Below, piece after piece: positions 1 to 64,000 of a DNA stretch of 64,000 nt. Origin of the DNA: Pseudomonas sp. FP2335 (lineage in GTDB: Bacteria > Pseudomonadota > Gammaproteobacteria > Pseudomonadales > Pseudomonadaceae). A program made the position numbers and the translations under genes. Location: NCBI RefSeq assembly GCF_030687535.1, contig NZ_CP117437.1, positions 4,485,501 to 4,549,500 of the forward strand, read 5' to 3'. How positions within the stretch are numbered: position 1 is the stretch's first letter; every line of letters begins with the position of its first letter. The notes beneath the pieces are model-generated. The model was not told where the DNA came from. It saw only the letters and a program-made list of their open reading frames with translations, and did no database searches.

Positions 1-1
1 G

Positions 2-358
2 CGCTGCGGCAAGACCCCGACCTGCCTGTACATGGCCATGCAATTCGGTATCCGCGCGGCCAACTACCCGCTGACCGAGGACGACATGGAACACCTGACG
101 CTGCCTGCGGCCTTGCGTTCGCACCGGCACAAGCTGTTCGGCCTGACCATCGACCCGGACCGCCTTACCTCGATCCGCAACGAGCGCAAGCCCAATAGCC
201 GTTATTCCAGCTATGCGCAGTGCGAATTCGAGGTGCGTGAAGTGGAAAATCTGTTCCGCCGCGAGAATATTGCGCACATCAATTCCACGCATTTCTCGGT
301 GGAAGAGATTTCCGCGAAGATTCTGGTCGAGAAAGGGGTAGAGCGCCGTTTCAAGTAA
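2..358 (+). CDS. ppsR: PEP synthetase regulatory protein PpsR (C-terminal part)
   Basis: Reading frame 2 is open from the window edge to the TAA at 356-358, so the N-terminus lies outside. The visible 118 residues begin [16 protein letters not shown] and contain the [10 protein letters not shown] and [10 protein letters not shown] stretches typical of the DUF299 family of bifunctional kinase/pyrophosphorylases. These act on phosphoenolpyruvate synthetase, inactivating it by ADP-dependent phosphorylation and reactivating it by Pi-dependent dephosphorylation. The RxGKTP motif is normally in the middle of a roughly 270-residue protein, so a little over half is missing. In pseudomonads the gene usually lies divergent from ppsA, which cannot be checked here. 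Identification rests on motif recall only. Confidence 0.9.
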
Positions 359-368
359 CCCCGAAGCC

Positions 369-502
369 TGTAGTGAGCGGGCTTGCCCGCGCTGGGCGGC
401 GCAGCCGCCCCAAATCCAGGCGGCCGCGGTCTTTCTGAAACACCGCGGCGGCCTTATTGGGGCGGCTTCGCCGCCCAGCGCGGGGCAAGCCCGCTCACTA
501 CA
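369..502. repeat. Large inverted repeat between convergent genes
   Basis: The left arm TGTAGTGAGCGGGCTTGCCC and a near-perfect reverse complement ending at 502 enclose GC-rich sub-palindromes (GGCGGC...GCCGCC and GCGGCCG...CGGCC). It resembles the REPIN elements elsewhere in the window in having two REP-like stems facing each other, but its outer sequence (TAGTGAGCGGGC) differs, so it is a separate subfamily. It lies between convergent ppsR and the MocR gene, and its right end contains the MocR stop codon (498-500). It could end transcription from both sides. Confidence 0.8.
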
Positions 503-1922
503 ATTGAAATCGTCCGCCGCCCTGCCCCAGCGCGGTCGCCAGCGCATCAAACCCGGCCAACAGCAACTGATCATCCCCCGACGTATTGCAGATACTCGCC
601 CGAATAAACTGCGGCACCGCCGTCTGCCCCACGGCAAACGCCTCGGCGGTGGCGATCAGGTAATTGTTCTGTTTGAGCTCGGCTTCGATTTCCGACGCGC
701 GCCACGGCTCCGGGACTTCAATCCAGAAGTGCGGGCTGTTTAGGTGCGTGCGGTATTCAAGACCGGCCAACAACCCTTGCACCAAGGCTTTGCGGCGACT
801 GATCTCATTGATCTGCTGGCGCAGCAGGTATTCGGCGGTGCCGTTTTCGATCCACTGTGTCGCCAGTTCTAGCGTCACCGGCGTGGCCATCCAGCAGGTC
901 GAGCGCAGCGCCGCCGAGATGCGGCTGACCAAGGCCGGTGGTGCATGCACATAGCCCACGCGCAACCCGGCAGACACTGCCTTGCTCAAGCTGCTGATCA
1001 AAATCGTACGCTCAGGCGCGAAATAGCTGAGGGGCGGTGGACGATCCTCCACCAGCACGCCGTGGGCTTCATCTTCAAGAATCAGTAGATTGTGTTCCCG
1101 ACAGACCCGGGCCAAGGCTTCGCGGCGCGGAATCGAAAGTACTGCAGTGGTCGGGTTCTGAATGGTCGGCGTGCAATACAACGCCGAAACCCGGTGGTTA
1201 CGACAGACTTCATCCAGCGCCCCCGGCAGCACGCCTTCCTCATCCATCTCCAGGCCGATCAGACGCACACCCAACATGCGCGCCGCCGTGATCAACCCTG
1301 GATAGGTCAGTTGCTCGGTGACCACCGTATCGCCGGCGCGCAGCAACGCCATCATGGCGCAGAGTAAACCGTGCTGGCCGCCGTTGACGCAGATGACCTG
1401 CTCGGGAATCGGATGAAAATCGCGTTGTACCAGCCATTGCGCACCCGCCTCGCGATAACGCGGCAGCCCGGCGTCGGGCGTGTAGGCACTGATGTCCTGG
1501 AGGAACTTGGCGTTGGTCGCCAGGGTTTGCAGGCTCTGGGCCAGGAAGGCCGTTTCCTGCCCGGGAATATGCATGTTGCGGCTCATGTCGAAGTACTGGC
1601 GCGGCTCCTCGCTGAAGTTGCGAAAGCCTTCATCGCGCTGGCGCTCCATCCCCCGCTTGCGCACGAAAGTTCCGTCCCCCACCCGCGCCACCACCAACCC
1701 CAGGCGTTCCAACTCGCCGTAGGCCCGGCTGATGGTGCCGATGGTCACCCCCAGATTGTCGGAAAGCACCCGATGAGGCGGTAGCTTTCGTCCTGGTTCA
1801 ATCAGCCCTTCAAGGATGCCCCGTTCCATGACATCGGACAGGCGCTTGTACTTCACGCCCTGACCGCTGGACAACCCCTCACGCATAATTGACACCATGT
1901 CAATATTTGTTTTGACAGCCAT
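498..1922 (-). CDS. MocR-type transcriptional regulator (GntR HTH plus aminotransferase-like domain)
   Basis: The 474-residue product has a GntR winged helix at about residues 20-90 (RKLPPHRVLSDNLGVTIGTISRAY) and a fold-type-I aminotransferase domain for the remainder. The domain includes the PLP-lysine context ILISSLSKAVSAGLRVGY near residue 315 and NPTT and DEAHG motifs. MocR proteins use PLP, alone or with an amine or amino acid, as effector and usually control a divergent gene. Here that is the EamA exporter at 2026 and the sulfur cluster behind it. The start at 1922 leaves a 103-bp shared intergenic region. The last codon runs into the 369-502 repeat. By analogy with divergent MocR/EamA pairs it may sense an amino acid or PLP adduct such as cysteine-PLP; that is inference. 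Confidence 0.88.
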   Translation of the reverse strand: MAVKTNIDMVSIMREGLSSGQGVKYKRLSDVMERGILEGLIEPGRKLPPHRVLSDNLGVTIGTISRAYGELERLGLVVARVGDGTFVRKRGMERQRDEGFRNFSEEPRQYFDMSRNMHIPGQETAFLAQSLQTLATNAKFLQDISAYTPDAGLPRYREAGAQWLVQRDFHPIPEQVICVNGGQHGLLCAMMALLRAGDTVVTEQLTYPGLITAARMLGVRLIGLEMDEEGVLPGALDEVCRNHRVSALYCTPTIQNPTTAVLSIPRREALARVCREHNLLILEDEAHGVLVEDRPPPLSYFAPERTILISSLSKAVSAGLRVGYVHAPPALVSRISAALRSTCWMATPVTLELATQWIENGTAEYLLRQQINEISRRKALVQGLLAGLEYRTHLNSPHFWIEVPEPWRASEIEAELKQNNYLIATAEAFAVGQTAVPQFIRASICNTSGDDQLLLAGFDALATALGQGGGRFQL

Positions 1923-1950
1923 CTTTCGCCCTAATAGTGTGCTTTTACGG

Positions 1951-2006
1951 GTTCAATCACCGGATGAAACAACTCAATACACAGTCAATATAGAGTTCAA
2001 TTCCGG
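1951..2006. promoter_or_regulatory. Direct repeats in the MocR/EamA intergenic region, candidate operator
   Basis: GTTCAATCACCGG (1951-1963) and GTTCAATTCCGG (1995-2006) are same-orientation near-copies 44 bp apart, lying between the divergent starts at 1922 and 2026. MocR dimers typically bind two direct repeats in such regions. No clear -35/-10 pair is visible for either direction. Operator function is inferred from position and repetition only. Confidence 0.45.
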
Positions 2007-2025
2007 CTCATGGAAGTAATAAACG

Positions 2026-2976
2026 ATGCCAATGTCCGCCGTTCTCGAAAACACTGAAAAAACCAAATCCCAGAAACAATGGCTGGCCGGCCTGGTCACC
2101 AGCGTGATGTTCCTGATCGTGTGCCTGAGCTGGGGCACCACCTGGCTGGGCATCAAGATCGCCGTGGAGAGCGTGCCGCCGCTGACGTCCGCCGGCCTGC
2201 GCTTCCTGATCGCCTTCCCGCTGTTCCTGTGTTTTGCCATGGTGCGCCGGGAGCCGATCCTGTTTCCCCGGGAAAGCCGCTGGTTCTTCGTGTTCGTGAC
2301 GCTTTCCTACTTCAGTGTTCCTTATTACCTGCTCAACTACGGCGAGATGCATGTCTCGTCCGGGCTTACCGCCCTGCTGTTCAGTTGCATGCCGGTGTTC
2401 ATCCTGATTTTCTCCGCGCTGTTCCTGCGCGAGCGCATCTACTTCTCCCAGGTGGTCGGCATCGGCATCGGTTTCGGCAGCCTCTACATGATCATCAAGA
2501 GCCAGGGCCTGCACCTGGACCACGCCGAGTTTCTCGGGGTACTGGCCATTCTGAGCGCCGCGATCATGCACGCCTTGTGCTACGTCATTACCAAGCAAAA
2601 AGGCAGCGCCATCAGCGTGATCACTTACAACACCCTGCCCATCGGCATTGCCGGGCTGATGCTGTTCGTGGCGGGCCTGTGGTTTGAAACGCCGACCTTC
2701 GAGGCCATCACCCTGCGCTCCTGGAGCGCGTTGTTCTACCTGGGGCTGGTGGCCTCGGTCGGCGGGTTCATCGTGTACTTCATGCTGCTCAAGCGCTTGA
2801 GCCCGATCATCCTGTCGTTCGTGTTCATCATCTTTCCGGTGTTCGCGGTGATCATCGGCGCCTGGTACGAAGGCATGGCGATTTCCCGCGACCTGATGCT
2901 GTACTCGGCCATCCTGCTGGCCGGCTTTGCGATCACCAAGTTGCCGATTGAAAAACTCCTGGCCAAGAAAAATTGA
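2026..2976 (+). CDS. EamA/DMT-family transporter, probable metabolite exporter
   Basis: The 316-residue product is strongly hydrophobic and shows the two-repeat, ten-helix layout of drug/metabolite transporters. The first EamA repeat opens with CLSWGTTWLGIKIAVES at about residues 35-50, and the second starts near residue 165 (FLGVLAILSAAIMHALCY). Members export amino acids and related metabolites; YdeD/EamA of E. coli exports O-acetylserine and cysteine. The start at 2026 is preceded by GGAAG ten bases upstream; a second ATG two codons on is possible. The gene is divergent from the MocR regulator and 38 bp ahead of the JAMM/E1 fusion gene. An exporter or overflow valve for a cysteine-pathway intermediate therefore fits, but the substrate cannot be read from sequence. 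Confidence 0.85.
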   Translation: MPMSAVLENTEKTKSQKQWLAGLVTSVMFLIVCLSWGTTWLGIKIAVESVPPLTSAGLRFLIAFPLFLCFAMVRREPILFPRESRWFFVFVTLSYFSVPYYLLNYGEMHVSSGLTALLFSCMPVFILIFSALFLRERIYFSQVVGIGIGFGSLYMIIKSQGLHLDHAEFLGVLAILSAAIMHALCYVITKQKGSAISVITYNTLPIGIAGLMLFVAGLWFETPTFEAITLRSWSALFYLGLVASVGGFIVYFMLLKRLSPIILSFVFIIFPVFAVIIGAWYEGMAISRDLMLYSAILLAGFAITKLPIEKLLAKKN

Positions 2977-3014
2977 GCTTGCGGCCCCATCAACATCAAC
3001 CACGCGAGAGAAAC

Positions 3015-4877
3015 ATGGACGTCCTCCGCCCAAAAGCCCTGGAACAGATCTACGCCCACGCCAGCTCTAGCTATCCCGAGGAATGCTGTGGCTTCGTCTT
3101 CGCCGACGGCAGTGTGCACCTGGGCAGCAATATCCAGAACGAGCTGCACCGCAAGAACCCCCAGATATACCCGCGCACCGCCGCCAACGGCTACACCTTC
3201 TCGGTGGCCGACACCCTACTGATGAACAAGGCGTCTCGCGGCAACAACCCGGTGGTAGTGATCTATCACTCCCACCCCGACGTAGGCGCCTACTTCAGTG
3301 ACGAAGACCAGGACAAGGCGCTGTTCATGGGCGAACCGATCTTCCCTGTGAGTTATCTGGTGGTCGACGTTCGCCAGGGCCACGCCCTGGGCTCAAAGCT
3401 GTTTGCCTGGGATGGCAAGCATTTCGCCCTCAACCCTTTCAACGACCTGCACACGGAGTTGTCCATGAACGCTGTCTCTTTCCCCGACATTCTGGTTCGC
3501 GTAGCCAAGCTGCCGGAATCGACCCTTGAAGGCACCGGATCGACATTGCGCGAAGTCATTGAAAACCTCTGCATCAACCACCCGCAACTGCGTCCGCACC
3601 TGTTCCACGAGAAGAACAACCAGCTCAAGGAGCACTTCCTGTTTACCGCCGAGGAAGAACTGGTGGGCGCCGATGATCGCCTCCCGGAAAAGGCCAGGAT
3701 CGAAGTGCTGCTCGCCACTTCTGGCGGCATCAATGTCGACACGCTGAGCAATGAAGAGGTGCAGCGCTATGTGCGCCACATCACCCTGCCCGGCGTCGGC
3801 CGCGAAGGCCAGTTGAACCTCAAGAAAGCCAAGGTGCTGATCATCGGCACCGGCGGCCTGGGCTCGCCCATCAGCCTGTACCTGGCGGCAGCCGGCATCG
3901 GCACCCTGGGGCTGGTGGATTTCGACGTGGTGGAAAGCAGCAACCTGCAACGCCAGATCGTCCACGGCAACAGCACGTTGGGCCTGCCCAAGGTCGAGTC
4001 CGCCAAGCAGCGCCTGCAAGACCTCAACCGCCACATCCAGATCAATGCCCACGACACCGCCCTGAATGCCGACAACGCCCTGGAGCTGGTGGGCGCCTAC
4101 GATCTGGTGATCGACGGCACCGACAATTTCGACACCCGCTACCTGGTCAATGACGCCTGCGTCCAGCTTGGCAAACCCCTGGTGTACGGCGCCATCTACC
4201 GCTTCGACGGGCAGATCAGCGTGCTCAACTATAAAGGTGGGCCGTGCTACCGCTGCCTGTTCCCCCAGGCTCCGCCCGCCGAACTGGCGCCCAATTGCAG
4301 CGCCGGCGGGGTCATCGGCGTGCTGCCCGGCGTGGTCGGGATGATCCAGGCCACCGAAGCGATCAAATTGCTGATCGGCATCGGCGAACCCTTGTCCGGC
4401 CGCCTGATGCGCTTCGATGCGCTGGCGATGAAGTTCAGCGAGATCCGCTTCAAGCGCCGCGCCGACTGCCCGTGCTGCTCGGACCTGCGCCACAGCCAGA
4501 CCCAGGCGCCAGCGGTCTGCGCCGACGCCGTGCCAAGCCAGCCGTCGCTGGCCGCAGAACGCTACATCAAGCCCCGCGTCCTCAAGCAACTGCTCGAACA
4601 CCACCACAGCGCCGATGTGCTGCTGGACGTGCGTGACGCCAGCGAACTGGAAGTGTGCAAACTACCAGGCGTGGTGCACATTCCCCTGGCCGAACTGGAC
4701 AGGCAACTCGACAGCCTCAGCCGCGACAATACCCACTACCTGATCTGCTACGCCGGCACCCGCGCCGAACAAGCTGCCACGACCCTGCTGGCGGCCGGTT
4801 TCGCCAACACCAAGGTCTTGCAGGGCGGGATGAAACACTGGGTGCGCGACGTCGAACCCGACATGCCGCTGTATTGA
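3015..4877 (+). CDS. Four-domain fusion: JAMM peptidase, MoaD/ThiS-like ubiquitin fold, E1 (MoeB/ThiF), rhodanese
   Basis: The 620-residue protein has four readable parts. Residues 1-145 are a JAMM/MPN+ metallopeptidase with Glu23 and a perfect HxHPx6SxxD motif (His85, His87, Ser95, Asp98). Residues about 152-240 resemble a MoaD/CysO/ThiS beta-grasp domain ending in RIEVLLATSGG, with the Gly-Gly at 237-238 inside the chain. Residues about 243-490 are a MoeB/ThiF/MOCS3-type E1 with nucleotide loop GTGGLGS (278-284), Arg313, the DGTDNF motif (367-372), Cys428 in the NCSAGG context, and paired zinc cysteines (411/414, 485/488). Residues about 515-620 are a rhodanese with Cys578 in the loop CYAGTR. 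The E1 would adenylate the carrier C-terminus, the rhodanese supply sulfur, and the JAMM domain release a product or process the carrier. The ATG at 3015 follows a GAGAG ribosome site. Together with the CysK- and CysE-like genes downstream it resembles CysO-CysM-Mec of mycobacteria in one chain. Confidence 0.88.
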   Translation: MDVLRPKALEQIYAHASSSYPEECCGFVFADGSVHLGSNIQNELHRKNPQIYPRTAANGYTFSVADTLLMNKASRGNNPVVVIYHSHPDVGAYFSDEDQDKALFMGEPIFPVSYLVVDVRQGHALGSKLFAWDGKHFALNPFNDLHTELSMNAVSFPDILVRVAKLPESTLEGTGSTLREVIENLCINHPQLRPHLFHEKNNQLKEHFLFTAEEELVGADDRLPEKARIEVLLATSGGINVDTLSNEEVQRYVRHITLPGVGREGQLNLKKAKVLIIGTGGLGSPISLYLAAAGIGTLGLVDFDVVESSNLQRQIVHGNSTLGLPKVESAKQRLQDLNRHIQINAHDTALNADNALELVGAYDLVIDGTDNFDTRYLVNDACVQLGKPLVYGAIYRFDGQISVLNYKGGPCYRCLFPQAPPAELAPNCSAGGVIGVLPGVVGMIQATEAIKLLIGIGEPLSGRLMRFDALAMKFSEIRFKRRADCPCCSDLRHSQTQAPAVCADAVPSQPSLAAERYIKPRVLKQLLEHHHSADVLLDVRDASELEVCKLPGVVHIPLAELDRQLDSLSRDNTHYLICYAGTRAEQAATTLLAAGFANTKVLQGGMKHWVRDVEPDMPLY

Positions 4878-4892
4878 GCCGGGGATCGACTG

Positions 4893-5807
4893 ATGCTGCA
4901 TAACTCCATCCTCGACGTGATCGGCCACACGCCCATCGTGCGTCTGGCGCAGTTTTCCGAAGACCTCGGCATCGAGGTCTACGCCAAGCTCGAATCCCTC
5001 AACCCCGGCGGCAGCCACAAGGCGCGCATCGCCCTGGGCATGATCCTCGACGCCGAACGGCGTGGCGTGCTGATCCGCAACGCCGGGCAAACCATCATCG
5101 AGCCCAGTGGCGGCAACACCGGCATTGGCCTGGTAATGGCCGGCAATGTGCTGGGCTACAAAGTGGTGCTGGTGATCCCCGATAACTACAGCCCGGAAAA
5201 ACAGAAGTTGCTGCGCCTCTACGGGGCCAAGGTGGTGCTGTCGGACAGCCGCCTGGGCAACAACTCCCATGGCGAAAAGTGCCTGGAAATGCAGCTGGAA
5301 AACCCCAGCTACGTGATGCTCAACCAGCAGCGCAATGGTGCCAATCCGCAAACCCACCGCGAGACCACCGCGCCGGAGATCCTGCGTGCCTTCGGTGATC
5401 TGCGCGTGGACTACTTCGTCAGCGGCATCGGCACCGGCGGCCATATCACCGGCATCGGCGAAACCCTCAAGGCCACATGGCCGCAGCTGCGGGTGATGGG
5501 CGTGGAGCCGGAAGAATGCGACCTGCTGAAAAACCAGCACGCGCCGCACCATATCCAGGGCCTGTCGATTGGCCTGATTCCGAGCATTCTCAACCTCGAC
5601 GTACTGGACGGCATGCTCAAGGTGTCGCGCCAGGAGTGCATCGACATGATGAAACGCATCATGCGCACGGACGCCATCAGCCTGGGCCTGTCCTCGGCGG
5701 CCAATATGGTCGCCATCGCCAGGCTCGCCCCGGAACTGCCCACCGAAACGGTGGTACTGACCATGGTCTACGACAATGCCGACAGCTACCTGCCCAGTTT
5801 CGAATAA
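4893..5807 (+). CDS. Cysteine-synthase-family PLP enzyme (CysK/CysM-like)
   Basis: The 304-residue product is a fold-type-II PLP enzyme. The cofactor lysine is Lys43 in NPGGSHKAR, the substrate loop is EPSGGNTGIGL (70-80), and the phosphate-binding loop is GIGTGGHITG near residue 173. It starts 15 bp after the fusion gene and is followed 37 bp later by a serine acetyltransferase, so all three are almost certainly co-transcribed. Family members replace the acetyl or phosphate group of an activated serine with a sulfur nucleophile. The neighbouring E1/ubiquitin-fold protein suggests the nucleophile is a protein thiocarboxylate, as for mycobacterial CysM. The loop after Lys43 differs from housekeeping CysK, so it is unlikely to be the main cysteine synthase. 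A cystathionine- or diaminopropionate-type product is an alternative. Confidence 0.86.
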   Translation: MLHNSILDVIGHTPIVRLAQFSEDLGIEVYAKLESLNPGGSHKARIALGMILDAERRGVLIRNAGQTIIEPSGGNTGIGLVMAGNVLGYKVVLVIPDNYSPEKQKLLRLYGAKVVLSDSRLGNNSHGEKCLEMQLENPSYVMLNQQRNGANPQTHRETTAPEILRAFGDLRVDYFVSGIGTGGHITGIGETLKATWPQLRVMGVEPEECDLLKNQHAPHHIQGLSIGLIPSILNLDVLDGMLKVSRQECIDMMKRIMRTDAISLGLSSAANMVAIARLAPELPTETVVLTMVYDNADSYLPSFE

Positions 5808-5844
5808 ACGGTTTCCCAACCATCCAGAATGTGGGGGTGCCTCC

Positions 5845-6837
5845 ATGGGGGGCTTTATTGACATGCAACAGCTGCACGATGAGTTGCTCACCCACCTCAT
5901 CAAGACCCTTACGCCAACGCAGATGAAGCAGCTGGAACCACACCTGGCGCCCTTGGTGCAGAACGCCGCCCAGGCCGTGGCCGAAGACCTGATCGCCTAC
6001 GCCTACCGTGACCCGGCGTCGCGCGGGCGCGGCGAACTGATCCTGGAGTCCTACGCCTCGTTCAAGGCTGTGCTGTTCTATCGCCTGGCGCACCTGGTGT
6101 GGAATTTCCCGGACCAGACCAACGGCGTGTTTTCACGCATTGCCCTCAAGCTCAGCAACCAGGGCAAGATCCTCTCCGGCGCCGAGATCCACCCGGCCGC
6201 GCGCATCGGCCGGCGCTTTGTGCTCGACCATGGCTACGGCACCGTGATCGGCGAGACCTGCGAGATCGGCAACGACTGCTACATCCTCTGCGGCGTGACC
6301 CTCGGTGCCCGTGGCATTGCCAACAACCCGGACGGCAAGCGCCACCCGCGCCTGGGCAACAACGTCGAGATCGGCTCCGGCGCGCGCGTGCTGGGTTATG
6401 TGCTGATCGGCGACGACGTGTTCATCAGCCCCTCCTGCGTGATCACCCAGGACGTGCCGGCGGGCACCAAGGTCAAGGTGGTGAACCAGGTGCAATTGCA
6501 AAAAAACGACGAGTCGGACCATAGCAACTACCTCGGGGCCTTCGCCCTCGACGAGCGCCTGCACGTGGTCGGCGAGATCAATGCCAACCACAAGGTCACC
6601 GTGCTGGACGCCGACTTTCACCCCTTGCAGGGGTTGTTGCTCGAACCCACGGTGAAAGAACGCCATCACCTGCAGTTCCGCCTGCACCGCATCGACTCGG
6701 ACGGCTACCTGCCGCGCCTGCCGCTGAACCTCAAGGTCTGCGGCCCGGAGTTTGAAATCACCCTGCTCTCCCCCCCTGGCTTGAGCGCAATGGTGCGTCA
6801 TTTATTGCAAGCCAGCCCACTGATCGTCCGAGGTTGA
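5845..6837 (+). CDS. Serine O-acetyltransferase with an extra C-terminal domain
   Basis: The 330-residue product carries a left-handed beta-helix of hexapeptide repeats at about residues 114-215. The catalytic Asp128-His129 pair sits in RRFVLDHGYG, followed by VIGET and RHPRLGN, as in CysE/EpsC. It would make O-acetylserine from serine and acetyl-CoA for the preceding synthase homologue. The N-terminal helical domain is complete. About 105 residues after the beta-helix (225-330) are not part of ordinary SATs, end in a hydrophobic tail, and are of unknown fold. Two starts are plausible, 5845 (GGGGG eight bases upstream) and 5863. A start further upstream would overlap the previous gene. The next gene begins two bases after its stop. 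Confidence 0.86.
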   Translation: MGGFIDMQQLHDELLTHLIKTLTPTQMKQLEPHLAPLVQNAAQAVAEDLIAYAYRDPASRGRGELILESYASFKAVLFYRLAHLVWNFPDQTNGVFSRIALKLSNQGKILSGAEIHPAARIGRRFVLDHGYGTVIGETCEIGNDCYILCGVTLGARGIANNPDGKRHPRLGNNVEIGSGARVLGYVLIGDDVFISPSCVITQDVPAGTKVKVVNQVQLQKNDESDHSNYLGAFALDERLHVVGEINANHKVTVLDADFHPLQGLLLEPTVKERHHLQFRLHRIDSDGYLPRLPLNLKVCGPEFEITLLSPPGLSAMVRHLLQASPLIVRG

Positions 6838-6839
6838 AT

Positions 6840-7568
6840 ATGTCCGTGCACACCATGGAAACCCTGGCGCTGTTTGACAGCGCGCCCTACCAGAACGCAT
6901 TCAGCGCCCGGGTGATTGCCGTCAGCGAACACGGCATTGCCCTGGAACACACGTTGTTCTACCCCACCGGCGGCGGGCAACCGGGCGACACCGGCCACTT
7001 AACCCTGGCGGACGGCACGCGGGTCGAGGTGGTCGGTACGGTACGCGACCCGGTGCTGCGTTCGATCATCTGGCACCAGGTGGAACACTGCCCCGAACAA
7101 TTGACCGCCGGTGTGCAAGTCGACGCCGGCCTCGATTGGGAGCGACGCTACCAGCACATGAAGATGCACACCTGCCTGCACCTGTTGTGCTCGCTGATCG
7201 ATGCCCCCGTGACCGGCTGCAGCATCAGCGCCGACAAAGGCCGCCTGGACTTCGACCTGCCGGAAATGACCCTCGACAAAGACAGCCTCACCCGCGACCT
7301 CAATGCGCTGATCGAACAGGCCCACACGGTAAAGGCCCTGGCGATGCCCGCCTCGGAATACGCCACCCTGCTGCAGATCACCCGCACCCAGGCGGTCGCG
7401 CCGCCAGTGATCCAGGGCTCGGTGCGCATCATTGAAATCGCCGGCATCGACATCCAGCCCTGCGGCGGCACCCATGTGATCAACACCGAGGAAATCGGCC
7501 GGGTGTTCTGCGAGAAGATCGAGAAGAAGAGCAAACACAACCGGCGGGTGATCCTGCGCTTCGAGTAA
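6840..7568 (+). CDS. AlaX-type alanyl-tRNA editing protein
   Basis: The 242-residue product matches the stand-alone editing domain related to the second half of AlaRS. It has HxxxH (His106, His110 in YQHMKMH) and CxxxH (Cys208, His212 in QPCGGTHV), which together bind the catalytic zinc, plus the FYPTGGGQPGDTG segment at residues 40-52. Such proteins hydrolyse Ser-tRNA(Ala) or Gly-tRNA(Ala) in trans. The start at 6840 gives a two-base gap after the acetyltransferase; an upstream TTG at 6834 is less likely. Its tight linkage to a serine-consuming pathway suggests it either clears a mischarged amino acid made by the pathway or has been adapted to act on a small-molecule or protein ester. That second role is speculative. 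Confidence 0.88.
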   Translation: MSVHTMETLALFDSAPYQNAFSARVIAVSEHGIALEHTLFYPTGGGQPGDTGHLTLADGTRVEVVGTVRDPVLRSIIWHQVEHCPEQLTAGVQVDAGLDWERRYQHMKMHTCLHLLCSLIDAPVTGCSISADKGRLDFDLPEMTLDKDSLTRDLNALIEQAHTVKALAMPASEYATLLQITRTQAVAPPVIQGSVRIIEIAGIDIQPCGGTHVINTEEIGRVFCEKIEKKSKHNRRVILRFE

Positions 7569-7806
7569 TGGCCACGCAGCTGGGGAGCCAACCCCCCGGC
7601 CGCTTTTCGTACAGCGAACTGACAGGAAATTTATCCGCCTTGTAACATTCAGAAACGTAGAATCTCGCCAGCAGGTCATCGTCCTGATGCACTGCCACCT
7701 GACTCTCGGAGAAAGAGCGCCCGCCCCTTCTCGCGGGGTCTTTCGAACAGAAGCCAAGCTCACCCCACCGCTCCCCTGAACCTGAACGCTGCAGGAATGA
7801 CTGCCT

Positions 7807-9552
7807 ATGAATAAAGTGCTCCGTCACTACATACCAGCATCCACCATGCGCTTGCTGCCCAACCGTTGGGATTTGGTCGCCCTGCCGCTGGTGATCGGCT
7901 TTCTGCTGTTTTTTTCCATCACTGCGCGGGAAACCTGGGCCCCCATCGAGACGCTGCAGAGCGAGGTCATTTCCCTCGACCCCGCCAACCTGCCGGAATA
8001 TGCGATGCGCACCACCCTGCGCATGCTCGCGGCGATGGTCGCGGCGCTGATCTTCACCCTGCTCTACGGCACCCTGGCCGCCAAAAGCCGGCGCGCCGAA
8101 AAACTGCTGGTGCCCGTGCTCGACATCCTGCAATCGGTGCCGGTGCTCGGTTACATCTCGTTTACCGTGACCTTCTTCCTGCTGCTGTTTCCCGGCCGCG
8201 TGCTGGGCGCAGAGTTCGCGGCGATCTTCGCGATCTTCACCAGCCAGGCCTGGAACATGACGTTCAGCTTCTACCAGTCGCTGCGCATGCTGCCCCATGA
8301 CCTGGTGGAAGTGTCCACCAACCTGCGGCTGTCCGGCTGGCAACGCTTCTGGAAGCTCGACGTGCCGTTCGCCATGCCGGGGCTGGTGTGGAACATGATG
8401 ATGAGCATGTCCGGCGGCTGGTTTTTCGTGGTCGCCTCCGAAGCCATCACCGTCGGCGACAAGACCATCACCCTGCCCGGCGTCGGTTCGTACCTGGCCT
8501 TGGCCATTGCCCAGAAAGACCTGCATGCCGTGGGCTATGTGATCCTGGCGATGATCGCGGTGATCCTGATCTACGACCAGTTCCTGTTCCGCCCACTGGT
8601 GGCCTGGGCCGACAAGTTCCGCATGGAAACCACCGCCTCCCAGGGCGCTGCGCCGCAATCCTGGGTGCTGAACCTGATCCAGCGCACGCGCATGGTTCAA
8701 CGCATCCTGCGCCCCATCACCCGCGCCATCGGCCGCATCGGCAACAAACGCTTCAGGCTCGCCGGCGGCGCGTTCAAGGCATTGCCGAGCGAATCGCCGG
8801 CAGCGTCCAAGGTGATCGATTGGGTATGGGGCGGGTTGATTGGCCTGCTCACGGCCTACGCGCTGTACCACATCGTGCAGTACGTCGGCACCGAAGTGAC
8901 CTTCGCCGAGGTCGGCCATGTCTTCGTGCTCGGTTTGATAACCCTGCTGCGAGTGACCGGCCTGATCCTGATTGCCTCGCTGATCTGGGTACCGCTGGGC
9001 GTGATGATCGGCCTGCGTCCGCGCCTGGCGCAAAAGATCCAGCCCGTGGCGCAGTTCCTCGCGGCGTTTCCGGCGAACCTGCTGTTCCCGGTATTCGTCA
9101 TTGTGATCCTGCACTACCACCTCAACCCGGACATCTGGCTCAGCCCGCTGATCGTCCTGGGCACCCAGTGGTACATCCTGTTCAACGTGGTGGCCGGGGC
9201 CAGCGCGTTTCCCAATGACTACAAGGAAGCCGCCGCCAACTTCCGCATTCGCGGCTGGCTGTGGTGGCGCAAGGTGATGCTGCCGGGCATTTTCCCGTAC
9301 TACGTCACCGGCGCGATTACCGCATCGGGTGGCGCATGGAACGCCAGCATCGTTTCCGAGTATGTGTCCTGGGGCCAGGACAATGTGGTCGCCCACGGCC
9401 TTGGCGCCTACATTGCACAAACCACCGCGGCGGGCGACTTCCCGAAAATCGCCCTGGGCGTGGTGGTGATGTCGATCTTTGTGGTGGTCTTCAACCGTGC
9501 GGTCTGGCGCCCGATGTACGCCATGGCTGAGAACAAACTGCGTCTGAATTGA
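7807..9552 (+). CDS. ABC transporter permease with two fused BPD domains (NitT/TauT type)
   Basis: The 581-residue membrane protein contains two permease halves. The first, roughly residues 15-280, has the EAA-type loop VEVSTNLRLSGWQRFWKLDVPFA at about 165-187, with no more than two short breaks from consensus. The second, roughly 335-581, repeats it as KEAAANFRIRGWLWWRKVMLPG near 475-496. A positively charged linker joins them. This is the layout of nitrate/sulfonate/taurine-type importers in which both permeases are fused. It starts 238 bp after the AlaX gene, so it may have its own promoter; the gap holds only a weak hairpin at about 7719-7739. No periplasmic binding protein gene lies beside it. 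Substrate is unknown; a sulfur compound would fit the upstream cluster. Confidence 0.86.
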   Translation: MNKVLRHYIPASTMRLLPNRWDLVALPLVIGFLLFFSITARETWAPIETLQSEVISLDPANLPEYAMRTTLRMLAAMVAALIFTLLYGTLAAKSRRAEKLLVPVLDILQSVPVLGYISFTVTFFLLLFPGRVLGAEFAAIFAIFTSQAWNMTFSFYQSLRMLPHDLVEVSTNLRLSGWQRFWKLDVPFAMPGLVWNMMMSMSGGWFFVVASEAITVGDKTITLPGVGSYLALAIAQKDLHAVGYVILAMIAVILIYDQFLFRPLVAWADKFRMETTASQGAAPQSWVLNLIQRTRMVQRILRPITRAIGRIGNKRFRLAGGAFKALPSESPAASKVIDWVWGGLIGLLTAYALYHIVQYVGTEVTFAEVGHVFVLGLITLLRVTGLILIASLIWVPLGVMIGLRPRLAQKIQPVAQFLAAFPANLLFPVFVIVILHYHLNPDIWLSPLIVLGTQWYILFNVVAGASAFPNDYKEAAANFRIRGWLWWRKVMLPGIFPYYVTGAITASGGAWNASIVSEYVSWGQDNVVAHGLGAYIAQTTAAGDFPKIALGVVVMSIFVVVFNRAVWRPMYAMAENKLRLN

Positions 9553-9568
9553 GGGGCAATTTGCCGAG

Positions 9569-10891
9569 ATGAGTACCTATACCGAACACACTGCCGACAC
9601 CCCGGAAATCTACTCGCTGAAAAATGTGAACCGGGTGTTCGGCAAAGGCAAAGACGAGCTGCAAGTGCTCAGCGGCGTGGACCTGAGCCTGCACGAAGGC
9701 GAGATCGTCGGCATGCTCGGCCGTTCCGGTTCCGGCAAGTCGACCTTGCTGCGCATTATTGCCGGGCTGATCCAGCCGTCGTCGGGCGACGTGCGCTACC
9801 ACGGCGTACCGCTGACCGGCCCGGCCGAAGGCGTGGCCATGGTGTTCCAGACCTTTGCCCTGTTCCCGTGGCTGACCGTGCTGGAAAACGTCGAGGCCGG
9901 CCTGCAAGCCTTGCAGGTCGAACGCAAGGAAGCCCGCCGCCGTGCCCTGGCCGCCATCGACCTGATCGGCCTGGACGGTTTTGAAAACGCCTACCCCCGC
10001 GAATTGTCCGGCGGCATGCGCCAGCGCGTCGGGTTTGCCCGTGGCCTGGTGGTCAACCCGACCCTGCTGCTGATGGACGAACCCTTCTCCGCCCTCGACG
10101 TGCTCACCGCCGAAACCCTGCGCACCGACTTGCTGGAGCTGTGGAGTGGCAAGCAATTACCGATCAAATCGATCCTGATCGTGACCCACAACATCGAAGA
10201 AGCGGTGTTGATGTGCGACCGCATCCTGGTGCTGTCCTCCAACCCCGGCCGGGTGGTCGCCGAGATCAAGGTGCCGTTTGCCCACCCACGCAACCGCCTG
10301 GACCCGACGTTCCGGCAAATGGTCGATGACATCTACGCGCTGATGACCGACCGACGCAGCGCCGATGCCAGCGCCGGCAAGCCGGAGTTGAAGATGAGCA
10401 GCCTGCTGCCGGAAGTCTCCACCAACCTGATGGCCGGCCTGATCGAAACCCTGGCCGCCGAGCCCTACAACGGCCACGCGGGCTTGCCCAACGTGGCCGA
10501 GCGGCGCTTGCTGGAAGTCGACGACCTGTTCCCGGTGGCCGAGATGCTCGAGCATTTGGGCTTCGCCGAACTCAAGGGCGCCGACATCACCCTCACCGAC
10601 GCCGGCAAACTGTTTGCCGACTACGGCACCCAGGAACGCAAGACCCTGTTCGCCGAGCACCTGATCCAGCACGTACCGCTGGCCGCGCGCATTCACCAGG
10701 TACTGCTCGAACGCAGCGGGCACCGCGCGCCACGGGTGCGTTTCGAACAGGAGTTGGAAGACTCGATGACCGAAGCCTTCGTGGAAAAGACCCTGGAAAG
10801 CGTGGTGGCGTGGGGGCGGTACGCGGAGATTTTCTCCTACGACGACCACACTGAGACATTCAGCCTGGAAGACGTCGAAGGCAGCATGTAG
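9569..10891 (+). CDS. ABC transporter ATPase with C-terminal AAA-associated domain
   Basis: The 440-residue product has an ABC domain in residues 1-255: Walker A GRSGSGKST (about 51-59), signature LSGGMRQRVGFARG (about 148-161), Walker B LLLMDEPFSALD, and a switch histidine in VTHNIEEAV. This is followed by about 180 residues containing the AAA-associated domain often fused to NitT/TauT ATPases. That domain resembles a winged-helix dimer and its role is unclear. The gene begins 16 bp after the fused permease and completes an importer engine lacking its own solute-binding subunit. A REPIN follows the stop codon. Confidence 0.88.
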   Translation: MSTYTEHTADTPEIYSLKNVNRVFGKGKDELQVLSGVDLSLHEGEIVGMLGRSGSGKSTLLRIIAGLIQPSSGDVRYHGVPLTGPAEGVAMVFQTFALFPWLTVLENVEAGLQALQVERKEARRRALAAIDLIGLDGFENAYPRELSGGMRQRVGFARGLVVNPTLLLMDEPFSALDVLTAETLRTDLLELWSGKQLPIKSILIVTHNIEEAVLMCDRILVLSSNPGRVVAEIKVPFAHPRNRLDPTFRQMVDDIYALMTDRRSADASAGKPELKMSSLLPEVSTNLMAGLIETLAAEPYNGHAGLPNVAERRLLEVDDLFPVAEMLEHLGFAELKGADITLTDAGKLFADYGTQERKTLFAEHLIQHVPLAARIHQVLLERSGHRAPRVRFEQELEDSMTEAFVEKTLESVVAWGRYAEIFSYDDHTETFSLEDVEGSM

Positions 10892-10917
10892 TTAGTCAGG
10901 ACCAACACAGTTCCAAA

Positions 10918-11007
10918 TGTGGGAGCGGGCTTGCTCGCGAAAGCGGTGTTTCAGCCAGCACAGGTAGCGACTGACACTCCGCTTTCGCGAGCAAGCCCGC
11001 TCCCACA
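10918..11007. repeat. REPIN element
   Basis: TGTGGGAGCGGGCTTGCTCG opens the left REP. About 50 bases later its reverse complement closes the element, with both stems carrying CGCGAAAGCGG / CCGCTTTCGCG. It lies between the convergent ABC ATPase gene and prpD. Confidence 0.92.
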
Positions 11008-11040
11008 CAAGCTCACTTCGACATTGAATCTCTGGTGTTT

Positions 11041-12525
11041 TCAGATTACGAACAAATCCACAAAGCGATTGACCGGCGTGGCCTCAAGCTTCGCCTGATC
11101 CTTGCACAACGCAAAAATCTCCCCGCTGCGCTGCGCGGTAAACCGCGTGGCCAGGTTGGCCTTGAACTTGTCTTCCAGCAATGCAATACCCTCCACCCGA
11201 CGACGGCGATGACCAATCGGGTATTCCACCGCCACCTGCTCGGTACTGGAGCCGTCCGTGAAAAACACCTGCACCGCGTTGGCAATTGAGCGTTTGTCGG
11301 CTTCCAGGTATTCGCGGCTGTAGCGCAGCTCTTCGACGATGACCATCTTGTCGCGCAACGCGTCGATGATCGGGTGCGCGGCGTGGAATTCATCTTCGTA
11401 CTGCTCGGCCACCAAATTGCCAAACGCCAGCGGCACGGCGGTCATGTATTGCAGGCAGTGGTCACGGTCGGCAGCGTTGGCCAGTTGGCCGACCTTGGAG
11501 ATGATGCGGATCGCCGATTCATGGGTGGTGATCACGATGCGCTCGATTTCATGCAGGCGATCCTTGACCAACGGGTGCAAGGTCACGGCGGCTTCGCAGG
11601 CGGTTTGCGCGTGGAACTCGGCGGGGAAGCTGATCTTGAACAGCACGTTTTCCATCACGTAAGTGCCGTAGGGCTGGGGCAGGCTGAATGCGCGTTTGTC
11701 TTCGGGCTTGAGGGCCAGGTCCTTGTTGGTGTGGCTGAACAGCACGTCGTAGAAACCCCATTGCGGCGCGCTCAAGACGCCGGGGATGCCCATCTCGCCA
11801 CGCAGGGCGATGTCGGCCAGGCGCACACCGCGACTCGACGCATCCCCCGCCGCCCATGACTTGCGCGAACCCGCGTTCGGCGCGTGCCGATAGGTGCGCA
11901 GCGCCTGCCCATCGACAAACGCGTGGGACAGCGCGGCAAGCAACTGCTCGCGACTGGCCCCCATCAGCTTGGCGGTCACCGCCGTGGAGGCAACTTTCAC
12001 TAACAGCACATGGTCGAGGCCGACACGATTGAACGAGTTTTCCAGGGCAATCACTCCCTGGATCTCATGGGCCATGATCATCGCTTCGAGTACCGCACGC
12101 ATAGTCAGCGGCGCATCACCGTTGGCCACGCGTTTTTGTGAGAGGTGATCGGCCACGGCGAGGATGGCGCCGAGGTTATCCGAAGGGTGGCCCCATTCAG
12201 CAGCGAGCCAGGTGTCGTTGTAGTCAAGCCAACGCACGATGCAGCCGATGTCCCACGCGGCCTTGACCGGGTCCAAGCGGAACGAGGTGCCCGGCACCCG
12301 TGCACCGAACGGCACCACCGTGCCCTCGACAATCGGCCCCAGGTGCTTGGTGCACTCGGGGAAACGCAGGGCCAGCAGGCCGCACCCCAGGGTGTCCATC
12401 AGGCAGTTGCGGGCGGTGTCCAGGGCGACCTGGGAATCGATCCGGTAGTTGAGGACGTAGTCGGCGATGTCCTGCAGGACCTGGTCGTAGTCGGGGCGGT
12501 TGTTCTGGTCGACGTTGGCGCTCAT
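11041..12525 (-). CDS. prpD: 2-methylcitrate dehydratase PrpD
   Basis: The 494-residue product belongs to the MmgE/PrpD family, with [21 protein letters not shown] near residues 45-65 and [24 protein letters not shown] near 113-135. It dehydrates 2-methylcitrate to 2-methyl-cis-aconitate in the methylcitrate cycle that detoxifies propionyl-CoA. It is last in the minus-strand order prpR-prpB-prpC-acnD-prpF-prpD. It is separated from prpF by 229 bp containing a REPIN, so it may be partly uncoupled from the operon. Because the cluster also encodes the AcnD/PrpF route for the same step, the two dehydratases overlap. Length and motifs are as expected. Confidence 0.95.
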
Positions 12526-12630
12526 GGCAGTGCTCCAAGAAAGGGTTGGGGTTAGTCCTCGGGCTCACGGTTGTTGAAAGCAGGTCTTGAATGCCTGCCT
12601 TGGAATAGAAACTCTACGTAGGTAGCCCCC

Positions 12631-12719
12631 TGTGGGAGCGGACTTGCCCGCGATGGCGGTGTTTCAGTCGATACAGACTTCATTGACCCAGCGCCTTCGC
12701 GAGCAAGCCCGCTCCCACA
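12631..12719. repeat. REPIN element inside the prp cluster
   Basis: The left stem is TGTGGGAGCGGACTTGCCCG and the right stem ends GAGCAAGCCCGCTCCCACA. The left copy differs from the consensus by a few bases. It lies between prpF and prpD. Confidence 0.9.
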
Positions 12720-12754
12720 CGAGCCCTGTCCCACATTAGGGATTGGTGTTGGGC

Positions 12755-13945
12755 TTAGAAGGCGTCGCCGGGGATGCGCACGAAGCCTTCCATCAATACC
12801 CGCGCACTGCGGCTCATGATGGCTTTTTTCACTACCCACTCACCGTCCACCTGGCTGGCTTCGGCGCCCACCCGCAACGTGCCCGACGGATGCCCGAAGC
12901 GCACCGCATTGCGCTCCACGCCACCCGCGGCGAGGTTGACCAGCGTGCCGGAAATTGCTGCCGCCGTGCCAATCGCCACTGCCGCCGTGCCCATCATCGC
13001 GTGGTGCAACTTGCCCATGGACAGTGCACGCACCAGCAAATCCACATCGCCGGCCTTGATCGCCTTGCCGCTCGAGGCCACGTAGTCCGCAGGCTTGGCC
13101 ACAAATGCGATCTTTGGTGTGTGCTGGCGCCGGGCCGCTTCATCCAGTTGCTTGATCAGGCCCATGCGCAGCGCGCCGTAGGCGCGAACGGTTTCGAACA
13201 TCGCCAGGGCTTTCGGGTCGCTGTTGATCGCGCCTTGCAGTTCGGTGCCGGTGTAGCCGAGGTCTTCGGCGTTGATGAAGATCGTCGGGATGCCGGCGTT
13301 GATCAGCGTCGCCTTGAAGGTGCCGACACCCGGCACCTCGAGGTCGTCGATCAGGTTGCCGGTGGGGAACATCGAACCGCCGCCGCCCTCTTCGTCCGCC
13401 GCCGGGTCCATGAACTCCAACTGCACTTCGGCGGCCGGGAAGGTCACGCCATCCAGCTCGAAGTCACCGGTTTCCTGCACGGCGCCGTCGGTGATCGGCA
13501 CGTGGGCAATGATGGTCTTGCCGATATTGGCCTGCCACACACGCACCACGGCCACGCCGTTGCGGGGCACGCGGGCCGGGTCGACCAGCCCCGCGCTGAC
13601 GGCAAACGAACCGACCGCCGCCGACAGGTTGCCGCAGTTGCCGCTCCAATCCACGAACGGCTTGTCGATGGACACCTGGCCGAACAGGTAATCCACGTCG
13701 TGCTCGGCGCGGGTGCTTTTGGCGAGGATCACGGTTTTGCTGGTGCTCGACGTGGCGCCGCCCATGCCGTCGATTTGCTTGTCATAGGGGTCGGGGCTGC
13801 CGATCACCCGCAGCAGCAGGGCGTCGCGTGCAGCGCCCGGCACCTGCGCCGCTTCGGGCAGGTCCGTGAGGCTGAAAAACACGCCTTTGCTGGTGCCGCC
13901 ACGCATGTAGGTGGCGGGGATCTTGATTTGCGCTACGTGTGCCAT
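12755..13945 (-). CDS. prpF: AcnD-accessory protein PrpF (2-methylaconitate isomerase)
   Basis: The 396-residue product starts MAHVAQIKIPATYMRGGTSK, the hallmark opening of PrpF, and contains DGMGGATSSTSKTVI near residue 60 and GNCGNLSAAVGSFA near residue 105. It has the diaminopimelate-epimerase-like fold and isomerises trans- and cis-2-methylaconitate, which lets AcnD take part in the methylcitrate cycle. It begins nine bases after acnD on the minus strand, so the two are translationally close, as their joint function requires. Confidence 0.95.
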   Translation of the reverse strand: MAHVAQIKIPATYMRGGTSKGVFFSLTDLPEAAQVPGAARDALLLRVIGSPDPYDKQIDGMGGATSSTSKTVILAKSTRAEHDVDYLFGQVSIDKPFVDWSGNCGNLSAAVGSFAVSAGLVDPARVPRNGVAVVRVWQANIGKTIIAHVPITDGAVQETGDFELDGVTFPAAEVQLEFMDPAADEEGGGGSMFPTGNLIDDLEVPGVGTFKATLINAGIPTIFINAEDLGYTGTELQGAINSDPKALAMFETVRAYGALRMGLIKQLDEAARRQHTPKIAFVAKPADYVASSGKAIKAGDVDLLVRALSMGKLHHAMMGTAAVAIGTAAAISGTLVNLAAGGVERNAVRFGHPSGTLRVGAEASQVDGEWVVKKAIMSRSARVLMEGFVRIPGDAF

Positions 13946-13954
13946 GGTTCCCCC

Positions 13955-16549
13955 TCAGGCCGTTGCCGCCGATTCCAGGAAGTCCTGGGCAAAACGCTGC
14001 AACACGCCACCCGCTTCGTAGATCGACACTTCTTCGGCGGTGTCGAGGCGGCAGGTCACCGGCACTTCGACACGTTCGCCATTCTTGCGGTTGATCACCA
14101 GGGTCAGCGTGGCACGCGGGGTGCGTGCGCCGACCACGTCATAGGTTTCGCTGCCATCGATCTGCAACGTATGACGGTCGGTGCCCGGCAGGAACTCCAG
14201 CGGCAACACGCCCATGCCCACCAGGTTGGTGCGGTGGATGCGCTCGAAACCTTCGGCGGCGATCGCTTCCACACCGGCCAGGCGCACGCCCTTGGCCGCC
14301 CAGTCGCGGGACGAGCCCTGGCCGTAGTCGGCGCCGGCAATGATGATCAGCGGCTGCTTGCGTTCCATGTAGGTTTCGATGGCTTCCCACATCCGCGTGA
14401 CCTGGCCTTCCGGCTCGATCCGCGCCAGGGAGCCCTGCTTGACCTTGCCGTTTTCCACCACCATTTCGTTGAACAGTTTCGGGTTGGCAAAGGTCGCGCG
14501 CTGCGCGGTCAAGTGGTCGCCGCGATGGGTCGCGTAGGAGTTGAAGTCGACTTCCGGCAAGCCCATTTTCGCCAGGTATTCACCGGCGGCGCTGTCGAGC
14601 ATGATCGCGTTGGACGGCGACAGGTGGTCGGTGGTGATGTTGTCCGGCAGCACCGCCAGCGGGCGCATGCCCTTGAGCGGACGGGCCCCGGCCAGCGCAC
14701 CTTCCCAGTAAGGCGGGCGACGGATATAGGTGCTTTGCGGGCGCCAGTCGTACAGCGGCGCGACTTTGGGGCCGGTGTCTTCATGGATCGCGAACATCGG
14801 GATGTACACCTTGCGGAACTGCTCCGGCTTGACCGAGGCCTTGACCACCGCGTCGATTTCTTCGTCGCTCGGCCAGATGTCTCGCAGGCGGATTTCCTGG
14901 CCGTTGGCGTCGAGGCCGAGCACGTCTTTTTCGATGTCGAAACGGATGGTGCCGGCAATCGCGTAGGCCACCACCAACGGCGGCGAGGCGAGGAATGCTT
15001 GCTTGGCGTACGGGTGAATGCGCCCGTCAAAGTTGCGGTTACCCGACAGCACGGCGGTGGCGTACAGGTCGCGGTCGATGATTTCCTGCTGGATCACCGG
15101 ATCGAGCGCGCCGGACATGCCGTTGCACGTGGTGCAGGCAAACGCCACCACGCCAAAGCCGAGTTGTTCCAGTTCATGATCCAGGCCGGCGTCTTCCAGG
15201 TACATGGCCACGGTTTTCGAACCTGGCGCCAATGAGGATTTGACCCACGGTTTGCGCGTCAGCCCCAGTTTGTTGGCATTGCGTGCCAGAAGGCCTGCGG
15301 CAATTACGTTGCGCGGGTTGCTGGTGTTGGTGCAACTGGTGATGGCCGCAATGATCACCGCGCCGTCGGGCATCTGGCCGGGCACTTCGTCCCATTGGCC
15401 GCTGATGCCTTTGGCGGCCAGGTCGCTGGTTGCCACGCGCGCGTGGGGGTTGCTCGGGCCTGCCATGTTGCGCACTACGCTGGACAGGTCGAACGTCAGG
15501 CCGCGCTCGTATTGCGCGCCTTTGAGGTCATCGGCCCACAGGCCAGTGTGACGTGCATATTGCTCCACCAGCGCGACCTGTTCGTCTTCGCGGCCGGTGA
15601 GTTTCAGGTAGGCGATGGTTTGCTGATCGATATAGAACATCGCCGCCGTGGCCCCGTATTCCGGGGCCATGTTGGAGATGGTCGCACGGTCGCCGAGGGT
15701 CAGGGCCGAAGCACCTTCGCCAAAGAACTCCAGCCACGCGCCCACCACTTTCTGTTTGCGCAGGAACTCGGTCAGCGCCAGCACCATGTCGGTGGCGGTG
15801 ATGCCCGGTTGCAGCTTGCCCGTCAGCTCGACACCGACGCTTTCCGGCAGGCGCATCCACGAGGCGCGGCCGAGCATCACGCTCTCGGCTTCGAGGCCAC
15901 CGACGCCGATGGCGATCACGCCCAACGCGTCCACGTGCGGGGTGTGGCTGTCGGTGCCGACACAGGTATCCGGGAACGCCACGCCGTCACGCACCTGGAT
16001 CACCGGGGACATTTTCTCCAGGTTGATCTGGTGCATGATGCCGTTGCCCGGCGGAATCACGTCGACGTTCTTGAAGGCTTTCTTGGTCCACTCGATAAAG
16101 TGGAAGCGGTCTTCGTTGCGCCGGTCTTCGATGGCGCGGTTCTTCTCGAACGCGTCCGGATCAAAACCACCGGCTTCGACGGCCAGGGAGTGGTCGACGA
16201 TCAATTGCGTCGGCACTACCGGATTGACCTGCGCCGGGTCGCCGCCTTGCTGGGCGATGGCATCGCGCAGGCCGGCGAGGTCGACCAGGGCGGTCTGGCC
16301 GAGGATGTCATGGCACACCACACGGGCCGGGAACCACGGGAAGTCGAGGTCACGCTTGCGTTCGATCAGTTGGCTCAGGGACGCATTGAGGGTGGCCGGG
16401 TCACAGCGACGCACGAGGTTTTCGGCGAGTACGCGGGAAGTGTAGGGCAAGGTGGCGTAGGCACCGGGGGTGATGGCCTCGACAGCCGCGCGGGCGTCGA
16501 AGAAATCCAGGCGGCTGCCGGGGAGCGGTTTGCGAAATTCAGTGTTCAT
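13955..16549 (-). CDS. acnD: Fe-S-dependent 2-methylcitrate dehydratase AcnD
   Basis: The 864-residue aconitase-family protein carries the iron-sulfur cysteines in AITSCTNTSNPRNV and ACTTCNGMSGALDP and a swivel domain with GADYGQGSSRDWAAKG. It dehydrates 2-methylcitrate to 2-methylaconitate with PrpF. The start MNTEFRKPLPG at 16549 gives the usual AcnD length. The longer open frame to 16663 runs back through the upstream REPIN and is not likely translated. A long open frame on the opposite strand (12743-15235) is an artefact of GC-rich codon use. Confidence 0.95.
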   Translation of the reverse strand: MNTEFRKPLPGSRLDFFDARAAVEAITPGAYATLPYTSRVLAENLVRRCDPATLNASLSQLIERKRDLDFPWFPARVVCHDILGQTALVDLAGLRDAIAQQGGDPAQVNPVVPTQLIVDHSLAVEAGGFDPDAFEKNRAIEDRRNEDRFHFIEWTKKAFKNVDVIPPGNGIMHQINLEKMSPVIQVRDGVAFPDTCVGTDSHTPHVDALGVIAIGVGGLEAESVMLGRASWMRLPESVGVELTGKLQPGITATDMVLALTEFLRKQKVVGAWLEFFGEGASALTLGDRATISNMAPEYGATAAMFYIDQQTIAYLKLTGREDEQVALVEQYARHTGLWADDLKGAQYERGLTFDLSSVVRNMAGPSNPHARVATSDLAAKGISGQWDEVPGQMPDGAVIIAAITSCTNTSNPRNVIAAGLLARNANKLGLTRKPWVKSSLAPGSKTVAMYLEDAGLDHELEQLGFGVVAFACTTCNGMSGALDPVIQQEIIDRDLYATAVLSGNRNFDGRIHPYAKQAFLASPPLVVAYAIAGTIRFDIEKDVLGLDANGQEIRLRDIWPSDEEIDAVVKASVKPEQFRKVYIPMFAIHEDTGPKVAPLYDWRPQSTYIRRPPYWEGALAGARPLKGMRPLAVLPDNITTDHLSPSNAIMLDSAAGEYLAKMGLPEVDFNSYATHRGDHLTAQRATFANPKLFNEMVVENGKVKQGSLARIEPEGQVTRMWEAIETYMERKQPLIIIAGADYGQGSSRDWAAKGVRLAGVEAIAAEGFERIHRTNLVGMGVLPLEFLPGTDRHTLQIDGSETYDVVGARTPRATLTLVINRKNGERVEVPVTCRLDTAEEVSIYEAGGVLQRFAQDFLESAATA

Positions 16550-16619
16550 CGTCAGGACTCGGTCACGGTAGTTGCAAAAGGAAGACCTGTGCCTATCCAG
16601 AATTGAAATGCGATCCCAG

Positions 16620-16708
16620 TGTGGGAGCGGGCTTGCTCGCGAAAGCGGTGTGTCATTCAACACACCTGCGACTGAGACACCGCTTTCGCGAGCAAGCCCG
16701 CTCCCACA
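16620..16708. repeat. REPIN element inside the prp cluster
   Basis: TGTGGGAGCGGGCTTGCTCG and its reverse complement enclose about 50 bases, both stems flanked by GAAAGCGG / CCGCTTTC. It separates prpC from acnD. Confidence 0.93.
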
Positions 16709-16748
16709 TTTGATCCGGTTTCCAATTCAGGGTCGCCGGTCTTCTTAC

Positions 16749-17876
16749 TCAGCGACGTTCGATTGCCACGAACTTGCGCTGTTCTACGCCGATGTACTCG
16801 GCGCTTGGACGGATGATGCGGTTGTTGGCACGCTGCTCGAACACATGCGCAGCCCAGCCGGTCAGGCGCGAGCAGACAAAGATCGGCGTGAACAGCTTTG
16901 TCGGGATACCCATGAAGTGGTACGCCGAGGCATGGTAGAAGTCGGCGTTGGGGAACAGCTTCTTCTGCTCCCACATGGTCTTGTCGATGGCTTCGGACAC
17001 CGGGAACAACACGGTGTCGCCCACTTCGTCAGCAAGCTTTTTCGCCCAGCCCTTGATCACTTCATTGCGCGGGTCGTTGTCTTTGTAGATCGCGTGGCCA
17101 AAGCCCATGATCTTGTCCTTGCGCGCCAGCATGCCGAGGGTGCCTTCGACCGCTTCTTCAGCGGACGAGAACCGTTCGATCATTTCCATCGCCGCTTCGT
17201 TGGCACCGCCATGCAGCGGGCCGCGCAGGGAGCCGATGGCGGCGGTGACGCAGGAATACAAGTCCGACAGGGTCGACGCACACACCCGGGCGGTGAAGGT
17301 CGAGGCGTTGAATTCGTGTTCGGCGTAGAGGATCAGCGACACGTTCATCACCTTGACGTGCAGCTCGCTCGGCTTCTTGCCGTGCAACAGGTGCAGGAAA
17401 TGCCCGCCGATGCTTGGCTCGTCGGTCACGCAGTCGATGCGCTGGCCGTCGTGGCTGAAGCGATACCAGTAGCACATGATCGCCGGGAAGGCGGCGAGCA
17501 GGCGGTCGGTGACGTCGCGTTGCACGCTGAAGTCGGTTTCCGGCTCGATGTTGCCCAGGAACGAGCAACCCGTGCGCATCACGTCCATCGGGTGGGCGTC
17601 GGCGGGGATGCGTTCCAGCACTTCCTTCAGGGCTTGGGGCAGGTCGCGCAGCTTGCTCAGCTTGGCGCTGTAGGCGGCCAGTTCGGCCTTGCTCGGCAGT
17701 TCACCGTACAGCAGCAGGTAGGCGACTTCTTCAAACTGCGCATCGGCGGCCAGTTCGCGCACGTCGTAGCCGCGATAGGTCAGGCCGGCACCGGCCTGGC
17801 CCACGGTGGACAGTGCGGTCTGCCCGGCCACCTGGCCACGCAGGCCGGCGCCGCTCAGTACTTTTGCTTCAGCCAT
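16749..17876 (-). CDS. prpC: 2-methylcitrate synthase PrpC
   Basis: The 375-residue citrate-synthase-family protein starts MAEAKVLSGAGLRGQ. It includes ALSTVGQAGAGLTYRGYD (about residues 20-38), the catalytic histidines in GPLHGGANEAA and GFGHAIYK, and an aspartate in the C-terminal third. It condenses propionyl-CoA with oxaloacetate to give 2-methylcitrate. The length of about 375 residues, shorter than ordinary citrate synthase, and the position between prpB and acnD fix the assignment. REPINs sit on both sides. Confidence 0.95.
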   Translation of the reverse strand: MAEAKVLSGAGLRGQVAGQTALSTVGQAGAGLTYRGYDVRELAADAQFEEVAYLLLYGELPSKAELAAYSAKLSKLRDLPQALKEVLERIPADAHPMDVMRTGCSFLGNIEPETDFSVQRDVTDRLLAAFPAIMCYWYRFSHDGQRIDCVTDEPSIGGHFLHLLHGKKPSELHVKVMNVSLILYAEHEFNASTFTARVCASTLSDLYSCVTAAIGSLRGPLHGGANEAAMEMIERFSSAEEAVEGTLGMLARKDKIMGFGHAIYKDNDPRNEVIKGWAKKLADEVGDTVLFPVSEAIDKTMWEQKKLFPNADFYHASAYHFMGIPTKLFTPIFVCSRLTGWAAHVFEQRANNRIIRPSAEYIGVEQRKFVAIERR

Positions 17877-17928
17877 GTCTGTTCTCCAATCTTGTACTTA
17901 TAGGGAGTCGCGAGTGGAGCTGGGTTCG

Positions 17929-18017
17929 TGTGGGAGCGGGCTTGCTCGCGAAGACGGTGTGTCAGTCACAGCAATTACAGCTGATACACCGCTTTCGCGA
18001 GCAAGCCCGCTCCCACA
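17929..18017. repeat. REPIN element inside the prp cluster
   Basis: A complete REPIN with the TGTGGGAGCGGGCTTGCTCG left stem and its reverse complement on the right, followed by a partial extra copy of the outer stem (CCTGCTCCCACACAA, 18021-18035) just before the prpB stop codon. Confidence 0.93.
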
Positions 18018-18036
18018 CAAGCCTGCTCCCACACAA

Positions 18037-18933
18037 TCACTTTTTCGCAGCAAACAACGCGTCGAGCTTCTGCTCGAAGGTGTGGTAGTCGATGCGGTCG
18101 TACAGTTCCATGCGGGTTTGCATGGTGTCGATCACGTTCTGTTGGGTGCCGTCGCGACGGATCGCGGTGTAGACGTTTTCGGCGGCCTTGTTCATGGCGC
18201 GGAAGGCCGAGAGCGGGTACAGCACGATGGAAACATCGGCAGATTTCAACTGTTCGGTGGTGTACAGCGGCGTGGCGCCGAATTCGGTGATGTTGGCCAG
18301 GATCGGCGCTTTCACCCGGGCGGCGAACAGCTTGTACATCTCCAGTTCAGTGATGGCTTCAGGGAAGACCATGTCGGCGCCGGCCTCGATGCAGGCGGCG
18401 GCACGCTCAAGGGCGGACTCCAGGCCTTCCACCGCGAGGGCGTCGGTGCGCGCCATGATCACGAAGCTGTCATCGGTGCGCGCATCCACGGCGGCCTTGA
18501 TGCGGTCGACCATTTCCTGCTGGGACACGATTTCCTTGTTCGGGCGGTGGCCGCAGCGCTTGGCACCGACCTGGTCTTCGATGTGGATGGCGGCAGCGCC
18601 GAACTTGATCATCGACTTGACCGTACGCGCCACGTTGAACGCCGAGGAGCCGAAACCGGTGTCCACGTCCACCAGCAGCGGCAGATCACACACGTCGGTG
18701 ATGCGGCGCACGTCGGTGAGCACGTCATCCAGGCCGGTGATGCCCAGGTCCGGCACCCCCAGGGAACCCGCCGCAACCCCGCCACCCGACAGGTAAATGG
18801 CCTTGAACCCGGCGCGCTTGGCCAGCAGCGCGTGGTTGGCATTGATCGCGCCAACCACTTGCAGCGGGTGCTCACTGGCGACGGCGTCACGGAAACGCTG
18901 GCCTGGGGTGCTCTTGTTATTGGAACTCATCAT
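18037..18933 (-). CDS. prpB: Methylisocitrate lyase PrpB
   Basis: The 298-residue product is a PEP-mutase/isocitrate-lyase-superfamily enzyme with the active-site loop [12 protein letters not shown] near residue 120 and [16 protein letters not shown] near residue 88. It cleaves 2-methylisocitrate to pyruvate and succinate, the last step of the methylcitrate cycle. Its start overlaps the stop of the regulator gene by four bases (ATGA), so the first two genes are translationally coupled. A start one codon further in is equally possible. Confidence 0.95.
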
Positions 18934-19640
18934 TCACCTCGTGATTGGGCTGCGCCGTCGGGGAAGTGACGGGCAATGTTGCGTTTGGATGCGCCGATGT
19001 GGCGGCGCATCAACAGTTCGGCCAGTTCACCGTCGCGATCGGCAATCGCATCCAGAATGCGGTGGTGTTCGGCAAAGGCCTGGCGTGGACGATTGGGTGT
19101 GGCGGAGAACTGGATGCGGTACATGCGCACCAACTGGTACAGCTCGCCGCAGAGCATTTGCGTGAGGGTGCGGTTGCCGGCGCCCTGGATGATCCGGTAG
19201 TGGAAGTCGAAATCGCCTTCCTGCTGGTAGTAGCCGACGCCAGCCTGGAACGCGGCGTCGCGTTCGTGGGTATGCAGCACTTGGCGCAGTTCTTCGATTT
19301 CGGCGTCGGTCATGCGCTCGGCCGCCAGGCGGCAGGCCATGCCTTCGAGGGATTCGCGGATTTCATAGAGTTCGATCAACTCGGCGTGGCTCAACGACAC
19401 CACCCGCGCGCCAACATGCGGTATGCGCACCAGCAGGCGCTGGCCTTCCAGGCGGTGGATCGCCTCGCGCAGCGGGCCACGGCTGATGCCGTAGGTGCGC
19501 GCCAGCTCCGGCTCGGAGATCTTGCTGCCGGGGGCGATCTCGCCCTTGACGATGGCGGCCTGGATACGGCGGAAGACGTTCTCAGACATGGTCTGGGATT
19601 CGTCCGTTGTCGCCACCGAGGCTTCCGCTTGATCCAGCAT
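18930..19640 (-). CDS. prpR: GntR/FCD-family regulator of the methylcitrate operon
   Basis: The 236-residue product has a GntR winged helix at about residues 15-80 ([20 protein letters not shown], then [17 protein letters not shown]) and an all-helical FCD effector domain with metal-binding-type residues (Asp and His positions in DFDFHYRII and [11 protein letters not shown]). FCD regulators usually repress catabolic operons until a carboxylate binds. Its position at the head of the operon suggests 2-methylcitrate or 2-methylisocitrate as ligand. The start at 19640 is preceded by AAAGGTGTCGACAAT, so the ribosome site and one operator copy overlap. An upstream in-frame start at 19682 lacks such support. 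Note that other bacteria use an unrelated sigma-54 activator also called PrpR. Confidence 0.9.
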
Positions 19641-19650
19641 ATTGTCGACA
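19641..19650. promoter_or_regulatory. Palindromic GntR-type operator abutting the prpR start codon
   Basis: ATTGTCGACA, including the palindrome TGTCGACA, lies directly upstream of the prpR ATG, between ribosome site and start. FadR-subfamily GntR proteins favour TNGTNNNACNA-type palindromes, and TTGTCGACA fits. A second copy is at 19714-19725. Confidence 0.6.
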
Positions 19651-19713
19651 CCTTTAAAATCAATGTGGCAAAAACTAGCCAATCAAGCCTGGATAGTCAA
19701 AGAATAAATCCAC

Positions 19714-19725
19714 ATTGTCGACAAT
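19714..19725. promoter_or_regulatory. Perfect 12-bp palindrome, second prpR operator copy
   Basis: ATTGTCGACAAT is its own reverse complement and repeats the core of the site at 19641-19650, 73 bp away (seven helical turns). Two phased copies upstream of a GntR gene point to autoregulation and to control of the whole prp operon. Confidence 0.65.
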
Positions 19726-19912
19726 CGTCTAATAACCCCCTTCACACTTGATAAGGGCATGGCCGCCTGCCAGCGCTGGCGCCAAAAAAGCATCATGTTA
19801 GAATGCCCGCCGCTTTTGCCTGACATCACCTGATGAAAAGGCGCACGAGGGAGTTTGCGCAGCAATGCCAGTCGCCTTGAATTGAACATCGCACTGTACA
19901 GCCTCGGGATTT

Positions 19913-20449
19913 ATGAGACTCAAGCCCTTCCTTCTATTGATCAGCCTGTTGACCCTACCAAGCCTTGGCATTGCCGCCGAGAAGACTGTGTATGGCCTGA
20001 ACGAATACGCCAAGCTGGCGGGTATCGACCTCGAAGTCGCCGCCAAACTCGACACCGGTGCCAAGACCGCCTCCCTCAGTGCCCGCGACATCAAGCGCTT
20101 CAAGCGCAATGGTGAATCCTGGGTACGCTTCTACCTGGCCATCGACACCGCCCATTCCCACCCCATCGAACTGCCCCTGGCCCGCGTCAGCAAGATCAAG
20201 CGCCGCGCCGGTGACTACGACCCCGATGAGGACAAGAAATACACCGCCCGTCCGGTGATTGCCCTCGACGTCTGCATGGGCAACGCTTTACGCAGCATCG
20301 AAGTGAACTTGACTGACCGTAGCGCATTCCAATACCCGCTGCTGATCGGCTCCGAAGCCTTGAAACGCTTTGATGCGCTGGTCGACCCCAGTCTTAAATA
20401 CGCAGCAGGCAAACCCGCCTGCGCCGCCGACGCTTATACCGCCGAGTAA
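19913..20449 (+). CDS. Retropepsin-like putative aspartic protease (DUF785 / 'ATP-dependent zinc protease')
   Basis: The 178-residue product begins with a signal peptide (MRLKPFLLLISLLTLPSLGIAA) that would put it in the periplasm. It then shows YAKLAGIDLEVAAKLDTGAKTA-type retropepsin sequence, in which LDTGAKTASL (about residues 43-52) matches the catalytic DTG/DTGA of single-lobe aspartic proteases. Databases often call the family an ATP-dependent zinc protease, which the motif does not support. It is six bases from an inactive-transglutaminase membrane protein and then an ATP-grasp gene. This trio is conserved in many gammaproteobacteria and has been linked to envelope or osmotic functions. 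I infer no specific substrate. Confidence 0.85.
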   Translation: MRLKPFLLLISLLTLPSLGIAAEKTVYGLNEYAKLAGIDLEVAAKLDTGAKTASLSARDIKRFKRNGESWVRFYLAIDTAHSHPIELPLARVSKIKRRAGDYDPDEDKKYTARPVIALDVCMGNALRSIEVNLTDRSAFQYPLLIGSEALKRFDALVDPSLKYAAGKPACAADAYTAE

Positions 20450-20454
20450 ACCGA

Positions 20455-21987
20455 ATGCGCTCTCTGACCCTGCACCTGAAAATCCTGATCACCATCCTGG
20501 TGGTGTTGGGTATTTCGGTCACCGCCTACCAGATTTTCGTGCTGGGGATCCCCGTTACCGAGGACGCCACCGACGACTTGTGGAATATCGACGCCAAGGT
20601 CGAGTTCGTCGCCAACCCGAAGGACCCGGTGAAGATCCAAATGTTCGTGCCGCCGCTGAGCCGCGACTTCGTCAGCCTCAACGAGAGCTTCATCTCGAAC
20701 AACTACGGGGTCAGCGTCAACCGCATCGACGGCAACCGCAAGGTGACCTGGTCGGCGCGCCGCGCCAAAGGCAACCAGACCCTGTATTACCGCCTGGTGC
20801 TGACCAAGCGTTACAGCGGTGAAAAGGTCAAGATCAAGGGCCCGACCTTCCGCGACAGCATCGCCGTGGAAGGCCCGGAAAAAATCGCCGCCGAAGCCCT
20901 GCTGGCGCCGATCCGCCAGCACTCGGCCGACGTCGAGACCTTCATCACCGAAGCCATCAAGCGCACCAACAACCTCAACGACGACAACGTGAAGCTGCTG
21001 CTGGCGGGCGACCCGTCGACGCCGCACAAGGCCAAGATCGTCGAGTTGCTGCTGTCCATCGCCCACGTGCCGGTGGAAAAAGTCCACACCATCCGCCTCG
21101 TCGCCGACCAACCACAAACCCCGGAGCTGTGGCTGCGCAGTTTCAACGGCAATGACTGGCTGTACTTCAACCCGGAAACCGGCGAACAAGGCCTGCCCGC
21201 CGACCGCCTGCTGTGGTGGACTGGCGATGAAAACCTGATCACGGTGGATGGCGGCAAGAAAGCCATGGTGACCTTCAGCCTGAACAACAGCGAGATGAAC
21301 GCGATTCGCCTGGCCAAGCTGACGGACGAAAACACCGACGCCAACTTCCTCGAATACTCGTTGTACGGCCTGCCGCTGCAAACCCAGCAGACCTTCATGA
21401 TCATGGTGATGATCCCGATCGGCGTGCTGGTGATCCTGATCCTGCGCAACCTGATCGGCTTGCAGACGCTGGGTACCTTCACCCCGGTGCTGATCGCCCT
21501 GGCCTTCCGCGAGACGCAGCTGGGCTTCGGGATTGTGCTGTTTACGATTATCACGGCGCTGGGGCTTTCATTGCGCTCCTACCTGGAGCATTTGAAGTTG
21601 CAGATGCTGCCGAGGCTGTCGGTGGTGCTGACGTTTGTGGTGGTGCTGATCGCCGCCATCAGCCTGTTCAGCCACAAGCTGGGCCTGGAGCGCGGCTTGT
21701 CGGTGGCGCTGTTCCCTATGGTGATCCTGACCATGACCATCGAACGCCTGTCGATCACCTGGGAGGAACGCGGCGCCAACCATGCGCTGAAAGTGGCGAT
21801 CGGCACGTTGTTCGCCGCGTCCCTGGCGCACCTGATCATGAGCGTGCCGGAGCTGGTGTACTTCGTGTTTACCTTCCCGGCGATCCTGTTGATCCTGGTG
21901 GGCTTCATGCTGGCCATGGGGCGTTATCGCGGCTACCGCCTGACCGAGCTGGTGCGTTTCAAGGCGTTCTTGAAGGCTGACCAGTAA
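20455..21987 (+). CDS. Inactive transglutaminase fused to seven transmembrane helices
   Basis: The 510-residue product has one N-terminal membrane helix (ILITILVVLGISVTAYQIF, about residues 10-28). A periplasmic domain of about 260 residues follows, rich in charged sequence and resembling a transglutaminase core without an obvious Cys-His-Asp triad. At least six or seven hydrophobic helices start near residue 315 (TFMIMVMIPIGVLVILILRN). It corresponds to the family named inactive transglutaminase with 7TM. It sits between the retropepsin gene and the ATP-grasp gene, whose ATG overlaps its TAA region at 21987, indicating one transcript. The domain may bind peptides or glutamate-modified partners rather than catalyse. 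Confidence 0.85.
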   Translation: MRSLTLHLKILITILVVLGISVTAYQIFVLGIPVTEDATDDLWNIDAKVEFVANPKDPVKIQMFVPPLSRDFVSLNESFISNNYGVSVNRIDGNRKVTWSARRAKGNQTLYYRLVLTKRYSGEKVKIKGPTFRDSIAVEGPEKIAAEALLAPIRQHSADVETFITEAIKRTNNLNDDNVKLLLAGDPSTPHKAKIVELLLSIAHVPVEKVHTIRLVADQPQTPELWLRSFNGNDWLYFNPETGEQGLPADRLLWWTGDENLITVDGGKKAMVTFSLNNSEMNAIRLAKLTDENTDANFLEYSLYGLPLQTQQTFMIMVMIPIGVLVILILRNLIGLQTLGTFTPVLIALAFRETQLGFGIVLFTIITALGLSLRSYLEHLKLQMLPRLSVVLTFVVVLIAAISLFSHKLGLERGLSVALFPMVILTMTIERLSITWEERGANHALKVAIGTLFAASLAHLIMSVPELVYFVFTFPAILLILVGFMLAMGRYRGYRLTELVRFKAFLKADQ

Positions 21988-22973
21988 TGTTCGGTTTCTG
22001 GAAGACCTGGAAAGCCCTCGAAGCGCGGGGAATCATGGGCATCAATCGGCGTAATGCCGACTACGTGCTCAAGTACAACAAGCGCAGCCTGTACCCGATC
22101 GTGGATGACAAGATCATCACCAAGGAACGGGCAATTGCCGCTGGCATCCACGTGCCGCAAATGTACGGAGTGATCTCCACCGAGAAGGAAATCGACAAGC
22201 TCGACGAGATCATCGGTGGGCGCAGCGACTTCGTGATCAAGCCGGCCCAGGGCGCCGGCGGTGATGGCATCCTGGTGGTGGCGGACCGCTTCGAGGGCCG
22301 CTATCGCACGGTATCGGGCAAGATCATCAGCCATGAAGAAATCGAGCATCAGATCTCCAGCATCCTCACCGGCCTGTATTCCCTGGGCGGCCACCGTGAC
22401 CGCGCGTTGATCGAGTACCGCGTGGTACCCGACCAGATCTTCAAGAGCATCAGCTACGAAGGCGTGCCGGACATCCGCATCATTGTGCTGATGGGTTACC
22501 CGGTGATGGCCATGTTGCGCCTGCCGACACGCCAGTCCGGCGGCAAGGCCAACCTGCACCAGGGCGCCATCGGCGTGGGCGTCGACCTGGCCACCGGCCT
22601 GACCCTGCGGGGCACCTGGCTGAACAACATCATCACCAAACACCCCGACACCACCAACGCGGTGGACGGCGTGCAACTGCCCAACTGGGACGGTTTCATG
22701 AAACTCGCGGCCGGTTGCTACGAGCTGTGCGGGCTGGGTTATATCGGTGTGGACATGGTGCTCGACCAGGAAAAAGGCCCGCTGATCCTGGAACTGAATG
22801 CGCGGCCGGGGCTGAATATCCAGATCGCCAACGACTGCGGGCTGACCCTGCGTACCCACGCGGTGGAAGCGCGCCTGGAAGAGCTGAAGGCCGCTGGCGT
22901 GACGGAAACCCCGGAAGAACGGGTAAAGTTCGTGCAGGAGATGTTTGGGCATATCCCGCCGGTTGAAGGCTGA
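21987..22973 (+). CDS. Alpha-L-glutamate ligase-like ATP-grasp protein
   Basis: The 328-residue product has ATP-grasp features: FVIKPAQGAGGDGILVVADR at about residues 77-96 for nucleotide binding, and the acidic metal-binding stretch GPLILELNARPGLNIQIAN near residue 260-278. It is related to RimK-type ligases that add glutamate or other amino acids to a carboxylate. The start overlaps the preceding gene by one base. No signal peptide is visible, so it acts in the cytoplasm while its partners face the periplasm. Substrate is unknown. Confidence 0.87.
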   Translation: MFGFWKTWKALEARGIMGINRRNADYVLKYNKRSLYPIVDDKIITKERAIAAGIHVPQMYGVISTEKEIDKLDEIIGGRSDFVIKPAQGAGGDGILVVADRFEGRYRTVSGKIISHEEIEHQISSILTGLYSLGGHRDRALIEYRVVPDQIFKSISYEGVPDIRIIVLMGYPVMAMLRLPTRQSGGKANLHQGAIGVGVDLATGLTLRGTWLNNIITKHPDTTNAVDGVQLPNWDGFMKLAAGCYELCGLGYIGVDMVLDQEKGPLILELNARPGLNIQIANDCGLTLRTHAVEARLEELKAAGVTETPEERVKFVQEMFGHIPPVEG

Positions 22974-22985
22974 ACACCAATCTAA

Positions 22986-23074
22986 TGTGGGAGCGGGCTT
23001 GCTCGCGAATGCGGTGGATCAGTTGAAACACCTGTGACTGACACACCACATTCGCGAGCAAGCCCGCTCCCACA
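22986..23074. repeat. REPIN element
   Basis: Standard left stem TGTGGGAGCGGGCTTGCTCG, here followed by GAATGCGG, with the mirrored right stem. It lies between the ATP-grasp gene and pabB. Confidence 0.92.
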
Positions 23075-23154
23075 TTTGAACCGCGGTCTAGGACCCAGTT
23101 CTTCGGGGCGCTACAATCCCCTCCCCCCACGCACACGGCTGATCCATCCCGCGC

Positions 23155-24498
23155 ATGCCTACCTGCTCCGTACACCCGCTGCCCTACCGGGCCAACCCCG
23201 CTGACTACTTCACGGCGATTCGCCATGCCCCCGGCGCGGTGCTGCTGGACAGCGGCCGCCCGGCGGCCGAACGTGGGCGTTATGACCTGCTCAGCGCCTG
23301 GCCACAGGCTACATTGACGGTTTCGCCTGACGAAAACGGCACTGATTTCCTGCAACGCTTGCGGGAAAACGTGGCGCATCTGGGCGAGGCGGATTTGCCT
23401 CCAGGTTATGAATTACCCTTTGCCGGTGGCCTGATCGGCTACCTGAGCTACGACTTCGGCCGGCACCTGGAACAGATGCCGCACCTGGCGACAGACGACC
23501 TGCACCTGCCGGACGCACGCTTCGGACTGTATGCCTGGGCGTTGATCAGCGATCACCAGGCGCGGACCAGCCAACTTGTATTCCACCCCACGCTGGCCGA
23601 CAGCGAGCGCCAACGCCTGATTGCGCTGTTCAGCGCTGGCATGACCGACACGCCTGCCACCTTCAAACTCCAGGGCCCCATGGCCCCCGACCTCACCGCC
23701 GAGGCCTATCGACAGGCCATCGTGCGGATCCAGGACTACATCCAGGCCGGCGACTGCTACCAGGTCAACTTTGCCCAGCGCTTTCGCGCGCCGTGCAGCG
23801 GGGACCCGTGGGTCGCCTACTGCGCCCTGCGCGCAGCCTGCCCTACGCCTTTCTCCGGGTTCCAGAGCCTGCCCGATGACGGCGCCGTGCTGAGCCTGTC
23901 GCCGGAACGCTTCGTGCACGTCAGCGAACGCTGCGTTGAAACCCGCCCGATCAAAGGCACCCGCCCCCGTGGCCTGACGCCAGAAGAAGACGCCGCCAAC
24001 GCCGCCGAACTGCTGACCAGCCCCAAGGATCGCGCCGAAAACCTGATGATCGTCGACCTGCTGCGCAACGACCTCGGCCGCACCTGCCGCACCGGCTCGG
24101 TGAGCGTGCCGGAACTGTTCAGCCTGGAAAGCTACCCCAACGTGCACCATCTGGTCAGCAGCGTTGTCGGCACCCTGGCCGATGACAAGGACGCCCTCGA
24201 CTTGATCGCCGGCAGCTTCCCCGGCGGCTCCATCACCGGCGCACCGAAGATCCGCGCAATGCAAATCATCGACGAACTGGAACCGACCCGGCGCGGCTTG
24301 TACTGCGGCTCGCTGGTGTACCTGGACGTGCGCGGCGAGATGGACAGCTCCATCGCTATCCGCAGCTTGCTGGTCAAGGACGGGCAAGTGTGCTGCTGGG
24401 GGGGCGGCGGGATTGTCGCGGACTCGCAGTGGGAGGCGGAGTATCAGGAGTCGCTGACGAAGGTGCGGGTGTTGTTGGAGACACTGGACGGTTTGTAG
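23155..24498 (+). CDS. pabB: Aminodeoxychorismate synthase component I PabB
   Basis: The 447-residue product is a chorismate-utilising enzyme with PIKGTRPRG (about residues 264-272), ENLMIVDLLRNDLGR, GSFPGGSITGAPKIRAM and the C-terminal EYQESLTKVRVLL. It makes 4-amino-4-deoxychorismate for folate synthesis together with the glutaminase PabA. The PIKGTRPRG motif, with a lysine where anthranilate synthase has other residues, supports PabB over TrpE. The N-terminal region is about the usual PabB length. It is a single gene flanked by REPINs and opposes thrH. Confidence 0.9.
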   Translation: MPTCSVHPLPYRANPADYFTAIRHAPGAVLLDSGRPAAERGRYDLLSAWPQATLTVSPDENGTDFLQRLRENVAHLGEADLPPGYELPFAGGLIGYLSYDFGRHLEQMPHLATDDLHLPDARFGLYAWALISDHQARTSQLVFHPTLADSERQRLIALFSAGMTDTPATFKLQGPMAPDLTAEAYRQAIVRIQDYIQAGDCYQVNFAQRFRAPCSGDPWVAYCALRAACPTPFSGFQSLPDDGAVLSLSPERFVHVSERCVETRPIKGTRPRGLTPEEDAANAAELLTSPKDRAENLMIVDLLRNDLGRTCRTGSVSVPELFSLESYPNVHHLVSSVVGTLADDKDALDLIAGSFPGGSITGAPKIRAMQIIDELEPTRRGLYCGSLVYLDVRGEMDSSIAIRSLLVKDGQVCCWGGGGIVADSQWEAEYQESLTKVRVLLETLDGL

Positions 24499-24507
24499 TG
24501 ACTGGGC

Positions 24508-24602
24508 TGGCCTCTTCGCGGGCAAGCCCGCTCCCACATTTGACTGCATTCTCATGATGGAACTCGGTCAAGTGTGGGAACTGGCTTGCCTGCGAAGAGG
24601 CC
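24508..24602. repeat. REPIN element, outer-to-inner orientation reversed
   Basis: GGCCTCTTCGCGGGCAAGCC begins one arm, ending CTCCCACA. TGTGGGAACTGGCTTGCCTG with CGAAGAGGCC closes the other. The stems therefore point away from each other compared with most copies in the window. It lies between convergent pabB and thrH. Confidence 0.85.
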
Positions 24603-24621
24603 ATCAGCCGCGCTGAAAGCC

Positions 24622-25239
24622 TTACAGGCTCAACGACCGATTCGACGCCTTGATAAATTCCTGCTTCAACGCCTCAAACGTGTGCACCGCCGGGAACTGC
24701 GGGAACTCGCGGATCACATTCTCCGGCGCATGGAACAGGATCCCACGATCGGCCTCGCCCAGCATGGTGGTGTCATTGTAGGAATCGCCCGCAGCAATCA
24801 CCCGGTAGTACAGGCTTTTGAACGCCAGTACTGACTGACGCTTGGGGTCTTTCTGGCGCAGTTGGTAACTCACCACGCGGTCTGTTTCGTCGGTGATCAG
24901 ACGGTGGCACAGCAGTGTCGGGAAGCCCAGTTGGCGCATCAGCGGCTGGGAGAATTCGTAGAAGGTATCCGACAGAATCACCACCTGGAAGCGTTCGCGC
25001 AGCCAGTTGACGAACTCGATGGCGCCGTCCAGCGGCTTGAGGGTGGCGATCACTTCCTGGATGTCGGCGAGCTTGAGTCCATGTTCGTCAAGAATGCGCA
25101 GGCGCTGCTTCATCAGCACGTCGTAGTCGGGAATGTCACGGGTCGTGGCCCGCAGGGATTCAATACCGGTTTTTTCGGCGAAGGCGATCCAGATTTCCGG
25201 AACCAGCACCCCTTCCAGGTCGAGACAGGCAATTTCCAC
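24622..25239 (-). CDS. thrH: ThrH: phosphoserine phosphatase / homoserine phosphotransferase
   Basis: The 205-residue HAD-superfamily protein starts [17 protein letters not shown] and ends RSLSL, matching P. aeruginosa ThrH almost word for word as I recall it. Its first HAD motif is DLEG, with glutamate rather than aspartate as second acid, as is characteristic of ThrH. The third motif is [12 protein letters not shown]. It dephosphorylates phosphoserine and can pass the phosphate to homoserine, linking serine and threonine synthesis. It is convergent with pabB and divergent from cysH. Confidence 0.93.
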
Positions 25240-25392
25240 AAGACACTCCTATTTATATTGTTGACGTTGAGCGAGCAAAAGGACTGCCGAACTCTAGCGA
25301 TTCAAGCTCGCGGCCGCAACGCAGGGCGGATTTTGATACCATCGCCCACCTATAGAGCGCTTAGCGCCACTGACCTTGTAGGAACCGTGCTG

Positions 25393-26127
25393 ATGAACCA
25401 AGCCTTCGACGTCGCTGAACTCGCCGCGACTTATGCCAACAAGTCCGCCCAGGACATTCTCAAACTGGCGTTCAGCCAGTTCGGCGATGACCTGTGGATT
25501 TCCTTCAGCGGTGCCGAGGACGTGGTGCTGGTGGACATGGCCTGGAAGCTGAACAAGAACGTCAAGGTGTTCAGCCTCGACACCGGCCGCCTGCACCCGG
25601 AGACCTACCGGTTCATCGAGCAGGTGCGTGAGTTCTACACAATCGACATCGAGCTGATCTCGCCGGACCAGACCAAGCTGGAACCCTTCGTCAAGGAAAA
25701 GGGCCTGTTCAGCTTCTACAAGGACGGTCATGGCGAATGCTGCGGCGTGCGCAAGATCGAGCCCTTGCGCCGCAAACTGTCCGGTGTCAGCGCCTGGGCT
25801 ACCGGCCAGCGCCGCGACCAGAGCCCTGGCACCCGCAGCCAGGTAGCGGCGCTGGAAATCGACTCGGCGTTCTCCACGCCAGAGCGCACGCTGTACAAGT
25901 TCAATCCGCTGGCACAGATGACCAGCGAAGAGATCTGGGGCTACATCCGCATGCTGGAACTGCCGTACAACAGCCTGCATGAGCGTGGCTTTATCAGCAT
26001 CGGCTGCGAGCCGTGCACCCGCCCGGTGTTGCCGAACCAGCATGAGCGCGAAGGGCGTTGGTGGTGGGAGGAAGCGACGCAGAAGGAATGTGGGCTGCAT
26101 GCGGGGAACATCATCAGCAAGGCTTGA
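25393..26127 (+). CDS. cysH: Adenylylsulfate / phosphoadenylylsulfate reductase CysH (4Fe-4S type)
   Basis: The 244-residue product reduces activated sulfate to sulfite in assimilation. It has [14 protein letters not shown] for nucleotide binding and the cysteine pairs Cys116-Cys117 (GECCGVRK) and Cys205-x2-Cys208 (IGCEPCTR), which bind a 4Fe-4S cluster, plus the catalytic Cys233 in KECGLH. The four cluster cysteines place it with the plant/Pseudomonas-type enzymes that use APS, unlike the cluster-free E. coli PAPS reductase. The start at 25393 follows TAGGAACCG. Its product feeds the sulfide pool used by cysteine synthases such as the homologue at 4893. Confidence 0.93.
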
Positions 26128-26160
26128 GGCTGATGCAGTAAACAATGTGGAATGAGCTTA

Positions 26161-26249
26161 TGTGGGAGCGGGCTTGCTCGCGAATGCGGTGTATCAGTGA
26201 TGAATGTATCAACTGACACTCCGCATTCGCGAGCAAGCCCGCTCCCACA
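26161..26249. repeat. REPIN element
   Basis: Standard TGTGGGAGCGGGCTTGCTCG stem, inner GAATGCGG, and its mirror on the right. It follows the cysH stop by about 33 bases. Confidence 0.92.
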
Positions 26250-26610
26250 TTTGTTTTGTATTGGCCATTAGAGATGTACACACACGTGTAACTATCGGTG
26301 CCATTTATGTGTGCAATTTTTGCTTGTCCGCACCAATACGTAACACCTCTTCCCGCCTATCTTTCCCGTTCGTGAATCGCCCTCTTCCCGCCAAAAAATA
26401 AATAGCTGTTCAATCGGTCAATTTATATTTCTTGTAATTCAGTAATTTATTTATCCCACCTACAAAAACGAAATTACCTACAGTTTTCATAGATCGAAAA
26501 CTGGCACGCATGTGGCTTAAGGTGAAAAGCGCTTTGTATACAATAAATACAAAACCTACATACACTTTGCCATCTGCGGCTCTCCTGCGGATGTGCTGGA
26601 GCCTGCCGGA
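26250..26610 (+). promoter_or_regulatory. AT-rich leader of the hydantoin-type transporter operon with a palindromic operator
   Basis: This stretch holds no gene and is clearly more AT-rich than its surroundings. At 26534-26543 is the perfect palindrome TTGTATACAA. A wider inverted repeat pairs TTTGTAT (26533-26539) with ATACAAA (26547-26553). This is the kind of site bound by GntR- or TetR-type regulators of purine or hydantoin breakdown. No -35/-10 pair is convincing. Confidence 0.5.
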
Positions 26611-28137
26611 ATGCGTACAAGTCTCTCGAATAACATCGCACTGGATCTGCCCTCCGCCCTCCACTCCGCGGCCGTCGACCCTGGCCCGCTGGTGCTGAGC
26701 CCGCGCCTGCACAACAAGGACCTGGCGCCCACCAAAGTCGAAGGGCGACGCTGGGGGCGCTATAGCATCTTTGCGCTATGGACCAACGACGTGCACAACA
26801 TCGCCAACTATTCGTTCGCCATTGGCTTATATGCACTGGGCCTGGGCGGCTGGCAGATATTGCTGTCCCTCGGCATTGGCGCTGCGCTGGTGTACTTCTT
26901 CATGAACTTGTCGGGTTACATGGGGCAGAAGACCGGCGTGCCGTTCCCGGTGATCAGCCGCATCAGTTTCGGTATTCATGGCGCACAGATTCCGGCGTTG
27001 ATCCGCGCCGTCATCGCGATTGCCTGGTTTGGTATCCAGACCTACCTGGCCTCGGTGGTTTTCCGCGTGCTGCTGACCGCCATTCATCCAGGCTTTGCCG
27101 ACTATGACCACGACTCGATCCTCGGTCTGTCCTCCCTCGGCTGGGCGTGTTTTGTGGCGATCTGGCTGGTGCAACTGGTGATCCTGGCCTACGGCATGGA
27201 AATGGTGCGCCGCTACGAAGGCTTCGCCGGGCCGGTGATTTTGCTGACCGTGGCCGCGCTGGCCGGTTGGATGTATTTCCAGACCGGCGGCAGCATTGCC
27301 TGGTCGATCCGCGATCCGCTCAGCGGTGGTGAGATGTGGCGCAATATCTTCGCGGGCGGCGCGCTGTGGCTGTCGATCTACGGCACGCTGATCCTCAACT
27401 TCTGCGACTTCGCCCGCTCCTCACCCTGCCGCAAGACCATCCAGGTCGGCAACTTCTGGGGCCTGCCGGTGAACATCCTGGTGTTTGCCGCGATCACCGT
27501 GCTGCTGTGCGGTGGGCAATTCCAACTCAACGGCCGGGTAATCGAAAGCCCGACCGAAATCATCGCCGCCATCCCGAACACCTTCTTCCTGGTCCTGGGT
27601 TGCCTGGCGTTCCTGATCGTCACCGTGGCGGTGAATATTATGGCCAACTTTGTCGCGCCGGCCTTTGTATTGAGCAACCTGGCGCCCAAATACCTGAACT
27701 TCCGTCGTGCCGGGTTGATCAGCGCCACCGTGGCCGTACTGATCCTGCCGTGGAACCTCTACAACAGCCCGCTGGTGATCGTGTACTTCCTGTCGGGCCT
27801 GGGCGCGCTGCTGGGGCCGTTGTACGGGGTGATCATGGTCGATTACTGGCTGATCCGTAAAAGCCGGGTAGATGTGCTGCAACTGTATAGCGAAGACCCG
27901 AATGGCGCTTATTACTACAGCCGCGGGGTCAATCTGCGTGCCGTAGCGGCATTTGTTCCTGCGGCAGTGATCGCCATTCTCCTGGCCCTGCTGCCCGGTT
28001 TCGCCAGCGTGTCACCGTTCTCCTGGATGTTTGGTGCCGGTATTGCAGGGTTGCTGTACCTGCTGATCGCCAAGCGCCAGCCGTTCTACGCCGATGTCAG
28101 TGGCGAAAGCATTGCCGTCGATAACGTCAGCCATTAA
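26611..28137 (+). CDS. NCS1-family nucleobase/hydantoin/allantoin:cation symporter
   Basis: The 508-residue membrane protein has the opening signature WGRYSIFALWTNDVHNIANYSFAIG at about residues 50-74, and about twelve hydrophobic segments. The signature is typical of NCS1 transporters for cytosine, uracil, allantoin or hydantoins. It includes NFVAPAFVLSNLAPKYLNFR in the later half and the GPLYGVIMVDYWLIRK motif near residue 405. The start at 26611 (MRTSLSNNIALD) is preferred to an ATG-like codon 18 bases upstream. It is followed 13 bases later by a hydantoin-racemase homologue, which suggests 5-substituted hydantoins or allantoin as substrate. No hydantoinase or carbamoylase gene is adjacent. 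Confidence 0.88.
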   Translation: MRTSLSNNIALDLPSALHSAAVDPGPLVLSPRLHNKDLAPTKVEGRRWGRYSIFALWTNDVHNIANYSFAIGLYALGLGGWQILLSLGIGAALVYFFMNLSGYMGQKTGVPFPVISRISFGIHGAQIPALIRAVIAIAWFGIQTYLASVVFRVLLTAIHPGFADYDHDSILGLSSLGWACFVAIWLVQLVILAYGMEMVRRYEGFAGPVILLTVAALAGWMYFQTGGSIAWSIRDPLSGGEMWRNIFAGGALWLSIYGTLILNFCDFARSSPCRKTIQVGNFWGLPVNILVFAAITVLLCGGQFQLNGRVIESPTEIIAAIPNTFFLVLGCLAFLIVTVAVNIMANFVAPAFVLSNLAPKYLNFRRAGLISATVAVLILPWNLYNSPLVIVYFLSGLGALLGPLYGVIMVDYWLIRKSRVDVLQLYSEDPNGAYYYSRGVNLRAVAAFVPAAVIAILLALLPGFASVSPFSWMFGAGIAGLLYLLIAKRQPFYADVSGESIAVDNVSH

Positions 28138-28150
28138 TCAAGGACATTCC

Positions 28151-28879
28151 ATGCGCATCCTCGTGGTCAACGTCAACACCACCGAATCCATCACCGAAAC
28201 CATCGCCCAGCAGGCACGCGCCGTGGCCGCGCCGGGCACCGAGATTGTCGGGCTCACGCCTTACTTCGGCGCGGAATCGGTGGAGGGCAACTTTGAAAGC
28301 TACCTGGCGGCCATCGCGGTGATGGACCGGGTGATGGCCTACGACCAACCGTTCGATGCGGTGATTCAGGCCGGCTATGGCGAACACGGCCGCGAAGGCT
28401 TGCAGGAATTGTTGAACGTGCCGGTGGTGGACATCACCGAAGCCGCCGCCAGTACCGCGATGTTCCTCGGCCATGCCTACTCGGTGGTGACCACTCTCGA
28501 CCGCACTGTGCCGCTGATCGAAGACCGCCTGAAACTCGCAGGGCTCTACCAGCGTTGCGCCTCGGTACGCGCCAGCGGCATGGCGGTGCTGGAGCTGGAA
28601 GAAGACCCGTTGGCCGCGATGGAAGCCATCGTGCGCCAGGCGGAACTGGCCATTCGCGAGGACAAGGCCGAGGTGATCTGCCTGGGTTGCGGCGGCATGG
28701 CCGGGCTGGATGAGCAGATCCGCCAGCGCACCGGCGTGCCGGTGGTGGATGGGGTAACAGCAGCGGTGACCATTGCCGAGTCGCTGGTACGACTGGGGTT
28801 GTCGACGTCGAAGATCAGGACCTATTCGCCCCCCAGGCCAAAGAAGGTCATCGGTTGGCCGGGCCAGTTCGGCCGGTAG
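28151..28879 (+). CDS. Hydantoin/allantoin racemase family protein
   Basis: The 242-residue Asp/Glu-racemase-superfamily protein starts MRILVVNVNTTESITETI and has the N-terminal VNVNTT motif and a C-terminal CLGCGGMAG near residue 180. The usual pair of catalytic cysteines appears only partly: one cysteine is clear in CLGCGGMAG, but the N-terminal partner position reads QAGYGEHGREGLQEL, lacking a cysteine. Activity may differ from hydantoin racemase. It forms a two-gene operon with the NCS1 transporter. An in-frame upstream start at 28094 overlaps the transporter and is unlikely. Confidence 0.82.
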   Translation: MRILVVNVNTTESITETIAQQARAVAAPGTEIVGLTPYFGAESVEGNFESYLAAIAVMDRVMAYDQPFDAVIQAGYGEHGREGLQELLNVPVVDITEAAASTAMFLGHAYSVVTTLDRTVPLIEDRLKLAGLYQRCASVRASGMAVLELEEDPLAAMEAIVRQAELAIREDKAEVICLGCGGMAGLDEQIRQRTGVPVVDGVTAAVTIAESLVRLGLSTSKIRTYSPPRPKKVIGWPGQFGR

Positions 28880-28887
28880 ACCGAGCT

Positions 28888-28982
28888 GCCTGCATCGCGG
28901 GCAAGCCCGGCTCCCACAGTTGATCGCAGTGCAACGGTGAAATGCATTCTCCTGTGGGAGCTGGCTTGCCTGCGATGCAGGC
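28888..28982. repeat. REPIN element (variant stems)
   Basis: GCCTGCATCGCGGGCAAGCC...CTCCCACAG and CTGTGGGAGCTGGCTTGCCT...GCAGGC are mirrored, with the stems pointing outward as in the copy at 24508-24602. Confidence 0.85.
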
Positions 28983-29002
28983 GACTCGGTCCACCAGGAG
29001 GA

Positions 29003-29926
29003 TCAAACCGCACTGAAGCGCTGCCCCAACTGCTGCTCGGCAAACTGCTCGATAATGAAATCTACAAATGCGCGAGTCTTGCCAGGCAGCAGTTTATGTT
29101 CGGCGTAGTAGATGGAGATGTTGCCGTCGTCGACGTACCAGTCAGGCAGCACCCGCACCACCGCGCCGCTGTCCAGAAACGGCACAGCCATGGGCATACT
29201 CACCAGGGCAATGCCCAGGCCCTGGGCGCTGGCGCAACAGGCGGCCTCGGAGTCGCTCATGGTCATGCTCGGCTTGAGCACCAACGGCCGGTGCTCACGC
29301 TCGATACTGGTCAATTGCCAGGAACGTATGCGCCCGGTCTGCGGTGAGCGGATCAGGATGCCGAGGCAGCGCGACAAATCCTCGGGCGCCCGCACCGGCG
29401 GGCGTTGTGCCAAGTAATCCGGCGCGGCCACCAGCACCCGATGCGCGGGCGTGAGTTTGCGTGCCACCACGCCTTGGGGCAGTTCAAAACCGCCGCCGAT
29501 GGCCGCATCGAAGCCTTGGCCGATCAGGTCGACCTGGCGGTTATCGAAATGCCAGTCCGGGCTTATGTCCGGGAAGCGCGCCATGAACGCGCCCAACAGC
29601 GGCACCACGTAGCGGTTGCCAAACACCGTGCCCATACTGACCTTGAGCGTGCCCACCGGCCGCCCTTCGGCACTGGCCAGGTTGGCCACGGCGTTCTGGA
29701 TGGTGGTGAGGCTGCCGCTGACTTCTTCAAGGAACAGCTTGCCGGCTTCGGTCAGGGTCAGGCGGCGGGTGCTGCGCTGGAACAGGCGCACACCAAGGCG
29801 CGCTTCCAGCTTGGCGACGCTTTTGCCCACCGCTGCCGGTGTCAGGCTCAGGTGCCGCGCCGCCTCGGCAAAACTGCCACCTTCTGCACTGCGCACAAAG
29901 CATTCGATACTGCCAAAGCTTTCCAT
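29003..29926 (-). CDS. LysR-family transcriptional regulator
   Basis: The 307-residue product has an N-terminal LysR helix-turn-helix (GSFAEAARHLSLTPAAVGKSVAKLEARLG, about residues 16-44, quoted here only for position) and a periplasmic-binding-like effector domain. It is divergent from the SDR oxidoreductase at 30053, with a 126-bp shared region, the typical arrangement for a LysR protein and its target. The region holds a dyad of the TxTAG-like form around 29959-29986 (CTAT...ATAG). No more can be said about the effector. Confidence 0.88.
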   Translation of the reverse strand: MESFGSIECFVRSAEGGSFAEAARHLSLTPAAVGKSVAKLEARLGVRLFQRSTRRLTLTEAGKLFLEEVSGSLTTIQNAVANLASAEGRPVGTLKVSMGTVFGNRYVVPLLGAFMARFPDISPDWHFDNRQVDLIGQGFDAAIGGGFELPQGVVARKLTPAHRVLVAAPDYLAQRPPVRAPEDLSRCLGILIRSPQTGRIRSWQLTSIEREHRPLVLKPSMTMSDSEAACCASAQGLGIALVSMPMAVPFLDSGAVVRVLPDWYVDDGNISIYYAEHKLLPGKTRAFVDFIIEQFAEQQLGQRFSAV

Positions 29927-30052
29927 ATCGCCACACTCTAAACTTTTGGTTTACACAGACTATAGCAATCACGGTCTACCGATAGGGGTGGGTGAGGTCG
30001 ATACTCGGCTCCAACAACAAGGCATCCCGCCTTGAACAACTAGGAGATCGAC

Positions 30053-30799
30053 ATGACCACACACAACCTCAGCGGCAAAGTCGCCTTGATTCAAGGCGGT
30101 TCCCGCGGCATCGGCGCCGCCATCGTCAAGCGCCTGGCGGCGCAAGGTGCAGCGGTTGCCTTTACTTACGTGAGCTCGGCCGCCAAGGCTGAAGAATTAC
30201 AAAACAGCGTGATCAGCGAAGGTGGCAAAGCCTTGGCGATCCACGCCGACAGCGCCGATGCCGCAGCGATCCGCAACGCGGTCAACGCCACCGTCGAAGC
30301 CTTTGGCCGCCTGGACATCCTGGTGAACAACGCCGGCGTCCTGGCCATCGCGCCGCTGGAAGCGTTCAAGCTGGAAGACTTCGACCAGACCCTGGCGATC
30401 AACGTGCGCAGCGTGTTTATTGCGACCCAGGAAGCGGCCAAGCATATGGGAGACGGCGGCCGGGTGATCAATATCGGCAGTACCAACGCCGAGCGCATGC
30501 CCTTTGGCGGCGGTGGCCCGTATGCGATGAGCAAGGCGGCGCTGGTGGGCTTGACCAAAGGCTTGGCACGGGATCTGGGGCCACGCGGGATTACCATCAA
30601 CAACGTGCAGCCTGGGCCGGTGGATACCGACATGAACCCGGCGAACAGTGATTTTGCCGAGAGCTTGATCGGGCTGATGGCGGTGGGGCGGTATGGGCAT
30701 GTGGAGGAGATTGCCAGTTTTGTGGCGTACCTCGCCGGCCCGGAAGCCGGTTATATCACTGGGGCGAGCCTGACCATCGATGGTGGTTTCAGCGCCTAG
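30053..30799 (+). CDS. SDR-family NAD(P)-dependent oxidoreductase
   Basis: The 248-residue product is a classical short-chain dehydrogenase. It has the dinucleotide motif GGSRGIGAAI (about residues 16-25, replacing the common TGxxxGIG opening), NNAG near residue 91, a serine in INIGSTN, and the catalytic YAMSK near 156-160. The Rossmann acidic or basic discriminator region reads TYVSSAAKAEEL, which does not clearly choose NADH or NADPH. It is preceded by a good ribosome site (TAGGAG) and divergent from a LysR gene that probably controls it. Substrate cannot be read from sequence. Confidence 0.88.
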   Translation: MTTHNLSGKVALIQGGSRGIGAAIVKRLAAQGAAVAFTYVSSAAKAEELQNSVISEGGKALAIHADSADAAAIRNAVNATVEAFGRLDILVNNAGVLAIAPLEAFKLEDFDQTLAINVRSVFIATQEAAKHMGDGGRVINIGSTNAERMPFGGGGPYAMSKAALVGLTKGLARDLGPRGITINNVQPGPVDTDMNPANSDFAESLIGLMAVGRYGHVEEIASFVAYLAGPEAGYITGASLTIDGGFSA

Positions 30800-30824
30800 T
30801 TTGCTGGAACACTGCAAAACCCAA

Positions 30825-30914
30825 TGTGGGAGCGGACTTGCTCGCGAAAGCAGTGGATCAGTCGATCAATCTGTTGACTGACGCTCCGCTTTCGCGAGCA
30901 AGCCCGCTCCCACA
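30825..30914. repeat. REPIN element
   Basis: TGTGGGAGCGGACTTGCTCG with inner GAAAGCAG, mirrored by CTTTCGCGAGCAAGCCCGCT. It lies between the convergent SDR and HAD genes. Confidence 0.92.
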
Positions 30915-30931
30915 TTTTTTACCGCGTTTAT

Positions 30932-31621
30932 TCAGCGGATGGGCGGCAAGCCGTAAGCCGCCAGGTCAAAGTCCGCAAGTCTGCGGATGATCTGGTCGGC
31001 ATGCTGGTACTTGCTGTCGGCCATGGCCTCATCCGGCACGGCGATGGCGGTCATGTTCGCAGCCTTGGCGGCGGTCACGCCGAACGGCGAATCTTCGAAC
31101 ACCAGGCAGTCCTCGGGTGCAATGCCCAGGCGGCGGGCGGCAGTGAGGAAGATGTCGGGCGCAGGTTTGGCGGCGCCGACTTCCGGGTCGTCAGCGGTGA
31201 CGATGGTGTCGAACAGGCCAAACCACTCGCGGTGCAACGTCGTCTTGTGGCCAAACGAATTGCGCGACGAGCTGGTGCCCACGGCAATCGGAATGTCATG
31301 CGCCTTCAAGTGGCGCACCAGCGCTTCGGCACCGGGCATGCCCAGGGCGGTGGGGAAACGCTCGCTCATCAAGGGCTCGCGGACCCGCAAAAACTCCGCC
31401 GGGGTAATCGGCAGGTCCAGCGCCTTGACCACGTAGTCGGCCAGGTCCTGGGCACCACGCCCGATGATGTGCTGCTTGATCCCCCAGTCATAGGTGCGGC
31501 CGTAGCGTTCAGCGATGATCTGCGTGACTTCGGTGTAGATGCCTTCTGTATCCAGCAACAACCCGTCCATATCGAAAATCACGGCCTTGATCGGGACAGC
31601 GGTACGCGGTGCATTCATCAC
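30932..31621 (-). CDS. HAD-family phosphatase, sugar-phosphate type
   Basis: The 229-residue product has HAD motif I in VIFDMDGLLLDTE (residues about 14-26), motif II near GTSSSRNSF, and the late motifs LVFEDSPFGVTAAKAA. The small helical cap (ITEVTQIIAERYG region) places it with beta-phosphoglucomutase- and phosphoglycolate-phosphatase-like enzymes; the exact substrate is unknown. Two adjacent ATG codons (31621 and 31618) give alternative starts. It is convergent with the SDR gene and divergent from the DUF2784 gene. Confidence 0.85.
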   Translation of the reverse strand: MMNAPRTAVPIKAVIFDMDGLLLDTEGIYTEVTQIIAERYGRTYDWGIKQHIIGRGAQDLADYVVKALDLPITPAEFLRVREPLMSERFPTALGMPGAEALVRHLKAHDIPIAVGTSSSRNSFGHKTTLHREWFGLFDTIVTADDPEVGAAKPAPDIFLTAARRLGIAPEDCLVFEDSPFGVTAAKAANMTAIAVPDEAMADSKYQHADQIIRRLADFDLAAYGLPPIR

Positions 31622-31728
31622 TACAGAACCTTGGGGGCGGAGGACTAAAAGGATTCAGCACAATAACGGCCACCCTTGCCGCCAGGCAACCCTTTAGACT
31701 GTGCGCCCTTTCTTTTGAAGTGCCCGCG

Positions 31729-32094
31729 ATGTTCTACCGTCTCGCCGCCGACAGCCTGGTGCTGTTTCACCTCAGCTTTATCCTGTTCGTGCTGTTCGGT
31801 GGGTTGCTCGCCCTCAAGTGGCGCCGCGTGATCTGGCTGCACTTGCCTGCCGTGGCCTGGGGCATCGCGGTTGAGCTGCTGCACCTGCCCTGCCCGCTGA
31901 CCCGCTGGGAAAACCTGTTTCGCCACCTCGCCGGGCAGGATGGTTATGGCGGCGGGTTTATCGAGCATTACATCCTCACGCTGATCTACCCCGCCGGGCT
32001 GACGCCGGATATTCAACTGGCGCTCGGCGCGGTGGTGGTCGCGGTCAACGTCGCGGTGTACGGCTGGCTGATCCGACGTTACGTACAGGCTTGA
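31729..32094 (+). CDS. DUF2784 membrane protein
   Basis: The 121-residue product has three or four hydrophobic segments: LVLFHLSFILFVLFGGLLAL, a middle segment beginning VIWLHLPAVAWGIAVELL, and a C-terminal ALGAVVVAVNVAVYGWLI. The PCPLTRWENLFR stretch between them is characteristic of DUF2784. Function is unknown. The start at 31729 gives the family length; the open frame upstream to 31609 has no support. The next gene follows after 54 bases on the same strand. Confidence 0.82.
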   Translation: MFYRLAADSLVLFHLSFILFVLFGGLLALKWRRVIWLHLPAVAWGIAVELLHLPCPLTRWENLFRHLAGQDGYGGGFIEHYILTLIYPAGLTPDIQLALGAVVVAVNVAVYGWLIRRYVQA

Positions 32095-32148
32095 GACAGC
32101 TTCGCTGGTGAAGAATCAGACTCCCTTAGTCCCTTCATAGACGCTCCC

Positions 32149-32727
32149 ATGTCCGAAGCCTTCGAAGTCCCCAGCCCCCACGAAAAACACATCGAACACA
32201 CCACCGAACATGCCCACGCCCGCGGGGACAATTTCGCCAGCCGCATCGCCGTGATGACGGCCCTCATGGCCACCCTCGGCGCCATGCTCAGTTACCAGGC
32301 CGGCTCCACCGAAAGCGAAGCGGCGATGGACAAAAACAACGCCGCCATCATCAAGACCGAAGCCGCCAACCAATGGAACTACTACCAGGCCAAATCCAGC
32401 CGACAGAACCTGGCGGAACTGGCCACCCACATTCCCGGCGTGGACGCGGCGCATTACAAGGACGAGATCGAGCGCTACAAAAGCCAGAAGGAAGACGTGC
32501 GCAAGCAAGCCGAGAAGCTTGAGGCCACCTCGAAGGAATGGGATGAAAAGTCGGAACAGGCGCTGCACCAGCACCACCGCTGGGCCCAGGCGATGACCGC
32601 GATTCAGATCGCGATTTCGCTGGCGGCGATTACGTTATTGACGAGGAAGGAGTGGTTGAAGCGCATGTCGTATGCGGCGGCGGGCGTGGCGGTGGTGCTG
32701 GGCAGCCTGGCATGGCTGCATATCTGA
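32149..32727 (+). CDS. DUF4337-family protein
   Basis: The 192-residue product has a single hydrophobic segment near residues 35-55 (AVMTALMATLGAMLSYQ) and a long charged, probably coiled-coil region (about 75-145). Two closely spaced C-terminal hydrophobic segments follow (AMTAIQIAISLAAITLL and AAAGVAVVLGSLAWL). It matches the DUF4337 family, of unknown function, in length and layout. No enzymatic motif is visible. It lies just after the DUF2784 gene. Confidence 0.78.
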   Translation: MSEAFEVPSPHEKHIEHTTEHAHARGDNFASRIAVMTALMATLGAMLSYQAGSTESEAAMDKNNAAIIKTEAANQWNYYQAKSSRQNLAELATHIPGVDAAHYKDEIERYKSQKEDVRKQAEKLEATSKEWDEKSEQALHQHHRWAQAMTAIQIAISLAAITLLTRKEWLKRMSYAAAGVAVVLGSLAWLHI

Positions 32728-32743
32728 CACCCTGCCTACCCCA

Positions 32744-32790
32744 TGTGGGAGCTGGCTTGTGTGGGAGCCGGCTTGCCTGCGATGACGGTG
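32744..32790. repeat. Degenerate, unpaired REP copies
   Basis: TGTGGGAGCTGGCTTGTGTG followed by TGTGGGAGCCGGCTTGCCTG lie head to tail with no mirrored partner, so this is a decayed or partly duplicated REPIN end. Confidence 0.65.
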
Positions 32791-32884
32791 GGTCAGCCCC
32801 CATAATTTGCGCTGTCACTACACCATTCCCGCGCTATATAGTAAAAAGCATAACGACAAACCAACACAAGCCGAGGGACCGCTG

Positions 32885-33544
32885 GTGACCGTACAAACCA
32901 AGGAAGCCGTGGGCGCCGCCTACAGCCTCGAATCCATGCGCTACGCCCAGGCCATGACCTGGCAAGCCATCGAACAACTCGCCCAACGCATCCGCCCCGG
33001 CATGCTTGAATCCCAAGCCCGCGAACTGGGCAAGCACGTCCTCGCCGACCTCGACATGCAACGCATCTGGCACCCGCTGCTGGTGCGCTTTGGCGCCAAT
33101 ACCCTCAAGGCGTTCAACCAGCGCTCCGAAGGTGACCCGGTGCTGGGCGAAGACGACATCTTCTTCATCGACATGGGCGCCGTGTGGCAAGGCCACGAAG
33201 GTGATGCCGGTGCCACGTTCGCCACCGGCAACGACCCGGAAATGATCGCCTGCGCCAGCGCGGCCAAGGAACTCTTCGACCGCGTGCAGGCACGCTGGAA
33301 AAACGAGCAGGTCGTCGGCCTCGAGCTGTACCGCTACGCCGAAGCACAAGCCCAGGCCATGGGCTGGCAATTGAACCTCGACATCAAGGGCCACCGCGTC
33401 AGCGACTTCCCCCACGCCATCCACCGTGGCGGCGACCTTGGCGACTTCGAGCACTACCCGAATGCGGGACTGTGGATCCTCGAAATCCAGATCGCCCACC
33501 CGAGCAAACCCTACGGCGCCTTTTACGAAGACCTGCTTGCCTGA
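32885..33544 (+). CDS. M24-family metallopeptidase (aminopeptidase P / methionine aminopeptidase fold)
   Basis: The 219-residue product has metal-binding acids in FFIDMGAVWQGHEGDAGATF (about residues 94-113), a histidine in GHRVSDFPHAIHRGG and a final glutamate in WILEIQIAHPS. It is the pita-bread fold without the N-terminal domain of aminopeptidase P. The family's usual GHGxG histidine motif is replaced by the shorter GHRVSDFPH, so peptidase activity is probable but not certain. The start is GTG at 32885, with GAGGGA eight bases upstream; the longer frame to 32807 lacks a ribosome site. Confidence 0.8.
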   Translation: MTVQTKEAVGAAYSLESMRYAQAMTWQAIEQLAQRIRPGMLESQARELGKHVLADLDMQRIWHPLLVRFGANTLKAFNQRSEGDPVLGEDDIFFIDMGAVWQGHEGDAGATFATGNDPEMIACASAAKELFDRVQARWKNEQVVGLELYRYAEAQAQAMGWQLNLDIKGHRVSDFPHAIHRGGDLGDFEHYPNAGLWILEIQIAHPSKPYGAFYEDLLA

Positions 33545-33631
33545 CGCATTAAACAGGCAGCCTGGCTTTACGTGCAGGCATGAACAAAGCCACATAAGTC
33601 GTATCATGGGGCCTACCTTCGAGGACGCCCC

Positions 33632-34672
33632 ATGAACCTCAGCATCGTTTACGCCCTGGCCGCCGCCGCCCTCTTCGGCGCCAGCACCCCACTCGCCAAA
33701 AGCCTCGGCCTGGGCCTCTCGCCCATACTGCTCGCCGGCCTGCTCTACCTCGGCAGCGGCGTGGGACTCGCCGGCGTGCGGCTGATCCGTGATCGCGGCT
33801 GGAAACCCAGCGGACTGACCCCATCGGAATGGCCCTGGCTACTCGGCGCCATTGCATTCGGCGGCATCCTCGGCCCGGTTGCGCTGATGTTCGGCCTCAC
33901 CCACACCTCCGGCGCGACGGCCTCCCTGATGCTCAACCTGGAGTCGGTCCTGACCGCGCTGATCGCGTGGCTGGTGTTCAGGGAAAACGCCGATCGGCGC
34001 ATCGTCCTCGGCATGTTTGCCATCGTACTGGGTGGCCTGGCGCTATCCGGCGCAGGCGGTGGCGGCGGCCAGCAGGATTGGACCGGGCCGTTCGCGGTGG
34101 CACTGGCGTGTTTGTGCTGGGGGATTGATAACAATCTGACACGCAAGGTCTCCGCGTCTGACGCCGTGTTCATCGCTGGCACCAAAGGGCTGATGGCCGG
34201 GCTGGTCAATTGCAGCCTGGCGGTTTATCTCGGCGCACAGATTCCAGGCTTGGCGCAGTTGGCGCCGATCCTGTTGGTGGGGTTCCTGGGCTACGGCATC
34301 AGCCTGGTCCTGTTTGTCCTGGCCCTGCGCGGGCTCGGCAGTGCGCGGACCGGCGCTTACTTTTCCACGGCACCGTTCCTCGGCGCGGCGACAGCGCTGC
34401 TGGTGCTGGGGGAATCGGTGACACTGGCGTTCTGGGCAGCATCGGCACTGATGGCCATCGGCGTGTGGCTACACCTGACGGAGCGGCACGCCCATGACCA
34501 TCAACATGAGGCAATGGAACACGGGCACCGCCACGTGCATGACGATCATCACCAGCACGAACACGACTTTGAATGGGACCCGGCAGTGCCGCATAACCAT
34601 GTGCATGTCCACAGCCCGGTGCGGCATAGTCACGCGCATTTTCCGGATGTGCATCATCGACATAGGCATTGA
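33632..34672 (+). CDS. EamA/DMT-family transporter with a histidine-rich C-terminal tail
   Basis: The 346-residue product has two EamA repeats of about five helices each: ALFGASTPLAKSLGLGLSPI at residues 11-30, and a second repeat starting around residue 150. A hydrophilic tail from residue about 280 to the end follows. This 66-residue tail contains about 24 histidines in HxH patterns with several acidic residues, which is typical of metal-binding extensions in metal exporters. EamA proteins are otherwise known for amino-acid and metabolite export. A metal-linked role (nickel, cobalt or zinc) for this protein is inferred from the tail only. A small cytochrome c gene follows. Confidence 0.85.
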   Translation: MNLSIVYALAAAALFGASTPLAKSLGLGLSPILLAGLLYLGSGVGLAGVRLIRDRGWKPSGLTPSEWPWLLGAIAFGGILGPVALMFGLTHTSGATASLMLNLESVLTALIAWLVFRENADRRIVLGMFAIVLGGLALSGAGGGGGQQDWTGPFAVALACLCWGIDNNLTRKVSASDAVFIAGTKGLMAGLVNCSLAVYLGAQIPGLAQLAPILLVGFLGYGISLVLFVLALRGLGSARTGAYFSTAPFLGAATALLVLGESVTLAFWAASALMAIGVWLHLTERHAHDHQHEAMEHGHRHVHDDHHQHEHDFEWDPAVPHNHVHVHSPVRHSHAHFPDVHHRHRH

Positions 34673-34726
34673 GGCGCCTTGGCCCCTGCAAAGCCCGCCC
34701 CAATGACAAAACAAGGACGTATACCC

Positions 34727-35101
34727 GTGAGAGCTTCACTCATTGCTTCATTTGGATTGGCCTGGCTGATTCACACACCACTGTCCTTCGCGGATAACAT
34801 CAATGGCAAGAACCTCTATTCACAACGCTGCGCCATGTGTCACGGAGCAGATCTCAAGGCCACGGGGCCCCTGGCCAATAAGAGCAATCCTCCTACCCCG
34901 GACCTGACAACACGCGCATTCAAGAAACGCATGAGCGACTACCCGGGCGTCATTGTGTCTTCGGTCATACTTCGGCCCAATGGAGACCTGATTCCAAGGA
35001 CGCTACGGGAGAATGGCGTGAAGGTGCCGCCGCACGCTTGGAGTGTTAAGGATTTTCGCGATTTGAATGAGTATATGAGTGGTGTGATTGCGAAGGGGTG
35101 A
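34727..35101 (+). CDS. Small periplasmic cytochrome c
   Basis: The 124-residue product has a signal peptide (VRASLIASFGLAWLIHTPLSFA) and one haem-binding CAMCH motif (about residues 37-41). A methionine-containing stretch near the C-terminus (NEYMSGVIA) may supply the sixth ligand. The GTG start at 34727 has AAGGA nine bases upstream and puts the signal peptide at the very N-terminus; an ATG at 34703 is an alternative. Role unknown; probably an electron shuttle. The left att copy of the island lies 22 bases past its stop. Confidence 0.75.
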   Translation: MRASLIASFGLAWLIHTPLSFADNINGKNLYSQRCAMCHGADLKATGPLANKSNPPTPDLTTRAFKKRMSDYPGVIVSSVILRPNGDLIPRTLRENGVKVPPHAWSVKDFRDLNEYMSGVIAKG

Positions 35102-35122
35102 TGACTTTTGGAGCAAGAGGTG

Positions 35123-35217
35123 ATTTTTTAGACGCCAGAAACCACAAACCCCCGGTTTCCTCTAGGAAAACCGGGGGTTTGTGTTTACTTAATGTGGCGG
35201 TGAAGGAGAGATTCGAA
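35123..35217. repeat. Left copy of island attachment-type direct repeat
   Basis: This 95-bp stretch matches 41452-41546 with two differences (35129 and 35138). It holds the last 23 bases of a tRNA-Ser gene on the minus strand (ending GGCGGTGAAGGAGAGATTCGAA), the CCA and the tRNA's terminator hairpin. The identity stops inside the T arm. It is the displaced 3' end of the tRNA left at the far side of the island. Confidence 0.92.
35145..35181. terminator. Terminator hairpin within the left att copy
   Basis: AAACCCCCGGTTT pairs with AAACCGGGGGTTT across a short CCTCTAGGA loop. It is the displaced copy of the tRNA-Ser terminator (second copy near 41475-41510). It probably also ends transcription of the cytochrome gene. 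Confidence 0.75.
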
Positions 35218-35385
35218 ACTACCCGTTCGCGGTTTTCGAAACCAAGGCCCCCGGTTTATAAGGGCTGCAGCCCGGTCGCGTGCGTAGGATCTGTCCCACG
35301 TCAGTCCCATGGCTTAAATGCACCAGGTTGCAGAAAACGGTCAGAACAGGCGTTTTGAACGATTTATGTTGAGGCGTGGGAAAAA

Positions 35386-35659
35386 GGTAATTTTGGTAAT
35401 GAGCTGTGAAAAATTGGATAAAGCCCAATAAAATCAGGTAGTTGATATATTTTTATAGAGGTAATAATAAGGTAAGTAAGTGGTTAGAAAATTACTTTCA
35501 GAGCTAGTAATGCCAGTGAGCCGCCAACCCCAGCAAAATGGGGGCTTGAACAAAATATTACCTCTCTCGTTACCTTATATTACCCTCCAAGGTAATGGCT
35601 GAAAGCCACGTTCTATAAGGGCTCCAGCCCGTTATGACCTGCCAATTACTAAAATTACC
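35386..35659. repeat. Cluster of GGTAAT/ATTACC words, iteron-like
   Basis: GGTAAT or its reverse complement occurs at 35386, 35395, 35460, 35557, 35579, 35591 and 35654. Close variants occur at 35471 (GGTAAG) and 35569 (GTTACC). This is far denser than chance in 275 bases and lies in both orientations in an AT-rich, gene-free tract beside the left att copy. Such clusters mark binding of a replication initiator, excisionase or AlpA-like regulator. Confidence 0.6.
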
Positions 35660-35968
35660 CTTTTCCCACCCCTCGCCTGGAAAAAAGCCACCCGCCCATC
35701 GTTTCAGCGATTTTTTCCACACGCTCTGGGCTGGTACTAACAACCGGGAATTGATGGCGATGCTGTGCAATGCCTATAAACGCTTGCCCCCCCCTACAGG
35801 CTGGGCCTCTCAGTCGTTTTTGCGCAGGGTTCGAAGGTGGTTGGTTGACCCCAGATATGAACGGCCCCGAAAACGAAAACACCGCCTGCTGCAGGTTTTC
35901 ACAGCCGTAGTCCCCGTAATCCGGGCACCTCGTCCGCGTGACCACTCCCCTGCCGTCCTGTGGCGCAT

Positions 35969-36087
35969 GTGCAAGGCCACTGCACTTTTTTGCAAAGCCT
36001 TGCACTCTGTGCAATTGCGAAACATCCCTCAGACCCCGCAGCGGGCTTGGGCGGGGGCATCGTTTGCACCCCACTACGCCTTTGCAC
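35969..36087. repeat. Cluster of TTGCAC/GTGCAA words
   Basis: Exact TTGCAC or GTGCAA occurs at 35969, 36000, 36009, 36064 and 36082, with close variants at 35980 and 35990. It lies in a gene-free, GC-richer tract between the GGTAAT cluster and the DUF4238 gene. Another protein-binding array is possible; it could also be a remnant of an earlier element. Confidence 0.45.
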
Positions 36088-36371
36088 AAAAAAGGGACAC
36101 AAAGCCCGTCGGCGGGAGGGGGATAAGTGCTTTTCAAGTAAGTTTTTTCTTCTTGCTGGTCTTTTTCAGCGGCAGGATGGCTGCGGTTTAGTTTTAAACG
36201 GCAGAAGCGACGCGAAGCAGGACTAAGCGGGCGCACAGAGGTAGGTCCCAAAGGATAACTGATGCATAATTTCTATTTTCAAGAGCAGCAATCACACATT
36301 TATGCAGCAATGCTTGCTCGACGACCGGCGCTTATCTAATATCGTTGTTTTATCCTGAGCGGTCCTATTCA

Positions 36372-37487
36372 ATGCCTGCCAATAAAAAACACCACTACGT
36401 GCCAAGGGTATATCTTAAAAACTTCTCATCTAACGACAAGACAATAAACCTATTTAATTTGAGCAGAGAAATCGTAATTTCTGGTGGAAAACTAAAATCC
36501 CAATGTTACCGAGATTATCTTTATGGAATTGAAGACGGACTCGAAAAAGCACTTGGACTGATTGAGGGCCTAGCGGCCAAACTGTTCCGTGAAATCCGCA
36601 AAGACCTGAAACCTCCATCCCCTGAAAGTGCTGACTATGGAGACCTCCTAACGTATGTTATATTTCAGCGCAACCGCACTCTGTACGCTGCTAGAGCAAT
36701 CAATGAAATGCTTGTAGCAATGGCACAAAAATTAATTTCATACAGACCTGAAATACCAAAAGATATATTTGAAAAAGTCTCAATAGAGGTTAATGATCCG
36801 GCAATCCATGCTTTGAAAGCTGCAAATCACTCTATACATTTCGCTCTAGATTTATCATGCAAATTACTCCTATCAAAAAAAGGCGCAGAATTCATAACCT
36901 CTGACAACCCAGTAGTTTTCTATAATCAGGCGCTGGAATCGTGCCAAATACACCAAGGTCTTGGCACCGCATCTAAAGGGTTACAAATCTTCTTCCCCGT
37001 CTCTCCAGAGATTGCGATTATTTTCTATGATAACAGCACATACAAAGTTGGCGGAAAACATGGTCTTACGATTCAGATTACCGAGCAACGCGACATGGAT
37101 CAGATAAACACTTTAATACTAGCCAACGCAGAAGAAAACATTTATTTCTTGAACAGTGACCAGATTAACTTAAAAGAAATAAGGCGAGGTAAAAAATTTC
37201 GTAAAGAGAATACTGGCGAGCTCCATACGTTCCCAGGAAAAAGGACAGAAAATGAGAGTTCTGACATCCTTGTCCATCAAGGAATTCGGCCTAAAACCGG
37301 GCTTAGCTTATCTTTCGTAAAAGAACTTGCGGGGGCAGACGAGCTCAGACTCATATGTGAGAACGGCAATATTCGTCATCCAGATCTGCTTCGCGACCCG
37401 GTCTTAGTAACTTGGGACAGGCAATGGCAAGAAAGCGTGCATGCTGGAAATCAACAAACCTTCTTTGAATACATGGCATCACAATAA
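36372..37487 (+). CDS. DUF4238-domain protein on the island
   Basis: The 371-residue product starts MPANKKHHYVPRVYLKNFSS, the KxHHYVPxxYLxxF opening typical of DUF4238, and has the family's second conserved stretch, FITSDNPVVFYNQ, near residue 176. DUF4238 proteins are of unknown function and occur often on mobile islands and near defence genes. Base composition is AT-rich, and codon use (AAA, ATA, TTA) is unlike the flanking chromosome, indicating horizontal transfer. An upstream in-frame codon at 36345 is less likely. It converges with the nuclease-like gene, 153 bp apart. Confidence 0.8.
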   Translation: MPANKKHHYVPRVYLKNFSSNDKTINLFNLSREIVISGGKLKSQCYRDYLYGIEDGLEKALGLIEGLAAKLFREIRKDLKPPSPESADYGDLLTYVIFQRNRTLYAARAINEMLVAMAQKLISYRPEIPKDIFEKVSIEVNDPAIHALKAANHSIHFALDLSCKLLLSKKGAEFITSDNPVVFYNQALESCQIHQGLGTASKGLQIFFPVSPEIAIIFYDNSTYKVGGKHGLTIQITEQRDMDQINTLILANAEENIYFLNSDQINLKEIRRGKKFRKENTGELHTFPGKRTENESSDILVHQGIRPKTGLSLSFVKELAGADELRLICENGNIRHPDLLRDPVLVTWDRQWQESVHAGNQQTFFEYMASQ

Positions 37488-37640
37488 AGATCACATCTTG
37501 AACACAACCAAAACATGCCGCATTCAAATACAAGCAAAAACAGCTACGACCCTAATAAATAATACCCTACCGAAATTAGGCCACACGCAATACAAGGACA
37601 CTTAAACCCTTGTATTGCACCTTACAAGCGACTCAATTTA

Positions 37641-38921
37641 TTACTCGATTGGTTCCTCATAACCAAACCCCCTGCAAATCTCCCATACCGCCAGAAATGG
37701 CGTCAACATTTGGTATCCGAACATGACGCTTTGCTCCCCCCTCTCAAAACCGTAGGTGATATTTTCCAAATATATCTCCCTCAAAAGCCCAGTAGTGTAA
37801 GCTTCCAAGTTATGCGTAAATACTGCGTCTACCATACTTGTTTTCAGACCATACCAATCTGGAATACCGATTTCCAAGTCAACTTCGCCATTATTATTAA
37901 GCAAGCATAGTTTAACTTGATCTCGAACAGCGCGAATCAGCCTACCTAAAAAATCGCTTTCCATCGACTCAACCCAGAAATAGTTTTTTCCTTCATCTGT
38001 AAGCTGGTCATATATTGCCTGAACCTGTGCCAAACGCCCCTGTGCTGACCGACCAACTATCCGCCCTTTATCCGTGGTTGTTCGCACCGACGAAAAAGGG
38101 TTCATAGCAGCGACGACCAACGTATTAGGATACGGAAAAAAGCTAGCCATCTCCCCCCATTTTTGGGTTGCATATACTATCGCATGAATTCCCTGACCTT
38201 CTAATTTATGAGCCACAGCATTGCTTATTTGATTTAGAGCATCAACCGTGTATTGCGGCGGCGAACCTGCACACCCAATATCCGAGTCAATCCAACCAGG
38301 CAATAGCGGAAACGAAATAGTTACACACATCATTGAATGATCGTTAAATATATTATTCTCAAACCACTGATAATAAGACGCCTCGGGATAAAAAACCTCT
38401 AAAAAGAACCTGCCTTCTTTCTCGAACGGCATCAAAGCCAAAATGTTTTTCCCATTAAGCAACAGCTCCTGCACATAAGCGTCTTTCACAGTTCGCCCTT
38501 TCATAGGAGCGACTAACAAAGAAGTAATGGCAGACTCATTGACCCCAGGAAATACTGAGCAAAAATGGTTGGCATACGCGAGCAGTTCCGTAAATGCTTG
38601 CCTTTCCGTTTGTTCTGATTTCTTTAACTCAATAATTGTAATACCCGAGGATTCAGAACACCCAAAAAGATCTATGCGAGTGGGATGAGGTCCAGACTGC
38701 TCGAGCCGCAATTCTTTCGCAGTTAAAACCAAAACTTCAAGTTGATCTAAAATTTCATTAATTTTACGCTCCGCCTTTCGTTGAAGCAAAAAATGAACAG
38801 GGGGAAAATCATCTCCTACCCACTCTTTCGGTTCTCGCCTACCCACCACCAATGAGAAAAAATCTTCCTTATGATTCTCAAACAAATAATCTCTAAACTT
38901 ATTCTCGCCGATTTCTAGCAT
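37641..38921 (-). CDS. PD-(D/E)XK nuclease-like protein on the island
   Basis: The 426-residue product has a PD-(D/E)XK-type N-terminal half. TRIDLFGC gives Asp84 on a beta strand, TIIELKKSEQTERQAF gives Glu98-x-Lys100, and Gln108 with TELLAYANHF follows, the arrangement seen in NucS-like and restriction-type nucleases. The C-terminal half (from about residue 180) shows no motif I recognise and may recognise a partner or DNA. The gene is AT-rich and island-borne. It could be an orphan restriction or anti-phage nuclease, or a homologue of the Shedu-like nucleases, but no methylase or partner gene is next to it. Confidence 0.72.
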   Translation of the reverse strand: MLEIGENKFRDYLFENHKEDFFSLVVGRREPKEWVGDDFPPVHFLLQRKAERKINEILDQLEVLVLTAKELRLEQSGPHPTRIDLFGCSESSGITIIELKKSEQTERQAFTELLAYANHFCSVFPGVNESAITSLLVAPMKGRTVKDAYVQELLLNGKNILALMPFEKEGRFFLEVFYPEASYYQWFENNIFNDHSMMCVTISFPLLPGWIDSDIGCAGSPPQYTVDALNQISNAVAHKLEGQGIHAIVYATQKWGEMASFFPYPNTLVVAAMNPFSSVRTTTDKGRIVGRSAQGRLAQVQAIYDQLTDEGKNYFWVESMESDFLGRLIRAVRDQVKLCLLNNNGEVDLEIGIPDWYGLKTSMVDAVFTHNLEAYTTGLLREIYLENITYGFERGEQSVMFGYQMLTPFLAVWEICRGFGYEEPIE

Positions 38922-39104
38922 CTTCCGCTCTCCCTATATACTTTTTACGACATTGACCCCATATCTTCTAAATATAGTTCTCTATAGATTATTAGCACAT
39001 CCCGCAAACCCACCAAAACCAGCGCCTCAATTATAGATTAGCAACCAGAAGGATCATGCTAGCCGACCACACATCCTAGTGATAGCAACATTACCAGTGT
39101 TGTA
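38922..39104. other. AT-rich intergenic region, junction between two parts of the island
   Basis: This 183-bp stretch shows no open frame and marks the change from AT-rich defence-like genes to GC-rich phage-like sequence. Only tracts of A/T and a weak dyad are visible, with no clear repeats. Confidence 0.4.
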
Positions 39105-40076
39105 TCAGAGCGTAATGCTCTCCAGCTTCGTGTGCAGCAGAATAGAAGTAGCCGCGTTACTTAAAAAGTCCTTTGTATTTCCCGGTATAGGTGTTGGCCC
39201 GTGAGTATGGTCAGCAATTTGGCTATTCATTTGCTGCACCAGGTCAAGCAAATCACACAGCACCCGCAGCACGTTCACGCCCTCTGATCCCAACCAAGTC
39301 TTTGAAGAGACCAGCCGTTGGCTGACCACCGCCACACTCTCACGGATCCCCTGAATCCGTTCCTCCATATCACCACCCACCGTGGCGTTATGCTTCTGCC
39401 CCACCACCAGGTTCAAATCCCTCCCAGTCGCCTGGTGCAGATCATCTACCGCCGCCAGGCTCGCAGATCCACCTGACAACAGCTTGAGCGCGCCCAACGC
39501 CTCGACCTTCTTAATCCCACCCACCGACTCGGTTGAATGGTCGTCCACCGTCCTGGTATGGCTCTGGAAGCTCTCGGTGTTCTCCATCGCCTCCACTTCC
39601 CGCTGGACCGCCTTGTCCTGGATCTTGCCGTCCGTTTGGCGTAGCCAGTTGCCGTCCGCGTCGACGCGCTGCTGGCAGGCTTCGCTGTGCTGCCACACCT
39701 GGTCGCCTTTCGGCACGCTTGGCAGGGTCAGGCCGTGGGGTAGTACCGTCTGGATATAGGGCTTGTGCGGCAACCCGTACGCAAAGCACACCACAACCGT
39801 GGTGCCCTCCTCCGGGAAAGCATAGAAGCCCATTTCATCCCCACCGACCGGCACCGGTAACGGCACACCCGACAGCACCGGCAGGCTCGCGTCCACCTCC
39901 CCATCCGGTCCAAGCACCTGCAGGTCCACGCCAAAGCGCGGCCGGAAGTCGTCACAGACGCCGGCGCCGGCAGGGGCATCAGGCACGGCGATCACCTTGG
40001 CGAACCGTGGCAGGTGATAGCCACCGGTCAGTTCGGGAAACTGGCGTTCTACCGCTCGTTTTATTGCGTCTTCCAT
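39105..40076 (-). CDS. Phage baseplate assembly/spike protein V-like
   Basis: The 323-residue product resembles contractile-tail baseplate proteins of the gpV/gp45 kind. An OB-fold-like N-terminal part has GVPLPVPVGGDEMGFYAFPEEGTTVVVCF near residues 70-98, and a repetitive C-terminal part contains HTHGPTPIPG, typical of a spike. The start at 40076 (MEDAIKRAVERQFPE) overlaps the stop of a preceding small frame. No complete tail genes surround it, so it is a remnant of a Mu- or pyocin-like tail, possibly still intact as a reading frame. Confidence 0.75.
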   Translation of the reverse strand: MEDAIKRAVERQFPELTGGYHLPRFAKVIAVPDAPAGAGVCDDFRPRFGVDLQVLGPDGEVDASLPVLSGVPLPVPVGGDEMGFYAFPEEGTTVVVCFAYGLPHKPYIQTVLPHGLTLPSVPKGDQVWQHSEACQQRVDADGNWLRQTDGKIQDKAVQREVEAMENTESFQSHTRTVDDHSTESVGGIKKVEALGALKLLSGGSASLAAVDDLHQATGRDLNLVVGQKHNATVGGDMEERIQGIRESVAVVSQRLVSSKTWLGSEGVNVLRVLCDLLDLVQQMNSQIADHTHGPTPIPGNTKDFLSNAATSILLHTKLESITL

Positions 40077-40136
40077 TTCAATGCCATCTGAGTGCCGGCC
40101 AGCGTCACCGAAGTGACCCGCTCGCCTTGATAGCAC

Positions 40137-40391
40137 TCATGGCGCGACCGCAGTCAGGGTGTCAACGGCAGTACGCAGTTCACGCAGAGGGTAGCGATGG
40201 CCGCCTTTCAAACCTGAACACTTGTCTTTATGCGCGGCAAAGGGCTTGCCGCTGGCGACGCCATCAAAAGTCTGGATGCCGCCGCAGTGCCGGCACAGCA
40301 ACCATTCCTTACCCAGCTACCAGTCACGTGCCCAGTGTTCAAGCTTACCAGCCACCTCATAGTTCGTGCCTTTCAGGTCCACTGTGCTCAC
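40137..40391 (-). pseudogene. Broken small phage-tail gene with an in-frame TAG
   Basis: From a GTG at 40391 the frame reads VSTVDLKGTNYEVAGKLEHW and then meets TAG at 40317-40319. It then continues with a zinc-type Cys pattern (LCRHCGG...HKDKCSG) to a TGA at 40137. A second frame beyond the end (YQGERVTSVTLAGTQMAL) runs on to overlap the start of the baseplate gene, so a frameshift near 40140 is likely as well. It is therefore decayed rather than recoded, unless TAG readthrough occurs. Confidence 0.6.
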
Positions 40392-40702
40392 TCTGCTACT
40401 CCTAACGGGCCACCATGGTGCGCCGCTTCGGCTAGGAACGCAGCGGCTTCGGCGTGTTGCAAGGCCTCCCCATGGACCAGTTGGTAAAACCACACACTCA
40501 AGCGCGTAACGCTGCGCGCCTGCTGTTAGCCGACCGTCTGCAAGTAGTCGAACAATACGCTTTCCAGGGCGTTGACCTACTGCACCAGGGCTTCGGGCTT
40601 CATGGCCTGGGCGACGCAAGCGGCCAACTCGGCTACCTCGGGCGCGTAGCTACGCAGGAGCCCCAAGCGCTGCTCATAGGACGGCGTGACGGTTAGCGGC
40701 AT
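40388..40702 (-). pseudogene. Broken phage gene with in-frame TAG and TAA
   Basis: The frame starts at ATG 40702 (MPLTVTPSYEQRLGLLRSYA). It is stopped by TAG at 40577-40579 and TAA at 40526-40528, yet stays coherent to the TGA at 40388 (GVAE), four bases into the next gene. The residues read as a helical phage protein of unknown role. The preserved frame with two stops points to recent loss of function. Confidence 0.6.
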
Positions 40703-40809
40703 GGAAGCGATTTCTTTTCAAATGAGGGGGTGACTGTGCGTAAAACCACTGTAGGGGGGGTTCTGGTCTACCAGACCAGGGAGTATCGGTAAGCAAAGGG
40801 TATAAAAAA

Positions 40810-40840
40810 GGCCCCCACGCTTACGCAAAGTGTGGGGGCC
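40810..40840 (-). terminator. Rho-independent terminator after the repeat protein
   Basis: GGCCCCCAC pairs with GTGGGGGCC, and the minus-strand reading is followed by TTTTTT. It ends the transcript of 40879-41304. Confidence 0.85.
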
Positions 40841-40878
40841 GATCTTACATAAGCGGCGTTATTGGAAGTGCTAGGCGA

Positions 40879-41304
40879 TCACTCGCGGCTAGCCTTTCCC
40901 AGTGCTGCAACGGCAGCCAAGTGTAAAGCCGAGCCATTCGTAGCTTGTTTCGCCAGGCCAACCAAATAATCAAGCGCCGCCGGCCCGCCGGCCTGACCAA
41001 GAGCAGACAGGGCCGCCAGATGCACAGCCGAACCGTTGGTTGCCTGCTTGGCCAGACCGACCAAGTATTCAGTGCCGATATTATTTCCAGTGCTCATTGC
41101 TGCTCTCCTTGAATAAGGCCCCATTGTAATCACAGCAGCCAACTCGCGGGGAAACTCCAGCGTCGGACTGGCATAAGTTATCGGCTGGGCCACCGGCCCG
41201 CTGACCACCGGTAACAGCGGCGGAATCGGGGGCCGGTGCTGCCGCCCGGTCGGCGCCGGGCACGGCGCGGGTTGGGCAGTGTGATCAATCAAAGGAAACG
41301 CCAT
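40879..41304 (-). CDS. Small two-repeat protein on the island
   Basis: The frame encodes 141 residues from ATG 41304 (MAFPLIDHTAQPAPCPAPT), preceded by GGAGGGG. An in-frame internal ATG at 41097 has its own strong ribosome site (AAGGAG eight bases upstream) and would give 72 residues. The C-terminal half is two copies of YLVGLAKQATNGSAxHLAAL-like sequence about 33 residues apart, helical and HEAT-like. Between the copies, 10 of the 14 codons of YLVGLAKQATNGSA differ at the third base with no amino-acid change. The first part is proline-rich. Function unknown; a nested pair of products is possible. Confidence 0.68.
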   Translation of the reverse strand: MAFPLIDHTAQPAPCPAPTGRQHRPPIPPLLPVVSGPVAQPITYASPTLEFPRELAAVITMGPYSRRAAMSTGNNIGTEYLVGLAKQATNGSAVHLAALSALGQAGGPAALDYLVGLAKQATNGSALHLAAVAALGKASRE

Positions 41305-41451
41305 GGTGCTGCCCCTCCGGGGGCTGGTAGTGGTGAGCCACCAGTCTACGGCGGGGTTTAGCGGGGTTTTGGCGGGGGTTTCCCATTTGAACAAGAGAGG
41401 GTCAGCCCCCTTAAAAAACACCCATCTGCCCCAGATCTGTCCCATATGGCA

Positions 41452-41546
41452 ATTTTTCAGACGCCAAAAACCACAAACCCCCGGTTTCCTCTAGGAAAAC
41501 CGGGGGTTTGTGTTTACTTAATGTGGCGGTGAAGGAGAGATTCGAA
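41452..41546. repeat. Right copy of island attachment-type direct repeat, overlapping tRNA-Ser
   Basis: Near-identical to 35123-35217. Its right end forms the 3' part of the intact tRNA-Ser gene (41524-41613). It restores the tRNA after integration, the usual outcome for tRNA-targeting islands. Confidence 0.92.
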
Positions 41547-41613
41547 CTCTCGATACAATTTCTTGTATACACACTTTCCAGGCGTGCTCCTTAAGCCACT
41601 CGGACACTTCACC
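41524..41613 (-). tRNA. tRNA-Ser (anticodon GGA)
   Basis: The minus-strand sequence begins GGTGAAGTGTCCGAGTGGCT and ends in the T arm (GTTCGAATC) and CCTTCACC pairing with the start, then G and an encoded CCA. The anticodon loop CTGGAAAG gives GGA, which reads UCC/UCU. The extra arm and total of 90 bases are as expected for tRNA-Ser. Its 3' end is the integration site of the island. The promoter is at 41652-41680, and a terminator hairpin lies about 15 bases past the CCA. Confidence 0.95.
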
Positions 41614-41949
41614 GTATCTCGTCAAACCAGTTCAGTCTGTCGAGGCGCGCTAATGTAGTCGAAAGCCTTTCCGATGGCAAAGGTTTTTTTCAGAATTTTC
41701 ATGCGCTTAGCGGGATATGCCATTGCATGCCCGGCAAGGGGTGGTGTTTCTGCCATTCTCAGGCACCGTCGGCGGGTGTCTGGGGCGGCTGTCGTGCCCT
41801 GCCCTAGGCCGTCCGCCGCTGGGTGAGCGGGAAAAGTCTGACTGGGTAGTCAGTCATGGCGCTTTACCGGGGCGGGTGGGGTGGGTAACGTTTGGGGATG
41901 CGTTTCTATAAACAGCCTATCTATAACAAGTCATACAAGGAACCGCGTC
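41614..41949. other. Intergenic region between tRNA-Ser and the crotonase gene
   Basis: Apart from the tRNA promoter, only a weak plus-strand hairpin with a T run (CCTTT/AAAGG then TTTTTTT, 41666-41690) is visible. No gene was found. Confidence 0.5.
41652..41680 (-). promoter_or_regulatory. Sigma-70 promoter of tRNA-Ser
   Basis: On the minus strand TTGCCA (41675-41680) is followed 17 bases later by TACATT (41652-41657), about 40 bases before the tRNA start. Confidence 0.65.
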
Positions 41950-42642
41950 ATGAGTGAGTTGATTACTTACCACCTCGAAGACGGTATCGCGACCCTGACG
42001 TTGAGCAACGGCAAGGTGAATGCCATTTCTCCGGATGTGGTCAGTGCGTTTAATGCGGCACTGGATCAGGCCGAGAAGGATCGGGCGGTGGTGATCATCA
42101 CCGGGACGCCGGGGATTTTGTCCGGTGGTTATGATTTGAAGGTGATGACGGCCGGCCCTAAAGAAGCCATCGGTCTGGTGACGTCGGGCTCGACGTTGGC
42201 GCGCCGTCTGTTGTCGCATCCGTTCCCGGTGATCGTGGCGTGCCCTGGGCATGCGGTGGCCAAGGGCGCGTTCCTGCTGTTGTCGGCGGATTATCGGATT
42301 GGGGTCGAGGGCCCGTTCAGCATTGGCCTCAATGAAGTGGCGATCGGCATGACCATGCACCACGCCGGGATCGAGCTGGCGCGGGATCGCCTGCGCAAGT
42401 CGGCGTTTCATCGCTCGGTGATCAATGCCGAGATGTTTGACCCGCAGGGCGCGTTGCAGGCGGGCTTCCTGGACAAGGTGGTGGCGCCTGAAGAACTGCA
42501 CGCTGCCGCCCTGGAAGCGGCACGGCAGTTGAAGAAGATCAACATGAACGCCCACAAGCACACCAAGTTGAAGGTGCGTAAGGCGCTGCTGGACGCCCTG
42601 GATGACGCCATCATCCAAGATCAGGGCCATATCCTGAGTTAA
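41950..42642 (+). CDS. Crotonase/enoyl-CoA hydratase-isomerase family protein
   Basis: The 230-residue product has the crotonase core: GTPGILSGGYDLKVMT near residues 56-71 forms the first part of the oxyanion hole, and CPGHAVAKGAFLLLSADYRIG near residues 98-118 is the second. In this group the catalytic glutamates of true hydratases are not obvious. It may be a hydratase, isomerase or hydrolase acting on an acyl-CoA; the substrate is not readable. The start at 41950 gives a typical short crotonase, and a terminator follows 21 bases past its stop. Confidence 0.85.
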   Translation: MSELITYHLEDGIATLTLSNGKVNAISPDVVSAFNAALDQAEKDRAVVIITGTPGILSGGYDLKVMTAGPKEAIGLVTSGSTLARRLLSHPFPVIVACPGHAVAKGAFLLLSADYRIGVEGPFSIGLNEVAIGMTMHHAGIELARDRLRKSAFHRSVINAEMFDPQGALQAGFLDKVVAPEELHAAALEAARQLKKINMNAHKHTKLKVRKALLDALDDAIIQDQGHILS

Positions 42643-42663
42643 GCCTTACATCCGCCACACCAG

Positions 42664-42690
42664 AGCCCGACCTTGAGTCGGGCTTTTTCT
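42664..42690 (+). terminator. Rho-independent terminator of the crotonase gene
   Basis: AGCCCGAC pairs with GTCGGGCT across CTTGA, followed by TTTTTCT. Confidence 0.85.
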
Positions 42691-42848
42691 TACACACAAA
42701 CTCGAAACTTCCCTAGCCGCTCTAGCCGGCCACTGCTGGCACATGTTGAAACATGTACTTAAACATCGCCTATCTCCTACCTCTACAGGGGTAATTGCCG
42801 AATACAGTGCACATCCGTACACTGCGCCACCTTTTGTCCCGATAGGCC

Positions 42849-43577
42849 GTGTCGATGCTTTTTCTGCTGCGTATGTTGTTGATGGGCCTGCATTTTATGC
42901 TCGCCGGTGTGCTGGGCGTGCTCGTCGGGATCTGCCGACCGTTCAACCCGGACAACAGTCGCCTGTGCGCACGTTTATACGCACTGCCGGCCATGTGGAT
43001 TCTGGGGCTGAACCTCAAGGCCGACGTGGACTCGTTGCGAAACAAGCCCAGCGGCTGTGTGATCATCGCCAACCATCAGTCCAACTATGACCTGTTTGTG
43101 TTTGGCAACGTGGTGCCCCATCGCACTGTGTGTATCGCCAAGAAAAGCCTGAAATGGGTGCCGTTGTTCGGCCAGTTGTTCTGGCTGGCGGGCAATGTGC
43201 TGATCGACCGGGGCAATGCGCACAAGGCGCGCCGGGCGATGCTCACCACCACCGATACGTTGCAACACAAGGACACGTCGATCTGGGTGTTCCCGGAAGG
43301 CACGCGCAACCTGGGCAAGGGTTTGCTGCCGTTCAAGAAGGGCGCGTTCCATATGGCGATTGCCGCCGGTGTGCCGATCGTGCAGGTGTGCGTGAACAAT
43401 TACGTCACGCAGATGCGCCTGAATCGCTGGAACAGTGGTGATGTGCTCATACGCTCGTTGCCGCCGATTCCTACGGTTGGCATGACGGTGGATGACGTGC
43501 CGAGGTTGATGCAGGCGTGTCAGGTGCAGATGGAGGCTTGTATTGCGCAGATGGATCTTGAGTGGGTGCGGGGGTGA
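42849..43577 (+). CDS. plsC: 1-acyl-sn-glycerol-3-phosphate acyltransferase (PlsC family)
   Basis: The 242-residue product has the HxxxxD acyltransferase motif in NHQSNYD (near residue 76), FPEGTRNLG near residue 145, and PIVQVCVNN for the third block. An N-terminal hydrophobic anchor is present (LFLLRMLLMGLHFMLAGVLGV). It acylates lysophosphatidate to phosphatidate at the inner membrane. GTG at 42849 and ATG at 42855 are both possible starts. It follows a terminator and precedes a CorA-family gene; the two may be independent. Confidence 0.85.
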   Translation: MSMLFLLRMLLMGLHFMLAGVLGVLVGICRPFNPDNSRLCARLYALPAMWILGLNLKADVDSLRNKPSGCVIIANHQSNYDLFVFGNVVPHRTVCIAKKSLKWVPLFGQLFWLAGNVLIDRGNAHKARRAMLTTTDTLQHKDTSIWVFPEGTRNLGKGLLPFKKGAFHMAIAAGVPIVQVCVNNYVTQMRLNRWNSGDVLIRSLPPIPTVGMTVDDVPRLMQACQVQMEACIAQMDLEWVRG

Positions 43578-43702
43578 GGATGTCTTGGGAGCGCTTCGCG
43601 CCCCAGCGCGAGCAAGCATTACAGGCTTGTGTTCCCACAATGGAACGCCTTTCGGGCTAAGCTGCCCAACACCTGTCCTCCTAATAAGAAGTGATCAGCA
43701 CC

Positions 43703-44674
43703 ATGGGTAGAGTTGTTGCGGCCGCTGTCTACAGCGCCGGTAAGAAAGTTACTGACATTACCCTCGACGAAGGCGCGGCCTGGGCCGCCAAACCCGGCCA
43801 CTTTGTCTGGATCGGCCTGGAAGAACCCAACGCCCAAGAGCTGGCCAACCTGCAACGCCAGTTCAACCTGCATGAACTGGCCATCGAAGACGCCCTGGAA
43901 AAACACAGCCGGCCGAAGCTGGAGACGTTCGGCGATGCACTGTTTATCGTCACGTACTCGCCGGTGCGCGAGAACGGCAAGCTGGTGTTTATCGAAACCC
44001 ATATCTTTGCCGGTAACGGCTACATCATCACGGCACGCAACGGTCATTCGGCGTCCTACGGCTTTGTGCGCCAGCGTTGTGAGGCGCGGCCGTTGCTGCT
44101 GGAACACGGGGAAGATTTCGTACTGTATGCGCTGCTGGATTTCGTCACCGAGAACTACCAGCCCGTGAGCGAAGCGATCCATGCCGAGATCGATGAGTTG
44201 GAGCGCAACGTGCTGTGCAGTTCTTTGAATGAGCGCGACATCCAGAACCTTCACGGCCTGCGTCGCGACGTGCTGCGGCTCAAGCGCTATGTGGCGCCGA
44301 TGGTGGAGATCAGCCAGGAACTGCAGAAGCTGAGCTTCCCGTTCATCGACAAGAATATGCGCCCGTATTTCCGTGACGTGCAGATCCACGTGACACGCCA
44401 GATGGAAGACCTCACCACCCTGCGCGACATCGCCAGCCAGACCATCGAGATCGGTGTGTTGCTGGAGGCGTCGCGCCAGAGTGTGGTGCAGCGCAAGTTC
44501 GCCGCGTGGGCGGCGATCCTCGCGTTCCCCACGGCGGTGGCGGGGATTTATGGGATGAACTTCCAGAACATGCCCGAGCTGCAATGGCACTACGGCTATT
44601 TTGCGGTGCTCGGGTTTATCGCACTGGGCTGCACCGGCTTGTGGGCCAGCTTCAAACGTTCGGGCTGGCTTTAA
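43703..44674 (+). CDS. CorA-family magnesium/divalent-cation transporter
   Basis: The 323-residue product has a long soluble helical N-terminal region (roughly 1-255) and two C-terminal membrane helices. The first ends in the hallmark YGMNF motif (GIYGMNFQNMPE, about residues 283-294), the selectivity signature of CorA channels for Mg2+ (also Co2+ and Ni2+). The ATG at 43703 has AAGAAGTG upstream; a GTG at 43691 would add four residues. Its stop overlaps the end of the convergent glutamine amidotransferase gene by four bases. Confidence 0.9.
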   Translation: MGRVVAAAVYSAGKKVTDITLDEGAAWAAKPGHFVWIGLEEPNAQELANLQRQFNLHELAIEDALEKHSRPKLETFGDALFIVTYSPVRENGKLVFIETHIFAGNGYIITARNGHSASYGFVRQRCEARPLLLEHGEDFVLYALLDFVTENYQPVSEAIHAEIDELERNVLCSSLNERDIQNLHGLRRDVLRLKRYVAPMVEISQELQKLSFPFIDKNMRPYFRDVQIHVTRQMEDLTTLRDIASQTIEIGVLLEASRQSVVQRKFAAWAAILAFPTAVAGIYGMNFQNMPELQWHYGYFAVLGFIALGCTGLWASFKRSGWL

Positions 44675-45396
44675 GCCGCTGCGTCAGGCTTGTGCGCGAC
44701 AAAACGCATCATCCACTCCGCCACGGTCACGCCGTGGTGGTCATGTTCCAGGCTGGCCACGCCGCTGTTGTAGATTTTCTCACCAAGGTTCTGCTGGCGA
44801 ATATCCAGCAAGGCGCGGGAGTAATCGTGGATGAATTCCGGGTGGCCCTGGAAGCACAGCACCTGGTCGTTGATGTGGTACGCGGCAAACGGGCAGAAAT
44901 CGCTGGAGGCGATGACGGTGGCGTTTTCCGGTAGCGCGGTGACTTGGTCCTGGTGGCTGATCAGCAGCGTCAGCTCTTCCACCCGTGGGCTCATCCACGG
45001 CGCCTTGGCAGCCATCTTGTAGTTGTGGATGCCCACACCCCAGCCCTGGCTTGCGCGCTCACTCTTGCCGCCCAGCAATAGCGCCAGCAGTTGGTGGCCA
45101 AAGCAGATGCCCAGCAATTTGTCGCCACGCTCATAGCGGTTGAGCAGGTACGCCCGCAGCCTCTCGATCCAAGGGTCGGTGCCGAAGGAGTCAGCCTTGC
45201 TGCCGGTGACGAGGTAAGCGTCGAACTGCTCGCTGTCGTCCGGGTATTCGCCGTTCATCACGTTGTACACGACGAACTCGGCCGCAATCGGCTGCTGGGA
45301 AAACAGACGCTGGAACATCTGCCCATACCCCTGATATTGATCCACCAACTCCGGGCGCAGGACATCGGTTTCCAGAATGCAGACGCGTAGCGACAT
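44671..45396 (-). CDS. Class I glutamine amidotransferase-like protein
   Basis: The 241-residue product has the nucleophile elbow GICFGHQLLALLLGG (Cys near residue 96) and catalytic His and Glu in CFQGHPEFIHDYS near residues 188-200. The family resembles GMP-synthase-type and gamma-glutamyl-type amidotransferases such as PuuD-like and GuaA-like stand-alone domains. It would transfer or release ammonia from glutamine or a gamma-glutamyl bond; the partner is unknown. The longer frame to 45564 is not supported; the ATG at 45396 starts MSLRVCILETD. Confidence 0.85.
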   Translation of the reverse strand: MSLRVCILETDVLRPELVDQYQGYGQMFQRLFSQQPIAAEFVVYNVMNGEYPDDSEQFDAYLVTGSKADSFGTDPWIERLRAYLLNRYERGDKLLGICFGHQLLALLLGGKSERASQGWGVGIHNYKMAAKAPWMSPRVEELTLLISHQDQVTALPENATVIASSDFCPFAAYHINDQVLCFQGHPEFIHDYSRALLDIRQQNLGEKIYNSGVASLEHDHHGVTVAEWMMRFVAHKPDAAA

Positions 45397-45499
45397 AAAA
45401 AATACCTGACACGGTGATGGGAATAATGCACACCCAAGCCTGCCTCGAAACCCACCTGCAAAGCAAGTCCCTCTCTCACAGTCTGAGCCGTGTGAACGC

Positions 45500-47644
45500 C
45501 TAGAAAGATGCGCCCTGCGCGGCTTTTTCCAGCAGCAACGCCGGTGGCGTGAAGCGCTCGCCATACTGCTGCGCCAGGTAGCGGGCGCGGGCGATGAAAT
45601 CGTTCAAGCCGTACTGATTGATAAACTGCAATGCGCCGCCAGTCCACGCGGCAAAGCCGATGCCGAAGATCGAACCGACGTTGGCATCCGCCGTCGATCG
45701 CAATACACCCTCCTCCACGCAGCGCACGGTTTCGATGGCCTGGATAAACAGCAGGCGGTCGCGCACATCCTGCGGCGAGATGCGTTGGTCGGGCCGTTCA
45801 AAGCGGCTTTTGAGCTCCGGCCACAGGAATTTCTGCGCGCCGCTCGGATACTCGTAAAACCCACCCCCCGCCGCCTTGCCTCCGCGTTTGTATTCATTGA
45901 CCAACAGATCAATCACCAACGTCGCCGGGTGCTGCGGCACAGCCTTGCCTTCTGCGAGCAGATCCTTGGCCGCCTGCTGTCGGATATGGCTCATCAGGCT
46001 GAGGGATACTTCATCCGACACCGCCAACGGCCCCACCGGCATGCCGGCCTTGCGCGCTTCGGTCTCGATCATCGGCGCCGCCACGCCTTCGCCGAGCATG
46101 GCGATACCTTCGTTGGTAAAGGTGCCGAACACCCGGGAAGTGAAGAAACCGCGACTGTCGTTGACCACGATCGGGGTTTTCTTGATTTGCAGTACGAAGT
46201 CGAAACCTCGGGCCAGGGTTTCGTCCGAGGTGTGGGCGCCCTTGATGATTTCCACCAGGGGCATCTTGTCCACCGGGCTGAAGAAATGCAGGCCGATGAA
46301 CTTGCCTTGGTCCGGCACGGCCGTGGCCAGCCCGCTGATCGGCAAGGTCGAGGTGTTGGAGGCGATCACCGCGTCGGCCCCCACCACGCGCTGGGCGGCG
46401 GCGGACACCTTGGCCTTGAGTTCGCGGTCTTCGAACACTGCCTCGATGATCAAATCGCAGCCCGCCAGGTCGGCGTCCGAGTCCGTAGGATGAATGCGCG
46501 CCAGGGTGGTTTCCCGCTGTTCGGCGCTCAATTGCCCACGGCTGACTTTCTTGTCGAGCAACGCCGCCGAGTGCGCCTTGCCCTTTTCGGCGGCCGCCGG
46601 GTTGATGTCCTTGAGCACCACCTCGATACCCGCGCAGGCACTCGCATAGGCGATGCCCGCGCCCATCATGCCCGCGCCGAGCACCCCGACTTTGCGCGTG
46701 ACGTACGGCGCAAAACCGTGGGGACGGGAGCTGCCCGCATTGATCTCGTTGAGCTGGAACCAGAACGTGCCGATCATGTTTTTCGCCACTTGTCCGGTGA
46801 CCAGCTCGGTGAAGTAGCGGGTTTCGATCAGGTGCGCGGTGTCGAAATCGACCTGGGCGCCCTCAACGGCGGCACACAGGATCTTCTCCGGTGCCGGGAA
46901 ACAGCCTTGGGTTTTGCTGCGCAAGATCGACGGGGCGATTGCCAGCATCTGCGCCACTTTCGGGTTCGACGGCGTGCCACCGGGGAGCTGATAGCCCTTG
47001 TTGTCCCACGGCTGCCGGGCCTCGGGGTTGGCAAGAATCCAGGCGCGGGACTTGGCCAGCAGCTCATCGCGATCCGCCGCCAGCTCGTTGATCAAACCGG
47101 CCTGCAACGCCGGTTGCGGGCGGATTTTTTTGCCCTCCAGCAAGTACGGCAAGGCCTTTTCCAGGCCCAGCATGCGCACCATGCGCACCACGCCGCCGCC
47201 ACCCGGCAGCAGGCCCAGGGTCACCTCCGGCAGGCCGAGCTGCACGGATTTGTCGTCCAGCGCGACCCGGTAATGACACGCCAGGCAAATCTCCCAGCCG
47301 CCGCCCAGGGCGGCGCCGTTGATCGCGGCCACCACCGGTTTGCCAAGGGTTTCCAGGCGGCGCAGTTGCGCCTTGAGCAGCAATACGCCGTCATGGAAAT
47401 CCTTGGCCTGGGCCTTGTCGACCTTGATCAGTTCATTGAGGTCGCCGCCGGCGAAAAAGGTCTTTTTCGCCGAGGTGATGACCACGCCGGCCAGCGTGTC
47501 TATCTCCGCCTCCAGACGCGCAACGCTGGCCGCCATGGCCTCGCGGTACGCGCCATTCATGGTGTTGGCGCTCTGGCCGGGCATGTCGAGGGTCAGCACC
47601 ACGATCTGGTCCTGGCCTTTTTCGTAACGAATGGCTTGGGTCAT
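45500..47644 (-). CDS. FadB/FadJ-like bifunctional enoyl-CoA hydratase / 3-hydroxyacyl-CoA dehydrogenase
   Basis: The 714-residue product has an N-terminal crotonase domain (AINGAALGGGWEICLACHYRVA near residue 110) and a central NAD-binding domain (VLGAGMMGAGIAYASACAGIEVV near residue 322). A 3HCDH C-terminal domain follows, with NDSRGFFTSRVFGTF and, later, EYPSGAQKF. It carries out two steps of fatty-acid beta-oxidation and would form a multienzyme complex with the thiolase encoded upstream at 47661-48866. Its ATG at 47644 is 16 bp past that gene's stop. The long upstream frame to 47884 overlaps the thiolase gene. Confidence 0.92.
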   Translation of the reverse strand: MTQAIRYEKGQDQIVVLTLDMPGQSANTMNGAYREAMAASVARLEAEIDTLAGVVITSAKKTFFAGGDLNELIKVDKAQAKDFHDGVLLLKAQLRRLETLGKPVVAAINGAALGGGWEICLACHYRVALDDKSVQLGLPEVTLGLLPGGGGVVRMVRMLGLEKALPYLLEGKKIRPQPALQAGLINELAADRDELLAKSRAWILANPEARQPWDNKGYQLPGGTPSNPKVAQMLAIAPSILRSKTQGCFPAPEKILCAAVEGAQVDFDTAHLIETRYFTELVTGQVAKNMIGTFWFQLNEINAGSSRPHGFAPYVTRKVGVLGAGMMGAGIAYASACAGIEVVLKDINPAAAEKGKAHSAALLDKKVSRGQLSAEQRETTLARIHPTDSDADLAGCDLIIEAVFEDRELKAKVSAAAQRVVGADAVIASNTSTLPISGLATAVPDQGKFIGLHFFSPVDKMPLVEIIKGAHTSDETLARGFDFVLQIKKTPIVVNDSRGFFTSRVFGTFTNEGIAMLGEGVAAPMIETEARKAGMPVGPLAVSDEVSLSLMSHIRQQAAKDLLAEGKAVPQHPATLVIDLLVNEYKRGGKAAGGGFYEYPSGAQKFLWPELKSRFERPDQRISPQDVRDRLLFIQAIETVRCVEEGVLRSTADANVGSIFGIGFAAWTGGALQFINQYGLNDFIARARYLAQQYGERFTPPALLLEKAAQGASF

Positions 47645-47660
47645 GCTGGATTCCTTGGGC

Positions 47661-48866
47661 TCAGAGCCGTTCGATGATGGTGGCGATACCCATGCCACCG
47701 CCGACACACAGGGTGGCCAGGCCGTAACGCTGCTGGCGTGCTTCCAGTTCGTCGAGCAAGGTGCCGAGGATGGCGCAGCCGGTGGCGCCCAACGGGTGGC
47801 CCATGGCGATGGAGCCGCCGTTGACGTTGACCCGGGCGGCGTCGATACGCATGTCCTTGATGAATTTGAGCACCACAGAAGCAAACGCTTCGTTGACCTC
47901 GAACAGGTCGATGTCCTCGACGCGCAAGCCGGCCTTGGCCAGGGCCTTGCGTGTCGCCGGCGCGGGGCCGGTGAGCATGATGGTCGGGTCGGTGCTTGTC
48001 ACCGCCGTGGCGACAATGCGCGCCCGCGGTTGCAGGCGCAGTTCGCGGCCCTTGGCCTCGGAGCCGATCAACATCAACGCGGCGCCATCGACAATCCCGG
48101 AACTGTTGCCCGGTGTGTGTACGTGCTGGATGCGTTCGACATGGCTGTAGACCCGCAGCGCCGTGGCATCAAAGCCCATCTGCCCGATCATCTCGAAACT
48201 CGGCTTGAGCTTGCCCAGCCCTTCGAGCGTGGAATCGCCACGAATGAATTCATCGTGGTCCAGCAGCACGATGCCGTTCTGGTCCTGCACCGCGACCAGC
48301 GACTTGTTGAAGGAACCGTCGGCACGCGCCCTCGCCGCTTTCTGCTGCGAGTGTAGGGCAAAGGCGTCGACATCCTGGCGTGTAAAGCCTTCCAGGGTGG
48401 CGATCAGGTCCGCGCCGATACCTTGCGGGGTGAAATGGCTGTGCAGGTTGGTGTGCGGGTCCAGCACCCAGGCACCGCCATCGCTGCCCATGGGCACGCG
48501 GGACATGGACTCGACGCCGCCGACCACCACCAGGTCTTCAAAACCGGAACGCACTTTCATCGCGCCGAGGTTCACCGCTTCCAGGCCCGAGGCGCAGAAG
48601 CGGTTGACCTGTACGCCGGCGACGCTGACGTCCCAGTCCGCCACTAAGGCGGCGGTCTTGGCGATGTCGGCGCCCTGGTCGCCCACCGGGGTCACACAGC
48701 CCAGCACGATGTCATCCACCTGCTGGGTGTCGAGGTCGTTGCGCCGGGCCAGTGCGGTGAGCAAGCCGGCCACCAAGGTCACCGGCTTGACGCTGTACAA
48801 GGCGCCGTCAGCCTTGCCTTTGCCCCGGGGCGTGCGTATCGCATCAAAGATCAAAGCTTGGGTCAT
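47661..48866 (-). CDS. Acetyl-CoA C-acetyltransferase (thiolase)
   Basis: The 401-residue thiolase has the acylated cysteine in [15 protein letters not shown] near residue 90. The active-site segment near the C-terminus reads [17 protein letters not shown] with the final CVGGGMGIA, giving the His and second Cys. It performs the last, thiolytic step of beta-oxidation. It precedes the FadB-like gene on the minus strand, as a fadA/fadB-like pair, although the order is reversed compared with E. coli fadBA. The upstream region contains GAAACCGTGTC, only half of a PsrA-like box. Confidence 0.9.
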
Positions 48867-49256
48867 GACGTCCTCGAACCGCTGTACCTGTGTGCCCCTA
48901 CCTTAGGCCCGATTGACACGGTTTCAATGACGGATGCGCTCATTGCTTTTGACCCCCTCGCTCGGACGAACGGTAGGTCGCCGGGGCAATCCGCTGATTA
49001 ATCGTTTTAGCTGTCTAGCCAACGGTCTGGCGCCAAGATGGCGTTAGGCCTCATGCCGTTTTTAGCGCGAATGCTAATGAGCTGATATGAAATGGATCTA
49101 AGCCACGCAGAACGAGGGCTCTAAGGTTGAATCAGTAGGAGGTTGCTGCCGGGTTTTGCTGGAGCAACTGTAAGAAAAGCGACACGTCATACCGTCATAC
49201 TGCGATAAAACGGCACGTATTTGACGCTCAGGAATAACAAAAAAAGGCAGTCAGCC
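48867..49256. other. Gene-free region upstream of the thiolase and the small membrane peptide
   Basis: About 390 bases without a credible gene. It includes a plain GCTAATGAGCTG stretch, a short direct repeat GTCATAC (49187, 49195) and AT-rich sequence just ahead of the 31-codon ORF. It probably holds the promoters of the divergent thiolase and small-peptide genes, but no clear -35/-10 was found. Confidence 0.4.
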
Positions 49257-49352
49257 ATGTTCAAGCACTCGAAAGTACGTCAGGCGGGACTTATTCTGTT
49301 CGCCACCACACTGATTCTGATCCTACCCAACCTGACCAAGATCATTGGGTAA
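49257..49352 (+). CDS. Small hydrophobic peptide (31 residues)
   Basis: ATG at 49257 follows AAAAAGGCAG, a plausible ribosome site. The product MFKHSKVRQAGLILF... has a basic N-terminus, a single hydrophobic stretch (about residues 10-24) and ends at TAA 49350. It looks like a small membrane peptide. Too short to recognise; it could also be a leader peptide for the following cytochrome gene. Confidence 0.5.
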   Translation: MFKHSKVRQAGLILFATTLILILPNLTKIIG

Positions 49353-49515
49353 CTCTTAAACACCCGCACTGCGCGTATACACAGCATCAGGACTGCAGTT
49401 TTTGGCAGCACCTGCCGGGACATTGCCAATAGCAATCCTGTTGCGGGGGCTGTCTTTTTGCCTGGATTTTTCCGGTATCGTGAGCGCCATCGCCACTTTG
49501 CAGCAGGCCTTCCTC

Positions 49516-50322
49516 TTGAAATCGATCCTTGCCCTCCTCGCCCTGTTCATGGCCCTGCCGGTCACGGCGGCGCAATTGACCATCGACCTGGACCATGCCA
49601 GCAAGACCTGGCAGACCGCCGAATTGCTCAAACACCCGGCGGTCAAAACAATTCAGATCATCGATGACGTTTCCTACAAGCGCACCATGACTTATCGCGC
49701 GGTGCCGCTGGCAGCACTCCTACCGGGCCTCACAGCACAGAGCCATCTGCAAGCGGTTGCCCTGGACGGGTTTGCCGCCGAACTCACGGCCGCGCCCTTG
49801 CTGGCAACCCACGGCGCCCGCGCCTGGCTGGCGGTGGAGGACCCGGCGCAGCCATGGCCCGCGCTGGCAGATGGCAAACCGAGTGCCGGGCCGTTCTATC
49901 TGGTGTGGACCGACCCGCAAGCCGGGCATATCAGCCCGGAACAGTGGCCGTTCCAGATCTGCGCGATCAAGCAGTTGAAGACCGTCGCAGAACGTTTTCC
50001 GGCACTGTTGCCGGCCCCGGAACTGGCCGCCGATGATCCGATCAACCAAGGCTTTGCGTTGTTCCAGAAAAACTGCCTGGCGTGCCATCGGCTCAATGGT
50101 GCCGGGGACGCGCAGGTCGGGCCGGATCTGAACATTCCCTACAACCCCACGGAATATTTCAGCGGTGACTTTCTCAAGCGCTATATCCGTGATCCGCAAA
50201 GCCTGAGGCACTGGCCACAGGCGAAGATGCCGGGGTTTGCGGCCAGTGTGTTGCCGGACCGCGAGTTGGATTTGTTGGTGGGATATTTGAAGCACATGGC
50301 GGGGCGTAAACAACAACCCTGA
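49516..50322 (+). CDS. Periplasmic molybdopterin-type domain fused to cytochrome c
   Basis: From the TTG start at 49516 the 268-residue product has a textbook signal peptide (LKSILALLALFMALPVTAAQ). An N-terminal domain with KHPAVKTIQIIDDVSYKRTMTYRAVPLAALLPG and AWLAVEDPAQPWPAL follows, as in sulfite-oxidase-like molybdopterin domains without obvious cofactor cysteines. A C-terminal cytochrome c domain has the haem motif CLACH in NCLACHRLNGAG near residue 190. A longer frame begins at 49402 but gives a less clear signal. The N-terminal domain probably no longer binds molybdopterin and may act as a binding or dimerisation module. Confidence 0.78.
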   Translation: MKSILALLALFMALPVTAAQLTIDLDHASKTWQTAELLKHPAVKTIQIIDDVSYKRTMTYRAVPLAALLPGLTAQSHLQAVALDGFAAELTAAPLLATHGARAWLAVEDPAQPWPALADGKPSAGPFYLVWTDPQAGHISPEQWPFQICAIKQLKTVAERFPALLPAPELAADDPINQGFALFQKNCLACHRLNGAGDAQVGPDLNIPYNPTEYFSGDFLKRYIRDPQSLRHWPQAKMPGFAASVLPDRELDLLVGYLKHMAGRKQQP

Positions 50323-50334
50323 GTACAACATATA

Positions 50335-50380
50335 TCAACGGTGGGAGCTGGCTCCCACACAAGCCAGCTCCCACCGTTGA
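50335..50380. repeat. Compact inverted repeat, REP half-stem
   Basis: TCAACGGTGGGAGCTGGCT and AGCCAGCTCCCACCGTTGA are exact reverse complements enclosing CCCACACA. It lies between convergent genes and can serve as a two-way terminator. Confidence 0.85.
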
Positions 50381-50390
50381 TCGCCTTCGC

Positions 50391-51194
50391 CTACTGTTGC
50401 TGCACAGCAATCACCGGCGTCGGCGCCACGAACACCTTGGCATGCATCTGCTCATGCCCACCGCCACGGCGCATGCCGCGTACCGGGCAGGCGTCGAGGT
50501 AATCCAGGCCCACCGCCAACTTCAGGTGCCGCTCGGGCCGCGCCAGTTGGTTGGTCACGTCGAAGCTGTACCACGCGTCATCCAGCCAGGCTTCGGCCCA
50601 GGCATGGCTGGCCAGGTGCGCACTGTCTTCGCTGTACAAATACCCCGACACATACCGCGCCGGAATCCCCAGGCTGCGGGCGCAGGCGAGGAACGCATGG
50701 GCGTGGTCCTGGCATACGCCAGCACGGCCGGCGAAAGCTGCGGCGGCGCTGGTGTCGACTTCGGTGGCACCGGGTGTGTAGACCATTGAGTGGTTGAGGG
50801 CGTGCATCAAGTCGATCAGCGCGTTGCGGTCGCGGCGTTGATGGCAGTGTTGCAGGGCAAACCCGCGCAGGGCCTCGTCAGGCTCGGTCAGGCGCGTACT
50901 GCGCAGGAACGGGAACGCCGATTGGCTCTCGTGTTCGGCCTCGCTCAGTTCGTCGATGTCTACCTGGCCACGGGCACCGATGATGATGGCGTCATGGGGC
51001 TCGTCCAGGGTCAGCACATGCAGGATGTTGCCGAATGGGTCCACTTGCGCACGTACCGGGCGCGGCAGGTCGAGCTGCCAACTGATGACGTTCTGGCGCT
51101 CGCTGTCGTGGGGCGTAAGGCGCAGGTACTGAATGCTGGCGCGAACCTGGTCTTCATAGTGGTAGGTGGTTTCGTGGCTGATGGAGAGTCTCAT
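50391..51194 (-). CDS. Transglutaminase-family protein
   Basis: The 267-residue product has the transglutaminase-like core with the catalytic cysteine in AGRAGVCQDHAHAFLACARSLG near residue 155, a histidine in SHAWAEAWLDDAWYSFDVTN near residue 195, and Asp in the last stretch. This is the bacterial transglutaminase/protease-like family. It is the last gene of a three-gene minus-strand cassette with an alpha-E protein and a circularly permuted ATP-grasp protein, with overlapping ends (four bases with the next). The cassette is common in pseudomonads and probably makes or cleaves a peptide or amide. The product is unknown. Confidence 0.88.
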   Translation of the reverse strand: MRLSISHETTYHYEDQVRASIQYLRLTPHDSERQNVISWQLDLPRPVRAQVDPFGNILHVLTLDEPHDAIIIGARGQVDIDELSEAEHESQSAFPFLRSTRLTEPDEALRGFALQHCHQRRDRNALIDLMHALNHSMVYTPGATEVDTSAAAAFAGRAGVCQDHAHAFLACARSLGIPARYVSGYLYSEDSAHLASHAWAEAWLDDAWYSFDVTNQLARPERHLKLAVGLDYLDACPVRGMRRGGGHEQMHAKVFVAPTPVIAVQQQ

Positions 51195-52141
51195 GCGGCC
51201 TCCAGGTAGGAGCTGTAGATGGCGTCGCCCAACTGGCGCACCAGGGGGATAAAGTCGGTCAGCCAGGCGTGCAGGCCTTCCTCGAGGATTTCATCGATGG
51301 CAGTAAAGCGCAGGCGCGCATCCATCTCGGCGGCCAGGCGCTGGGCCGGGCGGCCGTTGAGGCCGGGCAGGCTGGCGAGGATCTGGTCGATCTCTTCGCT
51401 GCAGGCGCGCAATGAACGTGGCACATCGGCGCGCAGCAACAACAATTCGGCGACTTGTCGCGCGCCTGGCGCATCGCGATAGATCTCGGTGTAGGCCTCG
51501 AACGACGACAGCGCACGCAGCAAGGCGCTCCATTGATAGTAGGCGTGGGCCGTACCGTCGGTGACCGCTGCAGCCTGGTCGCCGGCCATTTCATAACGTG
51601 CGTCGAGCAGGCGCAGGGTGTTGTCGGCGCGCTCGATGAACGTACCCAGGCGGATAAAACGAAAGGCGTCATTGCGCATGATGGTGCCGTAGGTTGCGCC
51701 CCGGAACAGGTGGGAACGCTCCTTGACCCATTCACAGAAGCGGCTCATGCCATAACGGCTCAGGCCCTGCTGGGCAATGTCGCGAATATCCAGCCAGGTG
51801 GCGTTGATGTTTTCCCACATGTCGGCGGTAATTCGCCCACGCACCGCATGGGCACTGGCCCGCGCAGCGCCGAGGCAACTGTAGATGCTGGCCGGGTTGG
51901 CCGCGTCCAGGGCAAAGAAGTGCAGCAGGTGTTCGGCGTGCAGCTCAGCGTGGCGCTCGCGGTAGTCATCCAGGGTGCCGGTAATCAACAGCGGCATGGC
52001 CAGTTCATGCAGGCCATCACCGCGCCCGTCCTGGGGCATGAGCGACAGCGAATAGCTGACATCGAGCATGCGCGCGAGGTTTTCCGCGCGCTCCAGGTAG
52101 CGCGACATCCAATACAAATCCGAGGCAGTTCTACTCAACAT
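51191..52141 (-). CDS. Alpha-E-domain protein
   Basis: The 316-residue product starts MLSRTASDLYWMSRYLERAENL, the signature opening of the alpha-E domain, which is an all-helical domain of unknown function always linked to circularly permuted ATP-grasp proteins. No catalytic motif is visible. It overlaps the transglutaminase gene by four bases and starts four bases after the ATP-grasp stop. It probably assists the ligase or holds the substrate. The longer frame to 52216 is not supported. Confidence 0.9.
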   Translation of the reverse strand: MLSRTASDLYWMSRYLERAENLARMLDVSYSLSLMPQDGRGDGLHELAMPLLITGTLDDYRERHAELHAEHLLHFFALDAANPASIYSCLGAARASAHAVRGRITADMWENINATWLDIRDIAQQGLSRYGMSRFCEWVKERSHLFRGATYGTIMRNDAFRFIRLGTFIERADNTLRLLDARYEMAGDQAAAVTDGTAHAYYQWSALLRALSSFEAYTEIYRDAPGARQVAELLLLRADVPRSLRACSEEIDQILASLPGLNGRPAQRLAAEMDARLRFTAIDEILEEGLHAWLTDFIPLVRQLGDAIYSSYLEAA

Positions 52142-52145
52142 GGCA

Positions 52146-53555
52146 TCAGTCCTCCACCACCCAGGTGTCTTTGGTACCACCGCCCTGGGACGAATTAACC
52201 ACCAGCGAACCCTCACGCAGCGCCACGCGGGTCAAACCGCCAGGCACTACACGGGTTTCCTTGCCGGACAGGACGAACGGACGCAGGTCGATATGGCGTG
52301 GCGCGATGCCGTTTTCGACAAAGGTCGGGCACGTCGATAAACACAGGGTTGGTTGCGCGATATAGGCGTGGGGCTTGGCCTTGATACGTACACGGAAGGC
52401 CTCGATTTGCGCTGCGGTGGAGGCAGGGCCGACCAGCATGCCGTAGCCACCGGAGCCTTGGGTTTCCTTCACGACCAGATCCGGCAGGTTGGCCAGGACG
52501 TGGGACAGTTCGTCGGGCTTACGGCACTGGAAGGTAGGAACGTTGTTGAGGATAGGTTCTTCGTCCAGGTAAAAACGGATCATATCGGTGACGAATGGGT
52601 ACACCGACTTGTCATCCGCCACCCCGGTGCCGATGGCATTCGCCAGCACGACATTGCCGGAGCGGTACGCGGCCAGCAGGCCGGGCACGCCGAGCATGGA
52701 GTCCGGATTGAACGCCAGCGGGTCGAGGAAGGCGTCGTCGAGGCGGCGGTAGATCACGTCCACGGCCTTGGGGCCATCGGTGGTGCGCATGAACACGCGG
52801 TCATCGCGTACGAACAGGTCGGCACCTTCCACCAGTTCCACGCCCATTTCCCGGGCCAGGAAGGCATGTTCGAAAAACGCGCTGTTGAAGCGCCCCGGGG
52901 TCAACACCACCACGCTGGGGTTGTCCAGGGGGCTGGAGCTTTTCAGGGTGTCAAGCAGCAGGTTGGGGTAATGGTCGATGGGCGCGATGCGTTGGGCGGC
53001 GAACAGCTCGGGGAACAGGCGCATCATCATCTTGCGGTCTTCGAGCATATAACTGACGCCGCTCGGTGTGCGCAGGTTGTCTTCCAGCACGTAGTAGGTG
53101 CCGTCGCCATCACGCACGAGATCGACCCCGGAGATGTGGGAATACAGGTCGCGGTGCAGGTCCAGACCCTGCATTGCCAACTGGTATTGCTCGTTGGCCA
53201 GCACCTGCTCGGCGGGGATGATCCCGGCCTTGATGATGCGCTGATCGTGGTACAGGTCGGCGAGAAACATGTTCAGCGCCTTGACCCGCTGGATGCAGCC
53301 ACGCTCGACAACCCGCCACTCGCTGGCCGGGATGCTGCGCGGGATGGTGTCGAAGGGAATCAAGCGCTCGGTGCCCTGCTCGTCACCGTAGAGGGTGAAG
53401 GTGATGCCGGCGCGGTGAAACAGCAAATCGGCTTCACGCCGACGCTGGGCCAACAGATCATCTGGGGTTTCGGCCAACCAGCGGGCGAACTCGCGGTAAT
53501 GAGGCCGGACCTGGCCTGCCCCATCGTACATTTCATCGTAATAAGTGCGGATCAT
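52146..53555 (-). CDS. Circularly permuted ATP-grasp protein
   Basis: The 469-residue product matches the circularly permuted type-2 ATP-grasp family, in which the usual order of nucleotide-binding parts is shuffled. It shows RGCIQRVKALNMFLADLYHD near residues 85-104, DGTYYVLEDNLRTPSGVSYMLEDR near 150-174 and the final KETQGSGGYGMLVGPASTAAQ. These proteins probably join an amino acid or peptide to a carboxylate. It heads the three-gene cassette. A second, unrelated ATP-grasp/transglutaminase set lies at 19913-22973. Confidence 0.92.
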   Translation of the reverse strand: MIRTYYDEMYDGAGQVRPHYREFARWLAETPDDLLAQRRREADLLFHRAGITFTLYGDEQGTERLIPFDTIPRSIPASEWRVVERGCIQRVKALNMFLADLYHDQRIIKAGIIPAEQVLANEQYQLAMQGLDLHRDLYSHISGVDLVRDGDGTYYVLEDNLRTPSGVSYMLEDRKMMMRLFPELFAAQRIAPIDHYPNLLLDTLKSSSPLDNPSVVVLTPGRFNSAFFEHAFLAREMGVELVEGADLFVRDDRVFMRTTDGPKAVDVIYRRLDDAFLDPLAFNPDSMLGVPGLLAAYRSGNVVLANAIGTGVADDKSVYPFVTDMIRFYLDEEPILNNVPTFQCRKPDELSHVLANLPDLVVKETQGSGGYGMLVGPASTAAQIEAFRVRIKAKPHAYIAQPTLCLSTCPTFVENGIAPRHIDLRPFVLSGKETRVVPGGLTRVALREGSLVVNSSQGGGTKDTWVVED

Positions 53556-53827
53556 GCCGAACTCCTTGTCACCCGGGCGCTAGAACCATCGCAAGGCCCG
53601 TGCCAGCGGCATAAACACTTAAAAATCAGTGAGTTGAATTAAAGCAAGGACACAAGCGCACCGTCCTGGTGCAGCCAGATGCCCGCCGTCCCGTCGCGCG
53701 CTTCATCGCAATGCGGGCTTTGACTATCAGCAGCATAGCCAGAGTTGATTTCACTGCCCGGCCAAGCCTGCGGATAATCGCCCCATCTGCTGAACACGCT
53801 CCTTCAGCACACCGCTCTTCCCTTTAG

Positions 53828-53854
53828 GCCACCCTTCTTGGGTGGCTTTTTTTT
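53828..53854 (+). terminator. Plus-strand terminator with no gene in front of it
   Basis: GCCACCC pairs with GGGTGGC over TTCTT, followed by eight Ts. Both genes around it run on the minus strand, so it would end a plus-strand RNA from about 53556-53827, the gap between them. No protein-coding frame is seen there. It suggests a small RNA. Confidence 0.7.
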
Positions 53855-53955
53855 GGTGCTGAAAAATGGCGCACAAGTTCAGAATAGTTTTCCCACGCCA
53901 CAAACAAAATCGGCCGACCCAAAGGTCAGCCGATACGCTGCGTTTTTTCATACAA

Positions 53956-54297
53956 CTACATGGGTAACCCACGCACCTCCTGCTTGACGCCCCACCCTTC
54001 GATAATCCCGCCCAGAGGCTCTACCACCGCCCCAAAGTCCTGTTCGAAGTCTCCTATACCGTCGTAGGTGGCAAACATGATTTTGCTCAGTTCCAGATAC
54101 CAGGCGCCATCGTCGCGCGCACTGACCTGGGCATTCAGGGATTCCCCACGAAACTCACCCGCAGCCCTGCGCGCACGTTCCTCATCCGGGAAAATGGCGT
54201 AGAACTCAATGGGGTGGAAACGCGAGAAGTCGAAGCCGCCTTCTTTCATGCGGCGCAGAACGTTGGTGCTGATGTCTTCTTGATAGGCTGTGCTCAT
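53956..54297 (-). CDS. RraB-family (regulator of ribonuclease E B) protein
   Basis: The 113-residue product contains YAIFPDEERARRAAGEFRG near residue 32 and FEQDFGAVVEPLGGIIEGWGVK near residue 85, matching the RraB fold. In E. coli RraB binds and modulates RNase E. Here it may act similarly or be a relative of unknown role. The start at 54297 gives a normal length; the longer frame upstream is not supported. Confidence 0.8.
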   Translation of the reverse strand: MSTAYQEDISTNVLRRMKEGGFDFSRFHPIEFYAIFPDEERARRAAGEFRGESLNAQVSARDDGAWYLELSKIMFATYDGIGDFEQDFGAVVEPLGGIIEGWGVKQEVRGLPM

Positions 54298-54510
54298 GAA
54301 AAGTGCTCCTCTGACCGATGGATAGACTTTCCGTGCTTCCCGAGGCCCACGCCGTACTGGCGCATGGACTACGGCGATGACAACACCGCTGGAAAACAAG
54401 CATGTAGCTGACAAGACCAGACCTTAGCGATTCATTCGCTGATCTCGCTTGCAGAGTAGCGCGAAGCTTTGACCACCACCAGAGGCACTTTAGTGGCAAC
54501 CACGCAATGT

Positions 54511-54747
54511 TCAGGCGGCGGGCAAAATGTCGAGGATTTGAATGCTGTTCTGGTCTTTGAGGATTTTGACCGTCGGCTCAGACTGGCGCCCCTCAAGGTC
54601 ATTGAGGTCGAGTTCGGCGGCGACCGGCAGCAGCTTGTTGCGGATCATGTGCGCAGCTTCTTCAAGGCTGGGCTTTTCATTGCAGGTGAACTGCTCCACC
54701 GAAGTCTCGCCGTGATCATCAACGAAGGTAATGTTCCACGTTTGCAT
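54511..54747 (-). CDS. Hypothetical 78-residue protein
   Basis: Starting MQTWNITFVDDHGETSVEQF with AGGAGG just upstream, it is a short acidic protein of beta/alpha composition. I do not recognise a family. An upstream ATG at 54789 would add 14 residues without a ribosome site. It stands alone between the RraB-like gene and the START gene. Confidence 0.7.
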   Translation of the reverse strand: MQTWNITFVDDHGETSVEQFTCNEKPSLEEAAHMIRNKLLPVAAELDLNDLEGRQSEPTVKILKDQNSIQILDILPAA

Positions 54748-54850
54748 CGGTGCCTCCTCGATAAAGCCCATGTGTGGGCTCACATCCATCTGGACCTTGA
54801 GGGATCGCCAAACGTTCCACTCAAGGCTGGAGGCACCGGATCAGTTGCGC

Positions 54851-55456
54851 TTACTTCTCGGCGTGGTCCTTGAGGGCTTTCAAGGTGTTGAACGGCGCAT
54901 CCACCACGAATTTGTTGGCCAACCACGATGGCACGCTGCCGCCTGGCTCGGTGTGCACCTGGTAAGTGACTTCGGTCAGGTTGTCGCCTTTGGGCACCAG
55001 TTTCCAGAAGCCCTCGACCTGGGCCACACGCACATAGCCTTTGACTTCCGGCTGGTAGGTCGGCACTTCCAGCAGCTTGCGCGTCAGGGTGCCGTCAGCG
55101 GCCTTGGAGGTGGTGATCTCCAGGATGGAGTCACGGTCGGTGACCGGGAACGGAGCCTTGAACTGGGTGTAGGTCCAGCTCTTGTCGCCTTCCTGCTTAA
55201 GCAGTTTTTGCGATTTGCACTCGTGAATCCAGGCACAGGCACCCGCAACGTCTTCTTGCAGTGCCTGGATCTTGGCCACCGGCGCCTTGATCGTGGTCAC
55301 GCCGCGATAGGCCTTGTACTTGGAGCCGGCCACTTCGCTCAAGGACACCTTGATCCCGTCTTCATCTTTGGCGACCTGCCAATCCTCAGCCTGGGCCGTA
55401 GCAGCAAACAACACCGTAAACCCGCACAGCACAGCCATTCGTTTCAGCGAACCCAT
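54851..55456 (-). CDS. START-domain protein with signal peptide
   Basis: The 201-residue product has a signal peptide (LKRMAVLCGFTVLFAATAQA) and a START-like domain with YRGVTTIKAPVAKIQAL near residues 50-66 and FWKLVPKGDNLTEVTYQVHTEPGG near residues 150-175. Bacterial START proteins bind lipids or other hydrophobic ligands. It probably works in the periplasm. The start at 55456 gives the proper signal; an upstream ATG at 55525 does not. Confidence 0.82.
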   Translation of the reverse strand: MGSLKRMAVLCGFTVLFAATAQAEDWQVAKDEDGIKVSLSEVAGSKYKAYRGVTTIKAPVAKIQALQEDVAGACAWIHECKSQKLLKQEGDKSWTYTQFKAPFPVTDRDSILEITTSKAADGTLTRKLLEVPTYQPEVKGYVRVAQVEGFWKLVPKGDNLTEVTYQVHTEPGGSVPSWLANKFVVDAPFNTLKALKDHAEK

Positions 55457-55497
55457 TGTTGTATTCCTTATTGTTGAAGTTCCGATAGTAAAGCCCA

Positions 55498-55752
55498 TCA
55501 AGCCGCCGTCATCTGCTCCCACCAACCGATCAAGCGGATCGCATCGGCCTGGTCGGTACCGCAGACCTCGATGTCCGCCTTGAAATCACTGCATACCGCC
55601 GGCCGCTCCGGCTGCCCGAACAGCAGGCACAGTTGTTCGACCGACAGGTGCAGGCAGCGTTCGCCTGCCGGCTTGCCTTGTGGCATTCCCGGTAATGGCG
55701 AACTGATGGAGGGGGCGATGCAGCACGCGCCACAGCCTTCACGGCAATTCAT
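55498..55752 (-). CDS. YkgJ-family cysteine-cluster protein
   Basis: The 84-residue product begins MNCREGCGACCIAPSISSPL and keeps further cysteines in ERCLHL, QLCLLFG, AVCSDF and EVCGT, the pattern of the YkgJ family thought to bind zinc or an iron-sulfur cluster. Function unknown. It is 42 bp upstream of the START gene on the same strand. Confidence 0.88.
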   Translation of the reverse strand: MNCREGCGACCIAPSISSPLPGMPQGKPAGERCLHLSVEQLCLLFGQPERPAVCSDFKADIEVCGTDQADAIRLIGWWEQMTAA

Positions 55753-55914
55753 GACAGGCAGGTCCTCGACGACTCAATGTGGATGGCCGGGCTAGAGTAC
55801 GCCCTTAAACAGCCGTTTTAAAATGGTCTAACAGGGGTTTTTCGCAGAAAACAAAAATGACTGACCAGTCTCCGACACATGGTCGAAGAGCCACGTCACG
55901 TTTGCAGGAAAAGT

Positions 55915-56382
55915 TTACTGCTTGAACTCGAATTCCAACGCCGCGCCTTCAACGTCACGCCGCTCTTCGTTGCGCAGTTGCAGCTTCATCTCATTGCTGA
56001 GCAGGCGACCGTTGATCTGGAAGGCGCTGTTGCCTGCCGGTTTCTCGCCAAACATCGGCGGCAGCAGGGGCACGCTCTGGGGCTTGGGCATGGTGCCGAT
56101 GGGTTGCAAGTGCCTGACCATGTCCGAAGGCAGGGACAGGTCCAACTGTGCCGGTGGCAATTTGGTCTGGGTAACTTCCTGGGACGACTTCGACTTGCTT
56201 GTCGTACGCTTTTTCACCGCAGCGGCTTTTTTCTTGGCCTCGACGGCCTTTTTGGCCGGGGCCTTCTGCGTGGCGCCGGCGGTGACCTTGCCCTGGGTCA
56301 CAGGTGCTGCCGCCAGCACTGTGCTGACGTTACACAGGCTTAACAGGCCAATCACCAAGACAGCGCGAAAAATACAGGTCAT
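55915..56382 (-). CDS. Secreted Lys/Ala-rich hypothetical protein
   Basis: The 155-residue product has a signal peptide (MTCIFRAVLVIGLLSLCNVSTVLA), a region rich in Lys, Ala and Thr (residues 25-75), then a proline-rich segment and a C-terminal LRNEERRDVEGAALEFEFKQ. It looks like a periplasmic or envelope protein; no family is recognised. The start at 56382 is chosen because it begins a clean signal peptide. Confidence 0.7.
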   Translation of the reverse strand: MTCIFRAVLVIGLLSLCNVSTVLAAAPVTQGKVTAGATQKAPAKKAVEAKKKAAAVKKRTTSKSKSSQEVTQTKLPPAQLDLSLPSDMVRHLQPIGTMPKPQSVPLLPPMFGEKPAGNSAFQINGRLLSNEMKLQLRNEERRDVEGAALEFEFKQ

Positions 56383-56486
56383 ATCGCCTACAGCATTAAC
56401 GGCAGAGGGCCATATGCTCGCTTGTTGTGGGCAGCATGACAAGCGCGGTGATTGGCCAGCGGCCGGTCACGTCCCTATTCCCGGGC

Positions 56487-57926
56487 TCAAAAGCCGGCGG
56501 CGGTTTCCTGGCAAAGTTGGCTGGCGAGCATCCCCAACGTCATCAGCGCCCGCTCTGCCTCGCGGTTCCACGCTGTGCCGCAATTGAGACGGATACAGTG
56601 GTTGAACTGCTCGGTGTTACTGAAGATCAGCCCCGGTGCAATGCTGATGCCTTGTTGCAAGGCGCGTACGTGCAGTTCCTGGGTATTGACCCGTCCCGGC
56701 AAACTGACCCACAGGATAAAACCACCACTGGGGCGGGTCATCTGCGTGCCTTCGGGGAAGTACTGCTGCACGGCGAGCTGGAAGGCGTTGAGGTTCTTGC
56801 GGTACTCCTGGCGGATGTAACGCAGGTGGCGATCATAGCCCCCGTTCTCCAGGTACGCGGCAACGCCCATCTGCGTGACGCTGCACGCCGAATGGGTGCT
56901 GAACATCTGCAGGCGCTGGATTTCCTGCTGGTACTTGCCGGCAATCATCCAACCGATCCGCACGCCGGGTGACAGGGTCTTGGAGAAGCTCGAGCAGTAG
57001 ATCACTCGGTCAAGGCGGTCGTAGGCCTTGAGGGCCTTGGTGCGACCGACTTCAAACATCAATTCGCCGTAAATGTCGTCCTCGACGATCTGAATATCGA
57101 AATCCGACGCCAGGCGCAGCAACTGTTTTTGCCGTTCCTCGGGCATGGTACCACCGAGGGGATTGCTCAGGCGCGTGGTCAGCACCAGGGCCTTGATCGA
57201 CCATTGGTTGGCCGCCAGTTGCAAGGCTTCCAGGCTCATGCCGGAGGCTGGATCACTGGGGATCTCGATGACCTTGAGGCCAAGCAGATCAGCCAGTTGC
57301 AGCAAGCCGTAATACGTCGGCGATTCAGCGGCGATCAGGTCGCCAGGCCGGGTCAGTACGCGCAGCGACATCTGCAGCGCATCGACGCAGCCATGGGTGA
57401 TCACCACTTCGGACGGGTCGACCACCACGCCCGCATCGCGCATGCGGATCGCCACCTGGCGGCGCAGCGGCTCGAAACCGGGGCTGAACATGTAGCTGAA
57501 CGCCCGTGGGCTCTGGAAGCGCGTGACCTTGGCCAACTGCTGGTGCAACGCGCGCACCGGCAAGTAATCGACACTCGGCACGGCGGCGCCCAAAGGGAAC
57601 ACCCCTTCGCGGCGCGATTCGACCAATACCTGTTGGATAATGCTACTGCGGGTGACCAACCCTGGGCGCTCGACGCGGGCGATGTCTGGCGTTGGCGCGG
57701 TGAGCGCCGGCGTCTGGTGCACGTAGTAGCCCGACTGCGGGCGTGCGCGGATCAGCCCCTGGTCTTCCAGGTTGGCATAAGCCTGCAACACCGTGGCGTG
57801 GCTGACGTTGAGCTGGGAGCTCATCTTGCGCACCGAAGGCACACGCTCGCCCGGTTGATAGACGCCGCGCCGGATGTCCTCGGCCAGTTGCTGGGCGATA
57901 CGTTGGTAGAGCAACAGATTGGTCAT
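56487..57926 (-). CDS. MocR-type regulator / PLP-dependent aminotransferase-like protein
   Basis: The 479-residue product has a GntR winged helix (GERVPSVRKMSSQLNVSHATVLQAY, about residues 26-50) and an aminotransferase fold-type I domain with the PLP lysine in IYCSSFSKTLSPGVRIGW near residue 318, and NPLGGTMPEE. It is the second MocR protein in the window. Unlike the first it has no divergent neighbour gene nearby, so its target is unknown; it faces convergently the region 55915-56382. Enzyme activity as a true aminotransferase cannot be excluded. Confidence 0.85.
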   Translation of the reverse strand: MTNLLLYQRIAQQLAEDIRRGVYQPGERVPSVRKMSSQLNVSHATVLQAYANLEDQGLIRARPQSGYYVHQTPALTAPTPDIARVERPGLVTRSSIIQQVLVESRREGVFPLGAAVPSVDYLPVRALHQQLAKVTRFQSPRAFSYMFSPGFEPLRRQVAIRMRDAGVVVDPSEVVITHGCVDALQMSLRVLTRPGDLIAAESPTYYGLLQLADLLGLKVIEIPSDPASGMSLEALQLAANQWSIKALVLTTRLSNPLGGTMPEERQKQLLRLASDFDIQIVEDDIYGELMFEVGRTKALKAYDRLDRVIYCSSFSKTLSPGVRIGWMIAGKYQQEIQRLQMFSTHSACSVTQMGVAAYLENGGYDRHLRYIRQEYRKNLNAFQLAVQQYFPEGTQMTRPSGGFILWVSLPGRVNTQELHVRALQQGISIAPGLIFSNTEQFNHCIRLNCGTAWNREAERALMTLGMLASQLCQETAAGF

Positions 57927-58088
57927 GACGCAGCACTCGATTTCACGGGTATTTTATTTTTGTGTGAAACATACCGGCACAGTTTAAAAGTGTACGGGGA
58001 CAGTTGCCACAATAGTCGAGCGCGGGCGGGAGTGACAGTAAAAACTGTAAGGGTGCTTAAGAGCCTTTTGGGTGTACACCAAACAAAA

Positions 58089-58177
58089 TGTGGGAGCGGG
58101 CTTGCCCGCGATAGGGGTGTATCAGCAGAAACAACTCTGGCTGACCTACCGCAATCGCGGGCAAGCCCGCTCCCACA
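58089..58177. repeat. REPIN element
   Basis: TGTGGGAGCGGGCTTGCCCG and its mirror, with GCGATAGGG and CGCAATCGC inside. It lies between the MocR gene and the OmpA-family gene. Confidence 0.9.
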
Positions 58178-58213
58178 CAAGCTCACTTACACATTTGGAT
58201 TTGTGTGTGGCGT

Positions 58214-59029
58214 CTAGCGGGCGGCGCCCAACTGGCCTTTTTCGTCGGAGAACACGATTTCTACCCGCCGGTTCTGCGCCCTGCCCCGCTCGGAAGCGTT
58301 GGCTTCGACCGGGTACTGGTCACCATAACCTTCAACCTGGATGCGTTTTTCGTCGATCCCCAGGTCCACCAGCACATCGGCCACCGATTGCGCACGGTCA
58401 CGGGACAGCTTGAGGTTTTCCTGCTCGCCGCCGGTGCTGTCGGTGTAACCCTCGATACGCACCACGCGCTTGGGGTTCAGTTGCAGGAACTGCACGATTT
58501 TCAGCACGGTGCGGTTGGCGGAGTTTTTCAGTTCCGCTTCACCGGTATCGAACAGCACGTCGCCCAGGGTCATCACTAAGCCACGATCGGTCTGGGTGGT
58601 GGTCAGGCTGGCGATCTGTTCTTCGAGCCATTTGCCCTGTTGCTGCACGCTGGTCAGCTTGCTTTCACGCAGGGCCAGTTGCAGGCGCTGGCGCTCCAAC
58701 TCGAGCTTGGCACCGCGCTCGGCATTGAGCGCCTGCTCGGTGTGTTCGCGGGCAATCGCGCTGTAACGCTGGCTCAGATAGGCGTAATGCGCGACGTCGG
58801 CGCCGCTGCCCCAGTAGCTCGACAGGCGGTCGGCACGGGCCAGGGATTCACCGGCGCGGATCACGTCCTTGGGCGCAAAGCGCAGCACGTTGGCGTCTTC
58901 CTTGACCTTCTGGAAGTCGTTGCCCGCCTGCTGCAAAGCCTGCTCGCTATCAGGGTGACTGGCGCAACCGCCCAACACCGCCGAAACCAACAGCAGCGCA
59001 CCACTCAAACCACGGATCATCGGGCTCAT
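58214..59029 (-). CDS. OmpA-family lipoprotein
   Basis: The 271-residue product has a lipoprotein signal (lipobox LGGC near residue 22), a long helical N-terminal part, probably coiled coil (residues about 30-155), and a C-terminal OmpA peptidoglycan-binding domain with VLFDTGEAELKNSANR near residue 155, IEGYTDSTGG and RAQNRRVEIVF. It anchors the outer membrane to peptidoglycan. Its start overlaps the preceding DUF4398 gene by four bases, so they are made together. Confidence 0.92.
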   Translation of the reverse strand: MSPMIRGLSGALLLVSAVLGGCASHPDSEQALQQAGNDFQKVKEDANVLRFAPKDVIRAGESLARADRLSSYWGSGADVAHYAYLSQRYSAIAREHTEQALNAERGAKLELERQRLQLALRESKLTSVQQQGKWLEEQIASLTTTQTDRGLVMTLGDVLFDTGEAELKNSANRTVLKIVQFLQLNPKRVVRIEGYTDSTGGEQENLKLSRDRAQSVADVLVDLGIDEKRIQVEGYGDQYPVEANASERGRAQNRRVEIVFSDEKGQLGAAR

Positions 59030-59388
59030 TGGGCTTCCCCCAACTGCAACTGCTTGCGCAGGCGTGTGATGCGAGTGTTGAGCACGTTCAACTGTTCCTG
59101 GCTTTTGCGGGTCAGCACCTTGGCTTCGGCCAGGCGCGCGTCCAGCTCGGCTTGCTCAGAGCGCATACGGGCGTTCTTGTAGGACTCGTCGGCCATGCTG
59201 CCCTTGGCCCGGGCGAATTTGGCTTCGGCCAATTTCAACTCGGGCGATTCATCGGTGTTGGCACCCACGGCGCTGGCTTGTTCCAAGGCTTGCTGGGTGA
59301 GGCGCATTTGTTCATTCGGCGCAGGATCGGCCGCACATCCCGCCAAAGCGACAACGGCGAGGGCCGCGAAAAGAGGTCGAAGAGTCAC
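59026..59388 (-). CDS. DUF4398-domain lipoprotein
   Basis: The 120-residue product begins MTLRPLFAALAVVALAGCAA, a lipoprotein signal with the lipobox ALAGC, followed by a helical region rich in Ala, Glu and Arg (about 40-110) like DUF4398. It precedes the OmpA-family gene with a four-base overlap, and both probably form one envelope unit. The role is unknown; it may support envelope stability. Confidence 0.88.
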   Translation of the reverse strand: MTLRPLFAALAVVALAGCAADPAPNEQMRLTQQALEQASAVGANTDESPELKLAEAKFARAKGSMADESYKNARMRSEQAELDARLAEAKVLTRKSQEQLNVLNTRITRLRKQLQLGEAQ

Positions 59389-59397
59389 TGAAAATCC

Positions 59398-60213
59398 TTA
59401 CTTTGCTGGAGTGCCGACAGGTTGCTGCAATTGCGCTTTCCAGCGCTCGAGATTGCGCTGCGTTGCCGCTTGCACCACACCGGACGCGGGCAATTCTGTC
59501 ATCTTTTTCGCCAGCTGTCCGCGCAGCCACGGATCATTGCAGGCAGAGTTGTGGGAAATCGCCAGGTACAGGCCGGGCTGATCGATGGGCACCTCATGCG
59601 CAATCAAGTCATTGCTCATCCCCAGGGTCTGGGCCATGGCCATGCCGGAGTAACGACCGGCAAGGACGTAGTCCACTTCCCCGAGCAGCAGTTTCTGAAA
59701 CGCCGGCGTCAGACTCGGCAGGCGTTGCAGGGTGAGCTGCTGCCCGGCGAACGTTTCGAAGGCGGCGCTCAACCGTGCACGCTCAGAGGCCGCACCTTTG
59801 TGGCCGTGCAGGTCGGCGGCGGTGGTGTAGGCCAGTGCCGAGTCCTTGCGGGTCCAGACCAGGTAGTCGGTCTGCACCAGTGCCGGGTGGATATAATCGA
59901 GGGTGTCCAACTCGCCCAGGTTCAGCGGCGCGTCGGCGAGGATGTCCATGCGCCCGCTGCGCACTTCGTCCAGGGCCAGGGAGCGTTTGCCGCCGTAGAG
60001 CAGGTCGATTTTCAGGCCGAGGTCCTTGCCCACTTGTTGCAGCACATCGGCGGTGGCACCGATCAGGCGTGTGGGGTCTTGGGGGTCGCGCCAGAGCAAA
60101 GGCGGTGCGTCGGGGCTGCCGGTGATCACCAGGCGCTCGCACTTGCCGGCGGCCAGCGCCAGGCCTGGCAGTAGCGTGAGGCCCATCAGTAAGGTCCAGG
60201 GGCGCAGTTCCAT
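59398..60213 (-). CDS. Periplasmic solute-binding protein (family 3-like)
   Basis: The 271-residue product has a signal peptide (MELRPWTLLMGLTLLPGLALA) and a periplasmic-binding fold with VITGSPDAPPLLWRDPQDPTR near residue 30, DEVRSGRMDILADAPLN near residue 90 and the hinge stretch VDYVLAGRYSGMAMAQ near residue 185. It resembles amino-acid-type binding proteins of family 3. No ABC permease genes lie next to it, so it may feed a distant transporter or act as a sensor. It has an ATG at 60213; a longer frame to 60252 runs into the etf terminator. Confidence 0.8.
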   Translation of the reverse strand: MELRPWTLLMGLTLLPGLALAAGKCERLVITGSPDAPPLLWRDPQDPTRLIGATADVLQQVGKDLGLKIDLLYGGKRSLALDEVRSGRMDILADAPLNLGELDTLDYIHPALVQTDYLVWTRKDSALAYTTAADLHGHKGAASERARLSAAFETFAGQQLTLQRLPSLTPAFQKLLLGEVDYVLAGRYSGMAMAQTLGMSNDLIAHEVPIDQPGLYLAISHNSACNDPWLRGQLAKKMTELPASGVVQAATQRNLERWKAQLQQPVGTPAK

Positions 60214-60234
60214 GGCGAGGTGCTCCAGCAAGTC

Positions 60235-60263
60235 AAAAAAAAACCCGGTCACAAGGACCGGGC
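60235..60263 (-). terminator. Rho-independent terminator of etfBA
   Basis: CCCGGTC pairs with GACCGGG over ACAAG, and the minus-strand reading continues into nine Ts. It lies 24 bases past the etfA stop. Confidence 0.88.
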
Positions 60264-60286
60264 TCTTTATAAGTGAAGCGACTGGA

Positions 60287-61216
60287 TTAGACCAGCTTCT
60301 CCAGCTCGGGTACGGCTTCGAACAAGTCTGCCACCAGGCCGTAGTCGGCTACCTGGAAGATCGGCGCTTCTTCGTCCTTGTTGATCGCAACGATCACTTT
60401 GGAGTCTTTCATGCCGGCCAGGTGCTGGATCGCGCCGGAGATACCGACGGCGATGTACAGCTGTGGCGCCACGATCTTGCCGGTCTGGCCGACCTGCATG
60501 TCGTTGGGTACGAAACCTGCGTCGACGGCCGCGCGGGAAGCGCCGACCGCAGCGCCCAGCTTGTCGGCCAGGGCATACAGGTGCTTGAAGTTGTCACCGT
60601 TCTGCATGCCACGCCCGCCGGAAACGACGATCTTGGCAGCGGTCAGCTCAGGACGATCCGACTTGGCCAGCTCTTCGCCAACAAAGCTGGAAGTACCCGC
60701 GTTGTGGGCAGCTGCAACGGCTTCAACGGCAGCCGAACCACCTTCGGCGGCAACCGGGTCGAAACCGGTGGCACGCACGGTGATGACTTTCACCGAGGCC
60801 GTCGATTGCACGGTGGCAATGGCGTTACCGGCGTAGATCGGGCGCTTGAAGGTGTCAGCGCTTTCAACCGAAACGATCTCGGAGATCTGGTCAACGTCCA
60901 GCTGCGCGGCGACGCGTGGCAGGATGTTTTTGCCGTTGGACGTGGCGGCAGCCAGGATGTGGCTGTAGCCAGCGCCCAGCTCTGCAACCAGAGGGGCAAC
61001 GTTTTCCGGCAACTGGTGAGCGTACGCGGCGTTGTCGGCCAGCAGCACCTTGCTCACGCCAGCGATTTTCGCGGCGGCTTCAGCCACGGCGCCAGCGCCC
61101 TGACCTGCAACCAGCACGTGAATATCGCCACCGATTTTAGCGGCAGCAGCCACGGTGTTCAGGGTGGCCGGGGCCACGACCTTGTTGTCGTGTTCAGCGA
61201 TTACCAAGATAGTCAT
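60287..61216 (-). CDS. etfA: Electron transfer flavoprotein alpha subunit EtfA
   Basis: The 309-residue product has the FAD-binding C-terminal domain. [25 protein letters not shown] near residue 197 is a hallmark, as is [31 protein letters not shown] near residue 249. It pairs with EtfB to carry electrons from acyl-CoA and other dehydrogenases to ETF-ubiquinone oxidoreductase. It starts two bases after etfB ends, with which it is co-transcribed, and is followed by a strong terminator. Confidence 0.95.
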
Positions 61217-61218
61217 TG

Positions 61219-61968
61219 TCAGATTACCTTCGCTTCGTTTTTCAGTTTCTCGACCAGTTCAGCGACCGACTTGACCTTGATGCCCGCGCTGCGTGCAGCC
61301 GGCGCTTCAACCTTGACGGTCTTGTTGGTGGACGCGGTGGAAACGCCCAAAGCATCCGGAGTCAGCACTTCGAGAGGCTTCTTCTTGGCTTTCATGATGT
61401 TTGGCAGGGACGCGTAGCGCGGCTCGTTCAAACGCAGGTCGGTGGTGACGATGGCCGGCAGTTTCAGGGAAACGGTCTGGGCGCCGCCGTCGATTTCACG
61501 GGTCACAGCGACGCGGTCACCGCTCACTTCGACTTTGGACGCGAAGGTGCCCTGGCCGTAACCGGTCAGTGCAGCCAGCATCTGGCCAGTCTGGTTGTTG
61601 TCGCTGTCGATGGCTTGCTTGCCAAGGATCACCAGCTGAGGCTGTTCCTTGTCGACAACAGCCTTGAGCAGCTTGGCCACGGCCAGGGAGGTCAGCTCTT
61701 CAGCGGACTCGACCAGGATGGCGCGGTCGGCACCCAGTGCCAGGGCGGTACGCAGCTGCTCTTGAGCAGTGGTCGGGCCGATGGAAACCACGACGATTTC
61801 AGTTGCCACGCCTTTCTCTTTCAGGCGTACGGCTTCTTCCACGGCGATTTCACAGAACGGGTTCATCGACATCTTGACGTTAGCAAGATCGACGCCGGAA
61901 TTGTCCGCCTTGACGCGAACTTTCACGTTGTAATCGACAACGCGTTTGACAGCTACAAGAACCTTCAT
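61219..61968 (-). CDS. etfB: Electron transfer flavoprotein beta subunit EtfB
   Basis: The 249-residue product starts [19 protein letters not shown] and has [22 protein letters not shown] near residue 33 and [22 protein letters not shown] near residue 115, the EtfB signatures. It binds AMP and forms the heterodimer with EtfA. It is divergent from the ETF-QO gene at 62474 with a 505-bp region in between, and both probably respond to fatty-acid signals. Confidence 0.95.
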
Positions 61969-62325
61969 GGATTCCTCGTTACTCTCCGGTGAAAAGAAAG
62001 TCGCCTAGGCGAACCTGGCGGTTGATGCTCATCGGCACACAAGGGCACCTCCAAAAACGTCGGCGGATGACCTTGCTCACGGGAAATGACGACCGTTCGT
62101 CAGTGGTGACTGAGAGGTCATTCTTTATCGCAGCGTGTAAACTGCGCGCCCGAGTTTCGGCGCGCGTCACCTGTCTTGCTTTTGGACGTGCTCTTGAAAC
62201 CTGCTGTCTGCCTACGGTAAGCGCAAAACCGACCGTATATTGACCGGAACGCCTATTCTGGTCAATACGGCAAAATAGCCAGTCATAAGCCGCGTTGCTT
62301 TGATTTACCTAGCCTGCGGGCAATT

Positions 62326-62340
62326 CAAACAAACGTTTGT
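62326..62340. promoter_or_regulatory. PsrA-type operator next to the etf-QO promoter
   Basis: CAAAC-AAAC-GTTTG (62326-62339), with the embedded perfect palindrome ACAAACGTTTGT (62329-62340), fits the published PsrA pattern of (G/C)AAAC N2-4 GTTT(G/C). It touches the -35 element, so repression by a TetR-type fatty-acid sensor is likely. Confidence 0.65.
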
Positions 62341-62341
62341 A

Positions 62342-62370
62342 TTGGACGCTCGCAGTGGTCTATATATAAT
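62342..62370 (+). promoter_or_regulatory. Sigma-70 promoter of etf-QO
   Basis: TTGGAC (62342-62347) and TATAAT (62365-62370) are 17 bases apart. The expected start near 62377 gives a leader of about 97 bases to the GTG at 62474. Confidence 0.8.
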
Positions 62371-62473
62371 GCGCCACCTAGAGAGAAAGGTGGGTCAGGC
62401 CTTTGCGCCAGACGACACCGAACCTCCATCCATTAGAAAAAAAGCCTGTTGAGCCTTGAGTAGGAGATAACCT

Positions 62474-64000
62474 GTGGAACGCGAATACATGGAATTCGAC
62501 GTGGTCATCGTCGGCGCTGGCCCGGCGGGCCTGTCTGCCGCCTGCCGACTGAAGCAGAAGGCCGCCGAAGCCGGTAAGGAAATCAGCGTCTGCGTGGTCG
62601 AGAAAGGCTCCGAAGTGGGCGCACATATTCTCTCCGGTGCGGTGTTTGAACCCCGCGCCCTGAACGAATTGTTCCCGGACTGGAAAGAACTCGGCGCCCC
62701 GCTCAACACCCCCGTGGTGCGCGATGACATCTATGTACTGCGCAGCCCCGAAGCCTCCACCAAGGTTCCTGACTTCTTTGTGCCCAAGACCATGCACAAC
62801 GAAGGCAACTACATCATTTCCCTGGGCAACCTGTGCCGCTGGCTGGCCCAGCAGGCCGAGAACCTGGGCGTGGAAGTCTACCCAGGCTTCGCCGCCCAGG
62901 AAGCGCTGTTCGACGAAAACGGCGTGGTACGCGGGATCATCACCGGCGACCTCGGCGTCGACCGCGAAGGCAACCCGAAAGAAGGCGTCTACACCCCGGG
63001 CATGGAACTGCGTGGCAAGTACACGTTGTTCGCCGAAGGTTGCCGTGGCCACATCGGCAAGCAGCTGATCCAGCGCTTCAACCTGGACAGCGACGCCGAC
63101 GCCCAGCACTACGGCATCGGCCTCAAGGAAATCTGGGAAATCGACCCAGCCAAGCATCAACCAGGCCTGGTGGTGCACACCGCCGGTTGGCCGCTGGACA
63201 TCATGAGCAACGAGAACACCGGCGGTTCGTTCCTCTATCACCTGGAAAACAACCAGGTGGTCGTCGGCCTGATCGTCGACCTGTCCTACAGCAACACCTT
63301 CCTGTCGCCGTTCGATGAGTTCCAGCGCCTCAAGCACCACCCGGTGCTGGCCCAGTACCTCGAAGGCGGCAAGCGCATCAGCTACGGCGCCCGCGCCCTG
63401 GCCAAAGGTGGCATCAACTCGCTGCCGAAGATGGTGTTCAAGGGCGGCGCATTGATCGGCTGCGACCTGGGCACCATGAACGTGGCCAAGATCAAGGGCA
63501 GCCACACCGCGATGAAGTCCGGCATGCTCGCCGCCGACGCCGTGGCCGACCGCCTGTTAGCCGAATCCGAAGGCGGTGATGAACTGACCGCTTACGTCGA
63601 CAGCTTCAAGTCCAGCTGGCTCTACGAAGAACTGTTCGCCAGCCGCAACTTCGGCCCGGCGATGCACAAGTTCGGCCCGATCATCGGTGCAGGTTTCAAC
63701 TGGTTCGACCAGAACATCCTCGGCGGCAAGATGCCGTTCACCCTGCACGACACCAAGCCGGACTACGCCTGCCTCAAGCTGGCCAAGGACAGCAAGAAGA
63801 TCGACTACCCCAAACCCGACGGCAAGCTGAGCTTCGACAAGTTGAGCTCGGTGTTCATCTCCGGTACCAACCATGAAGAAGAACAGCCGTGCCACTTGAA
63901 GCTCAAAGACCCGAGCATCCCGATCGGCACCAACCTGCCGCTCTACGATGAACCGGCGCAGCGCTACTGCCCGGCGGGCGTGTATGAAGTGATCACCCAG
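62474..64000 (+). CDS. ETF-ubiquinone oxidoreductase (3' end beyond the window)
   Basis: The frame is open from GTG 62474, with AGGAG eight bases upstream, to the window end, giving 509 of roughly 550 residues. The FAD motif is VGAGPAGLSAA at residues 13-23, and the C-terminal iron-sulfur cysteines begin in EEQPCHLKL and QRYCPAGVY, so the last part of the ferredoxin-like domain is cut off. The enzyme takes electrons from the EtfAB heterodimer and passes them to ubiquinone at the inner membrane. It is divergent from etfBA and has a clear promoter and operator. Confidence 0.95.
   Translation, partial: MEREYMEFDVVIVGAGPAGLSAACRLKQKAAEAGKEISVCVVEKGSEVGAHILSGAVFEPRALNELFPDWKELGAPLNTPVVRDDIYVLRSPEASTKVPDFFVPKTMHNEGNYIISLGNLCRWLAQQAENLGVEVYPGFAAQEALFDENGVVRGIITGDLGVDREGNPKEGVYTPGMELRGKYTLFAEGCRGHIGKQLIQRFNLDSDADAQHYGIGLKEIWEIDPAKHQPGLVVHTAGWPLDIMSNENTGGSFLYHLENNQVVVGLIVDLSYSNTFLSPFDEFQRLKHHPVLAQYLEGGKRISYGARALAKGGINSLPKMVFKGGALIGCDLGTMNVAKIKGSHTAMKSGMLAADAVADRLLAESEGGDELTAYVDSFKSSWLYEELFASRNFGPAMHKFGPIIGAGFNWFDQNILGGKMPFTLHDTKPDYACLKLAKDSKKIDYPKPDGKLSFDKLSSVFISGTNHEEEQPCHLKLKDPSIPIGTNLPLYDEPAQRYCPAGVYEVITQ

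Follow-up and report, generated by a model that had tools for sequence, protein, structure and literature searches.

How one reading frame comes to hold a peptidase, a ubiquitin-like carrier domain, an adenylating enzyme and a rhodanese, and what such a chain might do, is the question raised by a locus of Pseudomonas sp. FP2335 within the 64,000-nt stretch of DNA analysed here (the window), which belongs to a genome of 6.06 Mb on one contig. The frame at 3015-4877 (forward strand, as are all features below unless stated otherwise) runs for 620 codons without an internal stop, and its translation and Pfam matches give a 620-aa protein of four modules in the order JAMM, carrier, E1 and rhodanese. 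Its closest named relative among the 80 of 158 confirmed is Pseudomonas sp. PDM05 (99% identity over residues 1-242). Conservation was assessed over 77 complete fused loci (64 plus 13 that may repeat some of them; 71 distinct nucleotide sequences), a set that the window's own genome enters twice (L002, L003), and an operon survey covered 80 loci: 64 complete fused, 13 split and three of fused type with a broken frame. The breaks in these three fall after residue 482 (L057), near 322-327 (L064) and near 172 (L077), may reflect draft sequence or genuine decay, and caused the loci to be counted neither as complete fused nor as split.

The JAMM/MPN+ domain (residues 7-119, 3033-3371; Prok-JAB, PF14464, E 4e-16) holds, by motif reading, all metal-site residues, Glu23 and H85-S-H87-P-x6-S95-x-x-D98; together with the JAB profile this places it in JAMM/MPN+ at the sequence level, the structure model being poor there (pLDDT 31-49, from a shallow alignment from which misaligned JAMM-only sequences were excluded). 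HSHPDVGAYFS..D and E23 are the same in 77/77 complete fused loci, and the JAMM motif is present in 14/14 JAMM-only frames. Behind the carrier comes an E1-like adenylating domain of MoeB/UBA4 type (residues 252-487, 3768-4475; ThiF, PF00899, E 4e-82) with GTGGLGS at 278-284, CxxC pairs at 411/414 and 485/488, and Cys428 (4296-4298). This last cysteine is without change in all 77 complete fused loci, the four CxxC cysteines are kept throughout a 41-row alignment, and the E1 model folds like Uba4 (6yub, the best Foldseek match), MoeB (1jw9) and ThiF. The chain closes with a rhodanese domain (residues 524-611, 4584-4847; PF00581, E 2e-14) whose loop CYAGTR starts at Cys578; C578, G581 and R583 are constant across a 21-row alignment, C578 and R583 across the 41-row one. 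The first-pass annotation had claimed four modules with intact motifs, and every motif that it named was found, with Pfam matches to JAB, ThiF and rhodanese. It had also likened the E1 to MoeZ, a comparison that we drop: MoeZ is described as having NYRD in place of the first CxxC and as mostly missing the second (PMC3227635), and by this criterion the MoeZ/MoeZR label does not apply, both CxxC pairs of MoeB/MoeBR being present. A ThiF domain, nucleotide loop, catalytic Cys, two CxxC pairs and a C-terminal rhodanese with its Cys loop place this part of the chain with MoeBR.

Between JAMM and E1 lies a ubiquitin-like, CysO/MoaD/SAMP1-like carrier domain (residues 151-238, 3465-3728) that ends in Gly237-Gly238 (3723-3728). 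In the whole protein its ThiS match (residues 160-238) scores 19.4 bits, under the Pfam cut-off of 22.5; segment 151-238 submitted alone scores 24.6 bits, over that cut-off; of 17 homologous segments, 14 likewise match ThiS. The model of the isolated domain has a mean pLDDT of 90, with CysO, a MoaD relative and SAMP1 as nearest folds, Z not separating CysO from SAMP1. Both the beta-grasp domain that had been proposed at this place and its comparison with CysO are borne out, as are the four intact modules; the earlier interpretation as a whole is supported in part. By fold and ThiS profile the segment belongs with the ThiS/MoaD/CysO carriers; its diglycine is internal as encoded, not at a polypeptide C-terminus, and would become terminal only after a cut, for which reason we speak of a carrier-like domain and not of a finished carrier. 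Two more ThiS-family places exist in this genome besides the fused gene, and a scan of 8 neighbouring ORFs (498 to 12525) turned up no separate carrier gene.

The diglycine is invariant. ATSGG (234-238) is identical in the 77 fused and 13 split loci (90 aligned), and GG is kept in 31/31 proteins compared, where Ile, Met, Leu, Val, Ser or Thr follows it. Next to it runs a linker (residues 239-251, 3729-3767; pLDDT <50 at 236-244 and 247-253), with the presumed JAMM cut at Gly238/Ile239. A carrier-domain profile searched against 274 genomes of the class returned 14 matches, namely the window, a second carrier-E1 fusion whose frame is broken soon after (L103) and 12 separate carriers. Since all 12 standalone relatives end in ALSGG-stop at exactly the aligned position, the internal GG corresponds to a working C-terminus. 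In the established chemistry of MoaD, ThiS and CysO a thiocarboxylate requires a free carboxylate, so if the domain acts as a carrier a cut after Gly238 is needed. Such a cut is well motivated by the ends of the homologous standalone carriers, and we infer that the fused JAMM would make it. The activity of M. tuberculosis MoaX depends on Gly82/Ser83 cleavage (PMC4326299), and DRJAMM cleaves a MoaD-MoaE fusion to leave a C-terminal Gly (PMC8832034). MoaX and the D. radiodurans MoaD-MoaE/DRJAMM pair are alike in having a carrier inside a fusion that needs a cut after GG; they differ in that the carrier is fused to MoaE rather than to its own E1, with a separate peptidase.

The four-part kit as such is already known, having been predicted from genomes in 2006. 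In Iyer et al. (PMC1779556, Table 1, row 4c) a P. aeruginosa operon is listed with ThiS/MoaD, E1-rhodanese, JAB and cysteine synthase, and our locus, where a ThiS/MoaD-like domain, E1-rhodanese, JAB and a cysteine synthase occur together, falls in this class; the one-chain kit noticed in the first pass is thus present, its type anticipated. Judged by gene content, the operon would be the P. aeruginosa PA2100-PA2106 region, annotated as EamA-like (PA2101), JAB1/PAD1 (PA2102), MoeB (PA2103), cysteine synthase (PA2104), acetyltransferase (PA2105) and AlaS domain (PA2106). PA2101-PA2106 is probably the class 4c entry, though the 2006 passage gives no PA numbers, nor does its class 4c text mention a carrier-E1 fusion (PMC1779556). 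In P. aeruginosa the JAMM has a gene of its own, whereas the fusion found here joins it to carrier-E1-rhodanese and keeps the former start site. The mycobacterial CysO, MoeZR, CysM and Mec are likewise separate proteins with a MoeZ-type E1, in contrast to one chain with a MoeB-like E1; CysO ends at GG as encoded, and that pathway is not known to include AlaX or EamA. Its two CxxC pairs make the present E1 MoeB-like, so that the resemblance to the mycobacterial pathway concerns function rather than subunit identity. Uba4/MOCS3 also joins E1 and rhodanese in one chain, but with Urm1 separate and no fused JAMM. For thioquinolobactin, QbsC, QbsD and QbsE reportedly comprise an E1-rhodanese, a JAMM and a ThiS/MoaD-like carrier. 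PdtF/G/H of the PDTC system are alike in these same three parts (PMC1779556). The PDTC and thioquinolobactin clusters have a carboxylate AMP ligase (PMC1779556), whereas no AMP ligase for a substrate carboxylate was found in the 8 neighbouring ORFs scanned (498-12525), and the locus is not placed among such siderophore clusters.

The distribution of the fusion points to its origin. Thirty-five strong matches were obtained in 199 genomes of the same genus (own included), and in 32 of them JAMM and carrier share a frame at least 636 codons long, E1 and rhodanese being deduced there from frame length only; with JAMM and carrier in one frame in 32 same-genus genomes, the fusion is no assembly artefact. 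The remaining matches consist of one frame of 260 codons (G176), two frames (G028) and a case with one internal stop (G148), the latter two looking split. JAB, ThiF and rhodanese occur together in 61/87 protein matches of a JAMM-carrier search, and the organism, where given for those 61, is Pseudomonas, apart from one entry of a eukaryote data set that is probably contamination. In the 13 split loci, JAMM and carrier-E1-rhodanese are adjacent separate genes, with hosts that include P. alcaligenes, P. otitidis, P. indica, Paraburkholderia and Vreelandella. On a tree of 105 rows (quick method, midpoint root) the 65 fused rows form a single clade with 99% SH-aLRT beside the split P. fluorescens PS691, the split group taking in 27 database proteins with JAMM neighbours unchecked. 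Because the fused rows form a single clade, the four-part chain is derived, in the simplest case by one event; the order runs from split to fused, two neighbouring genes having apparently merged once. New here are the four-part chain as one clade arising from separate JAMM and carrier-E1-rhodanese genes, and the ribosome-binding site and ATG of the second gene kept within the fused gene.

That internal signal (3453-3467) consists of GGAG (3455-3458), six bases and ATG (3465-3467, Met151). GGAG is kept in 76/76 fused loci compared (one of the 77, L070, lies outside the junction pattern), even where the codon containing the leading G encodes Met or Ala instead of Thr. All 13 split loci have the carrier's presumed start at the homologous ATG with GGAG ahead. 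As a chance level, 47 genes called crudely in the window have 290 internal ATG codons, and GGAG stands 4-8 bases before 4 of these, Met151 included. Synonymous variation was measured over the 71 distinct sequences in 612 spans of nine codons each; the 15 lowest begin at codons 142-150 (nine) or 173-178 (six), the former nine showing 0.06-0.19 of the gene mean. Synonymous variation around Met151 is 0.094 of the gene mean and at eight other internal Met codons 0.75-1.49. The earlier view of one polypeptide had missed this kept ribosome-binding site and start. Its conservation suggests that the Met151 site still starts translation and yields a second product, a 470-aa carrier-E1-rhodanese. Ribosome pausing is a possible alternative role for a Shine-Dalgarno-like site, but it accounts less well for the kept ATG, for the quiet codons that directly follow and for the fact that relatives start at this very site. 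A sigma-70 scan of 1900-5000 found no internal promoter.

A second block with nearly no synonymous variation was seen in the 71 distinct fused genes at codons 175-183 (3537-3563 of the window), reading GGA TCG ACA TTG CGC GAA GTC ATT GAA. RNAalifold pairs the two low-variation stretches with a covariation term of about zero, and an RNA structure at the junction was rejected, as the window sequence gave z +0.95 against shuffles and the duplex ranked 216 of 577 same-offset pairs.

The neighbouring CysK-, CysE- and AlaX-like genes and EamA are the best functional clue, and one that the first-pass annotation left unused. Divergent from the operon lies a MocR-like regulator (GntR plus aminotransferase; 498-1922, reverse strand), present in 80/80 loci, as are an EamA-family exporter (2026-2976; PF00892, E 8e-43) and the JAMM and carrier-E1-rhodanese genes. 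Downstream follow a cysteine-synthase-like PLP enzyme (CysK-like, 4893-5807), a serine-acetyltransferase-like protein with a long C-terminal extension (CysE-like, 5776-6837; 80/80 loci; NCBIfam cysE E 3e-43, 147.8 bits, under the cut-off of 210.65) and an AlaX-like tRNA editing protein (6834-7568) in 79/80 loci, its HxxxH and CGGTH intact in 79/79. One locus lacks AlaX and has CysE on the other strand (L085), and another has an altered gene order (L026). The CysK-like enzyme carries divergent motifs in every one of the 80 loci, SHK[AVT]R, EPSGGNTG and GTGGH, where its best PDB match, 9jxu, reads SIKDR, EPTSGNTG and GTGGT; among solved structures O-ureido-L-serine synthase (3x43) ranks second. 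Judged by these altered motifs the enzyme may not make cysteine, and its substrate may be different from that of the solved cysteine synthase. AlaX beside sulfur amino acid genes in 79/80 loci suggests that a product or intermediate may be prone to mischarging. Further ThiF-family places over the cut-off in the host genome are only two, at 897996 and 1449905, which we take to be MoeB and TcdA, respectively; no separate ThiF was seen among the ThiF-family places over the cut-off. Some loci have an ABC permease (581 aa) and an ATPase with C-terminal AAA_assoc_C between AlaX and prpD (7807-10891 in the window), and 38/80 have prpD without this pair.

In P. aeruginosa, PA2104 has 34% identity to E. 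coli CysK, and a cysK cysM double deletion with PA2104 present showed no growth up to 18 h and later recovery, the authors suspecting PA2104 and/or PA1061 behind residual growth (PMC12800425). Failure of the double deletion despite PA2104 argues that this gene provides no everyday cysteine route in P. aeruginosa. The literature search, with most subscription journals outside it, returned neither an assigned product of the operon nor a biochemical study of the fused form or its split relatives.

We consider it probable that the fused gene encodes a self-contained, self-maturing sulfur-carrier module feeding the neighbouring cysteine-synthase-like enzyme, and the best reading of the operon is a CysO-like supply of thiocarboxylate to a specialised enzyme of that type. 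The CysO-like domain would first be made as an internal segment of the chain. The JAMM, in cis or in trans, would cut after Gly238 to free the carrier C-terminus, and the E1 domain would adenylate Gly238. Sulfur from the persulfide of the rhodanese, perhaps relayed by Cys428, would turn the adenylated glycine into a thiocarboxylate. The carrier could then hand its sulfur to the CysK-like enzyme, which, with activated serine provided by the CysE-like enzyme, would make a beta-substituted alanine, either cysteine or a related compound. Should the product stay bound to the carrier as it does in mycobacteria, its release could also fall to the JAMM, since that bond too follows GG. The internal start would give extra 470-aa carrier-E1-rhodanese relative to JAMM, EamA would export the product and AlaX would give protection. 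A sulfur amino acid is the likely product, everyday cysteine less so. Against the module reading count the poorly modelled JAMM part, an E1 unlike MoeZR, the known activator of CysO, the altered CysK motifs, the ThiS match under the cut-off on the whole protein and the growth failure of the P. aeruginosa double deletion. A more elaborate version, which we regard as improbable, combines a self-processing polyprotein and a second, internally started product, keeping carrier, activator and releaser in a set ratio, with a non-standard sulfur amino acid, EamA export and tRNA protection by AlaX. If the self-maturing module is real, each chain would carry its own sulfur carrier, freed by JAMM.

Several other readings deserve weighing. 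A narrower case of this same explanation, not exclusive of it, makes the operon a stress-time backup for ordinary cysteine, like CysO-CysM-Mec; it draws on CysO being among the closest carrier folds, on CysK- and CysE-like genes in 80/80 loci, on fold changes of 2.2-4.3 for PA2101-PA2104 and PA2106 in a table of a P. aeruginosa RpoH paper (PMC9866376) and on the appearance of PA2100-PA2103 in an N-acetylcysteine response table (PMC9431628). Divergent CysK motifs, an exporter and AlaX are unexpected for plain cysteine, however, and chromosomal PA2104 does not sustain the cysK cysM double mutant up to 18 h (PMC12800425), so that we lean against it while keeping it as a serious candidate. Somewhat less plausible to us, though not far-fetched, is a near-neutral fusion in which each half has kept its former function, most carrier-E1-rhodanese comes from the internal start and the chain has no special function: a single fusion of adjacent cistrons, a strongly conserved old start signal and the joining of the same JAMM type to EamA and aminotransferases elsewhere would all fit. 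Against this, a single stop-free frame spans JAMM and carrier in 33 of the 35 strong genus matches and the junction is open in many species, which is weak evidence because it overlaps the start-site constraint; the 77 complete fused loci, selected for an open frame, were excluded from this argument.

The remaining two readings deny the domain its role as a free sulfur carrier. One takes it for a lasting N-terminal extension of the E1 that has a structural or regulatory task and is never set free, with the E1 serving another carrier such as MoaD or ThiS; this would agree with the observation of Iyer et al. that ThiF with a fused N-terminal Ub-like domain typically stands beside a separate ThiS, from which they inferred a different role (PMC1779556), and with the two other ThiS-family places in the genome. 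Yet ATSGG is constant in the 90 aligned loci and matches the C-terminus of 12/12 standalone relatives, the residues right behind it vary, and the 8 neighbouring ORFs scanned include no separate carrier, which makes a permanent domain quite unlikely. Most doubtful of all is a protein-modifying ubiquitin-like system, in which the carrier, once charged by the E1, would be conjugated to proteins and removed again by the JAMM, as with archaeal SAMP1; Pfam finds no E2 domain in the fused protein or its 7 neighbours, as an E1-E2-JAMM conjugation or defence system would have, and rhodanese, CysK and CysE neighbours indicate sulfur chemistry. The PADLOC matches listed (25 of 32) are all to E1-E2 models with partial profile coverage, essentially the E1 core, and the defence reading was set aside.

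Under the preferred reading of a self-maturing sulfur-carrier module, a 20-year-old genomics prediction, of JAMM and sulfur carriers acting beyond thiamine and molybdenum cofactor synthesis, would become a one-protein system with one clear testable bond, Gly238-Ile239. The single cistron fusion, seen in P. fluorescens-group species, with the downstream start signal apparently still under selection, amounts to a natural experiment, and the gene offers a clean test case for two products kept from one fused bacterial gene. In the conserved operon, moreover, an exporter and a tRNA editor accompany the divergent cysteine synthase.

JAMM domains were also met in other contexts. An EamA-JAMM fusion suspected in P. 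indica (L082, L083) proved wrong, EamA and JAMM lying in different overlapping frames. Only one other JAB place was seen in the host genome (L001), presumably a phage tail-tip gene. Among database proteins, six have an EamA exporter fused to this JAMM type (P0068, P0072, P0074, P0075, P0076 and P0080), two have it joined to a Cys/Met-metabolism PLP enzyme (P0087, P0088), and two run from a ThiS-like domain with an internal GG through JAMM to a class III aminotransferase (P0078, P0081).
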